A stretch of DNA of 52,346 nucleotides from a virus: positions 1 to 52,346 of IMG/VR virus record IMGVR_UViG_3300008267_000113; one strand, 5' to 3'. A program made the translations under genes and the position numbers. Position 1 is the stretch's first letter; every line of letters begins with the position of its first letter. Under the pieces are notes generated by a model. The model ran no database searches. It was not told the origin of the DNA and saw nothing but the letters and a program-made list of their open reading frames with translations. Of this stretch, positions 1 to 52,346 are shown one piece after another.

Positions 1-105
1 AATGGCTTCACAATCTATGATGCATATTATGCTACGTGTAAGGGTATTGGAGGAAAAGCAGGAATAGATGCTGTCTCTAGTATAATCAACCCTTATAAAA
101 AGTAA
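1..105 (+). CDS. C-terminal end of an upstream protein (partial)
   Basis: An open frame runs from the first base of the window to a TAA at 103-105 and encodes the last 34 residues of a protein whose start lies outside. The tail ends in INPYKK and contains a GIGGKAGIDAV stretch. This is too little to assign a family. It has the same strand as the genes that follow and ends 27 bases before the next start, so it is probably the preceding gene of the same operon. Frame and spacing support a real gene; identity is unknown. Confidence 0.5.
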   Translation, partial: NGFTIYDAYYATCKGIGGKAGIDAVSSIINPYKK

Positions 106-132
106 TAATCACACTACTAAAAACCATATAAT

Positions 133-1485
133 ATGGGTAAAGTAAAAAAGTTTTTTAGTAAAAGTGGCTGGGAATCCTCCGATTTTGGAGGGTTTTCCCA
201 GCTTTTATGGGATCTTCCTGAAATGAAAATGCCTTATGGTTTTAACATTACAGCGGGAGATAAATCTCAATATATTAGTCCTTATTCTGAAAAGAAGCTA
301 CTAGCTGTTTTTATCAATGCTGTTAACAAATACGGTTATCAAGATACATTTTTAGAATCTTGTAAAGCAGAAAAAGTAGACAATTTCTATGGATATGGTG
401 TATATAGATCAAGTATTGTTTACACTTTTAATAAAGAATCTGTAAAAGCTTGTTTAAGAGGTATCATAAAGAATGAAAAGGAGCTTTCTTCATTATTTAC
501 TAATTATAGTAATTTGATAAGTAATTCAACAATTACTTATAAATTTTCCTTAAAAGATGAGGATACTGAAGACTATTTGTCTATAGGTAAATCAACTAAG
601 GATTTTTTAAGAAGTGAAATAAATTCTGTTGAGAAGCAAACTCGTTCTAATATATGGGGTGACTATAAATCTAGTTCTAGCTGTTATGAAGATCTTAAAA
701 AGAATACTACATTTAAGGTTATGTCTGAGCAGGAGAGTGAACATCATTATAATTCCAATGAAGTAAAAAACTCTGAAAAACTGTTAAATCTTCTTGATAT
801 TTCTTTTGATCAGGATGAGACTAAAATTACTAATCTAAGAACTGGTAAAATAGATATTCCTAAAATTGCTGAGGCAATAGCAGGAAATCATCTTATCAAT
901 TTTAGAAAAGAGCTTCATGATAGAACTAAGCCTTTTAGTGTTTGCATTCTAAATGATGAGAGTGGTAGTATGGACTATTCTGGTTATAGAGATAGCCAAC
1001 ACAGTATTACAAAAATGCTTTATTTGACATTCTCTCAAGTAATGGATCCTAAAGACATTTATATATATGGTCATACAGGTGGTAATGTTCCTGAAATTCA
1101 TGTATATAATGACAAGTACAACCAGATTTTTGAAAAAGCTTATGCTCGTCAAAATAGAGTAAACTTTTTAGAGAATTATGATGGTCCTGTTATTGACAAT
1201 ATCTATGACAAAATTAGATCTTATACTGATAAGAACATTCTTTTCATTGTAATTTCTGATGGTCAACCTGCAGGTTACAGATATGGAAGCTCTTCAGACC
1301 GTGATGATTTAAAGAGAATTGTTGAAAAATGCAAAAGGGACGGTTTTGTAGCTTGCGGTATAGGTTTTAACTATACTGGAGTTCAAGAGTTGTACAAATA
1401 CAATACTGTTGTTACAGAAATGTCTAAAGCTCCTGAGGCTATTAGTATGCTTATTAACAATGTTGTAAAATCCGAATTTCAATAA
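133..1485 (+). CDS. VWA-domain protein with intact MIDAS motif
   Basis: A 450-residue protein whose C-terminal half is a von Willebrand factor A domain. The metal-ion-dependent adhesion site reads D275-E-S-G-S279 (DxSxS). A candidate threonine ligand is T315 in GHTGG, and the third acidic position is D376 in ISDGQP. The N-terminal ~260 residues match nothing I recognise. VWA proteins with a complete MIDAS commonly act as adaptors for MoxR-type AAA+ ATPases, and such an ATPase plus a second VWA protein lie at 10329-12717, so a functional link is likely but inferred. The ATG at 133 follows an A/T-rich leader with no Shine-Dalgarno. A terminator-like hairpin lies at 167-206 inside the gene, and an intrinsic terminator follows the stop. 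Confidence 0.8.
   Translation: MGKVKKFFSKSGWESSDFGGFSQLLWDLPEMKMPYGFNITAGDKSQYISPYSEKKLLAVFINAVNKYGYQDTFLESCKAEKVDNFYGYGVYRSSIVYTFNKESVKACLRGIIKNEKELSSLFTNYSNLISNSTITYKFSLKDEDTEDYLSIGKSTKDFLRSEINSVEKQTRSNIWGDYKSSSSCYEDLKKNTTFKVMSEQESEHHYNSNEVKNSEKLLNLLDISFDQDETKITNLRTGKIDIPKIAEAIAGNHLINFRKELHDRTKPFSVCILNDESGSMDYSGYRDSQHSITKMLYLTFSQVMDPKDIYIYGHTGGNVPEIHVYNDKYNQIFEKAYARQNRVNFLENYDGPVIDNIYDKIRSYTDKNILFIVISDGQPAGYRYGSSSDRDDLKRIVEKCKRDGFVACGIGFNYTGVQELYKYNTVVTEMSKAPEAISMLINNVVKSEFQ
167..206 (+). promoter_or_regulatory. Intragenic terminator-like hairpin (possible attenuator)
   Basis: GCTGGGAA (167-174) pairs with TTCCCAGC (195-202). Inside it CCTCC (176-180) pairs with GGAGG (187-191) around a GATTTT loop. 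TTTT follows directly at 203-206. The structure begins 34 bases after the ATG of the VWA gene. It looks like an intrinsic terminator in a place where one would block the gene, so attenuation or a processing site is possible. It could also be coding coincidence. Confidence 0.4.
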
Positions 1486-1513
1486 AAAAGAGGGAGTAAC
1501 ATCCCTCTTTTTT
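1484..1513 (+). terminator. Intrinsic terminator after the VWA gene
   Basis: GAGGGA (1490-1495) and TCCCTC (1502-1507) form a stem around a six-base loop, extended by A/T pairs on both sides, and a run of T follows. It overlaps the stop codon of the VWA gene and isolates that gene from the next. Confidence 0.85.
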
Positions 1514-1528
1514 TTAATTTTGTTAATT

Positions 1529-1729
1529 ATGAATTCTAACAAAACACCTGAAGAACAAGCTAAAGATCTTGTAAGAACTTACATGATTATATTAGAGAGC
1601 ATTATACCTACAAGAAAGGTAAAAGAATGTGCTAAAGTAGCTGTAACTAAACTCATTGACATTACCGGTCAGAAATACTGGTATGAAGTGCTTAATGAAA
1701 TTGACAAAATAAAAAACTTACCAATATGA
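1529..1729 (+). CDS. Small hypothetical protein (66 aa)
   Basis: The ATG at 1529 gives a 66-residue, Lys-rich, mostly helical protein containing KTPEEQAKDLVRTYM, with no signal peptide or membrane segment. A TTG nine bases upstream is in frame but lies in the tail of the preceding terminator, so the ATG is preferred. The stop overlaps the start of the next gene by four bases (ATGA), which points to translational coupling with the cyclic-phosphate-receiver-like gene. I recognise no family. Helical proteins of this size in phages are often DNA-binding or adaptor subunits, but nothing here proves that. Confidence 0.65.
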   Translation: MNSNKTPEEQAKDLVRTYMIILESIIPTRKVKECAKVAVTKLIDITGQKYWYEVLNEIDKIKNLPI

Positions 1730-2133
1730 AAATTTTCCTTGATGACTTTAGAAAGCCGGCTGATTGCTTAACTTATATGGCCGCTAGAATAAACGGTTAT
1801 TCTACTATCTATGGTCAAGATGATTGGGTAATAGTAAGAAATTACCCGGAGTTTGTTGAAGCTGTAAAAGCAGCTGGAGATAGCATAGATACTATTTCTT
1901 TTGATCATGATTTAGTGGATGGTCACTATCATCAAAACATGGTGGACGGTATATTAGATTATGACGGAAAGAGTTTTGAAGATGACTACAATAAAACAGG
2001 ATATCATTGTGCAAAGTGGTTTTTGGAATATTACCAAGAAAACAATTGGCAAGTACCTGAGATTCTCATACATAGTATGAACCCTGTAGGAGTTAAAAAT
2101 ATAAAATCTTTGTTTAGAAGTTTGTGGGAATAA
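1726..2133 (+). CDS. Cyclic-phosphate-processing receiver-like (cREC) domain protein
   Basis: A 135-residue protein beginning KIFLDDFRKP, with an acidic pair D6-D7 and R9, then TISFDHDL (D60-H61-D62) and a C-terminal IHSMNPVG (H116, N119). This arrangement matches the receiver-like family predicted to process cyclic phosphates, often at RNA ends; it is not a two-component receiver. The length fits a single domain. It overlaps the preceding small gene by four bases and precedes a Bacteroidota-type promoter. In a phage it might repair or modify RNA damaged by host nucleases, which is inference. A related acidic-pocket phosphoesterase is the main alternative. Confidence 0.65.
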   Translation: MKIFLDDFRKPADCLTYMAARINGYSTIYGQDDWVIVRNYPEFVEAVKAAGDSIDTISFDHDLVDGHYHQNMVDGILDYDGKSFEDDYNKTGYHCAKWFLEYYQENNWQVPEILIHSMNPVGVKNIKSLFRSLWE

Positions 2134-2151
2134 GAAATATGTATATATTTG
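2121..2151 (+). promoter_or_regulatory. Bacteroidota-type promoter (TTTG-N19-TATATTTG)
   Basis: TTTG at 2121-2124 and TATATTTG at 2144-2151 are separated by 19 bases. This matches the -33 TTTG / -7 TAnnTTTG consensus of the primary sigma factor in Bacteroides and relatives. Twenty bases separate the -7 box from the ATG at 2172. It would let host RNA polymerase transcribe the downstream gene and supports a Bacteroidota host. Confidence 0.6.
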
Positions 2152-2171
2152 GACCATAAATCTCAAAACCA

Positions 2172-2615
2172 ATGGAATATAATAACTTACTTCTTCTTTC
2201 AATTTCAGTTGTCGCTGTAGTGGCTATAATTGTAAGTATTGTTTTTGCATCAAAAGTAGCTGACCTAAAAGCTATTATAGCTGAGTCTCAGGATGATTTG
2301 GCAAATGCCAATAATTCATGTGCTTTAGTATCTTCTAAGATGCGTGCTCAAGAGAAGCAAATTGCTCAACTTTCTGATGAGAAGGCTGCTCTTGCAAAGG
2401 ACATTCAAGTAAAAGACATTAAGATTGCATCTCTTCAGTCTAAAATTGATGTTCTTTATAATGAAAACAAGAAACTTCTTGCAGCAGCATCAGATGACGT
2501 TACAATTAATGTAAAAGCAGCAGATGATGCTAAGATTGTTTCTGAAAATCCTAAGCCTAAGCGCAGATTTTACAAGAAAAAATCAACAGGAGGTCCTAAG
2601 AAATTGGACAAGTAA
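2172..2615 (+). CDS. Membrane-anchored coiled-coil protein with basic tail
   Basis: A 147-residue protein with one N-terminal transmembrane helix at about residues 6-26 (LLLLSISVVAVVAIIVSIVF). An Ala/Lys/Glu-rich coiled coil follows at about 35-105, and the C-terminus is strongly basic (PKPKRRFYKKK). There is no cleavage site, so it is probably a single-pass membrane protein. The layout recalls inner-membrane spanins or membrane tethers in general, but there is no sequence match to a spanin that I can point to. It has its own promoter and is followed by an intrinsic terminator, so it appears to be a single-gene unit. The long soluble coiled coil and basic end could bind nucleic acid or a partner at the membrane. 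Confidence 0.7.
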   Translation: MEYNNLLLLSISVVAVVAIIVSIVFASKVADLKAIIAESQDDLANANNSCALVSSKMRAQEKQIAQLSDEKAALAKDIQVKDIKIASLQSKIDVLYNENKKLLAAASDDVTINVKAADDAKIVSENPKPKRRFYKKKSTGGPKKLDK

Positions 2616-2637
2616 TTAGTTAAAAAATACAATAAGA

Positions 2638-2662
2638 AGTGGGTCTAGGCCCACTTTTTTTA
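2638..2662 (+). terminator. Intrinsic terminator
   Basis: AGTGGG (2638-2643) pairs with CCCACT (2650-2655) across a six-base loop and is followed by a T run. It separates the coiled-coil gene from the small membrane genes downstream and rules out the in-frame GTG at 2639 as a start. Confidence 0.8.
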
Positions 2663-2674
2663 TATCTTTATGCA

Positions 2675-2872
2675 ATGAATTACATTAAATGGTTATTAAA
2701 AGAATCTCTATTTCATGTTCTTGTGTTTGCCATAGGCTATTTGATCATGTTATTTTGGTCTCCTGGATTAGATAAAACCATAGGACTTTACTTATGGTCT
2801 GTATTTTTTTGTATATTGCTCATAGGTAAGTACATAGATTATATAGAAAAAAAAGATGCTGGACATTTGTAG
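2675..2872 (+). CDS. Small two-helix membrane protein (65 aa)
   Basis: The ATG at 2675 gives a 65-residue protein with two hydrophobic segments, at about residues 10-28 and 35-53, and a charged C-terminus (YIDYIEKKDAGHL). An in-frame GTG at 2639 is rejected because it sits inside the terminator stem. The end overlaps the next gene, also a membrane protein, by 17 bases, so the two are probably translationally coupled and may work together. Size and topology would suit a holin-like or superinfection-exclusion protein, but no conserved motif supports either. Confidence 0.65.
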   Translation: MNYIKWLLKESLFHVLVFAIGYLIMLFWSPGLDKTIGLYLWSVFFCILLIGKYIDYIEKKDAGHL

Positions 2873-3248
2873 TCTTATATTAATAATAGTAGCTGCCTAT
2901 TTAAAAGGCAAGATGGATACTATTATGTTTCGTGGTAGAAACATAGGATGGAAAAACAAATGGAAGCTTACTGTAGATGGTAGGCTTAAGTATTATAAAC
3001 AAAAAGACTGGTATTACTTCGGTCATTATCCTCTTTATGAAGAAAAATTTCCATACAGTAGCACTATACTTGTATGTCTTACTGATGCTTGGCATAAATA
3101 TCAGTTTTTTATGCTTAGAGCTTTTTATCTTGCGCTGTCTATTCAGATGGTTCCTTGGTATTTAGCTTTAGTTGCAAGCTTTGTAGTCTTTCCAGTTATT
3201 TATGGAATAGGCTTTTATATCAGCTTTGAGAGATTTTCAAGGCAATAA
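2856..3248 (+). CDS. Predicted multi-pass membrane protein (130 aa)
   Basis: A 130-residue protein with a hydrophobic N-terminus (about residues 3-16) and a strongly hydrophobic C-terminal half (about 85-125). Between them is a polar, aromatic-rich segment (WKNKWKLTVDGRLKYYKQKDWYYFGHYP, split here as WKNKWKLTVDG and LKYYKQKDWYYF). It overlaps the preceding two-helix membrane gene by 17 bases. I recognise no family. The pairing suggests a membrane-associated function such as envelope modification or exclusion, which is a guess from context only. Confidence 0.65.
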   Translation: MLDICSLILIIVAAYLKGKMDTIMFRGRNIGWKNKWKLTVDGRLKYYKQKDWYYFGHYPLYEEKFPYSSTILVCLTDAWHKYQFFMLRAFYLALSIQMVPWYLALVASFVVFPVIYGIGFYISFERFSRQ

Positions 3249-3266
3249 TTTAATAAGATTCCCACT

Positions 3267-3644
3267 ATGAAGCAATTACCATTATCAATCCTCTATAAAA
3301 TGGAGGAAGGAAAACTCGTCTTCAAGAGAGAAATAGACAAGCTCAAATATGACTTGTTTGTCAAAAATCTTAAAGAAGATGATGTTATTGAAGTGACATA
3401 TCAAGAACAAACAGCAGATGGAACACTAGCTCAATTAGCTAAAGTTCATGCTTGTATTGGAGAGCTCTCTAAATTTTTAGGCTATGACAAAGAAGAATTA
3501 AAGGCAATTGTTAAACACAAAGCACAGTTATACACCAATGACGGTGAATATAAGTCTTTTAAGGATTGCTCTAAAGAAGAATTAAGTTTAGCAATAGAGG
3601 CAGTTATTACTATTGGGGAGGCTGTGGATTTTCCTCTTGTTTAA
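3267..3644 (+). CDS. Conserved hypothetical phage protein (125 aa)
   Basis: A 125-residue acidic protein with a C-terminal helical part containing AKVHACIGELSKFLGYDKEE and later FKDCSKEELSLAIEAV. The centre faintly resembles NinB/Orf-type recombination mediators, where a Lys/His-rich stretch precedes helices with a GYSKEEMK-like motif. The resemblance is too weak to assign. It lies at the head of the DNA-metabolism genes, which would fit a recombination role. Its last 35 bases overlap the 3' end of a gene on the opposite strand, an unusual tail-to-tail overlap. Confidence 0.65.
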   Translation: MKQLPLSILYKMEEGKLVFKREIDKLKYDLFVKNLKEDDVIEVTYQEQTADGTLAQLAKVHACIGELSKFLGYDKEELKAIVKHKAQLYTNDGEYKSFKDCSKEELSLAIEAVITIGEAVDFPLV

Positions 3645-3933
3645 TATTACCTGATTCTAATGGTACCATTTTAGTCATTTTTTGGGCTCTCGCTTCTAAT
3701 TCTAGATGAGTTTGTAATGCCAACAAAGTCTTAAAGTGGTAGACATATGGGTCATCTTGGTTAGTATTATTTTTAATGTGGCCAATTATTTCTGAGTAAT
3801 GCTCATTACTTTTGTAAGGAAAGAAATCAGTAATAAGAGACTTAAGTCTAGCCGCAAATTCCCCAGAAACTTTTATTTCAATAATAGCTTCTGTAGGTAT
3901 TATTTCTACTTCCACAGATTTTTTTTCACTCAT
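3610..3933 (-). CDS. Isolated minus-strand hypothetical protein (107 aa)
   Basis: A 107-residue protein with a beta-rich start (VEVEIIPTEAIIEIKVSGEF), an alpha-helical middle (LLALQTHLELEARAQKM) and a polar tail. It is the only minus-strand gene within the plus block. Its composition looks like a real protein, and a TTG-N20-TAAGTTTG promoter lies just upstream on its own strand (3980 to 3950), which supports independent expression by host polymerase. Its end overlaps the plus-strand gene at 3267-3644 by 35 bases, and its promoter overlaps the start of the uracil glycosylase gene. An isolated opposed gene of this kind suits a regulator or an early-expressed function. No family was recognised. 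Confidence 0.6.
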   Translation of the reverse strand: MSEKKSVEVEIIPTEAIIEIKVSGEFAARLKSLITDFFPYKSNEHYSEIIGHIKNNTNQDDPYVYHFKTLLALQTHLELEARAQKMTKMVPLESGNIKQEENPQPPQ

Positions 3934-3949
3934 AACTATTTAATTTATA

Positions 3950-3980
3950 CAAACTTATGATAAGTTCTGTCAATTTACAA
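3950..3980 (-). promoter_or_regulatory. Bacteroidota-type promoter on the minus strand (TTG-N20-TAAGTTTG)
   Basis: Read on the minus strand, TTG (3980-3978) is followed after 20 bases by TAAGTTTG (3957-3950), a full match to TAnnTTTG. Sixteen bases separate it from the ATG of the minus-strand gene at 3933. The site overlaps the first codons of the uracil glycosylase gene, so opposing transcription could interfere. Confidence 0.5.
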
Positions 3981-4667
3981 GATGTAAAAGAAAAGTTATA
4001 CTCTAAACTTTCCGGATCTGATTGGGATTTAAAACTTAGAAGTTACTTATTAGGTACTGAAATGGATACTCTTCTTGAAGTTTTGTTAGCAGAATCTCAA
4101 GATGGTAAAAGATTTACACCTCCTGTTAAGTACTTTTTTAGGGCCCTAGAAACATGTCCTTTTGAAAACACTAGAGTTGTTATTATTGGTCAAGACCCTT
4201 ATCCTCAAGTAAATACTGCAGACGGCATTGCCTTTTCTTGTAGTATTAAAGATAAAACAGAAGTTTCTTTGAAGTATATTATGGATGCTATTGATAAAAC
4301 AGTACCGCCAGAACTTATAGCTCCAAAGACTAATGATTTATCTAGATGGTCTGACCAAGGTGTTTTAATGCTTAATTCAGCATTTACTACTACTATTGGA
4401 AAACCAGGTACTCATCAATTACTATGGAGACCTTTTATGGTTACTCTATTAGATGCACTGATCTGGAACAAACCTGGATTAATCTATGTGTTTTTAGGCA
4501 AGAAAGCTCAAGAATATATGGACTTGATTCCGGATAACAACTATAAAATAGCTGTTAATCATCCAGCATCTGCAGCTTATACAGGTCAGACATGGAATTG
4601 TGAAGATATGTTCAATAGGGTAAACGCCTATTTAGAATTACAAAATCAACCTAAAATTATTTGGTGA
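3957..4667 (+). CDS. ung: Uracil-DNA glycosylase (family 1-like)
   Basis: A 236-residue enzyme of the usual family 1 length that would remove uracil from DNA by cleaving the N-glycosidic bond. The water-activating motif is GQDPYP (residues 78-83, D80). GVLMLNSAFTT matches the GVLLLN motif, and the catalytic His is H202 in HPASAA. Canonical enzymes have GQDPYH and HPSPLS, so the Leu that pushes the base out of the helix appears replaced by Ala. Such glycosylases are common in crAss-like phages and usually sit with replication genes, as here. The stop overlaps the next ATG by one base (TGATG). The variant loop could change specificity or speed. Confidence 0.9.
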   Translation: MISSVNLQDVKEKLYSKLSGSDWDLKLRSYLLGTEMDTLLEVLLAESQDGKRFTPPVKYFFRALETCPFENTRVVIIGQDPYPQVNTADGIAFSCSIKDKTEVSLKYIMDAIDKTVPPELIAPKTNDLSRWSDQGVLMLNSAFTTTIGKPGTHQLLWRPFMVTLLDALIWNKPGLIYVFLGKKAQEYMDLIPDNNYKIAVNHPASAAYTGQTWNCEDMFNRVNAYLELQNQPKIIW

Positions 4668-5149
4668 TGAATAAGAAATCCAATCTAGTATTAGAGCTTT
4701 CTGATTTTACAGAGTTTATCACAGCGCTTGTTGCTAATAGTAAGAAAAGATACATATCTGTCTATATGCCTGAGGATGATAGAACTCTAATGATTAAGGC
4801 AAACAAAAAAGTTTCTAGATTATTTAGATCATTCACAATGAGTGATATATATGAATTTATGAAAGAAACTTATCCTGAATCTATTACAAAAACTCAAAGG
4901 CATCCTCATATTTACAAAAGATTTATAATGGCATATACTGCTAAATATTCTGGAGGATATACTTATAGAGAGATACAGGAATATTTTGGTAAGCATCATG
5001 CTACTTGGGTTCATGCCTGTAAAGCAAGTATGAATTTTTTAGATATGAATGACCCCAATTTTGTTACTATGTATCAAGAGTTCATGAAGAAATTTTCTAA
5101 TTATTTAGATAAAAAACTAGAAAATGCAAAGTCTGATTCAAAGCATTAA
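4667..5149 (+). CDS. DnaA domain IV-like DNA-binding protein
   Basis: A 160-residue protein counted from the ATG at 4667; TTG and GTG codons just upstream overlap the glycosylase gene. The C-terminal half contains TYREIQEYFGKHHATWVHAC (residues 99-118). This matches the DnaA domain IV signature, in which a helix-turn-helix is followed by a GrxDHTTVLHAc-type motif. No AAA+ domain is present, so it cannot be a full initiator. It sits between the uracil glycosylase and the replicative helicase, which suggests origin recognition, helicase recruitment, or control of transcription through DnaA-box-like sites. The DNA-binding assignment is moderately strong; the role is inferred. Confidence 0.65.
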   Translation: MNKKSNLVLELSDFTEFITALVANSKKRYISVYMPEDDRTLMIKANKKVSRLFRSFTMSDIYEFMKETYPESITKTQRHPHIYKRFIMAYTAKYSGGYTYREIQEYFGKHHATWVHACKASMNFLDMNDPNFVTMYQEFMKKFSNYLDKKLENAKSDSKH

Positions 5150-5693
5150 GGATAGCAAACTAACACCTAATCAGCTTTACTTGCTGTGGTGTTTACAGTA
5201 TGAAGAGATTCCTTTGAATATCAATGTTCATACTGAGGTAAGAGCTTTAAAAAATAGCACTCATCTTGATGCTAAAGGTAAGATTACACCATTAGGTTTA
5301 GAGGCCGTGTCTTCTTTGCCTAAACCATCCAGTAAAGCTGTAAAAACTATAGTTTTACTAGATGACATGATTGAAAAATATTTGAGTCTTTTCCCAAAAG
5401 GTAAACTGCCAAGTGGCAAACAAGCGCGTGCAGATAAGAAAAATCTAAAGCAATGTTTTACATGGTTTTTCAAAACCTATGGCTATGATTGGGAAACTGT
5501 ACTTAAGGCTACAGCAATGTATGTTAATGAGTATGAGCTTAAGGGATACTTGTATATGAGAACTTCTCAATACTTTATTACTAAAGCTAATCCTGATAGG
5601 ACCAGGGAATCTGAATTAGCAAATTACTGTTCTTTAATAGTTACAGGAGATACCACAGAAGACCCAAATCATTTTTCTGAAAAGGTTGTATAG
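5124..5693 (+). CDS. Hypothetical protein preceding the replicative helicase
   Basis: A 189-residue protein overlapping the previous gene by 26 bases. The N-terminus (KLTPNQLYLLWCLQY) resembles a winged-helix start. The C-terminal part is rich in aromatic and basic residues (LKQCFTWFFKTYGYDWETVL, and later YLYMRTSQYFITKANPDR). I recognise no named family, although similar conserved unknowns sit just before helicases in other Bacteroidota phages as I recall them. Position and build would suit a helicase loader or replisome organiser. There is no direct motif evidence, so this is an inference from context. Confidence 0.6.
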   Translation: MQSLIQSIKDSKLTPNQLYLLWCLQYEEIPLNINVHTEVRALKNSTHLDAKGKITPLGLEAVSSLPKPSSKAVKTIVLLDDMIEKYLSLFPKGKLPSGKQARADKKNLKQCFTWFFKTYGYDWETVLKATAMYVNEYELKGYLYMRTSQYFITKANPDRTRESELANYCSLIVTGDTTEDPNHFSEKVV

Positions 5694-5716
5694 ACCTAAA
5701 AGTTTTATTATATTTA
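5686..5716 (+). promoter_or_regulatory. Possible promoter for the helicase gene
   Basis: TTG at 5686-5688 is followed after 20 bases by TATATTTA at 5709-5716, one mismatch from TAnnTTTG. It lies in the 63-base gap before the helicase start at 5757 and would place the hairpin at 5723-5739 in the 5' leader. Confidence 0.3.
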
Positions 5717-5722
5717 CAGTCA

Positions 5723-5739
5723 TGCCGGCTATGCCGGTA
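5723..5739 (+). promoter_or_regulatory. GC-rich hairpin before the helicase gene
   Basis: CCGGC (5725-5729) and GCCGG (5733-5737) pair around a TAT loop, with further weak pairs outside, followed by a short T-rich stretch. It may be a weak terminator for the upstream operon or a leader structure for the helicase messenger. It is one of the few GC-rich elements in an A/T-rich region. Confidence 0.45.
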
Positions 5740-5756
5740 TTTTTATCTCAAAAAAT

Positions 5757-6749
5757 ATGGAAACACCTGCCTTATGGAAAAGTCACAAAGAAGGATTTCA
5801 GCAGTCCTTAGAATACATGCAGGGGAGAATGGAAGGTCGTATAAAGAGTATAAAAACTCCTTGGGATAAATTTAATGATGCAACTACAGACGGAATAGAA
5901 TGGCATTCACTTACTGTAATAGGTGGTAGACCCGGTGCTGGAAAGACTTTGGTTAAAGATCAAATAATCAGAGAAGCTTCCACATTAAATCCTGGAGAAA
6001 CATTTAGAGTATTAGAATTCCAATTCGAGATGCTAGCAAGAACTACTGCTATCAGGGAATATTCAAGTATTTTAGGGAGGACCTATAAATATCTATGTAG
6101 TGCTGATGGTGTTTTGAGCAAAGAAGATTTGAGAAAATGTCTTGCTCATGCTAAAAAAAGAAAAGATGAGCCTATTGATGTGGTTGAAACACCTATCACG
6201 GTTAATGAGCTAAAAGAACAGATTCAAATGTACATGAATACTCATGCTACAAGAGATGAAGATGGTAGAGTACAGTATACTAATACTATAGTCACTCTGG
6301 ATCACAGTCTGTTGCTCAAAAAATCATCTTTTGAAAAAGAAAAATTTGATACTTTGTATAATCTTGGTGAAGCTCTAACTGAACTAAAGAGAAAGTATCC
6401 TATAGCATTTATTGTTCTGAGTCAATTGAACCGTAATGTTGATTCTCCTGAAAGAAGTGAAGATGGAAAATACGGCAATTACATACTTGAGTCAGATATC
6501 TTTGGTGGTGATGCATTGCTACAGCATGCAGATACACTAATAGGACTTAATAGACCTGGCAAACAAAAAATAAGGCTCTATGGTCCAGACAAATATATCA
6601 TTGAAGATGATAAAACTCTTGTAATGCACTTTCTAAAATGCAGAAATGGTGACACAAGGATGAGCTTCTTTAAAGCTCAGTTTGAAAGAATGCAAATAAC
6701 AGAAATGCCTACTCCACCACAAGCTGTGAAAAGAGTTGGTACAATATAA
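5757..6749 (+). CDS. DnaB-like replicative helicase (RecA-fold)
   Basis: A 330-residue ATPase with a Walker A motif GGRPGAGKT (residues 56-64). A hydrophobic strand TIVTLDHS stands at the Walker B position, and FIVLSQLNRN matches the DnaB motif that precedes the DNA-binding loop. The C-terminal DTLIGLNRP and FLKCRNGDT also fit DnaB. It is shorter than bacterial DnaB (about 450 residues) because the N-terminal primase-interacting domain is missing. It would unwind DNA ahead of the phage polymerase, working with the TOPRIM primase at 8831. A 63-base gap with a possible promoter and a hairpin precedes it. Confidence 0.85.
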   Translation: METPALWKSHKEGFQQSLEYMQGRMEGRIKSIKTPWDKFNDATTDGIEWHSLTVIGGRPGAGKTLVKDQIIREASTLNPGETFRVLEFQFEMLARTTAIREYSSILGRTYKYLCSADGVLSKEDLRKCLAHAKKRKDEPIDVVETPITVNELKEQIQMYMNTHATRDEDGRVQYTNTIVTLDHSLLLKKSSFEKEKFDTLYNLGEALTELKRKYPIAFIVLSQLNRNVDSPERSEDGKYGNYILESDIFGGDALLQHADTLIGLNRPGKQKIRLYGPDKYIIEDDKTLVMHFLKCRNGDTRMSFFKAQFERMQITEMPTPPQAVKRVGTI

Positions 6750-6760
6750 ATAAATAAGTA

Positions 6761-7288
6761 ATGAGTATAAGTACAAAAACAAGTGAGCCTTTGTCAACAA
6801 AGGAAAAAATTTCTCTCCTTAGGGAGAAACATCAGCCCTCATTTGACAGACTAGGTGTACCTAATGCTTTGTTCTTCCCAAAAATGGCATATAGACCATC
6901 TGGAAAAGATGAGTTATATGTAAGCTTTTTTGAGAGTGAACTAAAAAGAGCAGAAGATATATACACCGAAGCTGTTAGTAGGGACTACATTTCAGAAAGT
7001 GATAACCGTGAACTATGGTTATGGAGGTACAATCCTCATTGGCAATCTGAGTATGAAATAACAGAAGCTAACGCTTTAGGACATGTTAGGTATTTAGTTC
7101 CTGTTAGTGAGCTAATTAAAATTCCTGATACTCCTGCTGTTGTAGACAGATTTACTAGCCTAGAGTCAAGTTTAGGGGATCTTCCTTTTTCTGAAATGAC
7201 TATCAAGGACTTTGCTGCTATTATGAGCTGGAAACCAGTAAGTGAGAAAGCATGGTTAAACGAACTAATTAATAGTATTAAAAAATGA
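6761..7288 (+). CDS. Hypothetical protein in replication operon (175 aa)
   Basis: A soluble 175-residue protein with an unusual aromatic core ELWLWRYNPHWQSEYE and a helical N-terminus (STKEKISLLREKH). No nucleotide-binding or zinc motif is visible. The stop overlaps the start of the AAA ATPase gene by four bases (ATGA), so the two are probably translated together and may interact. It lies between the helicase and the Sak4-like ATPase, suggesting a replication or recombination accessory role. I do not recognise a family. Confidence 0.6.
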   Translation: MSISTKTSEPLSTKEKISLLREKHQPSFDRLGVPNALFFPKMAYRPSGKDELYVSFFESELKRAEDIYTEAVSRDYISESDNRELWLWRYNPHWQSEYEITEANALGHVRYLVPVSELIKIPDTPAVVDRFTSLESSLGDLPFSEMTIKDFAAIMSWKPVSEKAWLNELINSIKK

Positions 7289-8034
7289 GTGAAACCATTA
7301 TTCTTCCAATGACTAGACAGTCAGCAGAAGTAAAAAGTCCAAAGAATCTTATTATCTTTTCTAAGCCTAAAGTAGGCAAGACAAGTTTAGTAGCTCAACT
7401 AGATGACAACCTTATTCTAGACCTAGAAGACGGTACTGATTATGTTGAAGCTATGAAGCTTAAAGCTAAATCAATAGCTGAAATCAATGCTATTGGTAAA
7501 GCTATTAAAGGAGCTAACATGCCTTACAAGTATGTTACAATTGATACAGGAACTGCACTTGAAGAAATGTGTATTCCTTATGCTGAACATTTGTATTCAC
7601 AGTCCCCTATGGGTAAAAACTGGTTTACAGAAGGGAAGCCTAAATATGGCACTATTTTAAATATGGCTAATGGTGCTGGATATCCCTGGTTAAGAGAAGC
7701 TTACGTTAACACTGTAGGTTATATTAGCACATGGGCTCCAAGAACAATCCAATTATGTCACGTTAAGGACACTTTGTTAGAAAAAAATGGTTCGGAGTTT
7801 AGCTCTCTTGACTTAGATTTGACAGGTAAACTTAAAAGAATTGCCAGTTCTAAATCAGATGCCATTGGTTATCTGTATAGAAAAGGAAACAAGAACATCT
7901 TAAGTTTCAAAACAACTGATGAGATATCTTGTGGTGCACGTCCTGAACACCTTAGAAATCAGGAAATTGTATTATCTGAAATCCTAGAAGATGGTACATT
8001 TAAAACACACTGGGATAGAATATTCATTGATTAA
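7285..8034 (+). CDS. Sak4/AAA_24-type recombination ATPase
   Basis: A 249-residue P-loop ATPase with Walker A SKPKVGKTS (residues 26-34) after the strand NLIIF, and a Walker B-like strand YVTIDTG (D87). The motif NLILDLEDGTDYVEA after the P-loop is typical of the AAA_24 phage nucleotide-binding family, which includes the RecA-like Sak4 single-strand annealing proteins. It would load on or anneal single-stranded DNA together with the SSB-like protein encoded next. The four-base overlap with the upstream gene and the SSB neighbour support a recombination role. A generic phage ATPase with another function is the alternative. Confidence 0.75.
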   Translation: MSETIILPMTRQSAEVKSPKNLIIFSKPKVGKTSLVAQLDDNLILDLEDGTDYVEAMKLKAKSIAEINAIGKAIKGANMPYKYVTIDTGTALEEMCIPYAEHLYSQSPMGKNWFTEGKPKYGTILNMANGAGYPWLREAYVNTVGYISTWAPRTIQLCHVKDTLLEKNGSEFSSLDLDLTGKLKRIASSKSDAIGYLYRKGNKNILSFKTTDEISCGARPEHLRNQEIVLSEILEDGTFKTHWDRIFID

Positions 8035-8055
8035 TAAGTTTTATAAAAAAGTAAC

Positions 8056-8778
8056 ATGATTAGTACAACTAAAATTCCTGGAGGCGGTTCAGCAACTCCA
8101 AAAGTATTACAACCTGGTAATATTCAATGCTCAATCAACAGTGTAACACTTGAAAAAGTTCCTTATAAAGAAGGTGCTTATCATATGGCGCTTCAAGTAG
8201 AAGGTCCTGATATGGGCCCTGAATTTGAAGGTTTTTATATTGATAAGGACCAACCGGATTTGGGAAGATATGCAGGTCAAATAGGCAAAGTTAGATTAAC
8301 TGAATGGCCTTTTGCTGATGGCACTACTAAGAGTGGTATTGTTATTTCTCGTGATATGGAAGTTTTGAAAGCTCTAAGAAACCTTTGTGTAGAAACAAAT
8401 TCTGCAGCTTGGCTTGAGTCTCAAGATAATCAGCATGATACTATTGAATCTCTAGTAGAGCAGTTCAATAGTGACAAACCTTTCAAAGGTAAAATGCTTA
8501 GCATGTGTGTGGCAGGCCGTGAATATTTGAACAAAGCTGGTTATATCAACTTTGATCTGTATTTGCCTAAAGCTGTAAAAGGTGCTTTTTCTTATAAAAG
8601 TGCTGATAATGATGGTAAAGTTATGATCTTCAATGAAGAAGAACATATTAAAAAAGCTAAAACTGATGGAGGCGCAACTGTTGCATCATTTGGTACAAGT
8701 GAGCCAACAGCGGGTATGATGGTTGATGTTCCAACAACAACTATTATTGCTTCTGACTTTAATTTAGATTTGGATTAA
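8056..8778 (+). CDS. Single-stranded DNA-binding protein-like
   Basis: A 240-residue protein with a beta-rich body (IQCSINSVTLEKVPYKEGAY, then GKVRLTEWPFADGTTKSGIV). A low-complexity linker leads to a short acidic tail ending SDFNLDLD. The acidic C-terminal tail is typical of single-stranded DNA-binding proteins, which use it to recruit partners. Its position after the recombination ATPase and before the primase fits, and crAss-like phages commonly carry an SSB in this cluster. The OB-fold is not obvious from motifs alone, so the call rests on tail, composition and context. A strong terminator follows the stop. Confidence 0.6.
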   Translation: MISTTKIPGGGSATPKVLQPGNIQCSINSVTLEKVPYKEGAYHMALQVEGPDMGPEFEGFYIDKDQPDLGRYAGQIGKVRLTEWPFADGTTKSGIVISRDMEVLKALRNLCVETNSAAWLESQDNQHDTIESLVEQFNSDKPFKGKMLSMCVAGREYLNKAGYINFDLYLPKAVKGAFSYKSADNDGKVMIFNEEEHIKKAKTDGGATVASFGTSEPTAGMMVDVPTTTIIASDFNLDLD

Positions 8779-8790
8779 GGGTTATCAATT

Positions 8791-8820
8791 AAAAAGGGGT
8801 CATCACGGCCCCTTTTTTTT
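8791..8820 (+). terminator. Intrinsic terminator after the SSB-like gene
   Basis: A stem of AAAAAGGGG (8791-8799) against CCCCTTTTT (8809 onward) with a nine-base loop is followed by further T residues. It ends the helicase-to-SSB unit; the primase ATG is only 11 bases beyond the T run. Confidence 0.85.
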
Positions 8821-8830
8821 ATTTTCTACC

Positions 8831-9811
8831 ATGATTAGTACTAAAATTATAGTAAGCAGTACATATGATGTACCAAGTAACTGGATATTTGAGCAGTATT
8901 GTTCATTACCAGAAACACTAGTAGGACAAGATGTAAAAATCAAGTCTATTTTTAATGCTAGAGATTCTGTTCCATCAATGGTTATTTTTTGTAGAGAAAA
9001 TGGAGATTATTACTTCAAGGACTTTTCAACAGATAAAGGTGGTACAGGCATTACTTTAGTCATGGAAATGTTTAATCTGAGTTTAGGAGATGCTGTAAAC
9101 AAAATAGTTAGTGATTACACTAATTACTTAAAGCGCACCGGTGAATCTGCAAAAACAAAAGTGATTGTTCCAAAAGTTAATTATAAGCTTGAAACTTATA
9201 ATACTAGGAAATGGAATAAGAATGATGCAGACTATTGGACAAGCTACGGTATAGACTCTGATATTCTTGGAAAGTATAACATAGAACCTTTATGTTCTTT
9301 TACTTTTAGCAAAGTAGAGAATGGTGTGTATAGCTTCTTTACAAGTGAAAAGCCTTATGTATATGGTTTCTTCCGTGAGGATGGTACTCTGTACAAGATT
9401 TATCAGCCTTATAACAAAGATAAAAAGTTTATGAAGCTTAAAGATTATGTCCAGGGAATGGAACAGCTTGAGTTTAAAAAACCTTTGTTAGTTATAGTAT
9501 CTTCTTTAAAGGATGGCATGTCTCTAGTAAAATTAGGATATCCTATAGAATTTATAGCTCCTGATTCTGAAGGTAGCATGCTTAGAGAAGAAATAGTAAG
9601 GAACCTAAAAGCTAATTACAAAAAGATTGTATGTATTTTTGACAATGATGTAGCCGGTATGACTGCAATGGAAAGATATAAAGAAGCTTTTAAACTTCCT
9701 TATGTTGTACTACCATTAGAAAAAGATATATCTGATTCTATTAAAAAGCACGGCCAACTAAAAGTCAAACAAACATTAACACCACTTATCAATCAAGCAT
9801 TAAAAACATGA
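8831..9811 (+). CDS. DnaG-type primase with TOPRIM domain, zinc finger lost
   Basis: A 326-residue primase-like protein. The N-terminal ~100 residues resemble the CHC2 region of DnaG (IKSIFNARDSVPSM, then YYFKDFSTDKGG) but lack the zinc-binding Cys/His set. The TOPRIM domain has the metal-binding FDNDVAGM (D271, D273), while the first TOPRIM motif reads SSLKDG where a Glu is usual. It would make RNA primers for lagging-strand synthesis with the DnaB-like helicase. It begins directly after a terminator and overlaps the resolvase gene by four bases. The missing cysteines and Glu mark a divergent phage form, though loss of activity cannot be excluded. Confidence 0.8.
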   Translation: MISTKIIVSSTYDVPSNWIFEQYCSLPETLVGQDVKIKSIFNARDSVPSMVIFCRENGDYYFKDFSTDKGGTGITLVMEMFNLSLGDAVNKIVSDYTNYLKRTGESAKTKVIVPKVNYKLETYNTRKWNKNDADYWTSYGIDSDILGKYNIEPLCSFTFSKVENGVYSFFTSEKPYVYGFFREDGTLYKIYQPYNKDKKFMKLKDYVQGMEQLEFKKPLLVIVSSLKDGMSLVKLGYPIEFIAPDSEGSMLREEIVRNLKANYKKIVCIFDNDVAGMTAMERYKEAFKLPYVVLPLEKDISDSIKKHGQLKVKQTLTPLINQALKT

Positions 9812-10326
9812 AAACATACATAGGCATTGATATTGGAAAAAAAGGAGGCATAGCTGTTATCTCTTCAGATGAGGTGACAACATATCCTATTCCATTGATA
9901 AAAGATGAAATTTCTTATTCTGATTTGTTTGATCTTATTGAATATATTCAATCAACAGATCTTGCTAAAGCTAATGGAGAGATTCATATGGTTTTTGAAA
10001 AACTAGGTGTCATATTTGGCACCAGTAAAGCTACAGCCTTTAGTATGGGTTATCAGTCAGGTGCTATAGAAATGATAGCTATTGCATTAAAGATTCCTTA
10101 TACTAAGGTACCGGCAAAGCAATGGCAAAAAGAGATGTTTCAAGGAGTAGAGGTAATTAAAAAACCTGGTAGAACTAATAATGATACCAAGGCTATGGCA
10201 TTAATTGCTGTTAATAGAATATTCCCAGGACAGAAACTTACATTTGGCACCAGAGCTACAAAACCTCATGATGGCTTAATTGATGCTTTATTAATGGCCC
10301 AATATGCTAAAAGAAAAAACTACTAG
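9808..10326 (+). CDS. RuvC-like Holliday junction resolvase
   Basis: A 172-residue RNase H-fold nuclease with the expected acidic residues: D8 in YIGIDIGKKGG, E64 in VFEKLG, and the C-terminal pair D155/D159 in HDGLIDALLM. Length and motif spacing match RuvC-type resolvases. It would cut four-way junctions formed during recombination or before packaging. It overlaps the primase gene by four bases (ATGA), which indicates coupled translation, and is followed two bases later by the metallopeptidase-VWA gene. Confidence 0.85.
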   Translation: MKTYIGIDIGKKGGIAVISSDEVTTYPIPLIKDEISYSDLFDLIEYIQSTDLAKANGEIHMVFEKLGVIFGTSKATAFSMGYQSGAIEMIAIALKIPYTKVPAKQWQKEMFQGVEVIKKPGRTNNDTKAMALIAVNRIFPGQKLTFGTRATKPHDGLIDALLMAQYAKRKNY

Positions 10327-10328
10327 TA

Positions 10329-11516
10329 ATGGATAAGAATAAAAGTATATCCAAAATTTGTAAAGATTTATTATTGAGAGAGCCCTATTACGGGCTTTTT
10401 CTTATTATGACTGATAAAGTCTGGACAGAAAAAGTTCCTACAGCCGGTGTGGCAAGAAGTGGAATTTCTTATAAGCTCTATATAAATGAAAACTTTTGGG
10501 AGAGTCTAAGTGAAAAACACAAACTAGGTTTAACAAAACACGAAATGTTACACCTGGCCTTCTTTCATCCAATGATGGGAGATCTCTTTTCAGATAAAGA
10601 TGTTTTTAACATTGCTGCAGATATTGAAATTAATCAATATATTAGTGAGGATGAACTACCAGAAGGTGGTGTTACTTTAAAGACATTTCCAGAACTAAAT
10701 CTTCCAATAAAAGCCGGTACAAGAGCTTATTATGACCTCTTGCTTCAGGCACAAAAAGATAATACCTCTCCTTTGCTAAATAAACTCCTTGAGTCTATGA
10801 AAAGCGATAAAGTAGAGATATATGTAGATGACACATTGGTTCCAAACCATGATACTTGGGAAGAATACAATGACCTTAGTGACTCAGAAAAGAAGTTGAT
10901 TAAAAATCAAGTTAAGTATAACATTGAGAAACTAGCAGAAGAAATTAAGAAAGGTAGAGGTACTGTTCCATCAGAGATTGAACAGATACTAAAATCTTTT
11001 GAGAATCTAGAACCGCCAAAGTTTGATTGGAGAGGATATCTTAGAAGATTTGTTGGAAATTCAAATAAGGTTTATACTAAGAAACTTAGAAGAAAGTTTA
11101 ACAAGAGATTTGAAGATAATCCCGGATTAAAAATCAAAAAGCGCCAGCATATTTTGCTAGCTATAGATACATCCGGTTCTGTAAGTAATGATGAGCTTCA
11201 GGAATTCTTTTCTGAAATTAATCATATACACAGAACAGGTGTTGATATTACCCTTGTACAATGTGATGCCGCTATTTCTAATATAGGCTCATATAAACCA
11301 GGTGTAGATATCAAAATCTATGGTAGAGGCGGTACTAGCTTTGAACCTGTTATAGAGTATTATAATGCAAATCAAAGAATATATACTAGTCTTATATATT
11401 TTACAGATGGTGAGGCTCCTGCACCAGAAAAACCAAAAGGAAGAATCCTTTGGGTACTAAGTGAAAGATCTAAATTAAATGAACAATTACCAGGACAAGT
11501 AATCAAACTAAATTAA
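10329..11516 (+). CDS. DUF2201-like metallopeptidase-VWA protein
   Basis: A 395-residue two-domain protein. The N-terminal domain has the zinc-binding HEMLH (H71-H75) followed by H80 and a conserved IAADIEINQYI helix. This is the pattern of the DUF2201 putative metallopeptidase domain. The C-terminal domain is a VWA fold with MIDAS residues D280-T-S-G-S284 and D360 in YFTDGE. In bacteria this protein type is encoded next to MoxR AAA+ ATPases, exactly as here, with one base between the genes. The pair probably remodels or matures a protein target. A short terminator-like hairpin lies 52 bases inside the gene. The target is unknown. Confidence 0.85.
   Translation: MDKNKSISKICKDLLLREPYYGLFLIMTDKVWTEKVPTAGVARSGISYKLYINENFWESLSEKHKLGLTKHEMLHLAFFHPMMGDLFSDKDVFNIAADIEINQYISEDELPEGGVTLKTFPELNLPIKAGTRAYYDLLLQAQKDNTSPLLNKLLESMKSDKVEIYVDDTLVPNHDTWEEYNDLSDSEKKLIKNQVKYNIEKLAEEIKKGRGTVPSEIEQILKSFENLEPPKFDWRGYLRRFVGNSNKVYTKKLRRKFNKRFEDNPGLKIKKRQHILLAIDTSGSVSNDELQEFFSEINHIHRTGVDITLVQCDAAISNIGSYKPGVDIKIYGRGGTSFEPVIEYYNANQRIYTSLIYFTDGEAPAPEKPKGRILWVLSERSKLNEQLPGQVIKLN
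10381..10400 (+). promoter_or_regulatory. Intragenic terminator-like hairpin (possible attenuator)
   Basis: AGCCC (10381-10385) pairs with GGGCT (10392-10396) around TATTAC and is followed by TTTT. A few A-T and G-T pairs can extend the stem outward. It begins 52 bases after the ATG of the metallopeptidase-VWA gene. The stem is short, so the evidence is weaker than for the hairpin in the first VWA gene. Confidence 0.3.
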
Positions 11517-11517
11517 G

Positions 11518-12717
11518 ATGTCAAAGAAAACACACGCACATGTAAATTTGAACACTGATGAGCTTAAGGATTTCATTAAGCACATGATTGAAAATAATAG
11601 GCATATTCAAGGGCAAGGTAAGAAACCAGTTGCTATAAATATTGAGGGAGAAGCAGGTCTTGGCAAGACTAGCACTATTCTCCAAATTGCAGAAGAGCTC
11701 AATCTACAATGTATAAAGCTCAATTTGAGCCACATTGAGGAGCTAGGTGACCTTGTAGGTTATCCTATGAAAGAGCATGAGATGATTAAGACAAAAGATT
11801 CAGAAACACTAGTTAAATGGGTTACCGAGTCTACTATGCCAATGTATATTTCTAGTGGGTACAAACCTACAGGTGAGAAAAGAATGACACATGCTGCGCC
11901 AGAATGGATTCAAGGCAAAGAAGAGGGTGGTATTCTAATTTTGGATGACTGGACTAGAGCTGATCTACGCTTTGTTCAAGCAGTAATGGAGGTAATAGAT
12001 AGACAAGAGTACATCTCTTGGAAACTACCTAAAGACTGGCACATAGTACTAACCTCTAATCCTGATAACGGTGAGTATCTAGTAAACAGTATTGACAAAG
12101 CTCAAAGAACCAGATTTATTACCACTCATCTTGAGTTTGATATTAAGTGTTGGGCAAGATGGGCAGAAGAAAATAAGGTTGACAGCAGATGTATTAACTT
12201 CTTACTAATGAATCCTGAACTAGTAAGTGGAGATATTAATCCTAGGAGTATAACTACTTTCTTTAATTCTATAAGCTCCATTAAATCATTTGAGGATAAT
12301 TTGAGAATTATTCAGATGATTGGTGAAGGTAGTGTAGGTGAAGAGTTTACTTCAATGTTTACTACATTCATTGCCAATAAGTTAGATATTTTGATATCTC
12401 CTCATGATATACTTTTGGATGCTAATTGGGATAGTGTTGAGACAAAGTTACATAGTAGTATGAATGACTCATCCGGTTATAGAGCTGATATTGCTAGCTT
12501 AATGGCAACCCGTTTTAGTAACTATGCAGTTGTTCATTCTAATGGTAATAGCATCAATGATAAAATTCTAGATAGAATTAAAAATATCATGAAGTCTGAG
12601 AAGCTATTCACCCTTGATTTACACTATGTAATTATCAAAACAATCATTTCAGGTAACAGGACTAAGTTCCAAAAACTACTTCTTGATCCAGAAATTGTAA
12701 AATTAACAGTTCAATAA
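11518..12717 (+). CDS. MoxR-type AAA+ ATPase
   Basis: A 399-residue ATPase with Walker A GEAGLGKTS (residues 44-52) and Walker B ILILDDW (D143, D144). Sensor 1 is N181 in LTSNPDNGEY, and KAQRTRF supplies candidate arginine fingers. This order matches the MoxR family of AAA+ proteins, which use ATP to remodel protein complexes with VWA partners. One base separates it from the metallopeptidase-VWA gene, and a second VWA protein with intact MIDAS is encoded at 133-1485, so the phage carries a full ATPase plus two adaptors. Its job in infection is unknown. A host-protein or virion assembly target is possible. Confidence 0.85.
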   Translation: MSKKTHAHVNLNTDELKDFIKHMIENNRHIQGQGKKPVAINIEGEAGLGKTSTILQIAEELNLQCIKLNLSHIEELGDLVGYPMKEHEMIKTKDSETLVKWVTESTMPMYISSGYKPTGEKRMTHAAPEWIQGKEEGGILILDDWTRADLRFVQAVMEVIDRQEYISWKLPKDWHIVLTSNPDNGEYLVNSIDKAQRTRFITTHLEFDIKCWARWAEENKVDSRCINFLLMNPELVSGDINPRSITTFFNSISSIKSFEDNLRIIQMIGEGSVGEEFTSMFTTFIANKLDILISPHDILLDANWDSVETKLHSSMNDSSGYRADIASLMATRFSNYAVVHSNGNSINDKILDRIKNIMKSEKLFTLDLHYVIIKTIISGNRTKFQKLLLDPEIVKLTVQ

Positions 12718-12728
12718 TTAAAACCCAC

Positions 12729-12995
12729 ATGACAATGATTCAAATTGAAGAAGGAGTTAAAATTCCTGCAAGCTGCTTTAAAAGAAGAGGAAGATCCAGA
12801 AAGTATCCTTTTGACAAACTCAAAGTTACTAACAGCTTTTTTGTAGATTTATCTTCTGGTACTTCTAAAAGTCCTCATGCTCTTCTCAATAGCATTAGAA
12901 CATCTGCAAGCAGATACTCTAAGATGAGTAAGACTAAAGCAGAATATGCTTTTAAAGCTTATGGTACCGGGGTTCGTGTTTGGAGAATAAAATAA
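12729..12995 (+). CDS. Small basic conserved phage protein (88 aa)
   Basis: An 88-residue basic protein with the pattern KRRGRSRKYPFDKL, then SFFVDL, a Ser/Arg-rich helix, and the ending GVRVWRIK. This build (RGRxRKYP ... SFFV ... GVRVWRI) recurs in small phage proteins near replication genes that I recall, but no function is established. The RGRSRKYP segment resembles a minor-groove-binding AT-hook, so DNA binding is a reasonable guess. It is the last gene before a strong terminator and may be part of the MoxR unit, 11 bases downstream. Confidence 0.65.
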   Translation: MTMIQIEEGVKIPASCFKRRGRSRKYPFDKLKVTNSFFVDLSSGTSKSPHALLNSIRTSASRYSKMSKTKAEYAFKAYGTGVRVWRIK

Positions 12996-13015
12996 GTGCT
13001 TGCACTGATCATAAT

Positions 13016-13044
13016 AAAGTGAGCTCATTCAGGGCTCACTTTTT
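13016..13044 (+). terminator. Strong intrinsic terminator
   Basis: AAAGTGAGC (13016-13024) and GCTCACTTT (13034-13042) form a perfect nine-base-pair stem with a nine-base loop, followed by T residues. It ends the primase-to-MoxR unit. Confidence 0.9.
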
Positions 13045-13064
13045 AATTTACTAATAATAAAATT

Positions 13065-14276
13065 ATGGAATCACAAATAAAAATCCTTGATACACCTGGT
13101 GTTAAGTTTTTAAAGTATGTATATATTAAAGACTTTTTTTATAATGATATGTCATCAACAGTTGAAGGTCATTGGCTTGCAATTAATGATACACTACCGT
13201 ATTCTGGTGGCACTGCTTACCTATCAAATTCTATTTTAAAAGAAGTCGGTATGATAGAAAACAAAGACTATGACTTAAAAGATATTAAAAAACTTTATAT
13301 CCATCGTAGTGCTTTAATTCCTAGATACAAACTAAAAGAAGCAAAAGAGAAGTATGACTTTTCTATAGTAAGAAATGTAAATGATTCAGATCATGTTGTT
13401 GTTAATAAACACAATTTTAGCAAATTATTTACAACTTCTTATAGCAATACTCTTTACTTAAGAAAGGATTTGATAAGACTTGTAGATGCTGTTACTAATT
13501 CACTAAATAGAGATAAAATACTAGCACTTATTAAGAGTTCTAGTTATGAGTTCAAACATAAAAAAATAGATTTAGAACTATTGCAGGCAATGAAAAAAGA
13601 TCTTGAATCATATACAACTGATTATGCTCTTCTTAATTGGACACCTTCAAGATTTATAAAAGAGCTTATTGAGAATATATCGGCTTTTGATAAAACCCAA
13701 TTAGAAATAAATTTACAATTTCCAGGAAGAACAGTTGGTATTATTGACCAAGATACTTATCACTTTATACAGACAATAAAAGATAAAGTCTTAGTTGAAG
13801 ATTCTGTAATTCAAGCTAACCTAGGGGCCACTATTTTATCCAATGATGACTATTTGTTTATAGACAAATTGCTTGATAATGAAGATGAAACAAATATTGA
13901 ATTAGGTTTGACAATGATGGCCAATTCTAATTTTAATGAGAATGCTCATTACCTAATGTTGTTGCTTGAAAAGCATTTTCAAAGACACCGTTATCAAAAG
14001 TATACAAAGTCTGTAGCTTTTCAAAGTATGCTGTCTTTTCTTAAAGTCACAGGCTATTCTATAACTTTTGATCAGATTATAAGAACAAGTGTAGAGATTG
14101 GCAAATTTGAAGGTGACTTTAAAAACATGATGATTGAAATTCTTTCAAAGCAGCTTAAGGTCGGTATGATATCTAAGTATATCAAAGCTGTACACATTGA
14201 GCTTGATGAAGAAAAGCTTTCTGAAATAAACAATAACGTTGCAAGTGAACAAATCCCAGACACTTATGAATTTTGA
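13065..14276 (+). CDS. Large hypothetical protein (403 aa)
   Basis: A 403-residue soluble protein with an N-terminal beta-rich part (GVKFLKYVYIKDFFYND) and a helical C-terminal half (FKNMMIEILSKQLKVGMISK), mostly Lys/Ile/Asp/Asn. No ATPase, nuclease or zinc motif is visible. It opens a new transcription unit after a strong terminator and overlaps the exonuclease gene by 11 bases, so it probably works in the same pathway, perhaps as a recombination partner. The repeated helical modules of the C-terminal half could be a protein-interaction scaffold. I recognise no family. Confidence 0.65.
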   Translation: MESQIKILDTPGVKFLKYVYIKDFFYNDMSSTVEGHWLAINDTLPYSGGTAYLSNSILKEVGMIENKDYDLKDIKKLYIHRSALIPRYKLKEAKEKYDFSIVRNVNDSDHVVVNKHNFSKLFTTSYSNTLYLRKDLIRLVDAVTNSLNRDKILALIKSSSYEFKHKKIDLELLQAMKKDLESYTTDYALLNWTPSRFIKELIENISAFDKTQLEINLQFPGRTVGIIDQDTYHFIQTIKDKVLVEDSVIQANLGATILSNDDYLFIDKLLDNEDETNIELGLTMMANSNFNENAHYLMLLLEKHFQRHRYQKYTKSVAFQSMLSFLKVTGYSITFDQIIRTSVEIGKFEGDFKNMMIEILSKQLKVGMISKYIKAVHIELDEEKLSEINNNVASEQIPDTYEF

Positions 14277-15267
14277 TGAAATAAACGTATTAGCACTTGA
14301 GGAAGCTTTTTATTCCAAAAAGTTTCACTTTAGTTATAGCAGCTTAAGTAAGTTATTATACTCACCTAAGCTTTTTTATTCACAATATGTGCTGAATCAA
14401 AGAGAGGAAAAGCTTGGCGCTCACTTAATTGAAGGTAAAGTAATACATTGCTTATTACTAGAGCCTGAAAAATTCAATGAGAAGTTCATGGTTTCTCCAT
14501 TATCTTTACCATCAGAAAATTCCAAGGCTGTTATAGACAAGGTTTTTCAGCACGCAAAGCAAAACATGCTTCTTGATTCAGAATTAAAATCTCTTGATAG
14601 TGTTATCATAGATATTTTAAAAGAAGCAAATCTTCATCAGTCATTAAAAACTGATGAACAACGTGTAGACAAAATAGTAACTGACCAAACCATTAGTTAC
14701 TATAGCTTCCTCAAAGAAAAGGAAGGAAAAGACGTTATTGATACTGAGACCTATACTAAGTGTAAGGAATCTGTAGAGGTTCTAAAGCAAAACCCGGATG
14801 TGGAAATTAGTCTTGGTCTTGGTCTCAATAGCGCAGCAGTAGATATATACAGAGAACACCCACTTACTATTGACAAATTAATCTTTGAAGACTTTGGTCT
14901 AAAAGGTATAGTTGATGGTGTTATTGTAAACCATGAAGATAAAACAATCACAATCAGTGACTTAAAAACTTCTGGTAAAACAATTGCGGATTTTCCTGAA
15001 AGTGTAGAATATTACAACTACTGGCTACAAGCTGCTATATACAAAATGCTAGTAGTAGATGCATTTTATATTGATGGCTACAAAATTATATTTAATTTTA
15101 TAGTCATTGACATATATAAGCAGTCTTATGTGTTTACTGTTTCAGATGCAACAATGGATCTATGGACAGAAAAAGCAAAATCAACCCTTGTCCAGGCAAA
15201 TCACCACTATAGTAAAAGAGACTATACTTTGCCATACAAATTTGCAACTGGCAAGGTAACACTTTAA
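14266..15267 (+). CDS. PD-(D/E)XK exonuclease (YqaJ/Cas4-like)
   Basis: A 333-residue nuclease counted from the ATG at 14266; an in-frame TTG further upstream lies deep in the preceding gene and is rejected. Early motifs FSYSSLSKLLYSPKLFY and GKVIHCLLLEP (the GxxxH helix) precede the catalytic core GIVDG (D217) and ISDLKTS (D232, K234), followed by YWLQAAIY. This is the layout of phage recombination exonucleases of the PDDEXK_1/YqaJ type. It would resect DNA ends for the Sak4-like annealing ATPase. It overlaps the 403-residue unknown by 11 bases, suggesting joint expression. Confidence 0.85.
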   Translation: MNFDEINVLALEEAFYSKKFHFSYSSLSKLLYSPKLFYSQYVLNQREEKLGAHLIEGKVIHCLLLEPEKFNEKFMVSPLSLPSENSKAVIDKVFQHAKQNMLLDSELKSLDSVIIDILKEANLHQSLKTDEQRVDKIVTDQTISYYSFLKEKEGKDVIDTETYTKCKESVEVLKQNPDVEISLGLGLNSAAVDIYREHPLTIDKLIFEDFGLKGIVDGVIVNHEDKTITISDLKTSGKTIADFPESVEYYNYWLQAAIYKMLVVDAFYIDGYKIIFNFIVIDIYKQSYVFTVSDATMDLWTEKAKSTLVQANHHYSKRDYTLPYKFATGKVTL

Positions 15268-15281
15268 AAAGTAGACCTTGT

Positions 15282-15848
15282 ATGATTAAAAAATTGTATA
15301 ATGACTATTTTCAAAAATCTAAGGTATTTCTATATCCTTTTTTACTAGTACCTAAGGGTAGCAGTGTTAGTCCTATTAACACCTATACTTCATTAGAAGG
15401 TTATTGTATCCACTCGGATACAAAACTTGTGTGTCAGTATCATATTAGGGATGATAATGCCTATAAAGTTTTTGAAAAGAGGCACTTACTAGGAAATCAA
15501 TTTTTTCATGAATTTTTTGAAGCACCTGATAATATCGGATTATATATATTTGATTTACAGGACTTTAGAAGTGATTGGGATAAAGTGATTGATGGTAAAT
15601 ACTCTCAATTGAGTAAAGAAGCAAAAAGCATAATTCTAACTTATTATCTCAATAGTAAAACTAATTATGCTTATGTTGACAGTTATTTAAACCCACAAGA
15701 TTATTTTGAATCTTATGCAAAACTTCTAGGGTGTAACTCTAAATTATTAAAATCAGTTGGTGAACTATGTGATAAACCAGACTTTACTAAAGAAACAATA
15801 ACAGTTTCTATTAAGGATCTAGGTTTTGTAGTAGATTTGCCACAATAA
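15282..15848 (+). CDS. Hypothetical protein (188 aa)
   Basis: A 188-residue protein rich in aromatic and charged residues, with segments VFLYPFLLVPKGS, YCIHSDTKLVCQYH, NIGLYIFDLQDF and a C-terminal VSIKDLGFVVDLP. No enzyme motif is visible. It follows the exonuclease gene by 14 bases and precedes another unknown by 10 bases, all in one unit. Similar unknowns sit between nuclease and polymerase genes in other crAss-like phages as I recall them. An accessory recombination or anti-defence role is possible but unsupported. Confidence 0.6.
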   Translation: MIKKLYNDYFQKSKVFLYPFLLVPKGSSVSPINTYTSLEGYCIHSDTKLVCQYHIRDDNAYKVFEKRHLLGNQFFHEFFEAPDNIGLYIFDLQDFRSDWDKVIDGKYSQLSKEAKSIILTYYLNSKTNYAYVDSYLNPQDYFESYAKLLGCNSKLLKSVGELCDKPDFTKETITVSIKDLGFVVDLPQ

Positions 15849-15858
15849 AATCAACAGT

Positions 15859-16254
15859 ATGAGTAATATGCTTTTAATTAAATCGGATTGGAACAATCAG
15901 GAAACATTCAAAATGATTCCTATTGATTTGTCTTGTCCTTTTGTAGAATGTATCTATGACCGTGATTCCAAAGTACTTGCAATTATAGGTAAAACTACAA
16001 AGCAAAGCTTTCACATGGTCCGCAAAATAGATGACAATGGTGATATAGTAACTAGAAAAATACGCACAGAAGGTTCTAGTCCTTATAAAGAGGAAAGAAA
16101 ACTTCTTGAAACTTTTCAAGAATACTATATTACAAATGTGGATGATATCAGACAAATTGTTAAAATGTTTGGTAGTAATAACGCTACATTTGACTTTGAA
16201 AAGTATTTAGTAGGTATGGATGCTACGAGTACTCCTAGCACTCCAGCTTCTTAA
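15859..16254 (+). CDS. Hypothetical protein (131 aa)
   Basis: A 131-residue protein that begins with beta strands (MLLIKSDWNN, VLAIIGKTT) and includes SFHMVRKIDDNGD, then an acidic helical part (NVDDIRQIVKMFGS) and a Ser/Thr/Pro tail (TSTPSTPAS). No nucleic-acid or catalytic motif is apparent. It is the last gene of the unit before a terminator and follows another unknown by ten bases. The flexible tail is typical of proteins that bind partners through a short peptide. Function unknown. Confidence 0.6.
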   Translation: MSNMLLIKSDWNNQETFKMIPIDLSCPFVECIYDRDSKVLAIIGKTTKQSFHMVRKIDDNGDIVTRKIRTEGSSPYKEERKLLETFQEYYITNVDDIRQIVKMFGSNNATFDFEKYLVGMDATSTPSTPAS

Positions 16255-16283
16255 TAACGGTTAGTTAAGTTTTACGGTACAGC

Positions 16284-16317
16284 AAAAAAGGGAGAGATAA
16301 CGTTCTCTCCCCTTTTT
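16284..16317 (+). terminator. Intrinsic terminator before the DNA polymerase gene
   Basis: GGGAGAGA (16290-16297) pairs with TCTCTCCC (16304-16311) around a six-base loop, flanked by A and T runs. It ends the exonuclease unit; the polymerase gene starts 36 bases after the T run. Confidence 0.85.
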
Positions 16318-16352
16318 ATTTTTATAAGAGTAATCAGCTACTTAAAATATTG

Positions 16353-18356
16353 ATGCATATGAAAAAATCACACTGGGTGATGGACTATGAGACTTTAATC
16401 AACTGCTTTGTAGCATGCTTTGAGCACTATAAGACAGAAGAAATAAAAGTCTTTGTAATACATAAACTCCGCAATGACACTGTAGAACTAATAAAGTTCT
16501 TAAATGAAAACAAAGAAAACAATGAATGGCATATCAGCTTCAACGGTTTGGCTTTTGACTCTCAGATAACTGAGTATATACTAAAAGTACAGGACGGTTT
16601 AGTTGATGGTGACCCGGAATTTGTTGCAAATGAGCTGTATAACATAGCTCAACAAACAATTGAAAGGAGTCAAGCTGGGGAATTTGCTTTGTTTTCTCCA
16701 AGAGATTTATCTATTGAGCAAATAGATGTCTTTAAATTGAATCACTGGGATAATCCTGCAAAAAGATCTAGTCTTAAGTGGATTGAGTTTAGTATGGACT
16801 GGTATAACATCCAAGAGATGCCTATACACCATAGTACATTTATAACCACAATGGAACAGATTAATGAGATTATCTCCTATTGTATTAATGACGTAAAGGC
16901 TACCAAGAACATTATGCATCTGAGTAAAAGTCAGATTAATCTTCGGCAGAGTCTTACTAAGCAATATAATATTAATCTATACAGTGCTTCTGAGCCAAGA
17001 ATAGCTAAGGAGTTATTTCTACACTTTCTTAGTGAAAAACTAAAAGTAAAGAAGTATGACCTTAAGCAACTAAGAACAAGAAGAAGTGAGATTAGAGTCA
17101 ATGAGATTATCCTGCCTTATGTAAAGTTTGAGACAAAGCCGTTTCAAAAGATTCATGAAGCATTTAAAAATCTAGTAATAGATCCTACTAATACAAAGGG
17201 AGGATTTAGCTACTCTGTTAACTTCAAAGGTGTAAGAACAGATTTTGGTTTAGGTGGTGTACACGGTGCTAGAGATGCCGGAGTATATGAATCTAATGAA
17301 GAGATGCTTATTATTACCTCTGATGTAACAAGTTTCTATCCTAATCTGGCTATTAGAAACAAGTGGTCACCGGCTCATATTCCTAAAGAAGCTTTTTGTG
17401 AACAGTATGAATGGTTCTTTGATGAAAGAAAAGTAATCCCTAAAAAAGATCCAAGAAACTATGTTTATAAGATCATTCTCAATAGTACCTATGGTTTGAG
17501 CAATGATGAAAATAGTTTTCTGTATGATCCAGAGTTTACTATGCGTATTACTATTAATGGCCAGCTAAGCTTGGCTATGCTTTATGAAATGATATGTATG
17601 GAGATTCCAGGATCAATTCCTTTAATGCAAAACACAGACGGTCTTGAAACAATGATTCCTGCAAAGTACAAAGACAAATACTTTGAGATTTGTAAGAGGT
17701 GGGAGGATATGACAAAACTTCAATTAGAGCATGATGAATACTCTAAGATAGTTATAGCTGATGTTAATAACTATATTGCTGTAAATAAAGCAAAGAAGGT
17801 CTCTTATGAGCAATGGTCAGACATTAAAAAAGATAATCCTGACTATGTATTCTATGAAGAAAATGGTGAATACTTTTATAAGGCTACTAAGTGCAAAGGT
17901 AGATTTGAGTTCTCAAATTTAGCACTGCACAAAAACAAGTCTTATGCTATTGTACCAAAAGCTATCTATAACTATTTTGTTTATAATACTATCCCTGAAA
18001 AGTATTTGAGCATGAATCGTAATATATATGATTACTGTTCAGGTCTTAAGGCTAAAGGAGATTGGTACTTCTCATCATCCTGCTTTGCTGATGGAAATGT
18101 CATAAATAAGCCATTGCATAAAATTGTTAGGGCTTATATTTCAGATGAAGGCTGTAAGATATATAAACACAATAAAGTAGATCATAGAACCTTTCAAGTA
18201 GAAGCCGGTGCTGTTAAACAAACTGTTTATAACATAGCTGAACAAAAGAAATGGCCAGAATACAATGTTAATGAAGCTTACTATATCAATAAGATCTACA
18301 AAGAAATTATTAAGATAGAAGGAGACAAAAAGAATGTACAACTTTCAATGTTTTAA
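16353..18356 (+). CDS. Family B DNA polymerase with 3'-5' exonuclease domain
   Basis: A 667-residue replicative polymerase. The N-terminal exonuclease carries MDYE (D11, E13) for Exo I, HISFNGLAFD for Exo II and YCINDVKA for Exo III. Polymerase motif A is SDVTSFYPN (D324), motif B is KIILNSTYG (K373-G381), and motif C is QNTDGLE (N427, D429) in place of the usual DTDS. The second motif C aspartate is kept. The ATG at 16353 is used; another at 16359 is equally possible. It is shorter than phage T4 polymerase but within the range of small family B enzymes. It starts a new unit with two nucleotide-pool genes behind it, consistent with phage replication. Confidence 0.88.
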   Translation: MHMKKSHWVMDYETLINCFVACFEHYKTEEIKVFVIHKLRNDTVELIKFLNENKENNEWHISFNGLAFDSQITEYILKVQDGLVDGDPEFVANELYNIAQQTIERSQAGEFALFSPRDLSIEQIDVFKLNHWDNPAKRSSLKWIEFSMDWYNIQEMPIHHSTFITTMEQINEIISYCINDVKATKNIMHLSKSQINLRQSLTKQYNINLYSASEPRIAKELFLHFLSEKLKVKKYDLKQLRTRRSEIRVNEIILPYVKFETKPFQKIHEAFKNLVIDPTNTKGGFSYSVNFKGVRTDFGLGGVHGARDAGVYESNEEMLIITSDVTSFYPNLAIRNKWSPAHIPKEAFCEQYEWFFDERKVIPKKDPRNYVYKIILNSTYGLSNDENSFLYDPEFTMRITINGQLSLAMLYEMICMEIPGSIPLMQNTDGLETMIPAKYKDKYFEICKRWEDMTKLQLEHDEYSKIVIADVNNYIAVNKAKKVSYEQWSDIKKDNPDYVFYEENGEYFYKATKCKGRFEFSNLALHKNKSYAIVPKAIYNYFVYNTIPEKYLSMNRNIYDYCSGLKAKGDWYFSSSCFADGNVINKPLHKIVRAYISDEGCKIYKHNKVDHRTFQVEAGAVKQTVYNIAEQKKWPEYNVNEAYYINKIYKEIIKIEGDKKNVQLSMF

Positions 18357-18359
18357 AAC

Positions 18360-18758
18360 ATGACAAGCAAAGAATTTACAACTACTGTAGTAGAGCCTAG
18401 GTTAGAACTTATTAGAAAAGTTCTGTCAGCAAAGGGTACAGAGTATGGAGCTGATAAGTCAGCTTTCCATACTTTTGAACAAGCTTCTAAATTAAGTTTC
18501 CATAAAACTCCTCAGGGAGTTGCTTGGGAATTTATGTGTAAGCATTTGCAATCTATTAAGGACATGATAGATGACCGCCAACAATTTGGTACAGTTCCTT
18601 CTAAAGCTCTTGTAGAAGAGAAGATAGGCGATACTATTAACTATCTCATTCTTTTAGAGGGTATGTTCCAAGAGGACATTAATTATAAAGAAATACCAAC
18701 AGGTACAAATACAACAACTACCTATGACAAAATCATCTTTACAGACCAGAATGAATAA
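18360..18758 (+). CDS. DUF1599-type nucleotide-associated protein (NTP-pyrophosphatase-like)
   Basis: A 132-residue all-alpha protein with KGTEYG (K25-Y29), SAFHTF, a conserved W56, HLQSIKDM and EEKIGDTINYLILLE (E86, E87, D91). This matches the DUF1599 / nucleotide-modification-associated domain 1 pattern, related to all-alpha NTP pyrophosphatases. The acidic residues would bind Mg and a nucleotide. It starts three bases after the polymerase stop and overlaps a MazG-like gene by eight bases, so all three are probably co-expressed. It may cleanse or modify the nucleotide pool. The enzymatic role is inferred from the fold. Confidence 0.6.
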   Translation: MTSKEFTTTVVEPRLELIRKVLSAKGTEYGADKSAFHTFEQASKLSFHKTPQGVAWEFMCKHLQSIKDMIDDRQQFGTVPSKALVEEKIGDTINYLILLEGMFQEDINYKEIPTGTNTTTTYDKIIFTDQNE

Positions 18759-19158
18759 ACAATTAAGACAAGTAAAAGAGTTTCATGAAGCTTTTGATGC
18801 TCCCATTTCAGAAGAGTTAACTCTTATTCCAGAAGAAAGATATCACTTAAGAAGTGATCTTTTAGCAGAAGAGAATCAAGAATACCTAAAGGCATGTCTT
18901 GATAAAGATGTTGTCGGTGTTGCTGATGCCTTAGGAGACATGCTTTATATTCTGTGTGGTACAATGGTAGAACATGGCTTTCAAGCGTACATGGAATCTG
19001 TGTTTACTGAAATCCACAGAAGCAACATGAGCAAACTAGGAGCTGATGGCAAACCTATTTACAGAGAAGATGGCAAAATTCTCAAAGGTCCTTCTTACTT
19101 TAAACCTAGACTTACAAAAGTCATCAATAAAGTAGAAAGAAATATATCAGATAAGTAG
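18751..19158 (+). CDS. MazG/PRA-PH-like NTP pyrophosphohydrolase
   Basis: A 135-residue protein counted from the ATG at 18751, which overlaps the previous gene by eight bases. An upstream ATG at 18724 would overlap by 35 bases and is less likely. The metal site is LLAEENQEYLKA (E40, E41, E44) with VADALGDMLYIL (D59, D63), the arrangement of all-alpha NTP pyrophosphatases. HRSNMSKLGADGKPIYREDG is typical of the phosphoribosyl-ATP pyrophosphohydrolase-like phage branch. It probably hydrolyses (d)NTPs or alarmone-like nucleotides to keep the pool favourable for phage replication. It ends the plus-strand block before a two-way terminator. Confidence 0.75.
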   Translation: MNKQLRQVKEFHEAFDAPISEELTLIPEERYHLRSDLLAEENQEYLKACLDKDVVGVADALGDMLYILCGTMVEHGFQAYMESVFTEIHRSNMSKLGADGKPIYREDGKILKGPSYFKPRLTKVINKVERNISDK

Positions 19159-19203
19159 TCTGTATCCCACACTCAAGACTCTTTGATAAACTAAAGGGAA
19201 GAG

Positions 19204-19231
19204 AAAACCCCGGTGTAATGCCGGGGTTTTT
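19204..19231. terminator. Two-way intrinsic terminator between convergent blocks
   Basis: AAAACCCCGG (19204-19213) and CCGGGGTTTT (19221-19230) form a perfect ten-base-pair stem with a seven-base loop. A-rich sequence lies on the left and T-rich on the right, so it can stop transcription from both sides. It sits between the MazG-like gene (plus) and the 46-aa gene (minus) and marks the block boundary. Confidence 0.92.
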
Positions 19232-19235
19232 CTTT

Positions 19236-19376
19236 TTATCCTTGTCCTCTATTTAGCTTTTTGTAAAACTTACTAGATTTCAATTTGCTAAATTTGGTTT
19301 TAGCGTGAACTCCAGGACGGCTTTTCTTAAAGTTGTCAGGAGCATAATTGTTTTTTGAAGTTTGGACTTTAGCCAT
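19236..19376 (-). CDS. 46-aa basic protein closing the virion operon
   Basis: A minus-strand ATG at 19376 opens a 46-residue protein with MAKVQTSKNNYAP, then RPGVHAKTKFSKLKSSKFYK and the end NRGQG. It is very basic, with many Lys, Ser and Tyr residues, and no hydrophobic segment. Its start codon shares one base with the TAA of the 2352-aa gene (TAATG), implying coupled translation and confirming the start. A near-identical build (GVHAKTK ... SKNY ... RGQG) is one I recall from small proteins of Bacteroidota phages. It may bind DNA or be a virion component. Its small size makes it easy to miss. Confidence 0.75.
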   Translation of the reverse strand: MAKVQTSKNNYAPDNFKKSRPGVHAKTKFSKLKSSKFYKKLNRGQG

Positions 19377-22300
19377 TATTTATCACGTTTTTGAAGGTTA
19401 CGCACTAATATTATAGGTTCAACAGTTGTACCGGATATACTCATTACTTTCATTAATTGGTTTACAATTTTAGAAGACTCTTCTTGTTGCCAATTATAAG
19501 GACCAACATCTCTTTTATAGCGTCCTGAAGGATCATCAGTAGCATAGTCTATCAAATAAGTAAATATGTTTTGATAGTAATCCATTGTACTCTTAACACT
19601 GATACTTTCCATTTTGATAAGACCTAGATAATCATCTAGACCCATACCTGGCCAAGGAATCCAAGCTTCATTCTCTGCTCTTGTTTGCATAGCAAGGTTA
19701 AGCAAGTGATTTGAAATCCAACCATCCATATGAAATGGGTCCTCAGAATCAGATGTGAAAGGTGTTGGAAGAGGTCCACTTTTCTTTCTCAATTTTTCAA
19801 ACCTGTCTTCATCATCCGGATCAAAGCCAAAGAATAGTTTTACAAGTATTTCCTGTAATACAACAAGCATTATTGTATCCATGCTGACTTTCTTTAGTGA
19901 TACAATTTGGTCAGGTGTCATATAAGCTAGAGATTTACCTCTTGTTTTAAACATCATAGCCATTGTCTGCAAAAAGTCAATATAGAAACCTTTGCTCACA
20001 TCATTTAGATTAGCATCATATCTTGGTAAAAATTTACCATTTCTATATCTGTATTGCCATCTATCCATAAACATCCTTGTAAAGTATGTTTTCATATTAG
20101 CAATTACTCTGAATAGTAGGTATCTACCTGCTTCTGGACTTTCAAACTGAGAATAAGCACCGGCTATATTATTAATCAAGCCATGCACTGTCTTTATAAA
20201 GTTTTTATACTTTGCTCCTGTAGGAGCCCATTCTGCATCAACACCTTCTTTTAATTGTACTTTACCATCAACAACTTCCCAAGCATCACTGTATTTTATT
20301 TTATTTACAGTTCCATCAGGCATTGTTTGTTCAACCAATGTTTTGGTAAGCATTGCTCCAAAAATACTTAAGGAATCATTTAGTTCAGTCCATTGTCTTA
20401 CATTGGTTGAAAAACCAAGAGTAGCAGTGTCCTTAAATAAAGATCTAGTGGTTCCTACACCTTGAGTGATTTTTTTCATCAATCTACCTTGTAGTGGATC
20501 CATCATCTCAACTAACTGAACATTCAAAGATCTAGAAGTAGTTTTATAAAGCTGCATACTTATCTCAAATGATGTAGCATTTGCCCACATACTTCCTTTC
20601 AAATAATCACCTACTGTAAAATACTTACCTCCAGCGGCCTGAATCATAGCTTGGTGTTTAAAACCAAATGTATTTTTAAGGGTAGATGGTAAGTTAAAGG
20701 CAAAGAATGATGTAGAGGATAATCCAAAAATACCATTAACAAACTTATTAAGACCTCCCATGTTCTTTGTAAAACCTGTTTGGGTTTTTCCTTCAAACTC
20801 TCTTTCAATAAAAGCATTAATAGCCTTAGCTCTTATGCTCATTTGCTGAGAATTTTTAGGATACAGATATCCGGTTGACAAGTTAACAACTGCTGTAAAA
20901 CCTTTTAGTTTTCTCTTAAGTGCTTCCTCATTTCTACCAGGATCTTGTAATATACTTCTTAATGCCTGAGCTGTAGGAAGCATATCTATAAGAGTTTTTT
21001 GTTTAATACCAGATTGCATATATCTAGTCATACCTCTCAAGACATCCATAGATACTTGTTCACTAGGCAAATCATACTTACCAGTAATAGGAACCTTAGC
21101 ATAAGCATCATTTAGTAAGTCTGTAGTATTAGATGCATTCATATAGGTAGGGTTCAATCCCTCTTCCAGGTCATCCGCTGCAGTAGAGAAGAATCTTTTT
21201 ACCTTACCAGCCCAAACACTTAAAGGATTTTGTCTAGTAGTAGTAAAGATCTCATAGTCTTCTTGGCCATATCTAGGTGCCTCTAAGTCTAGGCGGCTAT
21301 CATATGGAAGTTTTGTTTGGAAGTTTAGATGCTCTTGGATAAGTTTATTTAAAAGCTTAAACTTAGCAGGATCATTTTTCTCTAAGTTAAAGTAATCTTC
21401 ATTGATGTAAGTCCTATCTGTATTATTAATCTTAGGTAAGAAATTACCTAGCATATCAACAGTAGCGTTTTCAATAGAGAGTCCTTCATTAAAACAGTCT
21501 AGAATGGTTTTTCTTTCTGTCTTAAGTTTAACTTCATTACCAGCATCATCAACATAGAAGTCTTTTACAGTTCTGTAAGTATACTCAGCTGTAGGTACTC
21601 CATCAATTCTTTTGATTTCATTACCTTCATTATCAAAAATAATTGTCTGCTCATAGTAATCACTACTTGCAGGCCTGCTATATGTCCATATAGACAAAGG
21701 TGAATAAGTATTAAGCCCAGCCTGATTTGTATAGGTGCTGTGGTTTTTTAATATCCAGTCAGCAAAGTCAGGATTCATTTTGAATAAGACAGCCATATTA
21801 ATCATATCAGGCTCTCTTAGAAGAAGATCATTAACATCTGACTCACTAAACTCACTAATATTCAAATTCTTTTGAATGTAATCTAGCATCTTAGGGGTAC
21901 TTTGAATAAAGCTATTCAAGGTATCTAGATAGTTTTGACTTACACTCTTCTTAGTAATAAGATCTAGCTCATAGTACAGCTGAGATATTTCTAGTGATTT
22001 ATCAATATCCTCTTGACTTAGTTTAGATTGAGCAAGTCTCTCTATTATAACTTCATACTGTAGAGTTAAGTCAGCAGAAGGTGCTGCTCCAGCGCCTATT
22101 TTATAGGCATCAAGAGTTTCATTGTATAGTTTATAAACACCATACTCAGCTTTAGTCATTCCTTTTGGAGCTGTAGAAGAACTCTTTCTTAATTCTTTAA
22201 GTTCTTCTTCAATCTCTTTAATTCTTTTTACAACTGCTGGAGGTATATCTGAACCAATAGGAATATAGTTCTGATCCTTATAAGGAGCAATGTAAGAGTT

Positions 22301-25300
22301 CAACTCTTCTCTAAGCTCATTAATTTCTTCTAGAACAGCATCATTAGATGATAGAGCAGATAATTGTGTAAAGATTCTATTTCTATCATCAAAATATCTT
22401 TGAGAAGTTTTACGGACAGTATTTTTCTCTATCCATTCTTCCATACTTGTATCATACTCTTCACTACCTCTACCATACTTAGTAGCAACAAGATCTTCAA
22501 AATGAAGATATGCACTTTCAAATGCGCCTTCTCTAGGCTTCCATTCATGGAACTTTTTACTTAGTTTATTATACTCCTGCAATCTTTTAGCAACAGCATA
22601 ATCATCTGAGTCTATAGGTTTTGGTGTACCATCAGAATATGTAAAAGAAGACAATTGCTTAAGTTCTTTAAGCTTTTCTCTACTTAGAGTAATATTATTA
22701 AGAAGCTCCTCCGGATCAGTAATCTCTCCGTTATAGGCCCTTAATTCACCTATAATTTTTTCTCTTTCTAAGAAAGCCGTTTTACCAATCTCATCATTAA
22801 ACATATTATACAATTCGTAGTATTCATCTGTATACCTACGATTCATATATTTCTTTTCAAATGCTGCTAGATCAGTGATAGCATTGATAAGCTCTTTGTT
22901 ATTATCATTAGAGTTATTTTCATTTACTTTATCATGCGCTGCAGATAATCTATCTTTAAGATCTCTATAATCTTTTTGGTAGTTTCTGAATGGAGTTAAG
23001 AACTTCCATACAAGCTTTGGTTTACTATCTTCTTTATTAGTAGATACAGCATCTAGAAACCATAGGTCTTTACCCATAGTCATTCTTTGATAAGCTGTTT
23101 TATAACCAGCAGCACTTGCTAAGCCATCAATAGAGTCAATGAAATTGTTAAAGCTACTTTGTATTTCAGCATACATTTCTGAATATCTATCTTTAACATA
23201 AGAAGCAAATCCAAATACTACTGGATCTTGGTTATACATATAACCTTCTAAGAAACTATTAAGAGCATGTGCATCTCCAAGTTCACCTTCAATTAGTTTC
23301 TTTACAGTTTCTGGTGTAAGTCTTACTTCATTGTACTCTTCTTCATATCTATCAATTAAAGACTGAGGAGCATTTTTAGCTTTAAGCTTTGTTCTTATTC
23401 TCTCATAGTATGCTTCAATATTATCATTCAGAGGCTTTAGTTGAGTGTTTATTAGGTCGGCAACACCTTCGCTATAGATATCATCTGTATATCTTTTACC
23501 TCTTTGCAGGTTATTTCTTGCCTCACTAATCAATGAGAACAGAGCATTATCTGGAGTTAGATTATCTCTATATACTTCGCTGTCAGCTACTTGTTGGATA
23601 TAATCCAAGAATGAAAGCCAGTCTACAATAAACTTGTTAAGATTAGAGGCTCTTAATAAAGCCTGCTTATCATCAATTTCTTCAGTAGCTATCTTTCTAA
23701 GCTGACCCACAGCCTTCTTACCCATATTATTAAGCTTTTCTAAGCTATTATATAGGGCTAAAGCATGGTTTGTAAGATATTCTATTTCTTCTTCATCAGT
23801 CTTAAATGATACCTCACCGGAAATATTATATTCTCTTAGATAACTAAGTACTTCACTTAAGTCTGATTTTTTAAGTTTGTTTTCAAACAACTGTTTTACT
23901 TCAGTATACTTAGTAGCTTCCATTATCTTTCTCTGTCTGAGGAAGGTTTTAGAAAACTCACGGGTAATTTTATTCATGTCTGACTGCTCTAATGTTAGCA
24001 GGTCATCCATTACTTGCTGTTTTATATCTCTAGCAAATGCTATAACATCTTCTTGATTAAGTACTTCTGTGTTGATTTTAAACTTCTCAGAATTAAGCAT
24101 TTCAGCCAATTGATCCAAAGTAGTATCAACGTCAAGTTTCTCAATAGATATTTTTTGACCTTTTAATAGTCTGCGGAACATCTGCTTGACAGCAAATAGC
24201 AAATCCTTAATAAACTTGGCAAATCCTGTACTTTTTGCTTTGTTGTTATATTTAAGATTTGCCGCTTTAGATATGGCAAATACTATAACCTCTTCTTTAA
24301 AACGATCAGAACCTTCCTTTAACTCAGGATAGGTTCTTTTTACAGCATTGATTAGTTCTCTTCCTTCCGGTGTGCTGGCTACTTGATTATATAAATTATT
24401 AAACAAGGTGTTGTTAGACAATGCTATAGATCTAACAATAGGGTGAGCAAACTCGTGGAATACTATCTCAGTAGTCATTCTATCAGCAATAAAGTATACT
24501 TTATCACCTACATAGAAAGCTGCTTCATTTTTATAAGGAATACCGGCATCTTGAATTATCTGAGCTGCTTGTTCCTCAGTAACCATTTCAACACTAAGAC
24601 CTTCTATATTATTAGCAAGGAGTGCAGCTAGCTTATTGGCAATTTCATTTCCTCTGTCTTTCTTATTAGTTTCTTCATTAACAAGTAAAGGCTCTGTAAG
24701 AGCAGTATACTTGTTATTGTAATTACCTAATTCTTTGAAGAATGCAACATTAGCTTCTTCAGAATTTATATCAGAGCTTTCTATTTTTGATTGTGTTTCA
24801 GAAAATGAAAAATATCTGTAACCTTTTGATGTAAATTTATACTTATCATTTATAAAAGGATCAAAGTAGATAAGATCACTAATATCTTTTGAACGCCCCA
24901 TAGCTATTTTAGCTTCAAAGATTTGTTTCCAATCTTTCCAATAATTATCAAAAATCTCAGGGTAGTTACCTTCTGCAGTTCTTAAAAAGAAATCTAATAC
25001 ATATCTTTTAGGTAAAATTTTACCATTATCTGAAGGTTTAAAAAACATACTAGCTCCTGTACCATCAGCATTTTTTACAAGCACAGTTTCTGTTGGATGT
25101 TCTATATAACCAGATATAGTTACAGATTCACCTTTTTTATGATCTTTTCCAATAAATGTAGCACCTAATGTCCAAGAAGGAAACATGTCTTGTACATTTC
25201 TATACCAAGCTTGTTCTTCTAAAAATGGAATTATCTCTTTGGTGAATTGCTTACGTCTCTCAGCATTTTTTAATTCTAACCCACGAGTTGTAATCCACTC

Positions 25301-26434
25301 ATAAAACTTTTTAGCATTCTGTTCTTTTCTAAATGTTTCAAGAGTAATAACACCGTCAATATCATGAAGATCTTCATTTACATCACGCCACAAATTACCA
25401 TATTTTCTGATTACTTGTGATCCTGAAAGTTTAAAATTGACATAAGGATTTTCTACTAACCTTAAAATAAGAGACTTAGCAAATTGATCTTTTTCTAATG
25501 TCTTATCATAATCTTTTAATTCAAGTTCAGTACCATCAGCTTTAAAAAGCTTACCATCTTTCTCATACACACCACGAATAAACTTACTATAGTCTTTTTT
25601 ATAAACATTATCAACAATGTCTAACAGAAGATTATTAAGCTTTTCTTGATTATATGTATCAAACTTTTTTACACCTAGAATATGTTCTCTAATCCAATTG
25701 TAAAGTTTGTTCCAGATAGACAAAAGTTTACCTTCTACATAAGGATTTTTGAATCCTTTTTTAGCAAAAAACTTAGCATCTAAATCAGGATTATCAAAAG
25801 TGACTTCAGGACTAATATCTTTTTGAAAATTACCAACTAAACCTTGTTTTATAAACTCAACTATTACTTGTCTATGAGCCCAGTTATTTCTGTTTTTAAA
25901 CAGATCTTCTGATTCAATTACTTCATCATCCATTGTAAAAGATGGTTCACCTAATCTTTTAAAAGGAGCAAACTTGTTATAGTAATAATCGTATTTATCC
26001 CAACTTGATATATTATACCAAAGGTCTTTTCCCAATTTAGATTTTTGACCAAGAAAAGTATAGGCAATATATGCAACTACTTCTGGTACTGTCTCTAGAT
26101 TTCGGTCTTCTTTTATTGCTAAATACTTTTGTAAGACATCAAATGCAGCTAATGGTGACCCAGTAAGTGACCTTAAAGTAGTAACAATTTCCTCAGGTTG
26201 CTCAACTACATTAATTTTAAGACCTTTAACAAAATCTAATAGAAGATCATCAAGTTGTTTATTAAAAGGGATAGGTTTAGAATTTTCTGTTTTGGATTTA
26301 CTAATTTTCTGTTGCACTTCTTTAGGAGTACGGATATCTCCATACTCCATAAAGTCACGCATAGCTTCAAATTCACCTACAGCTTCTGATAAAGCTTTCC
26401 ATTCAGGACTTATTCTATTAGGGCAACTATTCAT
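19376..26434 (-). CDS. Giant virion protein with HExxH zincin motif (2352 aa)
   Basis: A 2352-residue protein, the last large gene of the virion operon. It begins CPNRISPEWKALSEAVGEFE, a start I associate with giant crAss-like virion proteins. A zincin metallopeptidase motif HEFAH lies at residues 660-664, with candidate third ligands E714/E715 in FKEEVIVF. The middle is mostly long charged helices with coiled-coil character. Near the C-terminus are hydrophobic stretches (FFAFNLPSTLKNTFGF, MLVVLQEILVKLFFGF) that may contact membrane. It starts five bases after the RNA-polymerase gene and probably belongs to the injected cargo. The protease could process neighbouring giant proteins or a host protein, which is inferred. 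Confidence 0.75.
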   Translation of the reverse strand: MNSCPNRISPEWKALSEAVGEFEAMRDFMEYGDIRTPKEVQQKISKSKTENSKPIPFNKQLDDLLLDFVKGLKINVVEQPEEIVTTLRSLTGSPLAAFDVLQKYLAIKEDRNLETVPEVVAYIAYTFLGQKSKLGKDLWYNISSWDKYDYYYNKFAPFKRLGEPSFTMDDEVIESEDLFKNRNNWAHRQVIVEFIKQGLVGNFQKDISPEVTFDNPDLDAKFFAKKGFKNPYVEGKLLSIWNKLYNWIREHILGVKKFDTYNQEKLNNLLLDIVDNVYKKDYSKFIRGVYEKDGKLFKADGTELELKDYDKTLEKDQFAKSLILRLVENPYVNFKLSGSQVIRKYGNLWRDVNEDLHDIDGVITLETFRKEQNAKKFYEWITTRGLELKNAERRKQFTKEIIPFLEEQAWYRNVQDMFPSWTLGATFIGKDHKKGESVTISGYIEHPTETVLVKNADGTGASMFFKPSDNGKILPKRYVLDFFLRTAEGNYPEIFDNYWKDWKQIFEAKIAMGRSKDISDLIYFDPFINDKYKFTSKGYRYFSFSETQSKIESSDINSEEANVAFFKELGNYNNKYTALTEPLLVNEETNKKDRGNEIANKLAALLANNIEGLSVEMVTEEQAAQIIQDAGIPYKNEAAFYVGDKVYFIADRMTTEIVFHEFAHPIVRSIALSNNTLFNNLYNQVASTPEGRELINAVKRTYPELKEGSDRFKEEVIVFAISKAANLKYNNKAKSTGFAKFIKDLLFAVKQMFRRLLKGQKISIEKLDVDTTLDQLAEMLNSEKFKINTEVLNQEDVIAFARDIKQQVMDDLLTLEQSDMNKITREFSKTFLRQRKIMEATKYTEVKQLFENKLKKSDLSEVLSYLREYNISGEVSFKTDEEEIEYLTNHALALYNSLEKLNNMGKKAVGQLRKIATEEIDDKQALLRASNLNKFIVDWLSFLDYIQQVADSEVYRDNLTPDNALFSLISEARNNLQRGKRYTDDIYSEGVADLINTQLKPLNDNIEAYYERIRTKLKAKNAPQSLIDRYEEEYNEVRLTPETVKKLIEGELGDAHALNSFLEGYMYNQDPVVFGFASYVKDRYSEMYAEIQSSFNNFIDSIDGLASAAGYKTAYQRMTMGKDLWFLDAVSTNKEDSKPKLVWKFLTPFRNYQKDYRDLKDRLSAAHDKVNENNSNDNNKELINAITDLAAFEKKYMNRRYTDEYYELYNMFNDEIGKTAFLEREKIIGELRAYNGEITDPEELLNNITLSREKLKELKQLSSFTYSDGTPKPIDSDDYAVAKRLQEYNKLSKKFHEWKPREGAFESAYLHFEDLVATKYGRGSEEYDTSMEEWIEKNTVRKTSQRYFDDRNRIFTQLSALSSNDAVLEEINELREELNSYIAPYKDQNYIPIGSDIPPAVVKRIKEIEEELKELRKSSSTAPKGMTKAEYGVYKLYNETLDAYKIGAGAAPSADLTLQYEVIIERLAQSKLSQEDIDKSLEISQLYYELDLITKKSVSQNYLDTLNSFIQSTPKMLDYIQKNLNISEFSESDVNDLLLREPDMINMAVLFKMNPDFADWILKNHSTYTNQAGLNTYSPLSIWTYSRPASSDYYEQTIIFDNEGNEIKRIDGVPTAEYTYRTVKDFYVDDAGNEVKLKTERKTILDCFNEGLSIENATVDMLGNFLPKINNTDRTYINEDYFNLEKNDPAKFKLLNKLIQEHLNFQTKLPYDSRLDLEAPRYGQEDYEIFTTTRQNPLSVWAGKVKRFFSTAADDLEEGLNPTYMNASNTTDLLNDAYAKVPITGKYDLPSEQVSMDVLRGMTRYMQSGIKQKTLIDMLPTAQALRSILQDPGRNEEALKRKLKGFTAVVNLSTGYLYPKNSQQMSIRAKAINAFIEREFEGKTQTGFTKNMGGLNKFVNGIFGLSSTSFFAFNLPSTLKNTFGFKHQAMIQAAGGKYFTVGDYLKGSMWANATSFEISMQLYKTTSRSLNVQLVEMMDPLQGRLMKKITQGVGTTRSLFKDTATLGFSTNVRQWTELNDSLSIFGAMLTKTLVEQTMPDGTVNKIKYSDAWEVVDGKVQLKEGVDAEWAPTGAKYKNFIKTVHGLINNIAGAYSQFESPEAGRYLLFRVIANMKTYFTRMFMDRWQYRYRNGKFLPRYDANLNDVSKGFYIDFLQTMAMMFKTRGKSLAYMTPDQIVSLKKVSMDTIMLVVLQEILVKLFFGFDPDDEDRFEKLRKKSGPLPTPFTSDSEDPFHMDGWISNHLLNLAMQTRAENEAWIPWPGMGLDDYLGLIKMESISVKSTMDYYQNIFTYLIDYATDDPSGRYKRDVGPYNWQQEESSKIVNQLMKVMSISGTTVEPIILVRNLQKRDK

Positions 26435-26439
26435 TTTAC

Positions 26440-29400
26440 TTAACTATAAAAGCATTGACGTAATTTTTCTTTAACCATCTCATCTGTAATAGGTTGGCTA
26501 CTTAAAACTGTTTCACTATAGCTCTTCTTATTTACAGTTTTGTACATAGGATTGATATAGCCAAACTCCTTATACAGGCGCTCAGACAAATATACAAAAC
26601 TATCTAGGGCTACTGGATCTTTGGTTATCTTACTTTCAGCATGATCAGTAAATTCATTTCTACCATATCCTAAGAAAGCTTGACCATGACCCTTTAGATT
26701 AAAGATAATGGTTTTCTTCTCATCATCTCTAAGAGATTTCAACTTTTCAATCCAAGCATCAATTCTCTTGATATTATTAGCATGTTGCTGTGGATCAGAG
26801 TCTCTAAACAGTTCTTCTGGACCCATTACAACTGCAACCGGTTTTGTTATAAGACCTACAGCTTGTTCTTTACTTAACTCACTCTTAGCCAGCATACTTC
26901 CAAAAAGAGTAGTTCCATTATAACCATTCTTTCTAGCACCTGTATTAACAGGTAGATACTTTGTAGAGTATGGCTGTAGACTGTCATCAAAAGCAAATAC
27001 TAGGTTATTATTAGCTTTACTTTTAGAAGTAATGTACTTAACCAATGTTTCTGATTTAGCAGCCGGATGTATATCATAAAGATTAACATTAGGATCATAG
27101 TATGAAGAGCCCATGCTTGCAGCTTTTGGAAGTGGTGCTTCTAGATTTTCATCAGATTCCCCTAAAGAATAATCTTTCATGTACAAAGCTGTAAACAACT
27201 TAGCCTCAACCTCTTCTTCCTCTAAACCAAACTCATTGCTTTTTTCTTTAGCATACAGATTATTAAATTTAGTTTTATAGGTATCTATAAAGTCTTTTGA
27301 TGCATCTAGCTTTTTAATAGCCAAGGCAGATGCCTCACTTAACATCTCACTATAAACTTTTGTAGATATCAATCTTGATAGGCTGTATCTATTTTTAGAC
27401 CCTTGACCTGCTTGGAAGAAAGCAAAGAAAGGAAACGCTGCAAAGATTTTACTAATTCTAGCATTTTCAAAAGGGTCTTCCACTTTCATTATACGAGGAT
27501 CAGCAAGTCTTTCTAGTTCATCATGATAGATGTTTACTTCATCTGCAGTTAGTTTGATTTCTGAAAGCTTTAGATTTCTTACTCCTCTAATATTAGTAAA
27601 CAGCAATGAGCTAAGTACTTTATAATCAGTAAGTAAGTTCTTATGATCCATTGTCAACTTATCTACTTGTGTAGCATATGAGTTAACATCTTTGAACATA
27701 AATTGGACATTAAGATTATTTAGCAAAGCCAAATCTCTTATGTAATCTTCATAAGCTCTTCTACCAACAATCTTTTCAAAATTAGCTGCATTGCTATAAT
27801 CATCTAGTATTCCAGAAATAAGAATAGCATTCTTTCTTTCTTCAAAGTCAGGAGTATTTTTATAGTTATCATAAGGAACTGTAGCTCTTAAAGTCTCTCT
27901 TTCATATACAAATCTGTAATACTTAGCTTTCTTTTCAGCTTCTGTATTACCATGTAAGTACATTGGGCTTACAGGAGATAATGCCTGTTTTAACCAATAA
28001 TTTTCTGAAGAGTATAGATCTTCTTTGACATGATCATTTAGAGCTCTTTCATCAACATAAAGAGTGTTTCCTTCTACAAAAGCACCTCTCTCTAGATCTA
28101 GAACTTTTTTAACTTCAAAGTCAATTCCTAAATTATTATAAGGAGCTTTTGGGTCAAATCTGTTAGGATCTATTAACCAGCTTTGGAACACATAATTTGT
28201 AAAGTCATTTCTGATAGCATTTGTAAGTGCTTCTGTATCTTTGAATATATGACCATACTTTTCTGTAAAGGCATCCGGATAAATATTAGTCATCTCATCT
28301 ATAAGCTTATTTAGAGAAGGATGATCTCTTAAAATAAACATTCCTCCAATAAGATTTATTATCTCATCATGAATCTTAAATGCACCAATTGGTGATTCCT
28401 TTTCAAGCTTTTCTAATATTTCATTTGGGAACCTGTTATCAGTTTTAAGTGCAAGAGTTTTTGCTAAAGATTCTCTTACAGACCTTAGTGTTGAAGATCT
28501 TTGAGTATCAAAGTTCATAGAAAGTTTGACTTGGGTAGTGGCACTAGACATCTCTTCAAGTTCTATAAAATGAAGTAATACCTGTAAATCTTGAAGTTTA
28601 GTAGAAGAGCCATCTAAAGTTTTCTTAAGAGTATTAGCACTAAAGTCTGGAGCAGATGTTTCATACTCACCTGTGTTATTAAGAAAGGTTGGTACAAACT
28701 CAGTATAAATAGTTTTCTTAATATAGTTAGAGTCAAACTTACTACCTAATATCTTTCCTTTTTCTGTTACTACATAAGGTTCAAAATAATTATTATAAAA
28801 ATCTTCTGGAAGAAGTTCTTTAATCATTCTAGATCTTGTTTCAACCCTATACATGTTAGGACTTGAAGGTTCTCTATTAAGAGGTTTAGCAAAAGTACTT
28901 TTAGCTTTTCTTTGTTCTTCTACATACTTTCTAACAATAGGCTGTGCTGCAAAATAGATAGCCTGTTCTAATGGCACGCCTGCCTGTACCATAAATAGCA
29001 AAGTAGGGCTGACTTCTTTATTACCATTAATATCAAAAATCCAAGCATCTTTAGCAACGTCAACCCAACCATTCATCATTTGGCTGATTAGAGTTGAAAT
29101 TCTATACTTACCTTCTACATCATAGATATTAGACAATGATATAACATCTTCATCATTAATGCTAATGGTGTTATGAGGCATTCTGATTTGTTGGATGATG
29201 TCATATGGGTTTTTCTTAGAACCTATTTCTGCAGTTCTTACCATGTAAGCACCAACCCTGTTAAACAGAGTGTTATAAGTATTATCAACAGCACCAAGAC
29301 CTAGGGTCTTTTTACCAATGTTATTTGAAGACTGTTTGTATCTATTATAACCTAGCTCATAAATTCTGGTTCCAGAAATAATATCCTCTCTTCCAGTAGT

Positions 29401-32400
29401 AAAGTTTTTGTATGCATCATAGTCTCTTGTATACTTAGAGATATCATCAGCAATAGTTTTTACATATTCTGTACTGTTAGGAGTAATAAGATCTGAGAAG
29501 TTCTGCTCCATAGACAAAATATCTACAAGACTAAAGAGCAAATCATTTTCAATACCTTTTGCTGAAGCACTAGATATTTCTAAAGTAAGATTATCAATTC
29601 TATCTTGAATAGGATTTACAAGATCATTTTTATAATCTCTAAACTCTTTAGAAGCTGTAGAATATAGCTCTTCCAATTCTAATGATAGCTCATTAAGTTC
29701 TACATATAGGCTTGGATCTGGTTGTTCCTGGCGCTCAAAGGCATCCTGGAGATTATTCTTAGCATTTCTAATAGCATCTTTGTATTGTTTAACAGTATCC
29801 TCAAAGTCGCTTTTTAACTCATCAGGAAACTCATTCATCTTGTCTTGAGTGTAGTCAATAACATTTTGAAAAGCTTCCTCTCTTTGTCTGTATAAATCAA
29901 ATAGTTGTTGGTAGGCTGTCTCTTTATCAACAGTATCTTCACTTCCTTCTTTATATTTAACTAAAGAAATACCTTTAGAAGTCTTTACAAGACTAGGGAA
30001 CATCATGAATAGCTTATCAATGTCAAAGTCAGATCCTGCCTTTGCTACAATTTCTCTTGGTAGGATAATCATATTACCCGCAGCCTCTGGCAAGAACTCA
30101 TAAACTTCAGCAAATTCCATATTATTAAGACCTTGTACAGGAATACGTACACCGGCCATAGTAACAAGCTTTCTGTTATCACCTTCATTAAGCCATGCCT
30201 CATCTTTGATAAGCATGTTAAGAGCTTGCAATCTAGTGCGGCCTGTCTTAGCTTTCATCAATATAGTTACCTCTTTAAGCTTCAGTAGTTTCTTGAAATC
30301 TCCTTGAAGAGCAATTTTAACTTTCATTCCTCTAACAATGCCATCAGGACCTAATTCATAGGTAGGTAATCCTACATCATCATAAATTCTGTTTTCTTCT
30401 GCAGTAGCTTTTCTAATATTAGCTTTTTCAAATCCTGCTCCAGAAACTTGAACTAAAGCTTCACCGTTTATTTTCTGTTTAACAACTCTCTTATTTACAA
30501 TAGCAACAAGCAGTTTTTCAATTGTTTCTGCAGATGGGTGAATACTCAAGTCATAAACTAATGAGTTACTAAATTCACTAAACTTAATAAAGTCAATTTC
30601 ATGCTCAGCAAGGTCTTGTCTTTCAAGTTCTTTTTTTATAAAGTCAATTAACTTTTGAGACATAACAAGCTTTCCATCTTTAAAATGCAAAGCCATTTCT
30701 TTTTTGAGCTCTTTTATTTTAAAGTCAATATGCTTTTTAATAAGACTTTCATAAGCTATAAGCTTATTATAGTTAGGATCCTTTAGCTTTTCAGATTCAC
30801 TTAAACTTTCCCAGAGTTCTTTTTTCTCTTTTTCTGGCAAGTCATTTCTAAAACTAGTAGGTACACCTTGCTCCATAAGACCTTCCTCTACAAGTTTTCT
30901 TAACTGTGTTGAGAAAAGAATTGTGCCCTTAAATTTATCATGAACTTCTGTTTGATCTTTAAAGTAATCAATAAAGATCTCATTGTTTGTAAATTTAAAG
31001 CCCGGTTGAGCAAAAGCTACCTCATTAGATGCTCTGCTATTATCTAGATAGAACTGATCAACTACACCATTACTAGTAATAGTATTAACTTTAGATGCTG
31101 ATTGGAACAAAGCATAATCAATGTTTTGCTCAACCATTCTATTATGAAGAATTTCTAGATTACTACCCTCAATAACATTTGGGATAAGAGGCATCAAAGA
31201 AAACTTATGGAAACCCACAACAGGTAAACCATTGGTTTTCAATGGACCATAGTATTGCATCTTCTTTACAGGGAAGAACTTCAATACAGTAGCAGTATCT
31301 ACTTTCTCATTTCTTAGGATTCTTCTATACAATTGTTCCTGAGGAGGTGACCATTTACCAAGACTCATAAGCATGGCTCTGTATGAATCAAAAGAAATCC
31401 ATCCTTGACCATCCCCTTCTTTCATCTTACCATACTCAGAGAAAAGCTTATTGATATTAGATTCAAATACATCTCTTTTCTCTTCATACTTATCACCAAG
31501 TCTTTTTCTTTCAGCTTTGATAACAGCATCTTTATAGTGATCCATTAGAGATGATTTACTCTTAGTATCTTGTAGAACAGCAGTATTCATTGTTCTCTTA
31601 AATACTTTAGCTCCGTTTTTATTATATCCGGACTTACTAAACCATTCACTATCTGCATAACTATATTTAGAAGCTACGTTATTTAGCATATTAAGCATAG
31701 CATTGTCAGTACGCATAATCTCCCCAGTAGCTGCAAATGCTGCATTTCTCTTATGATACTCTTCTTTTTTAAGATTATAAAGAGCTACATCACCATAAAA
31801 CAGATTACCTGTTTCATGCTTATGAATCCAGTCATTCAGTACAAATGATCTAAAGATGGCCTCATCAAGATAGTTTTCATTTTCTTTTTCATAAAGACTC
31901 AAAGGGAGTTCTTCAGAGTTTAAGAAAAGATCTCTAACGGATTTCATAAGCTTTTGATTTTTTTGCAAACCAAACTTAGCTCCATCCTTTTTAAACTCAC
32001 CTACAATGTTGTTGAAGTATGCTAGTATATCAGCTTCAATGTCTCTTCTTAAATTTGTACCCTTTGCACTATTGATCTTTTCTAGGAAGTTTTCTGAAAT
32101 GAATTTTCCTTTTTCAAGCTTAGCTTTAGTTTTTGGGCTAAGAATATCTTTAAAGGTTACAAACTTATCACCTATATTTTTATACAGGTCATCTCCAACA
32201 GTAACTAATCCAGCCTCATCACCGTTTCTTAGCTTAACCATTCTTTGAATTTCTGAATCTAAGAAGGTCATAAAGTGTGACAATGTCTCAAGATTACCTG
32301 CAGTTAGATCAATGTCTTTGTCACTATTGTACTGAGCAAACTTAAATATGTTTACATAGTTCTTTTTACCACTAGGAAATACTATTTTATACAAATAAGC

Positions 32401-35400
32401 TGAAGACTTATCTGAGTGCTGAGTTGTAGCAGGAGTTCCATATATAAGTGTAGTATAGAAGTTCTGCAAAAGGTTTGTAATCTCATCTGCATCAGAGGTA
32501 GCAATACCAATGTTTGCAAACTCATTATCTATAGTTACAGAAACACCACTAGAGTTAATCAACTCAATTTTAGCAAAGGTCTCTCTACCACCTGGAGTCT
32601 CTTGTTTAATTTTAGCACCTAGGTTTTCACCAAATAAAGCCTTTAAGATCAGGTTATTACGCATTGCTGGATTTCTTTCATAATCCAAATGTGACATTTT
32701 AGGGTCACTAATAAGCTCATTATACCCTTTTGCAGCATTAAGTGAATTAATCTGAACAGTGAATGTTCCATTTTTAGAGAACTCAAACTGACCATCTCCA
32801 CTTGCATTGTACACCATACCGGTGCCATACAAGTCAGAGTATCTACTCTCAAGAGCTAAGAGCTCTTTATAAGAGTTGTCCTCAGTCTTACCATCAATTT
32901 TAATATTGATAAGATCCTTTATACTATTGATAAAGATCTTCTTGTCTTTATTATTATTGTTTATATGGTTAAGTCTTGTCCACAGTCCATTTACTAATAC
33001 ACGCAGATTAGTTCTAAGAGCATTCTGAATTTCAGGTACTGCAGATACATCCATACCAAGACTTCTTAAAAAGTCTATAGGCTTAGTTTTATAGGAGTCT
33101 TTAAAGTCTTTGAGAACTTCTGAAACATTAAGATAGTTACTTGTAAAGCTTGTCTTGCCTTCACCTCTATCTACTTTCTTAGTTACAATGTACTTTCTCT
33201 CACCCTCTTTATAAGGACGGCTGAAGTTTACTTCCCATGCTTTAGCAATTCTATTAAGATCTCCTTGGGCTTTTCCAGGCTTAGGTTCTAGAATATAATT
33301 ACCATTATCATCCATTTGGAAGTTAACAGTAAGTTGAATCAAAGGAATTCTGGTAGCTGTAAAGGTCTGTGTAAAGTTTGTCCACAAAGCATTTTGAGCT
33401 ATGCTCTCAGCTGTAAGATCATTCTCTATACCGGTTTGAGCATCAGGATTACCTAGCTTTTCTAAAAGATGTTGCATTACTTTATCTTTTGAAGCTTGGA
33501 GTTTTTTGTAGATATCTTCTACACCCATGCTTCCAGACAAAGCTTTTTGAATCTTATTCCAGCTTACATCAAAATCATTAAGCTGTGGGAAACCAAAGTC
33601 ATCATACTGAAGCTTTCCACCCTCATATTTATATAGACTTCTAATAGTATAAAGGACTTCTTTGGCTGCCAGTTCTCTCATGGAAATTTCATTTCCTGAT
33701 TTATGGCTATAACCATCTTTGTCTTTTACAGTCTTAGAATCCGGATCTTCTTCCTCTAAGTTATTAATAAGGTCATATGTTTCATCAAACTGTAGATACT
33801 TAGACTTTTTCAAGTGGAACCCTAGAATACCAGAGTCTTTTTGAATTGCACTAATTACATCATCTTGAGTAAGTTCTTGACCTAATGTAGAAGCAGGAGC
33901 AAAGTTAGTAATAGCAAGTTCTAGTGTCTTAACTGACTTATAGAGCTTTTCATACCCTACATCATCAGTAGACATATTAACAAGCTTATCAGAAAGGTCT
34001 GTGTACTTAGTTACAAACTCAGCAATTACTTCATTGTAAGCTGCAGTTCTTCTTGCAGGATCTGAGAACAGACTTGCCGCATAACTAACACCGTGCTCTT
34101 TAGATACTTTATCTACTATTTGTGAGAATACAGCATCAATAGCATTAACTATTTTCATAGCCTGTGCATAACCCATCTCATCAAGAAGATCTTGCTCATC
34201 CGGATTAACAGCTTTAATTTTATCTAGCTTAGTAAACTCAGAGTTTTCAAGCCCATAAGGAATAGGATTAATATCACCAAGACGTAGTTTAGTATATACT
34301 TCTTCTAGAAGGTTACTAACTTTTTCATCATTGTAGATGGTGTCATTGCTAATATTAAATACAGCCTTTAGGAAATCTAGTATATTTTTAAAGATAGATT
34401 TCTTTACAGGTTCTTTATCTGCACCTTTAAACTTACCGCCATTAAGCATAAACTGTCTAAAGTCTTCAGCTAGATATTCTTCTAGTTGCTTAGATGTAGC
34501 ATCCTTAAAAGTAACAGTAGTTCCATCAAATGCTTTGAAAGTACCTGACTTATTAGAAAGCTCTTTGTAAAGTTTTTTACGTTGAGCTTCTGTAAGAAAC
34601 ATCTGAGTAAAGGCATGCCATGCCTCATGGTACAAATCTGCAAAGTTTGACCCTTTGTAAAGTACAATACCTGCTCTAGAAAGTACAATACCTGCTCTAG
34701 AAAAAGTAGCAATAGAGTTAGGGTTCTCTGTATTAATAATGTTAAACATTACCTCATATGGAACAAATCGACTCATAGGATGGCTGTCATACCATTCTTT
34801 AGCAGCATTAATTTGTTCTTCTGTAACAGACTCATTAATAATACCTTGACCTTTAAGTTTATTTAAAGTGTCTTTATCATTAATCTTTTTTATCTCTCTA
34901 GAAGCAGCACTAGGTTTATTAAAAGTTTTAGCTTGGAATACAGGTTTTGGTGTTACAGGACTAGCTTCAGATTTTGCAGATTTAGATATATTACCAGAAA
35001 CATTATCAAATCCAAACTCCTCTTGAAGTCTTTGATTTAGATAAGCAAATGTTTGTGGAGCTTTTGTAGCAAGTGCTGCTAATCCGGTACCAAATCCTCC
35101 TTTAGGCAATACAATAGTTTTACCTTCTTTAGCTGCTTTTTCTTTTGCTTTTTTAATATCAGAATCTATAACTGCTTTGTTATCAGCAAGTTGATCATCT
35201 GACATAAATGCTTCTGGGGTATTCTTAGGTAATAATTTTGTAGAGATACCCACAGCATTAGGTTCATCTCTAATAATAGCTTGACCACCTTTACCAGTTC
35301 TAGTATTGTTATCTCCAAACAGAAAAAGTTTATTAGGATTCGCCCTAAGTAGTTTAACAGTATAATTTTCAGAGATTACTTCTATAGCAAGATTATTTGT

Positions 35401-37479
35401 AGTAGCTGTTTCAACTTGCTTATCAGCCTTACCATTAATTCTTTCATTAAGAACATCGGCATGACTTCTATAGCCACCTTTAAAGTAGCCTAGTTGTGCA
35501 CCACCTTTAAGTTTAAGTCTATCAATCTGAGAATTAATCCAAGCTCTTCTATCAGCAATATCAGATAGATCATGGAGTTCACCATTCTTATCTGTAAATA
35601 CATTCTGCCCATCAAGCCATTTTTCATAAGCATCTACAGCAGCAGAAATATCCTCCATAGGAATAGTTCCTTTTACATCTGTTCCAGTAAAAGGATTACC
35701 AAAATGTTTATTAGGAGTAAGACCCTTGAATTTAAGTTTCTCTGATGCTGCTTGTTTTTCTGATACACGCATTGTGTACAAGAGCTTACCTTCATTATGA
35801 AGCTCTCTTAATTTTTCAGTAGTAGAGTAAGTAATAGTACCACTAGTAGTTACTTCTTTCTCAGTCTTAACCTTCTGTTCTGTAACTCCCTCACCCTCAA
35901 GCTCTTTCATAGTTTCAAAAATGAAATAGCCATTCAAGTCTTGAAACTTTCCTGTTGTAGAATCAAAAGGTTTTAAGGTCTTTGAGTTATTCTGAAGCCA
36001 CTTTCTATACTGCACAGGACTAGTACCATTACCTTTTAAAGTAATGGTGCCATCTGTATTCTTTTGGTAAGAAGGTGTTGTTTCACCATCTTTAGAATAA
36101 ACGTTATAAGCATGTAGTACAGGGACCATTTCACCTGTCTTATTATCTTTTACAATGTTGTTTACTAAAGCATCTCTAAGATTTTCTCTAGTAGCAATAA
36201 CAGGCTTGTCAAGTTTTTTACCATCGGCAAACATTACATAAAGCTTACCTCTAGTTTTTGTTTTCTTACCAAAGAATACATTCTCATAGTTGTTACCAAA
36301 GTAAACTTGAAAAAACTTCTCTCTATAGACAAGAAGTGTTTCTGGAGATTTTTTACCTCTTTCATCCACTAGATTTTCTCCTAGTAAGATGTTGATTGCA
36401 TCCTCAAGAAACTCTTGGTCTGAATCTACAGAATTCATTTTAAATGGTACCACATCTTTGTAAGCACCTCTACTAAAAGCTTTGAACTGATTAGTTCTCT
36501 TTAGAGGATTCTCTGACATGTCCTCTGCTGTAGAAAGATCTGTATAAGAGTCTTCATCAGGAATATAGCCGTAGCTACCACCTGTAATACTCTGTACTAC
36601 TTTTCTACCAGGGGCAGCAAGAACAAAATCCTTTTTCTTTTTTACATTAGCTCTCTGTATTTCTATATACTCTTCAGCTTCTTCTGTTGTGAAGTTCTGA
36701 GTAAACATAAGCTCCTTGATAGTCTGAACAGTATCTCTTTTCTCACGGAGTCTAAAGAATACAGGTGCCCCCTCTTCCTTATTTACCGGTTGATAATCAT
36801 TATTAAAGTACAAGATGTTACCATTAACATCTGTAATTACTTGTAATACACCGGATGTATAAGATTTGTTATTAACTGTGATACCTTGTAATGCTTCTTT
36901 AGAACTCATCAATGTAACATAGTAACCCGTATCTTGCGAGTCAGTCTGTCCATTGTTTAATACATTCTTCAAGAAAGCATAGCTGAACATTAGGTCAGGA
37001 TCTGTTTCATCTCCTGTTGTACTATCAAATGTATAAGGTCTTATAGAGATACTTGCTTTGGCAATATTAGATCTCTTTTCATCTTCTTTGTCAGCAGCAT
37101 CTTTCTTTTCATTAAGACTTTTAATATCAGCTTCTAAGTCCTTTTGATCTTTAACTGGATCAAGACCCAGAAAAGATACAACATTCATAGGATCTGCAGC
37201 ATAAGCTTTAGCTTGCTCATTAATCTGTGCAATAGAAGGAATAAGGTAATCTCTTATCTCTGCAATAGGTCCCAATAAACTCATTAAGTTCTCTGGAATA
37301 ATAGCAGCATAAGTAATAGCCATATCAGGATTACTAGTAGCATTTAGTACTTTTTTGTAAATGCCTGACATATAACCATTTAGGTCAAATGGCACCCCCG
37401 TTTTAATATTAGATTGAATATCTTTGAGAATTCTTTTTAAGAAAGCTCTTTCTTGATTTTCAGAAAGTACGCAAACCAT
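26440..37479 (-). CDS. Giant virion RNA polymerase polyprotein (3679 aa)
   Basis: A 3679-residue protein with several enzyme-like regions. In order: an unassigned N-terminus; a DUF4326-like segment around HFGNPF (592-597) and KGGYRSHADVL; a domain with LFLFGDN (718-724) and GKGGQAI; a zincin with HEAWH (951-955) and candidate ligand E1005; and the RNA polymerase core. The core shows GMKVKIALQG (2384 on), RIPVQGLNNME (2445 on) and the metal-binding AGSDFDIDKL (D2484, D2486, D2488). This matches the two-barrel single-chain RNA polymerases of crAss-like phages, which are packaged and transcribe early genes. The C-terminal region (about 3510-3650) resembles the GKGGQA domain. Whether the protein is cut into parts is unknown. 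Confidence 0.88.
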   Translation of the reverse strand: MVCVLSENQERAFLKRILKDIQSNIKTGVPFDLNGYMSGIYKKVLNATSNPDMAITYAAIIPENLMSLLGPIAEIRDYLIPSIAQINEQAKAYAADPMNVVSFLGLDPVKDQKDLEADIKSLNEKKDAADKEDEKRSNIAKASISIRPYTFDSTTGDETDPDLMFSYAFLKNVLNNGQTDSQDTGYYVTLMSSKEALQGITVNNKSYTSGVLQVITDVNGNILYFNNDYQPVNKEEGAPVFFRLREKRDTVQTIKELMFTQNFTTEEAEEYIEIQRANVKKKKDFVLAAPGRKVVQSITGGSYGYIPDEDSYTDLSTAEDMSENPLKRTNQFKAFSRGAYKDVVPFKMNSVDSDQEFLEDAINILLGENLVDERGKKSPETLLVYREKFFQVYFGNNYENVFFGKKTKTRGKLYVMFADGKKLDKPVIATRENLRDALVNNIVKDNKTGEMVPVLHAYNVYSKDGETTPSYQKNTDGTITLKGNGTSPVQYRKWLQNNSKTLKPFDSTTGKFQDLNGYFIFETMKELEGEGVTEQKVKTEKEVTTSGTITYSTTEKLRELHNEGKLLYTMRVSEKQAASEKLKFKGLTPNKHFGNPFTGTDVKGTIPMEDISAAVDAYEKWLDGQNVFTDKNGELHDLSDIADRRAWINSQIDRLKLKGGAQLGYFKGGYRSHADVLNERINGKADKQVETATTNNLAIEVISENYTVKLLRANPNKLFLFGDNNTRTGKGGQAIIRDEPNAVGISTKLLPKNTPEAFMSDDQLADNKAVIDSDIKKAKEKAAKEGKTIVLPKGGFGTGLAALATKAPQTFAYLNQRLQEEFGFDNVSGNISKSAKSEASPVTPKPVFQAKTFNKPSAASREIKKINDKDTLNKLKGQGIINESVTEEQINAAKEWYDSHPMSRFVPYEVMFNIINTENPNSIATFSRAGIVLSRAGIVLYKGSNFADLYHEAWHAFTQMFLTEAQRKKLYKELSNKSGTFKAFDGTTVTFKDATSKQLEEYLAEDFRQFMLNGGKFKGADKEPVKKSIFKNILDFLKAVFNISNDTIYNDEKVSNLLEEVYTKLRLGDINPIPYGLENSEFTKLDKIKAVNPDEQDLLDEMGYAQAMKIVNAIDAVFSQIVDKVSKEHGVSYAASLFSDPARRTAAYNEVIAEFVTKYTDLSDKLVNMSTDDVGYEKLYKSVKTLELAITNFAPASTLGQELTQDDVISAIQKDSGILGFHLKKSKYLQFDETYDLINNLEEEDPDSKTVKDKDGYSHKSGNEISMRELAAKEVLYTIRSLYKYEGGKLQYDDFGFPQLNDFDVSWNKIQKALSGSMGVEDIYKKLQASKDKVMQHLLEKLGNPDAQTGIENDLTAESIAQNALWTNFTQTFTATRIPLIQLTVNFQMDDNGNYILEPKPGKAQGDLNRIAKAWEVNFSRPYKEGERKYIVTKKVDRGEGKTSFTSNYLNVSEVLKDFKDSYKTKPIDFLRSLGMDVSAVPEIQNALRTNLRVLVNGLWTRLNHINNNNKDKKIFINSIKDLINIKIDGKTEDNSYKELLALESRYSDLYGTGMVYNASGDGQFEFSKNGTFTVQINSLNAAKGYNELISDPKMSHLDYERNPAMRNNLILKALFGENLGAKIKQETPGGRETFAKIELINSSGVSVTIDNEFANIGIATSDADEITNLLQNFYTTLIYGTPATTQHSDKSSAYLYKIVFPSGKKNYVNIFKFAQYNSDKDIDLTAGNLETLSHFMTFLDSEIQRMVKLRNGDEAGLVTVGDDLYKNIGDKFVTFKDILSPKTKAKLEKGKFISENFLEKINSAKGTNLRRDIEADILAYFNNIVGEFKKDGAKFGLQKNQKLMKSVRDLFLNSEELPLSLYEKENENYLDEAIFRSFVLNDWIHKHETGNLFYGDVALYNLKKEEYHKRNAAFAATGEIMRTDNAMLNMLNNVASKYSYADSEWFSKSGYNKNGAKVFKRTMNTAVLQDTKSKSSLMDHYKDAVIKAERKRLGDKYEEKRDVFESNINKLFSEYGKMKEGDGQGWISFDSYRAMLMSLGKWSPPQEQLYRRILRNEKVDTATVLKFFPVKKMQYYGPLKTNGLPVVGFHKFSLMPLIPNVIEGSNLEILHNRMVEQNIDYALFQSASKVNTITSNGVVDQFYLDNSRASNEVAFAQPGFKFTNNEIFIDYFKDQTEVHDKFKGTILFSTQLRKLVEEGLMEQGVPTSFRNDLPEKEKKELWESLSESEKLKDPNYNKLIAYESLIKKHIDFKIKELKKEMALHFKDGKLVMSQKLIDFIKKELERQDLAEHEIDFIKFSEFSNSLVYDLSIHPSAETIEKLLVAIVNKRVVKQKINGEALVQVSGAGFEKANIRKATAEENRIYDDVGLPTYELGPDGIVRGMKVKIALQGDFKKLLKLKEVTILMKAKTGRTRLQALNMLIKDEAWLNEGDNRKLVTMAGVRIPVQGLNNMEFAEVYEFLPEAAGNMIILPREIVAKAGSDFDIDKLFMMFPSLVKTSKGISLVKYKEGSEDTVDKETAYQQLFDLYRQREEAFQNVIDYTQDKMNEFPDELKSDFEDTVKQYKDAIRNAKNNLQDAFERQEQPDPSLYVELNELSLELEELYSTASKEFRDYKNDLVNPIQDRIDNLTLEISSASAKGIENDLLFSLVDILSMEQNFSDLITPNSTEYVKTIADDISKYTRDYDAYKNFTTGREDIISGTRIYELGYNRYKQSSNNIGKKTLGLGAVDNTYNTLFNRVGAYMVRTAEIGSKKNPYDIIQQIRMPHNTISINDEDVISLSNIYDVEGKYRISTLISQMMNGWVDVAKDAWIFDINGNKEVSPTLLFMVQAGVPLEQAIYFAAQPIVRKYVEEQRKAKSTFAKPLNREPSSPNMYRVETRSRMIKELLPEDFYNNYFEPYVVTEKGKILGSKFDSNYIKKTIYTEFVPTFLNNTGEYETSAPDFSANTLKKTLDGSSTKLQDLQVLLHFIELEEMSSATTQVKLSMNFDTQRSSTLRSVRESLAKTLALKTDNRFPNEILEKLEKESPIGAFKIHDEIINLIGGMFILRDHPSLNKLIDEMTNIYPDAFTEKYGHIFKDTEALTNAIRNDFTNYVFQSWLIDPNRFDPKAPYNNLGIDFEVKKVLDLERGAFVEGNTLYVDERALNDHVKEDLYSSENYWLKQALSPVSPMYLHGNTEAEKKAKYYRFVYERETLRATVPYDNYKNTPDFEERKNAILISGILDDYSNAANFEKIVGRRAYEDYIRDLALLNNLNVQFMFKDVNSYATQVDKLTMDHKNLLTDYKVLSSLLFTNIRGVRNLKLSEIKLTADEVNIYHDELERLADPRIMKVEDPFENARISKIFAAFPFFAFFQAGQGSKNRYSLSRLISTKVYSEMLSEASALAIKKLDASKDFIDTYKTKFNNLYAKEKSNEFGLEEEEVEAKLFTALYMKDYSLGESDENLEAPLPKAASMGSSYYDPNVNLYDIHPAAKSETLVKYITSKSKANNNLVFAFDDSLQPYSTKYLPVNTGARKNGYNGTTLFGSMLAKSELSKEQAVGLITKPVAVVMGPEELFRDSDPQQHANNIKRIDAWIEKLKSLRDDEKKTIIFNLKGHGQAFLGYGRNEFTDHAESKITKDPVALDSFVYLSERLYKEFGYINPMYKTVNKKSYSETVLSSQPITDEMVKEKLRQCFYS
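34659..34703. repeat. Tandem 21-bp duplication next to the zincin motif
   Basis: Two in-frame copies of a 21-base unit lie back to back. In the protein they duplicate the seven residues SRAGIVL (giving SRAGIVLSRAGIVL) about ten residues before HEAWH. The copies are identical at the DNA level, which suggests a recent event or an assembly artefact. Confidence 0.9.
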
Positions 37480-37491
37480 GCTTTATAATGT

Positions 37492-40400
37492 TTAATCTAT
37501 TTGTTTTCCATTATCACATTCCTTAAGACTATCAAGGAACTCATTATCAATTTCTTCTTCAGAAGTATTATTAACTTCATCATTAAGATTCTGAATATCC
37601 TTAATTTTAGTAGCAGGATCTGTTGCAGAATTTACTGCTTCTTTAATCTCATTTTTTGTTTCTTCATCCATATTATCAACAATTCCTTCTTTTTCAGAAG
37701 CAAGTTTATCTCTTAAGTCAAAAATGAATTCATTAGCTTGAGCAACATCCATTAGTTCTATTAAATTTTGATTATAAAAAGCTCTCACTCTTTTATCATA
37801 AATTTCAGCAAGTTCTTCAAAAGTTATAGGTACAATATTTCCTTCTTTATCTTTCTTGTTAAACAAAGATCTGTTTTCAGGAATACGGTATTGAGCCAGA
37901 GCATCTTGTAGTTTTTGAAGATTGGGCGCTTTAACTAGCATCTCTACAAATGTAGAGTTTATTGCACCCTTTTCAAAGAGTTCCTTTATGGTTTTATTGG
38001 TATTTTTTTCAACTTGATTTCCTTTGGTATCAGTTGTAATACTTTCCCAACCTTCTTGTTGAGTTATATCATAAGCTGCCTGTCTAGCTGGTTCCTTAGC
38101 AACATATTCATTAAACTGATCTATGCTTGATTCAGCAGAGTCTGCTTCTTTTACAAACAAAGCCTTAGAAGAACTTGGTGAGCTAAATACATTAGCTTCC
38201 GCTCTTAAGAACCAATTAGAAGATACTACAGTTTTACCAGACTTAAGAAGTTCTTTTATCTTTTCTTTTACGTTGTTTTCAAGAATAGCTCTCTTTGGAG
38301 AAGCATATAATACTGCCCCTGGCTTTTCTTCAAAATTAGGATCTTCTGATAAGTTGTTTTCTCTAAGAACTTCTTTTAAAACATCATCAGCATTTACAAT
38401 ATCATACTTTTCAAAGATGATTGGGTCAACAGTACCATAAGGAGCATAAATTAATTTACCTCCAAATCTTGTTGGAACATTAGCTTTAGATTTTTTAAAT
38501 GATTCTTTTTTAACTAATGCTCTATCAATTAACTCTGGAGTAGACGCATTAGCAGCATAGATCTGATCCATGATCTTATCTATCTCTTGTGCTGATTTAG
38601 CTCTATCTATTACTGTATTCCAATCTACTTTTGTTGTAGTTGGTTTACCTTCTAAAGCAGCTAGTTCTGCATCAGTTAATTTTGCACCAAATACTTCATT
38701 GATGTTAGTCAGCACATCTGCAGTAGGAACTGGTAGCACCAGATCCTTGTGTTTAGGATTTGCGGGTGATCCTAACTCACTTGATCCGCGACCCAATCCA
38801 CCAAAGTAAGAAGAGGTAACATATTTTATCTTCTGATCTTCTGTTGTAATTTCTTTGCTAGTCTGCTTGTCCAGAATTTTACCCATTCTTTGAAAAGTAG
38901 AGTTGAATGGTTTTAGCGTTTCATAAAGGCTCAGCAGATACTGACGGGTAGCAGGAGAAAGCTTAGCTAACGTTTCATCTGATATGTCGTCATACCTTTT
39001 ATCATTACCTTCATAGAAAGCTTTTTCAAAAACCTTAAATAATGTTTTTTGTTGAGCAGCGTCTACTGCTGGAGCAGGTTTAGCTTCTTCTAGTAGTGGG
39101 GTAATCAGGTCATCATACCTATCATAGATCTCTTTAGCTTTTGCATTACTAGAAGCCTTTACTTTTTTAGAATCTATTCTACCATTTACTATAAATGACT
39201 CAGCATCTTCTACATCTCTTCTAAACTCTGCTATTTCTTGCTTCCTGTATTCAGCAACTAGTTCTGCATCATATGCAGCCTTGATTTTATATAGTAATTC
39301 TTCTTCTGTTTTTGCTCTTAGTCTTTCTTTTTGTTCACCATATAATGTAGCATACTCATTTCTCTCTTCTACAAATTGAATGTTAGATATAGTTTCCTGT
39401 CTTCTTGTTTCTATAGCCTTTATAGCATCTGTAACTACAGGTTCTTCATCTGCTTTTCCTTCTTTATATCCTAGAATAGAATTTACAGATTCACGCGTTA
39501 TTGGAGGACTAAGAATTGTCTTTTTATCACTGTCAGCTTTAGGATACTTATCAAATTTTATACTAGTAATGTTTTTACCATCAGAACTAGAACTTACAAG
39601 AAGATTTAAGATATGAAGCCTTTCAACTTTTAAACCTGTCATAGATTCAAAATTGTCAGCATAAGCATTTAATTGAACCTTATCTGATTGTGTATAGAAC
39701 TCTTTAGTTCTACGTGGTTTAAAGGATGTCTTGAAATCAATGATATAATACTTACCATCTTTTTCAAGAAGTAAGTCCATTGTACCTGCGGTAAGTTTAC
39801 CTTCAATCATACCAACAACCGGTGGTACATCAGGATACCAAACAGAATCATGAAAAGTTCTTGCTAACTCCATACCTATATTAGCTAGATCTTTACCAGT
39901 ACCAGGACTAAAATTAATACCAAGCTTATCACCTTGAATTTTTAATGTAAGTTCTGTGCCCTTTATCAGCGTCATAACATAATCAGCTAGGTCTGCTTCT
40001 GATCCAGGAAGTTTAGCATTGTAGTTTGCAATAAGATTTAGATAATAATCCTTCTGAGATATACCAGTAGTAGGATCAGGAGTAGAAAAATCTTTAAGCC
40101 ATTGATCCAAAATATTACCACGATCTTGAGCTAATTTTAATGACTCTTCACTTTTATCTATTATTTTGTCAATAATAGAAGTAACTCTTCTAGCAATAAT
40201 AGGTTCTCCCTCAGCAGTTGTTACAGGCTTTCCATCATCATCTACTTGCTGATAACCAACACCTTGAACCAATTTAAATGGTGTATCATAGATACCAGCA
40301 AGAGCTGGAGTAGGACCCACAATTGACTTAGGTGATTCTTTTGTAATCTGAGTTGTAATGTCTTTCTTTACAATAGTTCCTCTTCTTGAAGCTCTTTCTA

Positions 40401-43400
40401 TAATAGCTTTTGCTGAAGGACTATCTGCTAGCCAGTCTCCTATAGTAGGAATTAAAGCATCTATCTTTTTAGCTCTTGCTACAGCTTTATTGTATTCAAC
40501 CATAAGTTCAGCTTTGACTTTTGGTGGATACTTATCTAAAGGAGTTTCATCTGTAATCTCTTCTTCATCATCCTCTGCCTCAGGTAAGTTATCATCCGAT
40601 GCTGTCTCAACTTCTTCTGATGTTCCTCCTGAAGCCGGAGTGCCCGGTGCAGGTGCAGGAGGCATAACAGGTTTACCAGAAAAAGTTACACCCTTAAGCT
40701 GCTCATACCTTGTAATAAAATCTATAATCTTTGCATACTTAGGATCTGTTTCTTTAATAGGTAATCCGGTTCCAGCATCATAAAATACCTTTGGAAGAAT
40801 ACCTTTTTTAAAGAAGTTCTCCACTTCTTCTGGTGCAAAATATACTTTTAGTCCTACAAGGTCTTGAAGTAGTTCATTATTGTTTGTTATACTATTAAAC
40901 TTATTTACAGCTTCTTTTACTAGATTAGCACTGTTTTCACTTGCTTTATTCATAGCACCCATAATTCTATCCGACATAGCATAAATACTATTAGGATCTG
41001 CTAGAATATCTAGGAAACCTGCAAAACGCTTAGCATCATTATTAAGTTTAAGAAAGCTTGTAAAGTCATCAAATGAATTTTCAAGGCTTTCTAGTATAGG
41101 AAATACGTTATTAAGATCTGCTATATTCTTAGAATATTTAGCATAAGAACTCCACAACTGATCTTTTTGATAAGACATTACAAAAGCATCATCTGAAATT
41201 TCTTCAGAATCAAACTCCATACTAATCTGACCTGTAATAGGATCTGGCTCAGATACTACAGCTACCTTTCCTTTAATAGCATTAGCTATTTCTGACAACT
41301 GAGTTTTAGCTTCAGTACTTCCAGAAGCAGCCCTTTCTATAAGATTATGGATACCCATAAATCTTTTCATCTCATCATTGAGATCTTTCAGATTATCAAG
41401 CTGAGTTTGTTTCTTTTTAGCTTCTTTCTTTTGTGTAGCATCTCCACCATTAAGAAAATCAATCTCAGTAGGAAGGTCGTTTTTAATTCTAGACTGTAAA
41501 TCAACTAGTCTGTATAATATGCTAAAGTCACTACTAGCTACATTACCTACTTTGTATCCCATTAATTCTTGACCATAACCTTTAGGGTCCCTGTCTCTAT
41601 CAAAGATGTTAGGCTTAAAAGGATTAACTATCTTTTCATTTACCTTATCATACCATTTTTTAACATCGTTTGCTTTTTTAATAGCGGTCTCAAGTCTTTC
41701 TCTGGTTTTACTTTTATCTTCTCCCTGGTCATTAAAAGCTTCAGACAGCTCATCATCAGTCAAATCTTTTAGACCTTCAAGCTCATCCTGAAAAACATTA
41801 TAGCGGTTATATCTAAGAAGAGTCATAACGTGCATGAACATAGAATCTTTCTTAGTATTCTCTACTTCATGCTCATCTCCCATTTCACTCCAAGCTTCAT
41901 ATTCAGCTTGTAAGTCTCTTTGAGCTTTTACATTTTCATCAAGCCAAGAAGCATACTCTGCTCTTCTTGCACGGACATCATTTACAGCATCTGCAAAGTT
42001 TTGAAGTCTTTGTTTTTCTTCTTCCTGATAAGTTTTATATTCATTTGTCTTATAAATATAATCCTTAGCACGCATTCCAGAAAAAGCTAAAGGCTGCATA
42101 ATTTTATTTTGCACCCCACCAGCTAAACCACCCATTAAAAATCCTGATGCAAAAACATCAAGACCTTGAGAACTTATCTGACTTTCAAATCCTTTTTCAA
42201 TAGCTGCAGCTATACTATGATTTGCTGCAATCATAGGATCACTATACAAGTCAGCATAATACTTATTAAGGTAGTAATCCTCAACAGCTACTTGTACACC
42301 TTCTTGATATGTTTCTTGCAAACCTTCCATAAGATTTGCTTTAAAGTATCTAATACCACCACCAACGTTTCTACCTATATTTTTAATACCAAAGGTGTCT
42401 GACAGTTTAGTAGGTGTTCCTTTATAAAAGTCTTTATTAAATACTTTTGTAATACCTTTCAAGTTTTCAAAACCTGCTTTAAGACCTTTAGCTTCAACAG
42501 ATAGTTTACCATCTACACCCTTTACAACTTTAAACAAAGGACTCTTTAAAGTATTTGATGCAAAGGTTCTTGATAGTTTTCCATAAGGATTTAAAGCAAG
42601 ATCCAGGGTAATTCTGTTACTTACAAAAATTGCGGGAACATTTGCAAGTATTGTTCTTGTACTACCTTTTACAGCATTGCTATAAATAAACTCATTCTCT
42701 TGATCATTAGGCTCCCTACCCTTTTCTTCAATAAAGGCATCATACTCTTTCTTGATAAGTTCATTCTGTGTAAAACCTCCCTCCAATCTAGATTCAGAAG
42801 TTACGGCATTTATTTCTTTCATGCCTCTGTAAAAACTACCTACACCTCTTGCCATCTTAGCTCCATCTGCTAATCTACTAATAGCGCTATTGGGATTCAT
42901 AAGATCCGTAGCAAACTCTCCAAACTCTTGAAAAGGCATTATAGTTTTACCAGCAGACTTAAGACCACTTAATGCTGCTTTGCTAAAGGTTCTTGCTTTA
43001 TCTGCATTATTAAGAGTCTTAGCCATTACAGACATAGCTCTACCAAGATTCTTTAAATTAGATGTAGTTCTTACACCTGCGGTAGCCATTAATACTGGAT
43101 TCCTACTTGCGGCAGCTGCAGCTCTTAAAGCCATATCTTCTAGCACCATCTCACCAATGATACCAATGGTATATCCAAAGTTTCCAATAAGGTTGGTAGT
43201 AAATGCACCAAAGCCTTGTTTAGAAGAAGATGCTATACCTAGGTCATATTGCATTTGAGCAGATGTTTCTGTATCTGCTTCTAAGCCTGTAACGCCCCAG
43301 TTTTTTAAATTACTCCATGCCCCATTAAGAATAAGGCTTGGTAGTGTTTTACTCATTCTTGTAAAATCATCAAACCAAGATGAATTAGCATTATAAGTAG

Positions 43401-43851
43401 CTTCATTGTCTTTATAAATACTAAACCCTAACTTTTTAAAATTAGGATGTGCATAATATCTATTAAAGTTATAGCCCTCATGTGAACCATTAAAAGAAGT
43501 ACCCTTTGCATAAAAGAAAGGGTCTGCTGTTGTAGACAATTTTATTTTGTCATTGTCAGACAGAGCCTTAATATATTCAAAACCGGATGTAAATGTTCCT
43601 TGCTTAGTTCCTCTATTAGGCCCTATAAAAGCATCACCATTTACTAAGGTTTGAATCTTAGGAATATTGGGAGCTGTAGGTTGAGGCAAAAAAGATTTCA
43701 TACTTGCAATCTGCATACCTTGATTTTGCTCGGCAGCATCCATCCCAGCAAGTATTTTGGGAAGTCCTGAATCTATATATGAGTTAATACTTCTTAGTTG
43801 TTGTTCAATAGATTCTGGAGTTATAGGAGGTTTTTGTGTGTTCTCAGCCAT
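37492..43851 (-). CDS. Giant virion protein with PD-(D/E)XK nuclease domain (2119 aa)
   Basis: A 2119-residue protein between the cargo-type gene and the RNA polymerase gene, with 3- and 12-base gaps. Residues about 1290-1480 form a PD-(D/E)XK nuclease-like domain: a helix NIGMELARTFHDS, then GTMDLLL (D1359) and YYIIDFKTS (D1372, K1374), and VQLNAYADNF after it. An Ala/Gly-rich hydrophobic stretch lies near residues 215-250, and an acidic Pro-rich linker (PAPAPGTPASGG onward) precedes the nuclease. The rest is helical and charged. As a probable virion protein it could deliver a nuclease with the genome, either to process phage DNA ends or to attack host DNA. The nuclease call is good; the role is inferred. 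Confidence 0.75.
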   Translation of the reverse strand: MAENTQKPPITPESIEQQLRSINSYIDSGLPKILAGMDAAEQNQGMQIASMKSFLPQPTAPNIPKIQTLVNGDAFIGPNRGTKQGTFTSGFEYIKALSDNDKIKLSTTADPFFYAKGTSFNGSHEGYNFNRYYAHPNFKKLGFSIYKDNEATYNANSSWFDDFTRMSKTLPSLILNGAWSNLKNWGVTGLEADTETSAQMQYDLGIASSSKQGFGAFTTNLIGNFGYTIGIIGEMVLEDMALRAAAAASRNPVLMATAGVRTTSNLKNLGRAMSVMAKTLNNADKARTFSKAALSGLKSAGKTIMPFQEFGEFATDLMNPNSAISRLADGAKMARGVGSFYRGMKEINAVTSESRLEGGFTQNELIKKEYDAFIEEKGREPNDQENEFIYSNAVKGSTRTILANVPAIFVSNRITLDLALNPYGKLSRTFASNTLKSPLFKVVKGVDGKLSVEAKGLKAGFENLKGITKVFNKDFYKGTPTKLSDTFGIKNIGRNVGGGIRYFKANLMEGLQETYQEGVQVAVEDYYLNKYYADLYSDPMIAANHSIAAAIEKGFESQISSQGLDVFASGFLMGGLAGGVQNKIMQPLAFSGMRAKDYIYKTNEYKTYQEEEKQRLQNFADAVNDVRARRAEYASWLDENVKAQRDLQAEYEAWSEMGDEHEVENTKKDSMFMHVMTLLRYNRYNVFQDELEGLKDLTDDELSEAFNDQGEDKSKTRERLETAIKKANDVKKWYDKVNEKIVNPFKPNIFDRDRDPKGYGQELMGYKVGNVASSDFSILYRLVDLQSRIKNDLPTEIDFLNGGDATQKKEAKKKQTQLDNLKDLNDEMKRFMGIHNLIERAASGSTEAKTQLSEIANAIKGKVAVVSEPDPITGQISMEFDSEEISDDAFVMSYQKDQLWSSYAKYSKNIADLNNVFPILESLENSFDDFTSFLKLNNDAKRFAGFLDILADPNSIYAMSDRIMGAMNKASENSANLVKEAVNKFNSITNNNELLQDLVGLKVYFAPEEVENFFKKGILPKVFYDAGTGLPIKETDPKYAKIIDFITRYEQLKGVTFSGKPVMPPAPAPGTPASGGTSEEVETASDDNLPEAEDDEEEITDETPLDKYPPKVKAELMVEYNKAVARAKKIDALIPTIGDWLADSPSAKAIIERASRRGTIVKKDITTQITKESPKSIVGPTPALAGIYDTPFKLVQGVGYQQVDDDGKPVTTAEGEPIIARRVTSIIDKIIDKSEESLKLAQDRGNILDQWLKDFSTPDPTTGISQKDYYLNLIANYNAKLPGSEADLADYVMTLIKGTELTLKIQGDKLGINFSPGTGKDLANIGMELARTFHDSVWYPDVPPVVGMIEGKLTAGTMDLLLEKDGKYYIIDFKTSFKPRRTKEFYTQSDKVQLNAYADNFESMTGLKVERLHILNLLVSSSSDGKNITSIKFDKYPKADSDKKTILSPPITRESVNSILGYKEGKADEEPVVTDAIKAIETRRQETISNIQFVEERNEYATLYGEQKERLRAKTEEELLYKIKAAYDAELVAEYRKQEIAEFRRDVEDAESFIVNGRIDSKKVKASSNAKAKEIYDRYDDLITPLLEEAKPAPAVDAAQQKTLFKVFEKAFYEGNDKRYDDISDETLAKLSPATRQYLLSLYETLKPFNSTFQRMGKILDKQTSKEITTEDQKIKYVTSSYFGGLGRGSSELGSPANPKHKDLVLPVPTADVLTNINEVFGAKLTDAELAALEGKPTTTKVDWNTVIDRAKSAQEIDKIMDQIYAANASTPELIDRALVKKESFKKSKANVPTRFGGKLIYAPYGTVDPIIFEKYDIVNADDVLKEVLRENNLSEDPNFEEKPGAVLYASPKRAILENNVKEKIKELLKSGKTVVSSNWFLRAEANVFSSPSSSKALFVKEADSAESSIDQFNEYVAKEPARQAAYDITQQEGWESITTDTKGNQVEKNTNKTIKELFEKGAINSTFVEMLVKAPNLQKLQDALAQYRIPENRSLFNKKDKEGNIVPITFEELAEIYDKRVRAFYNQNLIELMDVAQANEFIFDLRDKLASEKEGIVDNMDEETKNEIKEAVNSATDPATKIKDIQNLNDEVNNTSEEEIDNEFLDSLKECDNGKQID

Positions 43852-43854
43852 AAC

Positions 43855-46800
43855 TTATTGTAGTTGGGAAGGATCTTTAATTATTCCAGGGTTAATTTGT
43901 CTTAATGCATCAGCAGTGCTTTTAACATCTGTGTATACTTTTTCCAAACTTTGAATTACAGTTTGTGCAACAAGACCAGCAGTAGCATTTGGATCAGAAT
44001 AGTCAGGGCTTACCTCATAGGTTTTAATATTACCATTATCATCAATGTACTTATATGATCTTTGTATCATATATCCAGGTCCAAAAGGATTATATGTAAT
44101 TTTTGCAGTACCGCCATATTCTTCATAGCCTGTTATATTTAGCTCATCATCAGCTTCCATAAGAAGATCATACTGAGTTCTTTGTGTTTGTTGGTATGCT
44201 TCATTATCAGGAGACATATCACTTTTATCCATAACCACAGTTATAGCATCATCAGTAAGCCCTTTTGTGCTTCCATATGTATTGTCACCACCTTGATTTT
44301 TACCTCTAAACTCTGAGTTTAGTTTAACAGTAAATCCTACTTTATTTAAGTCACCGCCTATATTTGGATGAACAGTAAATGAAAATCTAGCTCTGTCTTC
44401 ATCTGTTATTTTTTTACCAGATCTTAAATCATTAGCAATCTTATTAAGAGCCTGTACAGAATTAGAATTAATTCTATCAGATAGGCCATCTGTCCAACCA
44501 GTCAAATCAGAAAGAGCCTCAGCATCTATGTCCTTTCCGTCTTTGTTTATTACAAAAAGATTTGCACTAGTTCTCATTACTGATTCAAAGTCTTTCATAA
44601 AGCCCATAAAGCTTTGCGCTCCTAGATCTCCAGGATAAGCAGAATCAACAAGAGGTATTGTAATAGGCTGCTTTTCAACATATGCACCTGCACCACCTAC
44701 ATTTTTTACATGACCATATTTTAGAGATTTTTGATTTGCAAATGTGGCAAACCCATCTTCTTGATTATAAACAGATGAGAATTTTTCTGAATAGGCATCA
44801 TATAAAGCTGCAGCTTCAGTTTTATCAGACAGATAAGGATCTGAAGACATGAAACCAAAAGGTAACATGTCTAACATCATATTTGTAGCTTGTGATCGTC
44901 TTGTTGGTGACCAGTTATTTTCATAGTCTTTTATAAATTCTTCTTTACTTACAACTCTATTATTTTTTACAAAATAGTTTTTAAGCATTTCTTGAGCATA
45001 CTCTTGATGTGAACTAGCAACAACACTGTTAATAACACTGTTCATATAGTTACGATCAACAACACCCTTAACACCCTCAACATTAAAAGCTAATGCTTTT
45101 TCAGCAGCATTGTAATTTTTTACAGAATTTTTATAAGAATCAACTTTTCCTATTAAGGTCTTATCAGTTCCTATCATGTTTAAAAGAACAGGATCTGTTG
45201 TTAATGCTTTTTCAATATTTTTTGTTGTATAGTACCAGTTGTTTTTATTGTTACCATCTGTAAAAGATGTAGACTTATCAATGTCAATGAGTTTACCATT
45301 CTCATCTAGGTAACCACCATTATATGTAGTAGGCGCTTCTACAGATTCTGTATCACCAAATAAACCTTTATAAACAGCACTGGCAACAGTAGGTACAATT
45401 GTTAAAAAAGTCATTGCTTTATCATCTGGACTAATATAAGATGAAGATTTATTAGACTTTTGATCATTCTTCCAAGACCATCCCAAAAGCTGAGCTTTGT
45501 ATTTTTGAGCAAGTTCTTTAGATTCTTTAGTTACAGTCACACCATTTCCTACTGTACTACCAATATCAGATTTAATAACAGTTTCTAGTCTAGAATAAAT
45601 TTCTTGTATTAATCCTTTAGAACTTTGTTGTACTCCGCTACCAAAAATATACTGTTCATTTTGGTCAGTTCCTTGAAGGTTAGGATCTCTTGCAATAGTA
45701 CTTTTTCCACCATTAGCAATTACTTCAGGAATCCACTCATTACTTAAAACATCATTTGATTTTCCTAAAGCATCTTTTTCTTTATTAGATTTATAATTCT
45801 CTTTAAGAATATCAAGTGCTGCTGTCCTCCGAGCTTTTTCCATATCCAATACAAACTGCTTGTCCATTCGATCAAGAGCTAGAGAATGTTCAAATCCAGC
45901 AAGAGCATACTGATTTACTTCTATATCAGTCTTAGCTGTAAGCATGGCATATGAAGCAGCAGCATTATACAAGTCACCGCTAAACAGTGAGTTTGCCATT
46001 GCATTGTCTATTCTACTTCTTTCAGTAATAATATCAGAACCAAGAAGAGTTTGTGGGTCAGCCTCATTTTTAGTATTGTCATAATACTCTTGTGAAGCTA
46101 TTGCTATAAGTTTATCAACCTGTGTTTGTTTATGCGTAGCCGCTAGCTTCTGATCATTTTTATCATTTGGATCAATACCTCTTGATTTAATCTGTTGGTT
46201 AACAACTTTACCTTTTAAATCAGCTTCATCTGCTTCTTGAGCAGCCTGTTTAGCTTTTGTATCATTATCTGCAAACAAAGACTGACCCATCTCAGTAAGA
46301 TAGTATCTTTCAGCATCTACATCAGATCCGTATTTTTCAGCATTCTGAGTTACAAAATCTTTTCTTTGTAGATAAGCCTGTGTTTTATAATAGTCTACAG
46401 CGGCTTGGTCATTTTGAAATACTGATAAGAAAGCATTAGTCAAAGAAGGAATCATGGCTACACCATTTGTGGTTGTAACCAAGAATTTTCCATCCGGTGA
46501 CATAGTTGGTGGAGGAGTTATTTCAAAACCCATTTCCTTTGCAAACTTCATTGCTTTCTCAGGAACATTTACAGAAGGTGTAAATTTAGGAGCATCAAAG
46601 CCAAGTGACTCATCTGCAGTAGACTTAGCAAAATCAGCCATCTGATATTGTATAGCTCTGATTCCACCATCCCAATATTTACCACCACACTTCTTTTCAT
46701 CTGTACAGTTTCTAAAGTTCTCACCTCTTTGTAACTCATTATAAGCTCGCTTAGTATAAGCCATATCTTTTAGGATATACTTATTATCAATAAGAGGTTG

Positions 46801-47088
46801 GAATACTTTAGATGCTGCATCTACATTTTGTGACAATGATAAATCAAGCCCAGAAATCTTACTGATTTGGGCACCGATGTCATTAAAGAATTTATTGCGA
46901 AGATCTATGTTCTCATCTCTAAGCATTGGAGACTCCAAAAGGTTTCCATACAAGGAACTAAGTTTATCATATCCTTGTTGGTATTGAGCATTCTTAGTCT
47001 CTAATACTTGTTGATAAAAATTCAAATTCGGCTTATATGGCTGAATTTGAGGAACATAATCTACTACGCCTGGAATGTACTGACTCAT
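43855..47088 (-). CDS. crAss-like virion cargo-type structural protein (1077 aa)
   Basis: A 1077-residue protein with the N-terminal pattern IPGVVDYVPQIQPYKPNLNF and the later SGLDLSLSQNVDAASKVF. I recognise both as typical of a large structural/cargo protein encoded upstream of the RNA polymerase in crAss-like and related Bacteroidota phages. No enzyme motif is seen. The body is helical and polar, and CTDEKKCGG contains a paired cysteine. A 66-base A/T-rich gap full of palindromes precedes the start, the largest gap within the operon, so this gene may head its own transcription unit with the three giant genes that follow it. Confidence 0.75.
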   Translation of the reverse strand: MSQYIPGVVDYVPQIQPYKPNLNFYQQVLETKNAQYQQGYDKLSSLYGNLLESPMLRDENIDLRNKFFNDIGAQISKISGLDLSLSQNVDAASKVFQPLIDNKYILKDMAYTKRAYNELQRGENFRNCTDEKKCGGKYWDGGIRAIQYQMADFAKSTADESLGFDAPKFTPSVNVPEKAMKFAKEMGFEITPPPTMSPDGKFLVTTTNGVAMIPSLTNAFLSVFQNDQAAVDYYKTQAYLQRKDFVTQNAEKYGSDVDAERYYLTEMGQSLFADNDTKAKQAAQEADEADLKGKVVNQQIKSRGIDPNDKNDQKLAATHKQTQVDKLIAIASQEYYDNTKNEADPQTLLGSDIITERSRIDNAMANSLFSGDLYNAAASYAMLTAKTDIEVNQYALAGFEHSLALDRMDKQFVLDMEKARRTAALDILKENYKSNKEKDALGKSNDVLSNEWIPEVIANGGKSTIARDPNLQGTDQNEQYIFGSGVQQSSKGLIQEIYSRLETVIKSDIGSTVGNGVTVTKESKELAQKYKAQLLGWSWKNDQKSNKSSSYISPDDKAMTFLTIVPTVASAVYKGLFGDTESVEAPTTYNGGYLDENGKLIDIDKSTSFTDGNNKNNWYYTTKNIEKALTTDPVLLNMIGTDKTLIGKVDSYKNSVKNYNAAEKALAFNVEGVKGVVDRNYMNSVINSVVASSHQEYAQEMLKNYFVKNNRVVSKEEFIKDYENNWSPTRRSQATNMMLDMLPFGFMSSDPYLSDKTEAAALYDAYSEKFSSVYNQEDGFATFANQKSLKYGHVKNVGGAGAYVEKQPITIPLVDSAYPGDLGAQSFMGFMKDFESVMRTSANLFVINKDGKDIDAEALSDLTGWTDGLSDRINSNSVQALNKIANDLRSGKKITDEDRARFSFTVHPNIGGDLNKVGFTVKLNSEFRGKNQGGDNTYGSTKGLTDDAITVVMDKSDMSPDNEAYQQTQRTQYDLLMEADDELNITGYEEYGGTAKITYNPFGPGYMIQRSYKYIDDNGNIKTYEVSPDYSDPNATAGLVAQTVIQSLEKVYTDVKSTADALRQINPGIIKDPSQLQ

Positions 47089-47101
47089 ATCTAATATAAA
47101 T

Positions 47102-47148
47102 ATACAAGAAAAAATCTTGTAAGTTTAAAAAACTTTTAAAGTTTAAAC
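47102..47148. promoter_or_regulatory. A/T-rich palindrome cluster upstream of the cargo gene
   Basis: The 66-base gap holds several inverted repeats. ACAAGA (47104-47109) pairs with TCTTGT (47115-47120), AACTTT and AAAGTT flank one T at 47137, and GTTTAAAC is a perfect palindrome at 47141-47148. On the minus strand TATATTTA lies close to the start codon, but without a clear -33 TTG. A regulatory site for a phage factor or polymerase is possible. Confidence 0.4.
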
Positions 47149-47154
47149 CTTAGT

Positions 47155-49368
47155 TTATTGCCCGCCACCGTAAGGACCAACAGACACATCATAAGGATTA
47201 TAATATTGGTTTTCTGGTACTTGCCCAGCACTTTTAGAGCGTGCAAGATAACTCAGAATAGCCTCATCTGATAAATCTGGGTATGCATTTTTCCACATAT
47301 TAAATTCTCTGATAGCTTGAGAAGCATACGCATCCTTGTTAGGTTTAAGTATCTCAGGATTAGTCAATACAGCAGCACCCCCGCTACCAGGGAATATTTT
47401 AAAGTAAGGACTAGTCAAGTTTAGATTATAAGTATCTGTAGCATTAGTAAGTCTATTGTTAAATAGATTAGCTACTTCAGCTCTCTTCTTATTCTTAGCT
47501 TTAAGTCTATCAGCCGCATACAGTTGTCTTGCATCAAAGTCAGCCATTTTAAGAGCATTGTTATACTCTATGTTTTTAGCTTGTACTTGTGAGTTATACT
47601 TCTCAGCATCATTGTAGATACCAATATTCATATTAGCAACCTGCAAATTATGGTCTGCAGCAGATCTAGAAGCTTGGCCTTGAATCTTAGATAAAGATGC
47701 ATCAGCACCTTGTCTAGTACCAAAACTTGTAACACCCTGTGTAGCAATATTAGCTGCTTCCATAATAGGACTGTAATCTTCCTTTATGTATGCTGGATCC
47801 CAACCTTGAAGTTGAACCGGTGCATAAAAAGTCTTCATATCAGGAATCTGTGCAGCCATTGCTGTAGCAAGATTCAAAGTATCCTGTGGATAGTACTCAA
47901 AAGGATTATATACAGGAGGTGCTTCTACATCAATCTCTTCTAAAGGAGTAACGTCTGTTTTAGGTTTTTCAGCAGCAGCCGCTGGTTTTTTAGCAGGAGT
48001 ATTAAATCCTGGTGCAGACCAAGTATGCTCACCAAACTTAGAATCTAATCTAGTTCCTTGAGGACCGTCTAATGTAAAGTATTCAGGTAATCCGTATTCT
48101 TTAGCTTTGGCATTATATGATTTTTGGAAATCCCCTACATCTGCAGGATTATTCTTATCCCATTTAGGTTTATTCTTAAAGTACCATGCATGTCTCTTTT
48201 TAAAATCTGCTTCATTAAGAACTTCTGGATCACCGTATACATTTGTTTGACCAGAGATTGATGATTGAACAGCTTGTCTAGATCTAACATCAGCATTGCC
48301 TGCTGTATAAGTACTAGGTAACTCAGGAACAAATGCTCCTGACTCAGCAGCTTTTACATAAGCATCAAGAAAAGCTTGTACATAATCATAGGTCTCTGCT
48401 CTAGATCTATCAGGATTATAACCTCCAGTAGGTTTAGATTTAGTAGTACCTTTAGTAGTAGTAGCAGTTTTAGTATTAGCTGCTTTACTATTTTCTAAAG
48501 CAGCACTAGACTTAGCTTTTGCTTCTGCAAGTGCCGCAGTAGCATAAAGTTCTGCTAACTTTTCTCTTGCAGCTTTTTCTTCAGCAGAAGCTTGTTCACG
48601 AGCCATAGCATCCAGAGCCTCAGGACTTAGCACTCCTGCACCATCTTGATATCTAGGCAGACCTTTAATCCTTACTGCTCTCATACCTCCATATCTAGCT
48701 TGTGGCATTTGTGGAGGCATTTCAGCTGGCATTTCTTGTTGCTGCTCTGGTGCCTGCTCCTGCTCCTGCTTTTGCTGTGGAAGAATATCTTCTGGATTGA
48801 TATTATTCATCATCATATAAGGCTGTGCTATAAAAGGAATTCCTTGTGGAAATCCTTTTTGACTTTCTTGTGTCAAAGCAAGCTTGCCTAACATCATGTT
48901 ATAATTCTCAATCATTTTCTCAGCTGTCTTCTTTTCAATAACATCTGAGTCCTTATCTGCTAAAACCTTTCTGTACTTATTTATGTCATACTTCTTAGCA
49001 ATTTCAGCATAAGTTTTAGGTTTTGATTCTCCAAATTGTTGAAGCAAATCCTTATCTTTAAGAGTCATGCTCCTAGTATCACTAAAAATAAAAGAATCAT
49101 CTGGAAGATTAAGAGGTGTTCCTCCTTCACTATGCCTTTTACCACCAATTTTATAATGGGCAGACATACCATTTAGATTAGGAATAAATGCCGTCTCTCC
49201 TTTTTCTGCTTCTAAATTTGCTAATTCTCTTGGTACAGATTTTAAAGTATCATTTACCTTAAGAGGTGCTTCATTCATATGATTAGGAATGGCATTAGGA
49301 GCTACCTGATTAAAGGCTCTCCCACCATAAACCATTTTAGGTAGTCCTACTATTTTAATTTTCTTCAT
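47155..49368 (-). CDS. Virion structural protein, Pro/Gln-rich (737 aa)
   Basis: A 737-residue protein. The N-terminus KKIKIVGLPKMVYGG is echoed at about residue 230 by AVRIKGLPRYQDG. KRHSEGGTPLNLPDDSFIFS is a pattern I associate with structural proteins of Bacteroidota phages. A Gln/Pro-rich stretch (EQAPEQQQEMPAEMPPQMPQ) and an Ala-rich helical region follow. A segment DVGDFQKSYNAKAKEYGLP with DSKFGEHTW loosely resembles a peptidoglycan-binding repeat, which would suit a tail or injection protein touching the cell wall. It ends 66 bases before the cargo-type gene. No catalytic motif was seen. Confidence 0.65.
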   Translation of the reverse strand: MKKIKIVGLPKMVYGGRAFNQVAPNAIPNHMNEAPLKVNDTLKSVPRELANLEAEKGETAFIPNLNGMSAHYKIGGKRHSEGGTPLNLPDDSFIFSDTRSMTLKDKDLLQQFGESKPKTYAEIAKKYDINKYRKVLADKDSDVIEKKTAEKMIENYNMMLGKLALTQESQKGFPQGIPFIAQPYMMMNNINPEDILPQQKQEQEQAPEQQQEMPAEMPPQMPQARYGGMRAVRIKGLPRYQDGAGVLSPEALDAMAREQASAEEKAAREKLAELYATAALAEAKAKSSAALENSKAANTKTATTTKGTTKSKPTGGYNPDRSRAETYDYVQAFLDAYVKAAESGAFVPELPSTYTAGNADVRSRQAVQSSISGQTNVYGDPEVLNEADFKKRHAWYFKNKPKWDKNNPADVGDFQKSYNAKAKEYGLPEYFTLDGPQGTRLDSKFGEHTWSAPGFNTPAKKPAAAAEKPKTDVTPLEEIDVEAPPVYNPFEYYPQDTLNLATAMAAQIPDMKTFYAPVQLQGWDPAYIKEDYSPIMEAANIATQGVTSFGTRQGADASLSKIQGQASRSAADHNLQVANMNIGIYNDAEKYNSQVQAKNIEYNNALKMADFDARQLYAADRLKAKNKKRAEVANLFNNRLTNATDTYNLNLTSPYFKIFPGSGGAAVLTNPEILKPNKDAYASQAIREFNMWKNAYPDLSDEAILSYLARSKSAGQVPENQYYNPYDVSVGPYGGGQ

Positions 49369-49380
49369 AGTACAAAGGTA

Positions 49381-51384
49381 TTAATCAAGGTATTCAACTT
49401 GGCCGCCTGCTTGAATAAAAGCATTAATAGTATCTTCATCCCAATATATTACATCACCTTTTCTATAATTACCACCTGCCTTAAAACCTGGTGCAAAGTC
49501 ATCCTTCACAGCATAATTATTTTTATAAGGCATATTGTTATTATTAAGAACATCAAATGTACCGCGGCTTGTACCAGGTGCAGGATACATGTCTTCAATA
49601 TATGTATTAAAGTCAGGTTGATTCATATTAAAGATATCTGTTGCAATACCTTTTTTCATCTGACGCTGGTAGAAATTTTCTTCTCCTCCATAATCTTCAG
49701 CAGCTCTATCCCACCATGCATCTTTTTCAATTATGTGGTTATAGTTTGGATCAGATCCCATACCTTTTTCAATTATTCGGTTATGATCTGTATCAAGTCC
49801 CCATTTAGCCATAGGAACACCGCCATAAGCTTGAGTAGGAAGAGAAGGGAAAACGGGAGCTGTATACTCATCTCTATCAAATCTATCTGCTATTCTGTTA
49901 AACCTTCTTGTATCTCTATTTCTAAGTCTTTCCATTCTATTGGACATTTCTGTTCCATAAAGTGTATTAAGACCTTCCTCTCTTTGATAATTTTTATCAA
50001 GACGCTCACCTATTCTATTAAGCCTTTCTGTAGCTCTCCAGTTTCTAAAATCAGAGTTACGATTAACATCTTTATAACCCGCTGTTTCAAATGTACTTTC
50101 ACCCATAGGAAACTCTGCATTTTTTACTTTAGAGCTAGGGAATCTAGCTTTATTTTCAGGATTCCATCTAGAATCTGTATCAGGCCTACCAAAAAAGTTT
50201 CTTTTAGGTCTGCCTGGACCTTGCTGTGAATTATCAGAAGCCGTTTCAGAAGTTTGATCAGAAGTGGTTTGAGAGGTAGTTTGAGAGGTAGTTTGAGAAG
50301 ATGATTTGTTTGGATCAGTAGCACCAGGGACAGGTTGATTACCCCAGTCATAGGTATATTTTTTTCTTCTTCCTAATAGTCCCGCTTTACCTTCATCAAT
50401 TCTTAAACCTGTTTCAGCAGCAAGTCTTTGAGCCTCAGCAAAGTTATCTGTGTTAAACATTGTTTGCCACATATAGTCATTGTTACGACCTCTACCAAAT
50501 TCACCATTTACCCAACCCTTAGATTTAACAGGACCTCTACCTCTAGAAGTTCTATCTGAAGCCAATTGATTAAGATCATACTTAGGAGTAGAAGTAGAAG
50601 TATTTGTAGGTTTTCCTTTATAACCATAAGCTTCTGATAATTGCTTATAAATAGGATCATCTTTATATACAGCATGATCCGGATCTAACTCATAATAATC
50701 ACGGTACATACTATCTATGTACTTTGCAAAAGCATCTCCATAGGCAGGATCATATTGAAACTGCGTACCAGTATAAGCATCTAAAGGATTTTGTGTTACA
50801 AAGTCACTTACTGATTTATATTTACCAGGAGCTATACTACCACCAGGATCATACTTAGATAAATTACCACCAGCTCTCATCATACCCATAGCAGACTGAC
50901 CTACTTGCTTATTAGCAGCTGTAGCAGCTCTTCCTCCTATTTGAGCCATGAATTTGCCAAGACGGTTTTGAACACCTACTTCTTCTAGCGGCTCCCCTCC
51001 TTCTTGAAACCACATATTTGCAGGTGGTTGATATTCAACATTTCCTACTTGTGGAAACATCTCAGGCATAGAACCACCTTGTTGTTTGTTATACGGATTA
51101 TAAACATCAGTATAAATAGGAATAAAGAATTGAGATTCTGTTTGTGCCTGTGGAAAAGCATGTGGCATACCACCATGTGCTAAGTAATTAGGAGGTGCCG
51201 GAACACCGTAACTAAAAAAATTATCCATAGTGGCAGTTTGAGGAAAGGCTTCTCTTGTTCCCCCCATTTGCATTTTATTAGCAAAGTCAGGATGAGCCGC
51301 TATAAACGCCTCTTCTGTAGGGTATTTTTTGTAAAACTCTTTCTCAGATCTTACACCCGCTGTTTTTAAAATGTCTTTTTTCAT
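49381..51384 (-). CDS. Virion-associated protein with FPQ repeats (667 aa)
   Basis: The ATG at 51384 gives 667 residues starting MKKDILKTAGVRSEKEFYKK; a GTG 42 bases upstream would overlap the previous gene and is rejected. The N-terminal third carries three repeats of a GG-(x)n-FPQ-(x)n-F unit (GGTREAFPQ, GGMPHAFPQ, GGSMPEMFPQ). A Thr/Ser/Gln tract (QTTSQTTSQTTS) lies near the middle, followed by an Arg-rich helical stretch (RNRDTRRFNRIADRFDRDEY). No enzyme motif is present. It is probably a structural or scaffold protein of the virion, by position and by the Gly/Pro-rich linkers it shares with its neighbours. Confidence 0.6.
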   Translation of the reverse strand: MKKDILKTAGVRSEKEFYKKYPTEEAFIAAHPDFANKMQMGGTREAFPQTATMDNFFSYGVPAPPNYLAHGGMPHAFPQAQTESQFFIPIYTDVYNPYNKQQGGSMPEMFPQVGNVEYQPPANMWFQEGGEPLEEVGVQNRLGKFMAQIGGRAATAANKQVGQSAMGMMRAGGNLSKYDPGGSIAPGKYKSVSDFVTQNPLDAYTGTQFQYDPAYGDAFAKYIDSMYRDYYELDPDHAVYKDDPIYKQLSEAYGYKGKPTNTSTSTPKYDLNQLASDRTSRGRGPVKSKGWVNGEFGRGRNNDYMWQTMFNTDNFAEAQRLAAETGLRIDEGKAGLLGRRKKYTYDWGNQPVPGATDPNKSSSQTTSQTTSQTTSDQTSETASDNSQQGPGRPKRNFFGRPDTDSRWNPENKARFPSSKVKNAEFPMGESTFETAGYKDVNRNSDFRNWRATERLNRIGERLDKNYQREEGLNTLYGTEMSNRMERLRNRDTRRFNRIADRFDRDEYTAPVFPSLPTQAYGGVPMAKWGLDTDHNRIIEKGMGSDPNYNHIIEKDAWWDRAAEDYGGEENFYQRQMKKGIATDIFNMNQPDFNTYIEDMYPAPGTSRGTFDVLNNNNMPYKNNYAVKDDFAPGFKAGGNYRKGDVIYWDEDTINAFIQAGGQVEYLD
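50267..50299. repeat. 12-bp tandem repeat encoding QTTS units
   Basis: A 12-base unit (TTTGAGAGGTAG as read on the plus strand) is repeated nearly three times and encodes QTTS repeats in the 667-residue protein. Such repeats change copy number easily by slippage while keeping the frame. Confidence 0.7.
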
Positions 51385-51388
51385 ATGA

Positions 51389-52345
51389 TTATTTGTATTT
51401 ATCAAGCCAGCTTTTTGGGCTGCCACCTTTAGACAAAGTTACACCATTAATATACGCATAATATCCTTCAGCTGAAGTTTTTAGATTATGTTTTTTATTT
51501 ATTGAGTTATTGAATACACCACCCCCATCAGGGTATTTTACTTCTTTAGGGTAAGACTGTAAAGTCTCATTCCCAAAAAATCCTTCAGGATTTACAACAG
51601 CCATATTATTTGGATCATAAATATAACTACCGTAGTTCATCCAAGCAGTATCATGATGTTTTGGTTTTAACCATTCACCAGTGCCGGGATGTTGAGACCA
51701 AGCATGATAATAACCATCTTCTTCTGGAGTCCATTCTTCTCCCCACTGTTGTTTATATAAATCCAATCCTTGTTTCCAATTTGCAGGTCTATCTAATGAA
51801 TCCCACATACCCCTAGTATTGTAGTCATTCATATCATCTGTACCCGCAAGATTAGAAGGACCCATAGGATCATTTTTAAATGCCTGATACTCAGCTTCTA
51901 CGTTAGGTGTCCAGTCATAGGTGTCTTTCCAAGATTGTGGTATCTTATCATAGTCAGAAGATCCACCAGTTTGATACTTAGATGATCCTCCATATTTATA
52001 ATCTCTAGTTAATTTAAAATTAGGAATTTGAATTTGATAGCTATCTCCTGTTTTTAAAATTTTAGCTTCTTGAGTAATTCCTTGTTTTTTAATTAAATTA
52101 TTTACTATTTGTAAAGCTTCTTCTGCATCAGCTTGGTTTTTAAAAACACTAAATTCAGTAGTAGCTTCAGGTACAAATTTTGCCAAACTTTTATTATGCA
52201 CAGCACTATGATTTAAAGGAATATAACCATCAAATTCCCCAGACCAATGAGGTCTATCTTTTAACTTTGCATGATTTAACCAAGAATCAAGACTATAACT
52301 TTTTTGTTCTAATATAGTAGGTTTTGGAGGCATTAACTTATCCAT
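51389..52345 (-). CDS. Virion-associated protein (318 aa, start at window edge)
   Basis: A 318-residue protein whose first Met (MDKLMPPKPTILEQK) lies one base from the window end, so the true start may be outside and the gene may be partial. The centre is rich in Trp, Tyr, Gly and Asp (YDWTPNVEAEYQAF, NTRGMWDSLDRP, YYHAWSQHPGTGEWLKPKHH). This pattern faintly resembles a domain in other phage structural proteins in which RG-W and a DK/KPNH motif alternate. The C-terminus has LSKGGSPKSWLDKYK. It ends four bases before the ATG of the FPQ-repeat protein. A tail or capsid accessory role is likely from position. Confidence 0.55.
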   Translation of the reverse strand: MDKLMPPKPTILEQKSYSLDSWLNHAKLKDRPHWSGEFDGYIPLNHSAVHNKSLAKFVPEATTEFSVFKNQADAEEALQIVNNLIKKQGITQEAKILKTGDSYQIQIPNFKLTRDYKYGGSSKYQTGGSSDYDKIPQSWKDTYDWTPNVEAEYQAFKNDPMGPSNLAGTDDMNDYNTRGMWDSLDRPANWKQGLDLYKQQWGEEWTPEEDGYYHAWSQHPGTGEWLKPKHHDTAWMNYGSYIYDPNNMAVVNPEGFFGNETLQSYPKEVKYPDGGGVFNNSINKKHNLKTSAEGYYAYINGVTLSKGGSPKSWLDKYK

Positions 52346-52346
52346 C

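What the first reader, a model, noticed from the sequence alone, without database searches (positions are those of the whole stretch)
10329..12717. Phage-encoded MoxR AAA+ ATPase with a metallopeptidase-VWA partner and a second VWA protein
A MoxR-type ATPase (Walker A 44-52, DD at 143-144) sits one base behind a protein with HEMLH plus a complete VWA MIDAS. Another complete MIDAS VWA protein lies at 133-1485. MoxR-VWA sets in bacteria remodel or mature proteins, and related sets occur in conflict systems. A lytic-type phage carrying ATPase, zinc domain and two adaptors in its replication region is unusual and could form an uncharacterised protein-remodelling or counter-defence machine. The motifs are seen; the joint function is inferred.
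Basis: partly seen in the sequence, partly recalled or inferred. Interest (0 to 1): 0.72.

Follow-up and report, generated by a model that had tools for sequence, protein, structure and literature searches.

The report
Phage AAA+/VWA protein-remodelling pair

Summary
Window 10329-11516 encodes a DUF2201 metallopeptidase-VWA protein; one base later, 11518-12717 encodes an AAA+ ATPase. The reading as an unusual three-gene machine is not supported. The pair is the N4 gp25/gp24 family: N4 gp25 matches 642 of 50,697 phage records, and 16 of 16 isolate phages examined, each picked by one of the genes, carry both. Iyer et al. 2021 already described a MoxR plus metallopeptidase-vWA pair in jumbo phages. 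The second VWA gene (133-1485) is CobT-like. In a 103-kb contig of the same virus its own CobS-like ATPase lies directly upstream, just outside the window; this order holds in 8 of 8 loci. Nine other large records with the pair lack this VWA gene. The pair lies between primase and exonuclease genes in 42 of 48 related loci, but a minority group differs and one member has baseplate genes nearby. N4 transcribes it as middle genes; AR9 has an early promoter upstream. I favour replication-phase remodelling over virion assembly, without certainty; the client is unknown. Small differences: reversed gene order, and Walker-B Asp for Glu in 55 of 55 close relatives.

The parts
10329..11516 (+). Metallopeptidase-VWA adaptor (DUF2201_N + DUF2201), homologue of N4 gp25
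   Evidence: Pfam PF13203 1.9e-16 and PF09967 6.8e-18; phrog_1314 5.4e-64, the family N4 gp25 hits at 1.3e-135
10539..10553 (+). HEMLH (residues 71-75), putative zinc site; D98 and N102 downstream also invariant
   Evidence: Invariant in 33 of 33; the matching HExxH, Asp and Asn are invariant in 19 of 19 in an alignment with 15 isolate phages; zinc binding is inferred
11070..11108 (+). Basic segment before the VWA domain (residues 248-260, VYTKKLRRKFNKR), my candidate for a finger that enters the ATPase ring
   Evidence: TKKx[RK]RK in 55 of 57 distinct close relatives; one Arg invariant in 19 of 19; low model confidence here; role inferred from NorD (PMC13036017)
11166..11180 (+). MIDAS DTSGS (residues 280-284); completed by T336 (11334-11336) and D360 (11406-11408)
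   Evidence: Invariant in 33 of 33 and 19 of 19; VWA fold in the model, residues 271-395, Z 11.8, 2.5 A over 125 residues
11518..12717 (+). AAA+ ATPase, MoxR/NorQ-like, homologue of N4 gp24
   Evidence: phrog_1297 3.9e-35, the family N4 gp24 hits at 2.1e-136; the model's best Foldseek hits are NorQ, E 3.3e-8
11647..11673 (+). Walker A GEAGLGKTS (residues 44-52)
   Evidence: Motif in 55 of 55 distinct complete close relatives
11944..11949 (+). Walker B DD (residues 143-144); Asp in place of the usual catalytic Glu
   Evidence: LDD in 55 of 55 distinct close relatives; Glu in 14 of 14 isolate-phage homologues, read by eye from the alignment
133..1485 (+). Second VWA protein, CobT-like; belongs to a different pair whose CobS-like ATPase lies upstream of the window
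   Evidence: phrog_17276 CobT 9.2e-7 and phrog_1576 5.9e-11; CobS-like ATPase directly upstream in L108
9808..10326 (+). Context: Holliday junction resolvase-like gene just upstream of the pair
   Evidence: phrog_1770 3.6e-24; found in only 5 of 33 related loci

Best explanation
Genes 10329-11516 and 11518-12717 encode a two-part AAA+/VWA remodelling machine of the N4 gp24/gp25 family, used mainly while the phage replicates its DNA. The ATPase forms a ring (inferred). The VWA protein docks on it, perhaps through the basic segment ahead of its VWA domain (inferred, by analogy with NorD), holds a client through the MIDAS metal (inferred), and ATP-driven rotation of the VWA domain against the N-terminal zinc domain opens, processes or frees the client (inferred). 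The client is perhaps a phage replication or nucleotide-metabolism protein (inferred, weakly). The second VWA gene at 133-1485 works with a different, CobS-like ATPase. Shown here: family membership, conserved gene pairing, intact metal and nucleotide motifs, location in the replication block of this virus and most close relatives, and the separate ATPase gene next to the second VWA gene.
For: Both proteins hit the same two PHROG families as N4 gp24 and gp25. Same strand, ends within 1.2 kb, in 86 of 86 related loci with at least 1.3 kb upstream. Both genes in 16 of 16 isolate phages: 13 within the fetched stretch, 3 elsewhere in the record. HExxH and MIDAS invariant in 19 of 19, 15 of them isolate phages of Gram-negatives, Bacillus, Moorella, Thermus and cyanobacteria. 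The ATPase model's first 15 Foldseek hits are NorQ chains. Primase upstream and PD-(D/E)XK exonuclease downstream in 42 of 48 related loci with both flanks. Median identity to the window is 59% (ATPase) and 52% (adaptor), against 61% for DnaB and 59% for the DNA polymerase where present. N4 homologues are middle-gene transcripts (PMC4193335, passages). An early promoter is annotated upstream of the AR9 ATPase gene, while 41 of 43 AR9 virion protein genes are late (PMC5312081, passages). Second VWA: own ATPase in 8 of 8 loci, 0 of 9 other pair-bearing large records.
Against: No interaction was predicted or measured; complex modelling was not available. In a minority group of close relatives the replication genes were not found: 7 of 56 loci with more than 5 kb upstream lack the primase and 16 of 63 with more than 2.5 kb downstream lack the exonuclease; in one of these, L060, an endolysin and a baseplate wedge gene lie downstream, which suits virion assembly. 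Virion or morphogenesis genes are annotated near the pair in 5 of 16 isolate stretches. Timing comes from two phages only, and the AR9 class was not looked up gene by gene. MoxR proper is unproven: below Pfam cut-off, and the second structural comparison ties NorQ and CbbQ2 with RFC, dynein and HslU. The Walker-B Asp could mean slow or no hydrolysis. The adaptor is missing from 11 of 11 sampled records with related terminases, two of which have weak ATPase hits.
Confidence: 0.5

Rival explanations
1. Virion-assembly chaperone with proteolytic processing of structural proteins, as Iyer et al. 2021 proposed for the jumbo-phage pair.
For: Published proposal (PMC7824862, passages); MoxR ATPase p618, which binds VWA protein p892, is linked to tail development in the archaeal virus ATV (PMC4124505, passages); virion or morphogenesis genes near the pair in 5 of 16 isolate stretches; endolysin and baseplate wedge genes downstream of the pair in L060.
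Against: Replication-block location in 42 of 48 related loci; middle or early transcription signals in N4 and AR9.
Confidence: 0.27
2. Metal-insertion or cofactor chaperone for a phage enzyme, like NorQD or CobST, with the HExxH site holding or delivering the metal instead of cutting protein.
For: Best Foldseek matches of the ATPase are NorQ; thymidylate synthase, ThyX or dCTP/dCMP deaminase genes near the pair in 5 of 16 isolate stretches.
Against: No metalloenzyme gene is a constant neighbour; the HExxH glutamate, needed more for catalysis than for metal binding (general knowledge), is invariant in 19 of 19.
Confidence: 0.13
3. Counter-defence or host-attack machine.
For: MoxR-VWA sets occur in conflict systems (PMC7159879, passages); an early promoter in AR9 is compatible.
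Against: The adaptor is in 33 of 33 loci found through the ATPase, with identity near that of the replication genes, unlike typically patchy anti-defence genes; no PADLOC match to the VWA proteins.
Confidence: 0.08
4. Three-gene machine in which both VWA proteins serve the one ATPase of the window.
For: Both VWA genes are on the same strand in this virus, about 9 kb apart.
Against: The second VWA has its own ATPase directly upstream in 8 of 8 loci and was found in 0 of 9 other pair-bearing large records.
Confidence: 0.02

Closest known systems
Coliphage N4 gp24 (ATPase) and gp25 (vWFA protein), core genes of N4-like phages
   Same: Same PHROG families, same domains and metal-site motifs, neighbouring genes
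   Different: Gene order reversed here (adaptor first); about 20% (ATPase) and 24-26% (adaptor) identity to N4; Walker B is DD instead of DE
MoxR + metallopeptidase-vWA chaperone pair of group 2.2 jumbo phages (Iyer et al. 2021, PMC7824862, passages)
   Same: Same architecture as the passages describe; jumbo phages PBECO4 and phiKp_21 carry homologues
   Different: Here in a virus whose terminase is nearest to Crassvirales, with the pair inside the replication block
NorQ/NorD and other cellular MoxR-VWA machines (CbbQ/CbbO, RavA/ViaA)
   Same: AAA+ ATPase with a VWA partner; NorQ is the ATPase model's best Foldseek match
   Different: Their VWA partners have no HExxH domain as far as I recall; clients differ
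CobS/CobT cobaltochelatase subunits (for the second VWA gene)
   Same: VWA2 and its upstream ATPase match CobT-like and CobS-like families
   Different: Low similarity (best PDB match CobT, E 0.0011); no cobalamin genes were sought

Membership tests
N4 gp24/gp25 phage pair | DUF2201_N + DUF2201 protein over the Pfam cut-offs and phrog_1314 over its full length | tested here: met
   N4 gp25 itself
N4 gp24/gp25 phage pair | ATPase of phrog_1297 | tested here: met
   3.9e-35, residues 30-385; N4 gp24 2.1e-136
N4 gp24/gp25 phage pair | The two genes together in the genome | tested here: met
   86 of 86 related loci with room; 16 of 16 isolates
N4 gp24/gp25 phage pair | HExxH and complete MIDAS | tested here: met
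   19 of 19
MoxR AAA+ ATPases | AAA+ core: Walker A, sensor 1 Asn, conserved Arg residues | tested here: met
MoxR AAA+ ATPases | Canonical Walker B Glu | tested here: not met
   Asp in 55 of 55 close relatives and in the window; Glu in 14 of 14 isolate homologues. I therefore call it MoxR-like only
MoxR AAA+ ATPases | Fold closest to MoxR, helix-2 insert hairpin, curated family match | tested here: inconclusive
   First 15 Foldseek hits NorQ and a hairpin at 84-103, but Z ties with RFC, dynein, HslU and Pfam AAA_5 and AAA_3 are below cut-off
Zincin metallopeptidases | HExxH in a zincin fold with a third ligand; proteolytic activity | tested here: inconclusive
   Motif lies on a predicted helix; the fold rows cover mostly the VWA half; activity cannot be tested here
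CobS/CobT (second VWA gene) | CobT-like VWA protein next to a CobS-like ATPase | tested here: met
CobS/CobT (second VWA gene) | CobN and cobalamin synthesis | not tested
MoxR-vWA conflict (ternary) systems | Match to known defence models; third component (VMAP, beta-propeller and others) | tested here: inconclusive
   PADLOC: no hit to the VWA proteins, weak DolB and BrxF hits to the ATPase; third components were not sought directly

The most novel reading that the evidence does not exclude
This virus runs at least two, possibly three, independent AAA+/VWA machines (gp24/gp25-type, CobS/CobT-type, and a third AAA_5 ATPase with a 278-aa neighbour carrying a DxS motif at L108:12145-13911). The gp24-type ring of these viruses is fixed with Asp in place of the catalytic Glu, making a slow, clamp-like remodeller that acts on the replisome, with the zinc domain cutting or releasing its client.
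Probability: 0.1. Interest if true: 0.6.

Novelty: new member of a known kind. Interest (0 to 1): 0.35.

Why it matters
gp24 and gp25 are listed as core genes of N4-like phages, and the passages I read give them no function. Finding the pair inside the replication block of a distantly related phage group, and with an early promoter annotated in AR9, is evidence to weigh against the published virion-assembly proposal and makes the two roles testable side by side in N4. It also shows that the label 'HNH endonuclease' on gp25-like proteins in PHROG and RefSeq is contradicted by their Pfam domains.

Tried and rejected
Three-gene machine: rejected because the second VWA has its own ATPase and was not found with the pair in other large records. 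The converse is weaker: four records with the second VWA lack the adaptor, but they are 14 to 71 kb long and may be fragments. One adaptor as a recent copy of the other: the profiles align only over 19 columns at the MIDAS motif, without significance. Defence-system membership: PADLOC gave nothing for the VWA proteins and weak P-loop hits for the ATPase. Solved homologues by sequence: no convincing one for the adaptor; the ATPase profile reaches the midasin P-loop region. Third AAA ATPase and its 278-aa neighbour: the neighbour has no Pfam family at E 0.1, no relative in the viral-contig scan besides its own contig, and no significant similarity to the VWA2 profile; left open. Zincin fold of the N-terminal domain: the structure rows cover mostly the VWA half, which shows nothing either way. 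My first context count (33 of 34 loci) demanded long flanks and left out most of a divergent group; a recount with shorter flanks gave 42 of 48, and L060 of that group has endolysin and baseplate genes nearby. I lowered the main confidence from 0.55 to 0.5 and raised the virion-assembly rival from 0.22 to 0.27 for this. Literature: CRISPRi-ART paper, passages, no 'phage N4' in it; N4 RNA polymerase review, no gp24 or gp25; crAss-like + von Willebrand + ATPase gave 0 papers and DUF2201 gave 4, seen as a listing, none with that function as its subject. Repeats around the pair were read as chance; no tRNA genes in the window. Not done: complex modelling, phylogeny, terminase typing of the relatives.

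Full report
What is there. The window is a 52,346-base virus record. At 10329-11516 lies a 395-aa protein with DUF2201_N (putative metallopeptidase) and DUF2201 (VWA-like) domains (Pfam 1.9e-16 and 6.8e-18). One base after its stop codon starts a 399-aa AAA+ ATPase. An IMG/VR contig of 103,022 bases (IMGVR_UViG_3300031758_000022, handle G001) is identical to the window over the first 22.7 kb, the part compared, and let me read beyond the window's left end.

Family. Both proteins match the PHROG families of coliphage N4 gp25 and gp24. PHROG and RefSeq label the gp25 family 'HNH endonuclease', but in N4 gp25 Pfam finds DUF2201_N and DUF2201 (3.1e-87 and 1.4e-46) and nothing else at E 0.1. N4 gp25 finds 642 of 50,697 phage records, near-identical records counted apart; the window protein finds 380. 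The pair is known: gp24 ('unknown') and gp25 ('vWFA domain') are in the core gene list of N4-like phages (PMC4193335, passages), and Iyer et al. 2021 named a MoxR-vWA pair with an N-terminal metallopeptidase in jumbo phages and proposed a role in virion assembly with processing of structural proteins (PMC7824862, passages).

Pairing. Of 91 related loci with one ATPase hit, 86 have at least 1.3 kb upstream, and in 86 of 86 the adaptor gene is there on the same strand, 75 bases overlapping to 1,154 bases away. The loci are partly redundant (24 ATPase clusters at 85% identity among the complete ones, window included), one is the window's own virus, 80 were collected with the ATPase and 11 with the adaptor. 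Of 16 isolate-phage stretches, each fetched through a hit to one of the genes, 13 hold both, 2 lack the ATPase (A6-1, pYD6-A) and 1 lacks the adaptor (pv27). Whole-record searches found the missing gene in those 3, away from its partner; the pYD6-A ATPase is in two pieces. In the 13, the ATPase comes first; here the adaptor comes first.

Motif conservation. Across 19 adaptors (15 isolates, 4 of this group) HExxH, a downstream Asp and Asn, an Arg in the segment before the VWA domain and the five MIDAS residues are invariant. In 57 distinct close relatives of the adaptor HExxH, NxAxDxxxN, DxSxS, GRGGT and TDG are always present, and the basic motif in 55. In 55 distinct close relatives of the ATPase Walker A, sensor 1 and the AQ(R/K)TR motif are always present and Walker B is always LDD, whereas 14 of 14 isolate ATPases have Glu at that place, by eye.

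Structure. The adaptor model (mean pLDDT 84, pTM 0.57) has a VWA domain at 271-395 (Z 11.8, 2.5 A over 125 residues); its Foldseek E-values are modest (best 1.4e-4). The ATPase model (pLDDT 83, pTM 0.69) has NorQ chains as its first 15 Foldseek hits (E 3.3e-8 to 5.4e-7); a second aligner ties NorQ and CbbQ2 (Z 12.0) with RFC (12.8), dynein (12.5) and HslU (12.2). So AAA+ is firm, MoxR-like is likely, MoxR proper is not proven.

The second VWA protein. Window 133-1485 is CobT-like. Directly upstream, outside the window, G001 encodes a 356-aa CobS-like ATPase (phrog_249 1.2e-22, AAA_5 2e-13). The same order holds in 7 of 7 loci found with this VWA, the window's own virus and one with broken frames included, and in Bacteroides phage BS162P1. 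Its profile was found in 3 of 12 large records; one is this virus and two were chosen because they carry it, so among the 9 other records with the gp24/gp25-type pair it is 0 of 9. It is thus a separate module.

Context and timing. Of 48 related loci with more than 5 kb upstream and 2.5 kb downstream, 42 have the primase upstream and the PD-(D/E)XK exonuclease downstream; one side at a time it is 49 of 56 and 47 of 63. With longer flanks it is 33 of 34, with the DNA polymerase in 31. The misses form a second group (such as L051, L057, L060, L071); in L060 an endolysin and a baseplate wedge gene lie 3 to 9 kb downstream, in L071 the neighbours tested are mostly unknown. So the pair is not tied to replication genes in all relatives. 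In 33 loci found through the ATPase, median identities to the window are 59% (ATPase) and 52% (adaptor), against 61% for DnaB (28 loci), 59% for the polymerase (30) and 43% for the primase (32). In the 16 isolate stretches I counted from the annotated products replication or nucleotide genes near the pair in 13 and virion or morphogenesis genes in 5, without a control. N4 gp24 and gp25 are middle-gene transcripts. In AR9 an early promoter is the only one annotated in the stretch, just upstream of the ATPase gene; 41 of 43 AR9 virion protein genes are late (PMC5312081, passages).

Virus. The G001 terminase, portal and major head protein match PHROG head families. The terminase finds 144 phage records, at 22-26% identity in those listed, many of Crassvirales, others of Flavobacterium phages. 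None of 11 such records sampled has the adaptor or the second VWA; cr10_1 and Fpv3 have weak ATPase hits (5.5e-9 and 0.0043). So the pair is not a general feature of that group.

Mechanism. From the NorQD structures (PMC13036017, abstract and Discussion), a VWA partner inserts a finger into the AAA+ pore and its VWA domain is turned against its N-terminal part, straining the client; the authors presume this finger-in-pore mode is general for AAA+/VWA pairs. The adaptor here has fitting parts: N-terminal zinc-type domain, conserved basic segment, VWA domain with complete MIDAS. I infer that the ring turns the VWA domain while the zinc domain processes or holds a client, in the replication phase. 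The client, the finger role, any proteolysis and the phase are inference.

Verdict. A real, well conserved and previously described kind of phage machine in another phage group, with small differences; the three-gene reading is not supported.

Noticed in passing
window 11944-11949; close relatives: Walker B carries Asp instead of the catalytic Glu in 55 of 55 distinct close relatives of the ATPase, Glu in 14 of 14 isolate homologues.
   Followed up: partly
L108:12145-13911 (contig G001, about 63-65 kb): A third AAA_5 ATPase (287 aa) followed by a 278-aa protein with a DxS-type motif that may be a degenerate VWA; no relative of the latter found.
   Followed up: partly
phrog_1314; N4 gp25, AR9 gp029 and other RefSeq records: Labelled 'HNH endonuclease' although Pfam finds metallopeptidase-like and VWA-like domains.
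   Followed up: yes
Pseudoalteromonas phage pYD6-A, 15598-17471: The gp24-like ATPase gene is in two pieces about 0.8 kb apart, which may be an insertion or intron.
   Followed up: no
L113:6807-8660 (Bacteroides phage BS162P1): The CobT-like VWA protein there has an N-terminal HEGCH motif that the window's shorter version lacks.
   Followed up: no
L060 and related loci (L051, L057, L071): A second group of close relatives has the same pair in another setting; L060 has endolysin and baseplate wedge genes downstream.
   Followed up: partly
window 19376-43851, minus strand: Three giant ORFs of 2352, 3679 and 2119 aa; no PHROG family for the first, an exonuclease-like patch in the 2119-aa one; the 3679-aa one was not searched.
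   Followed up: partly
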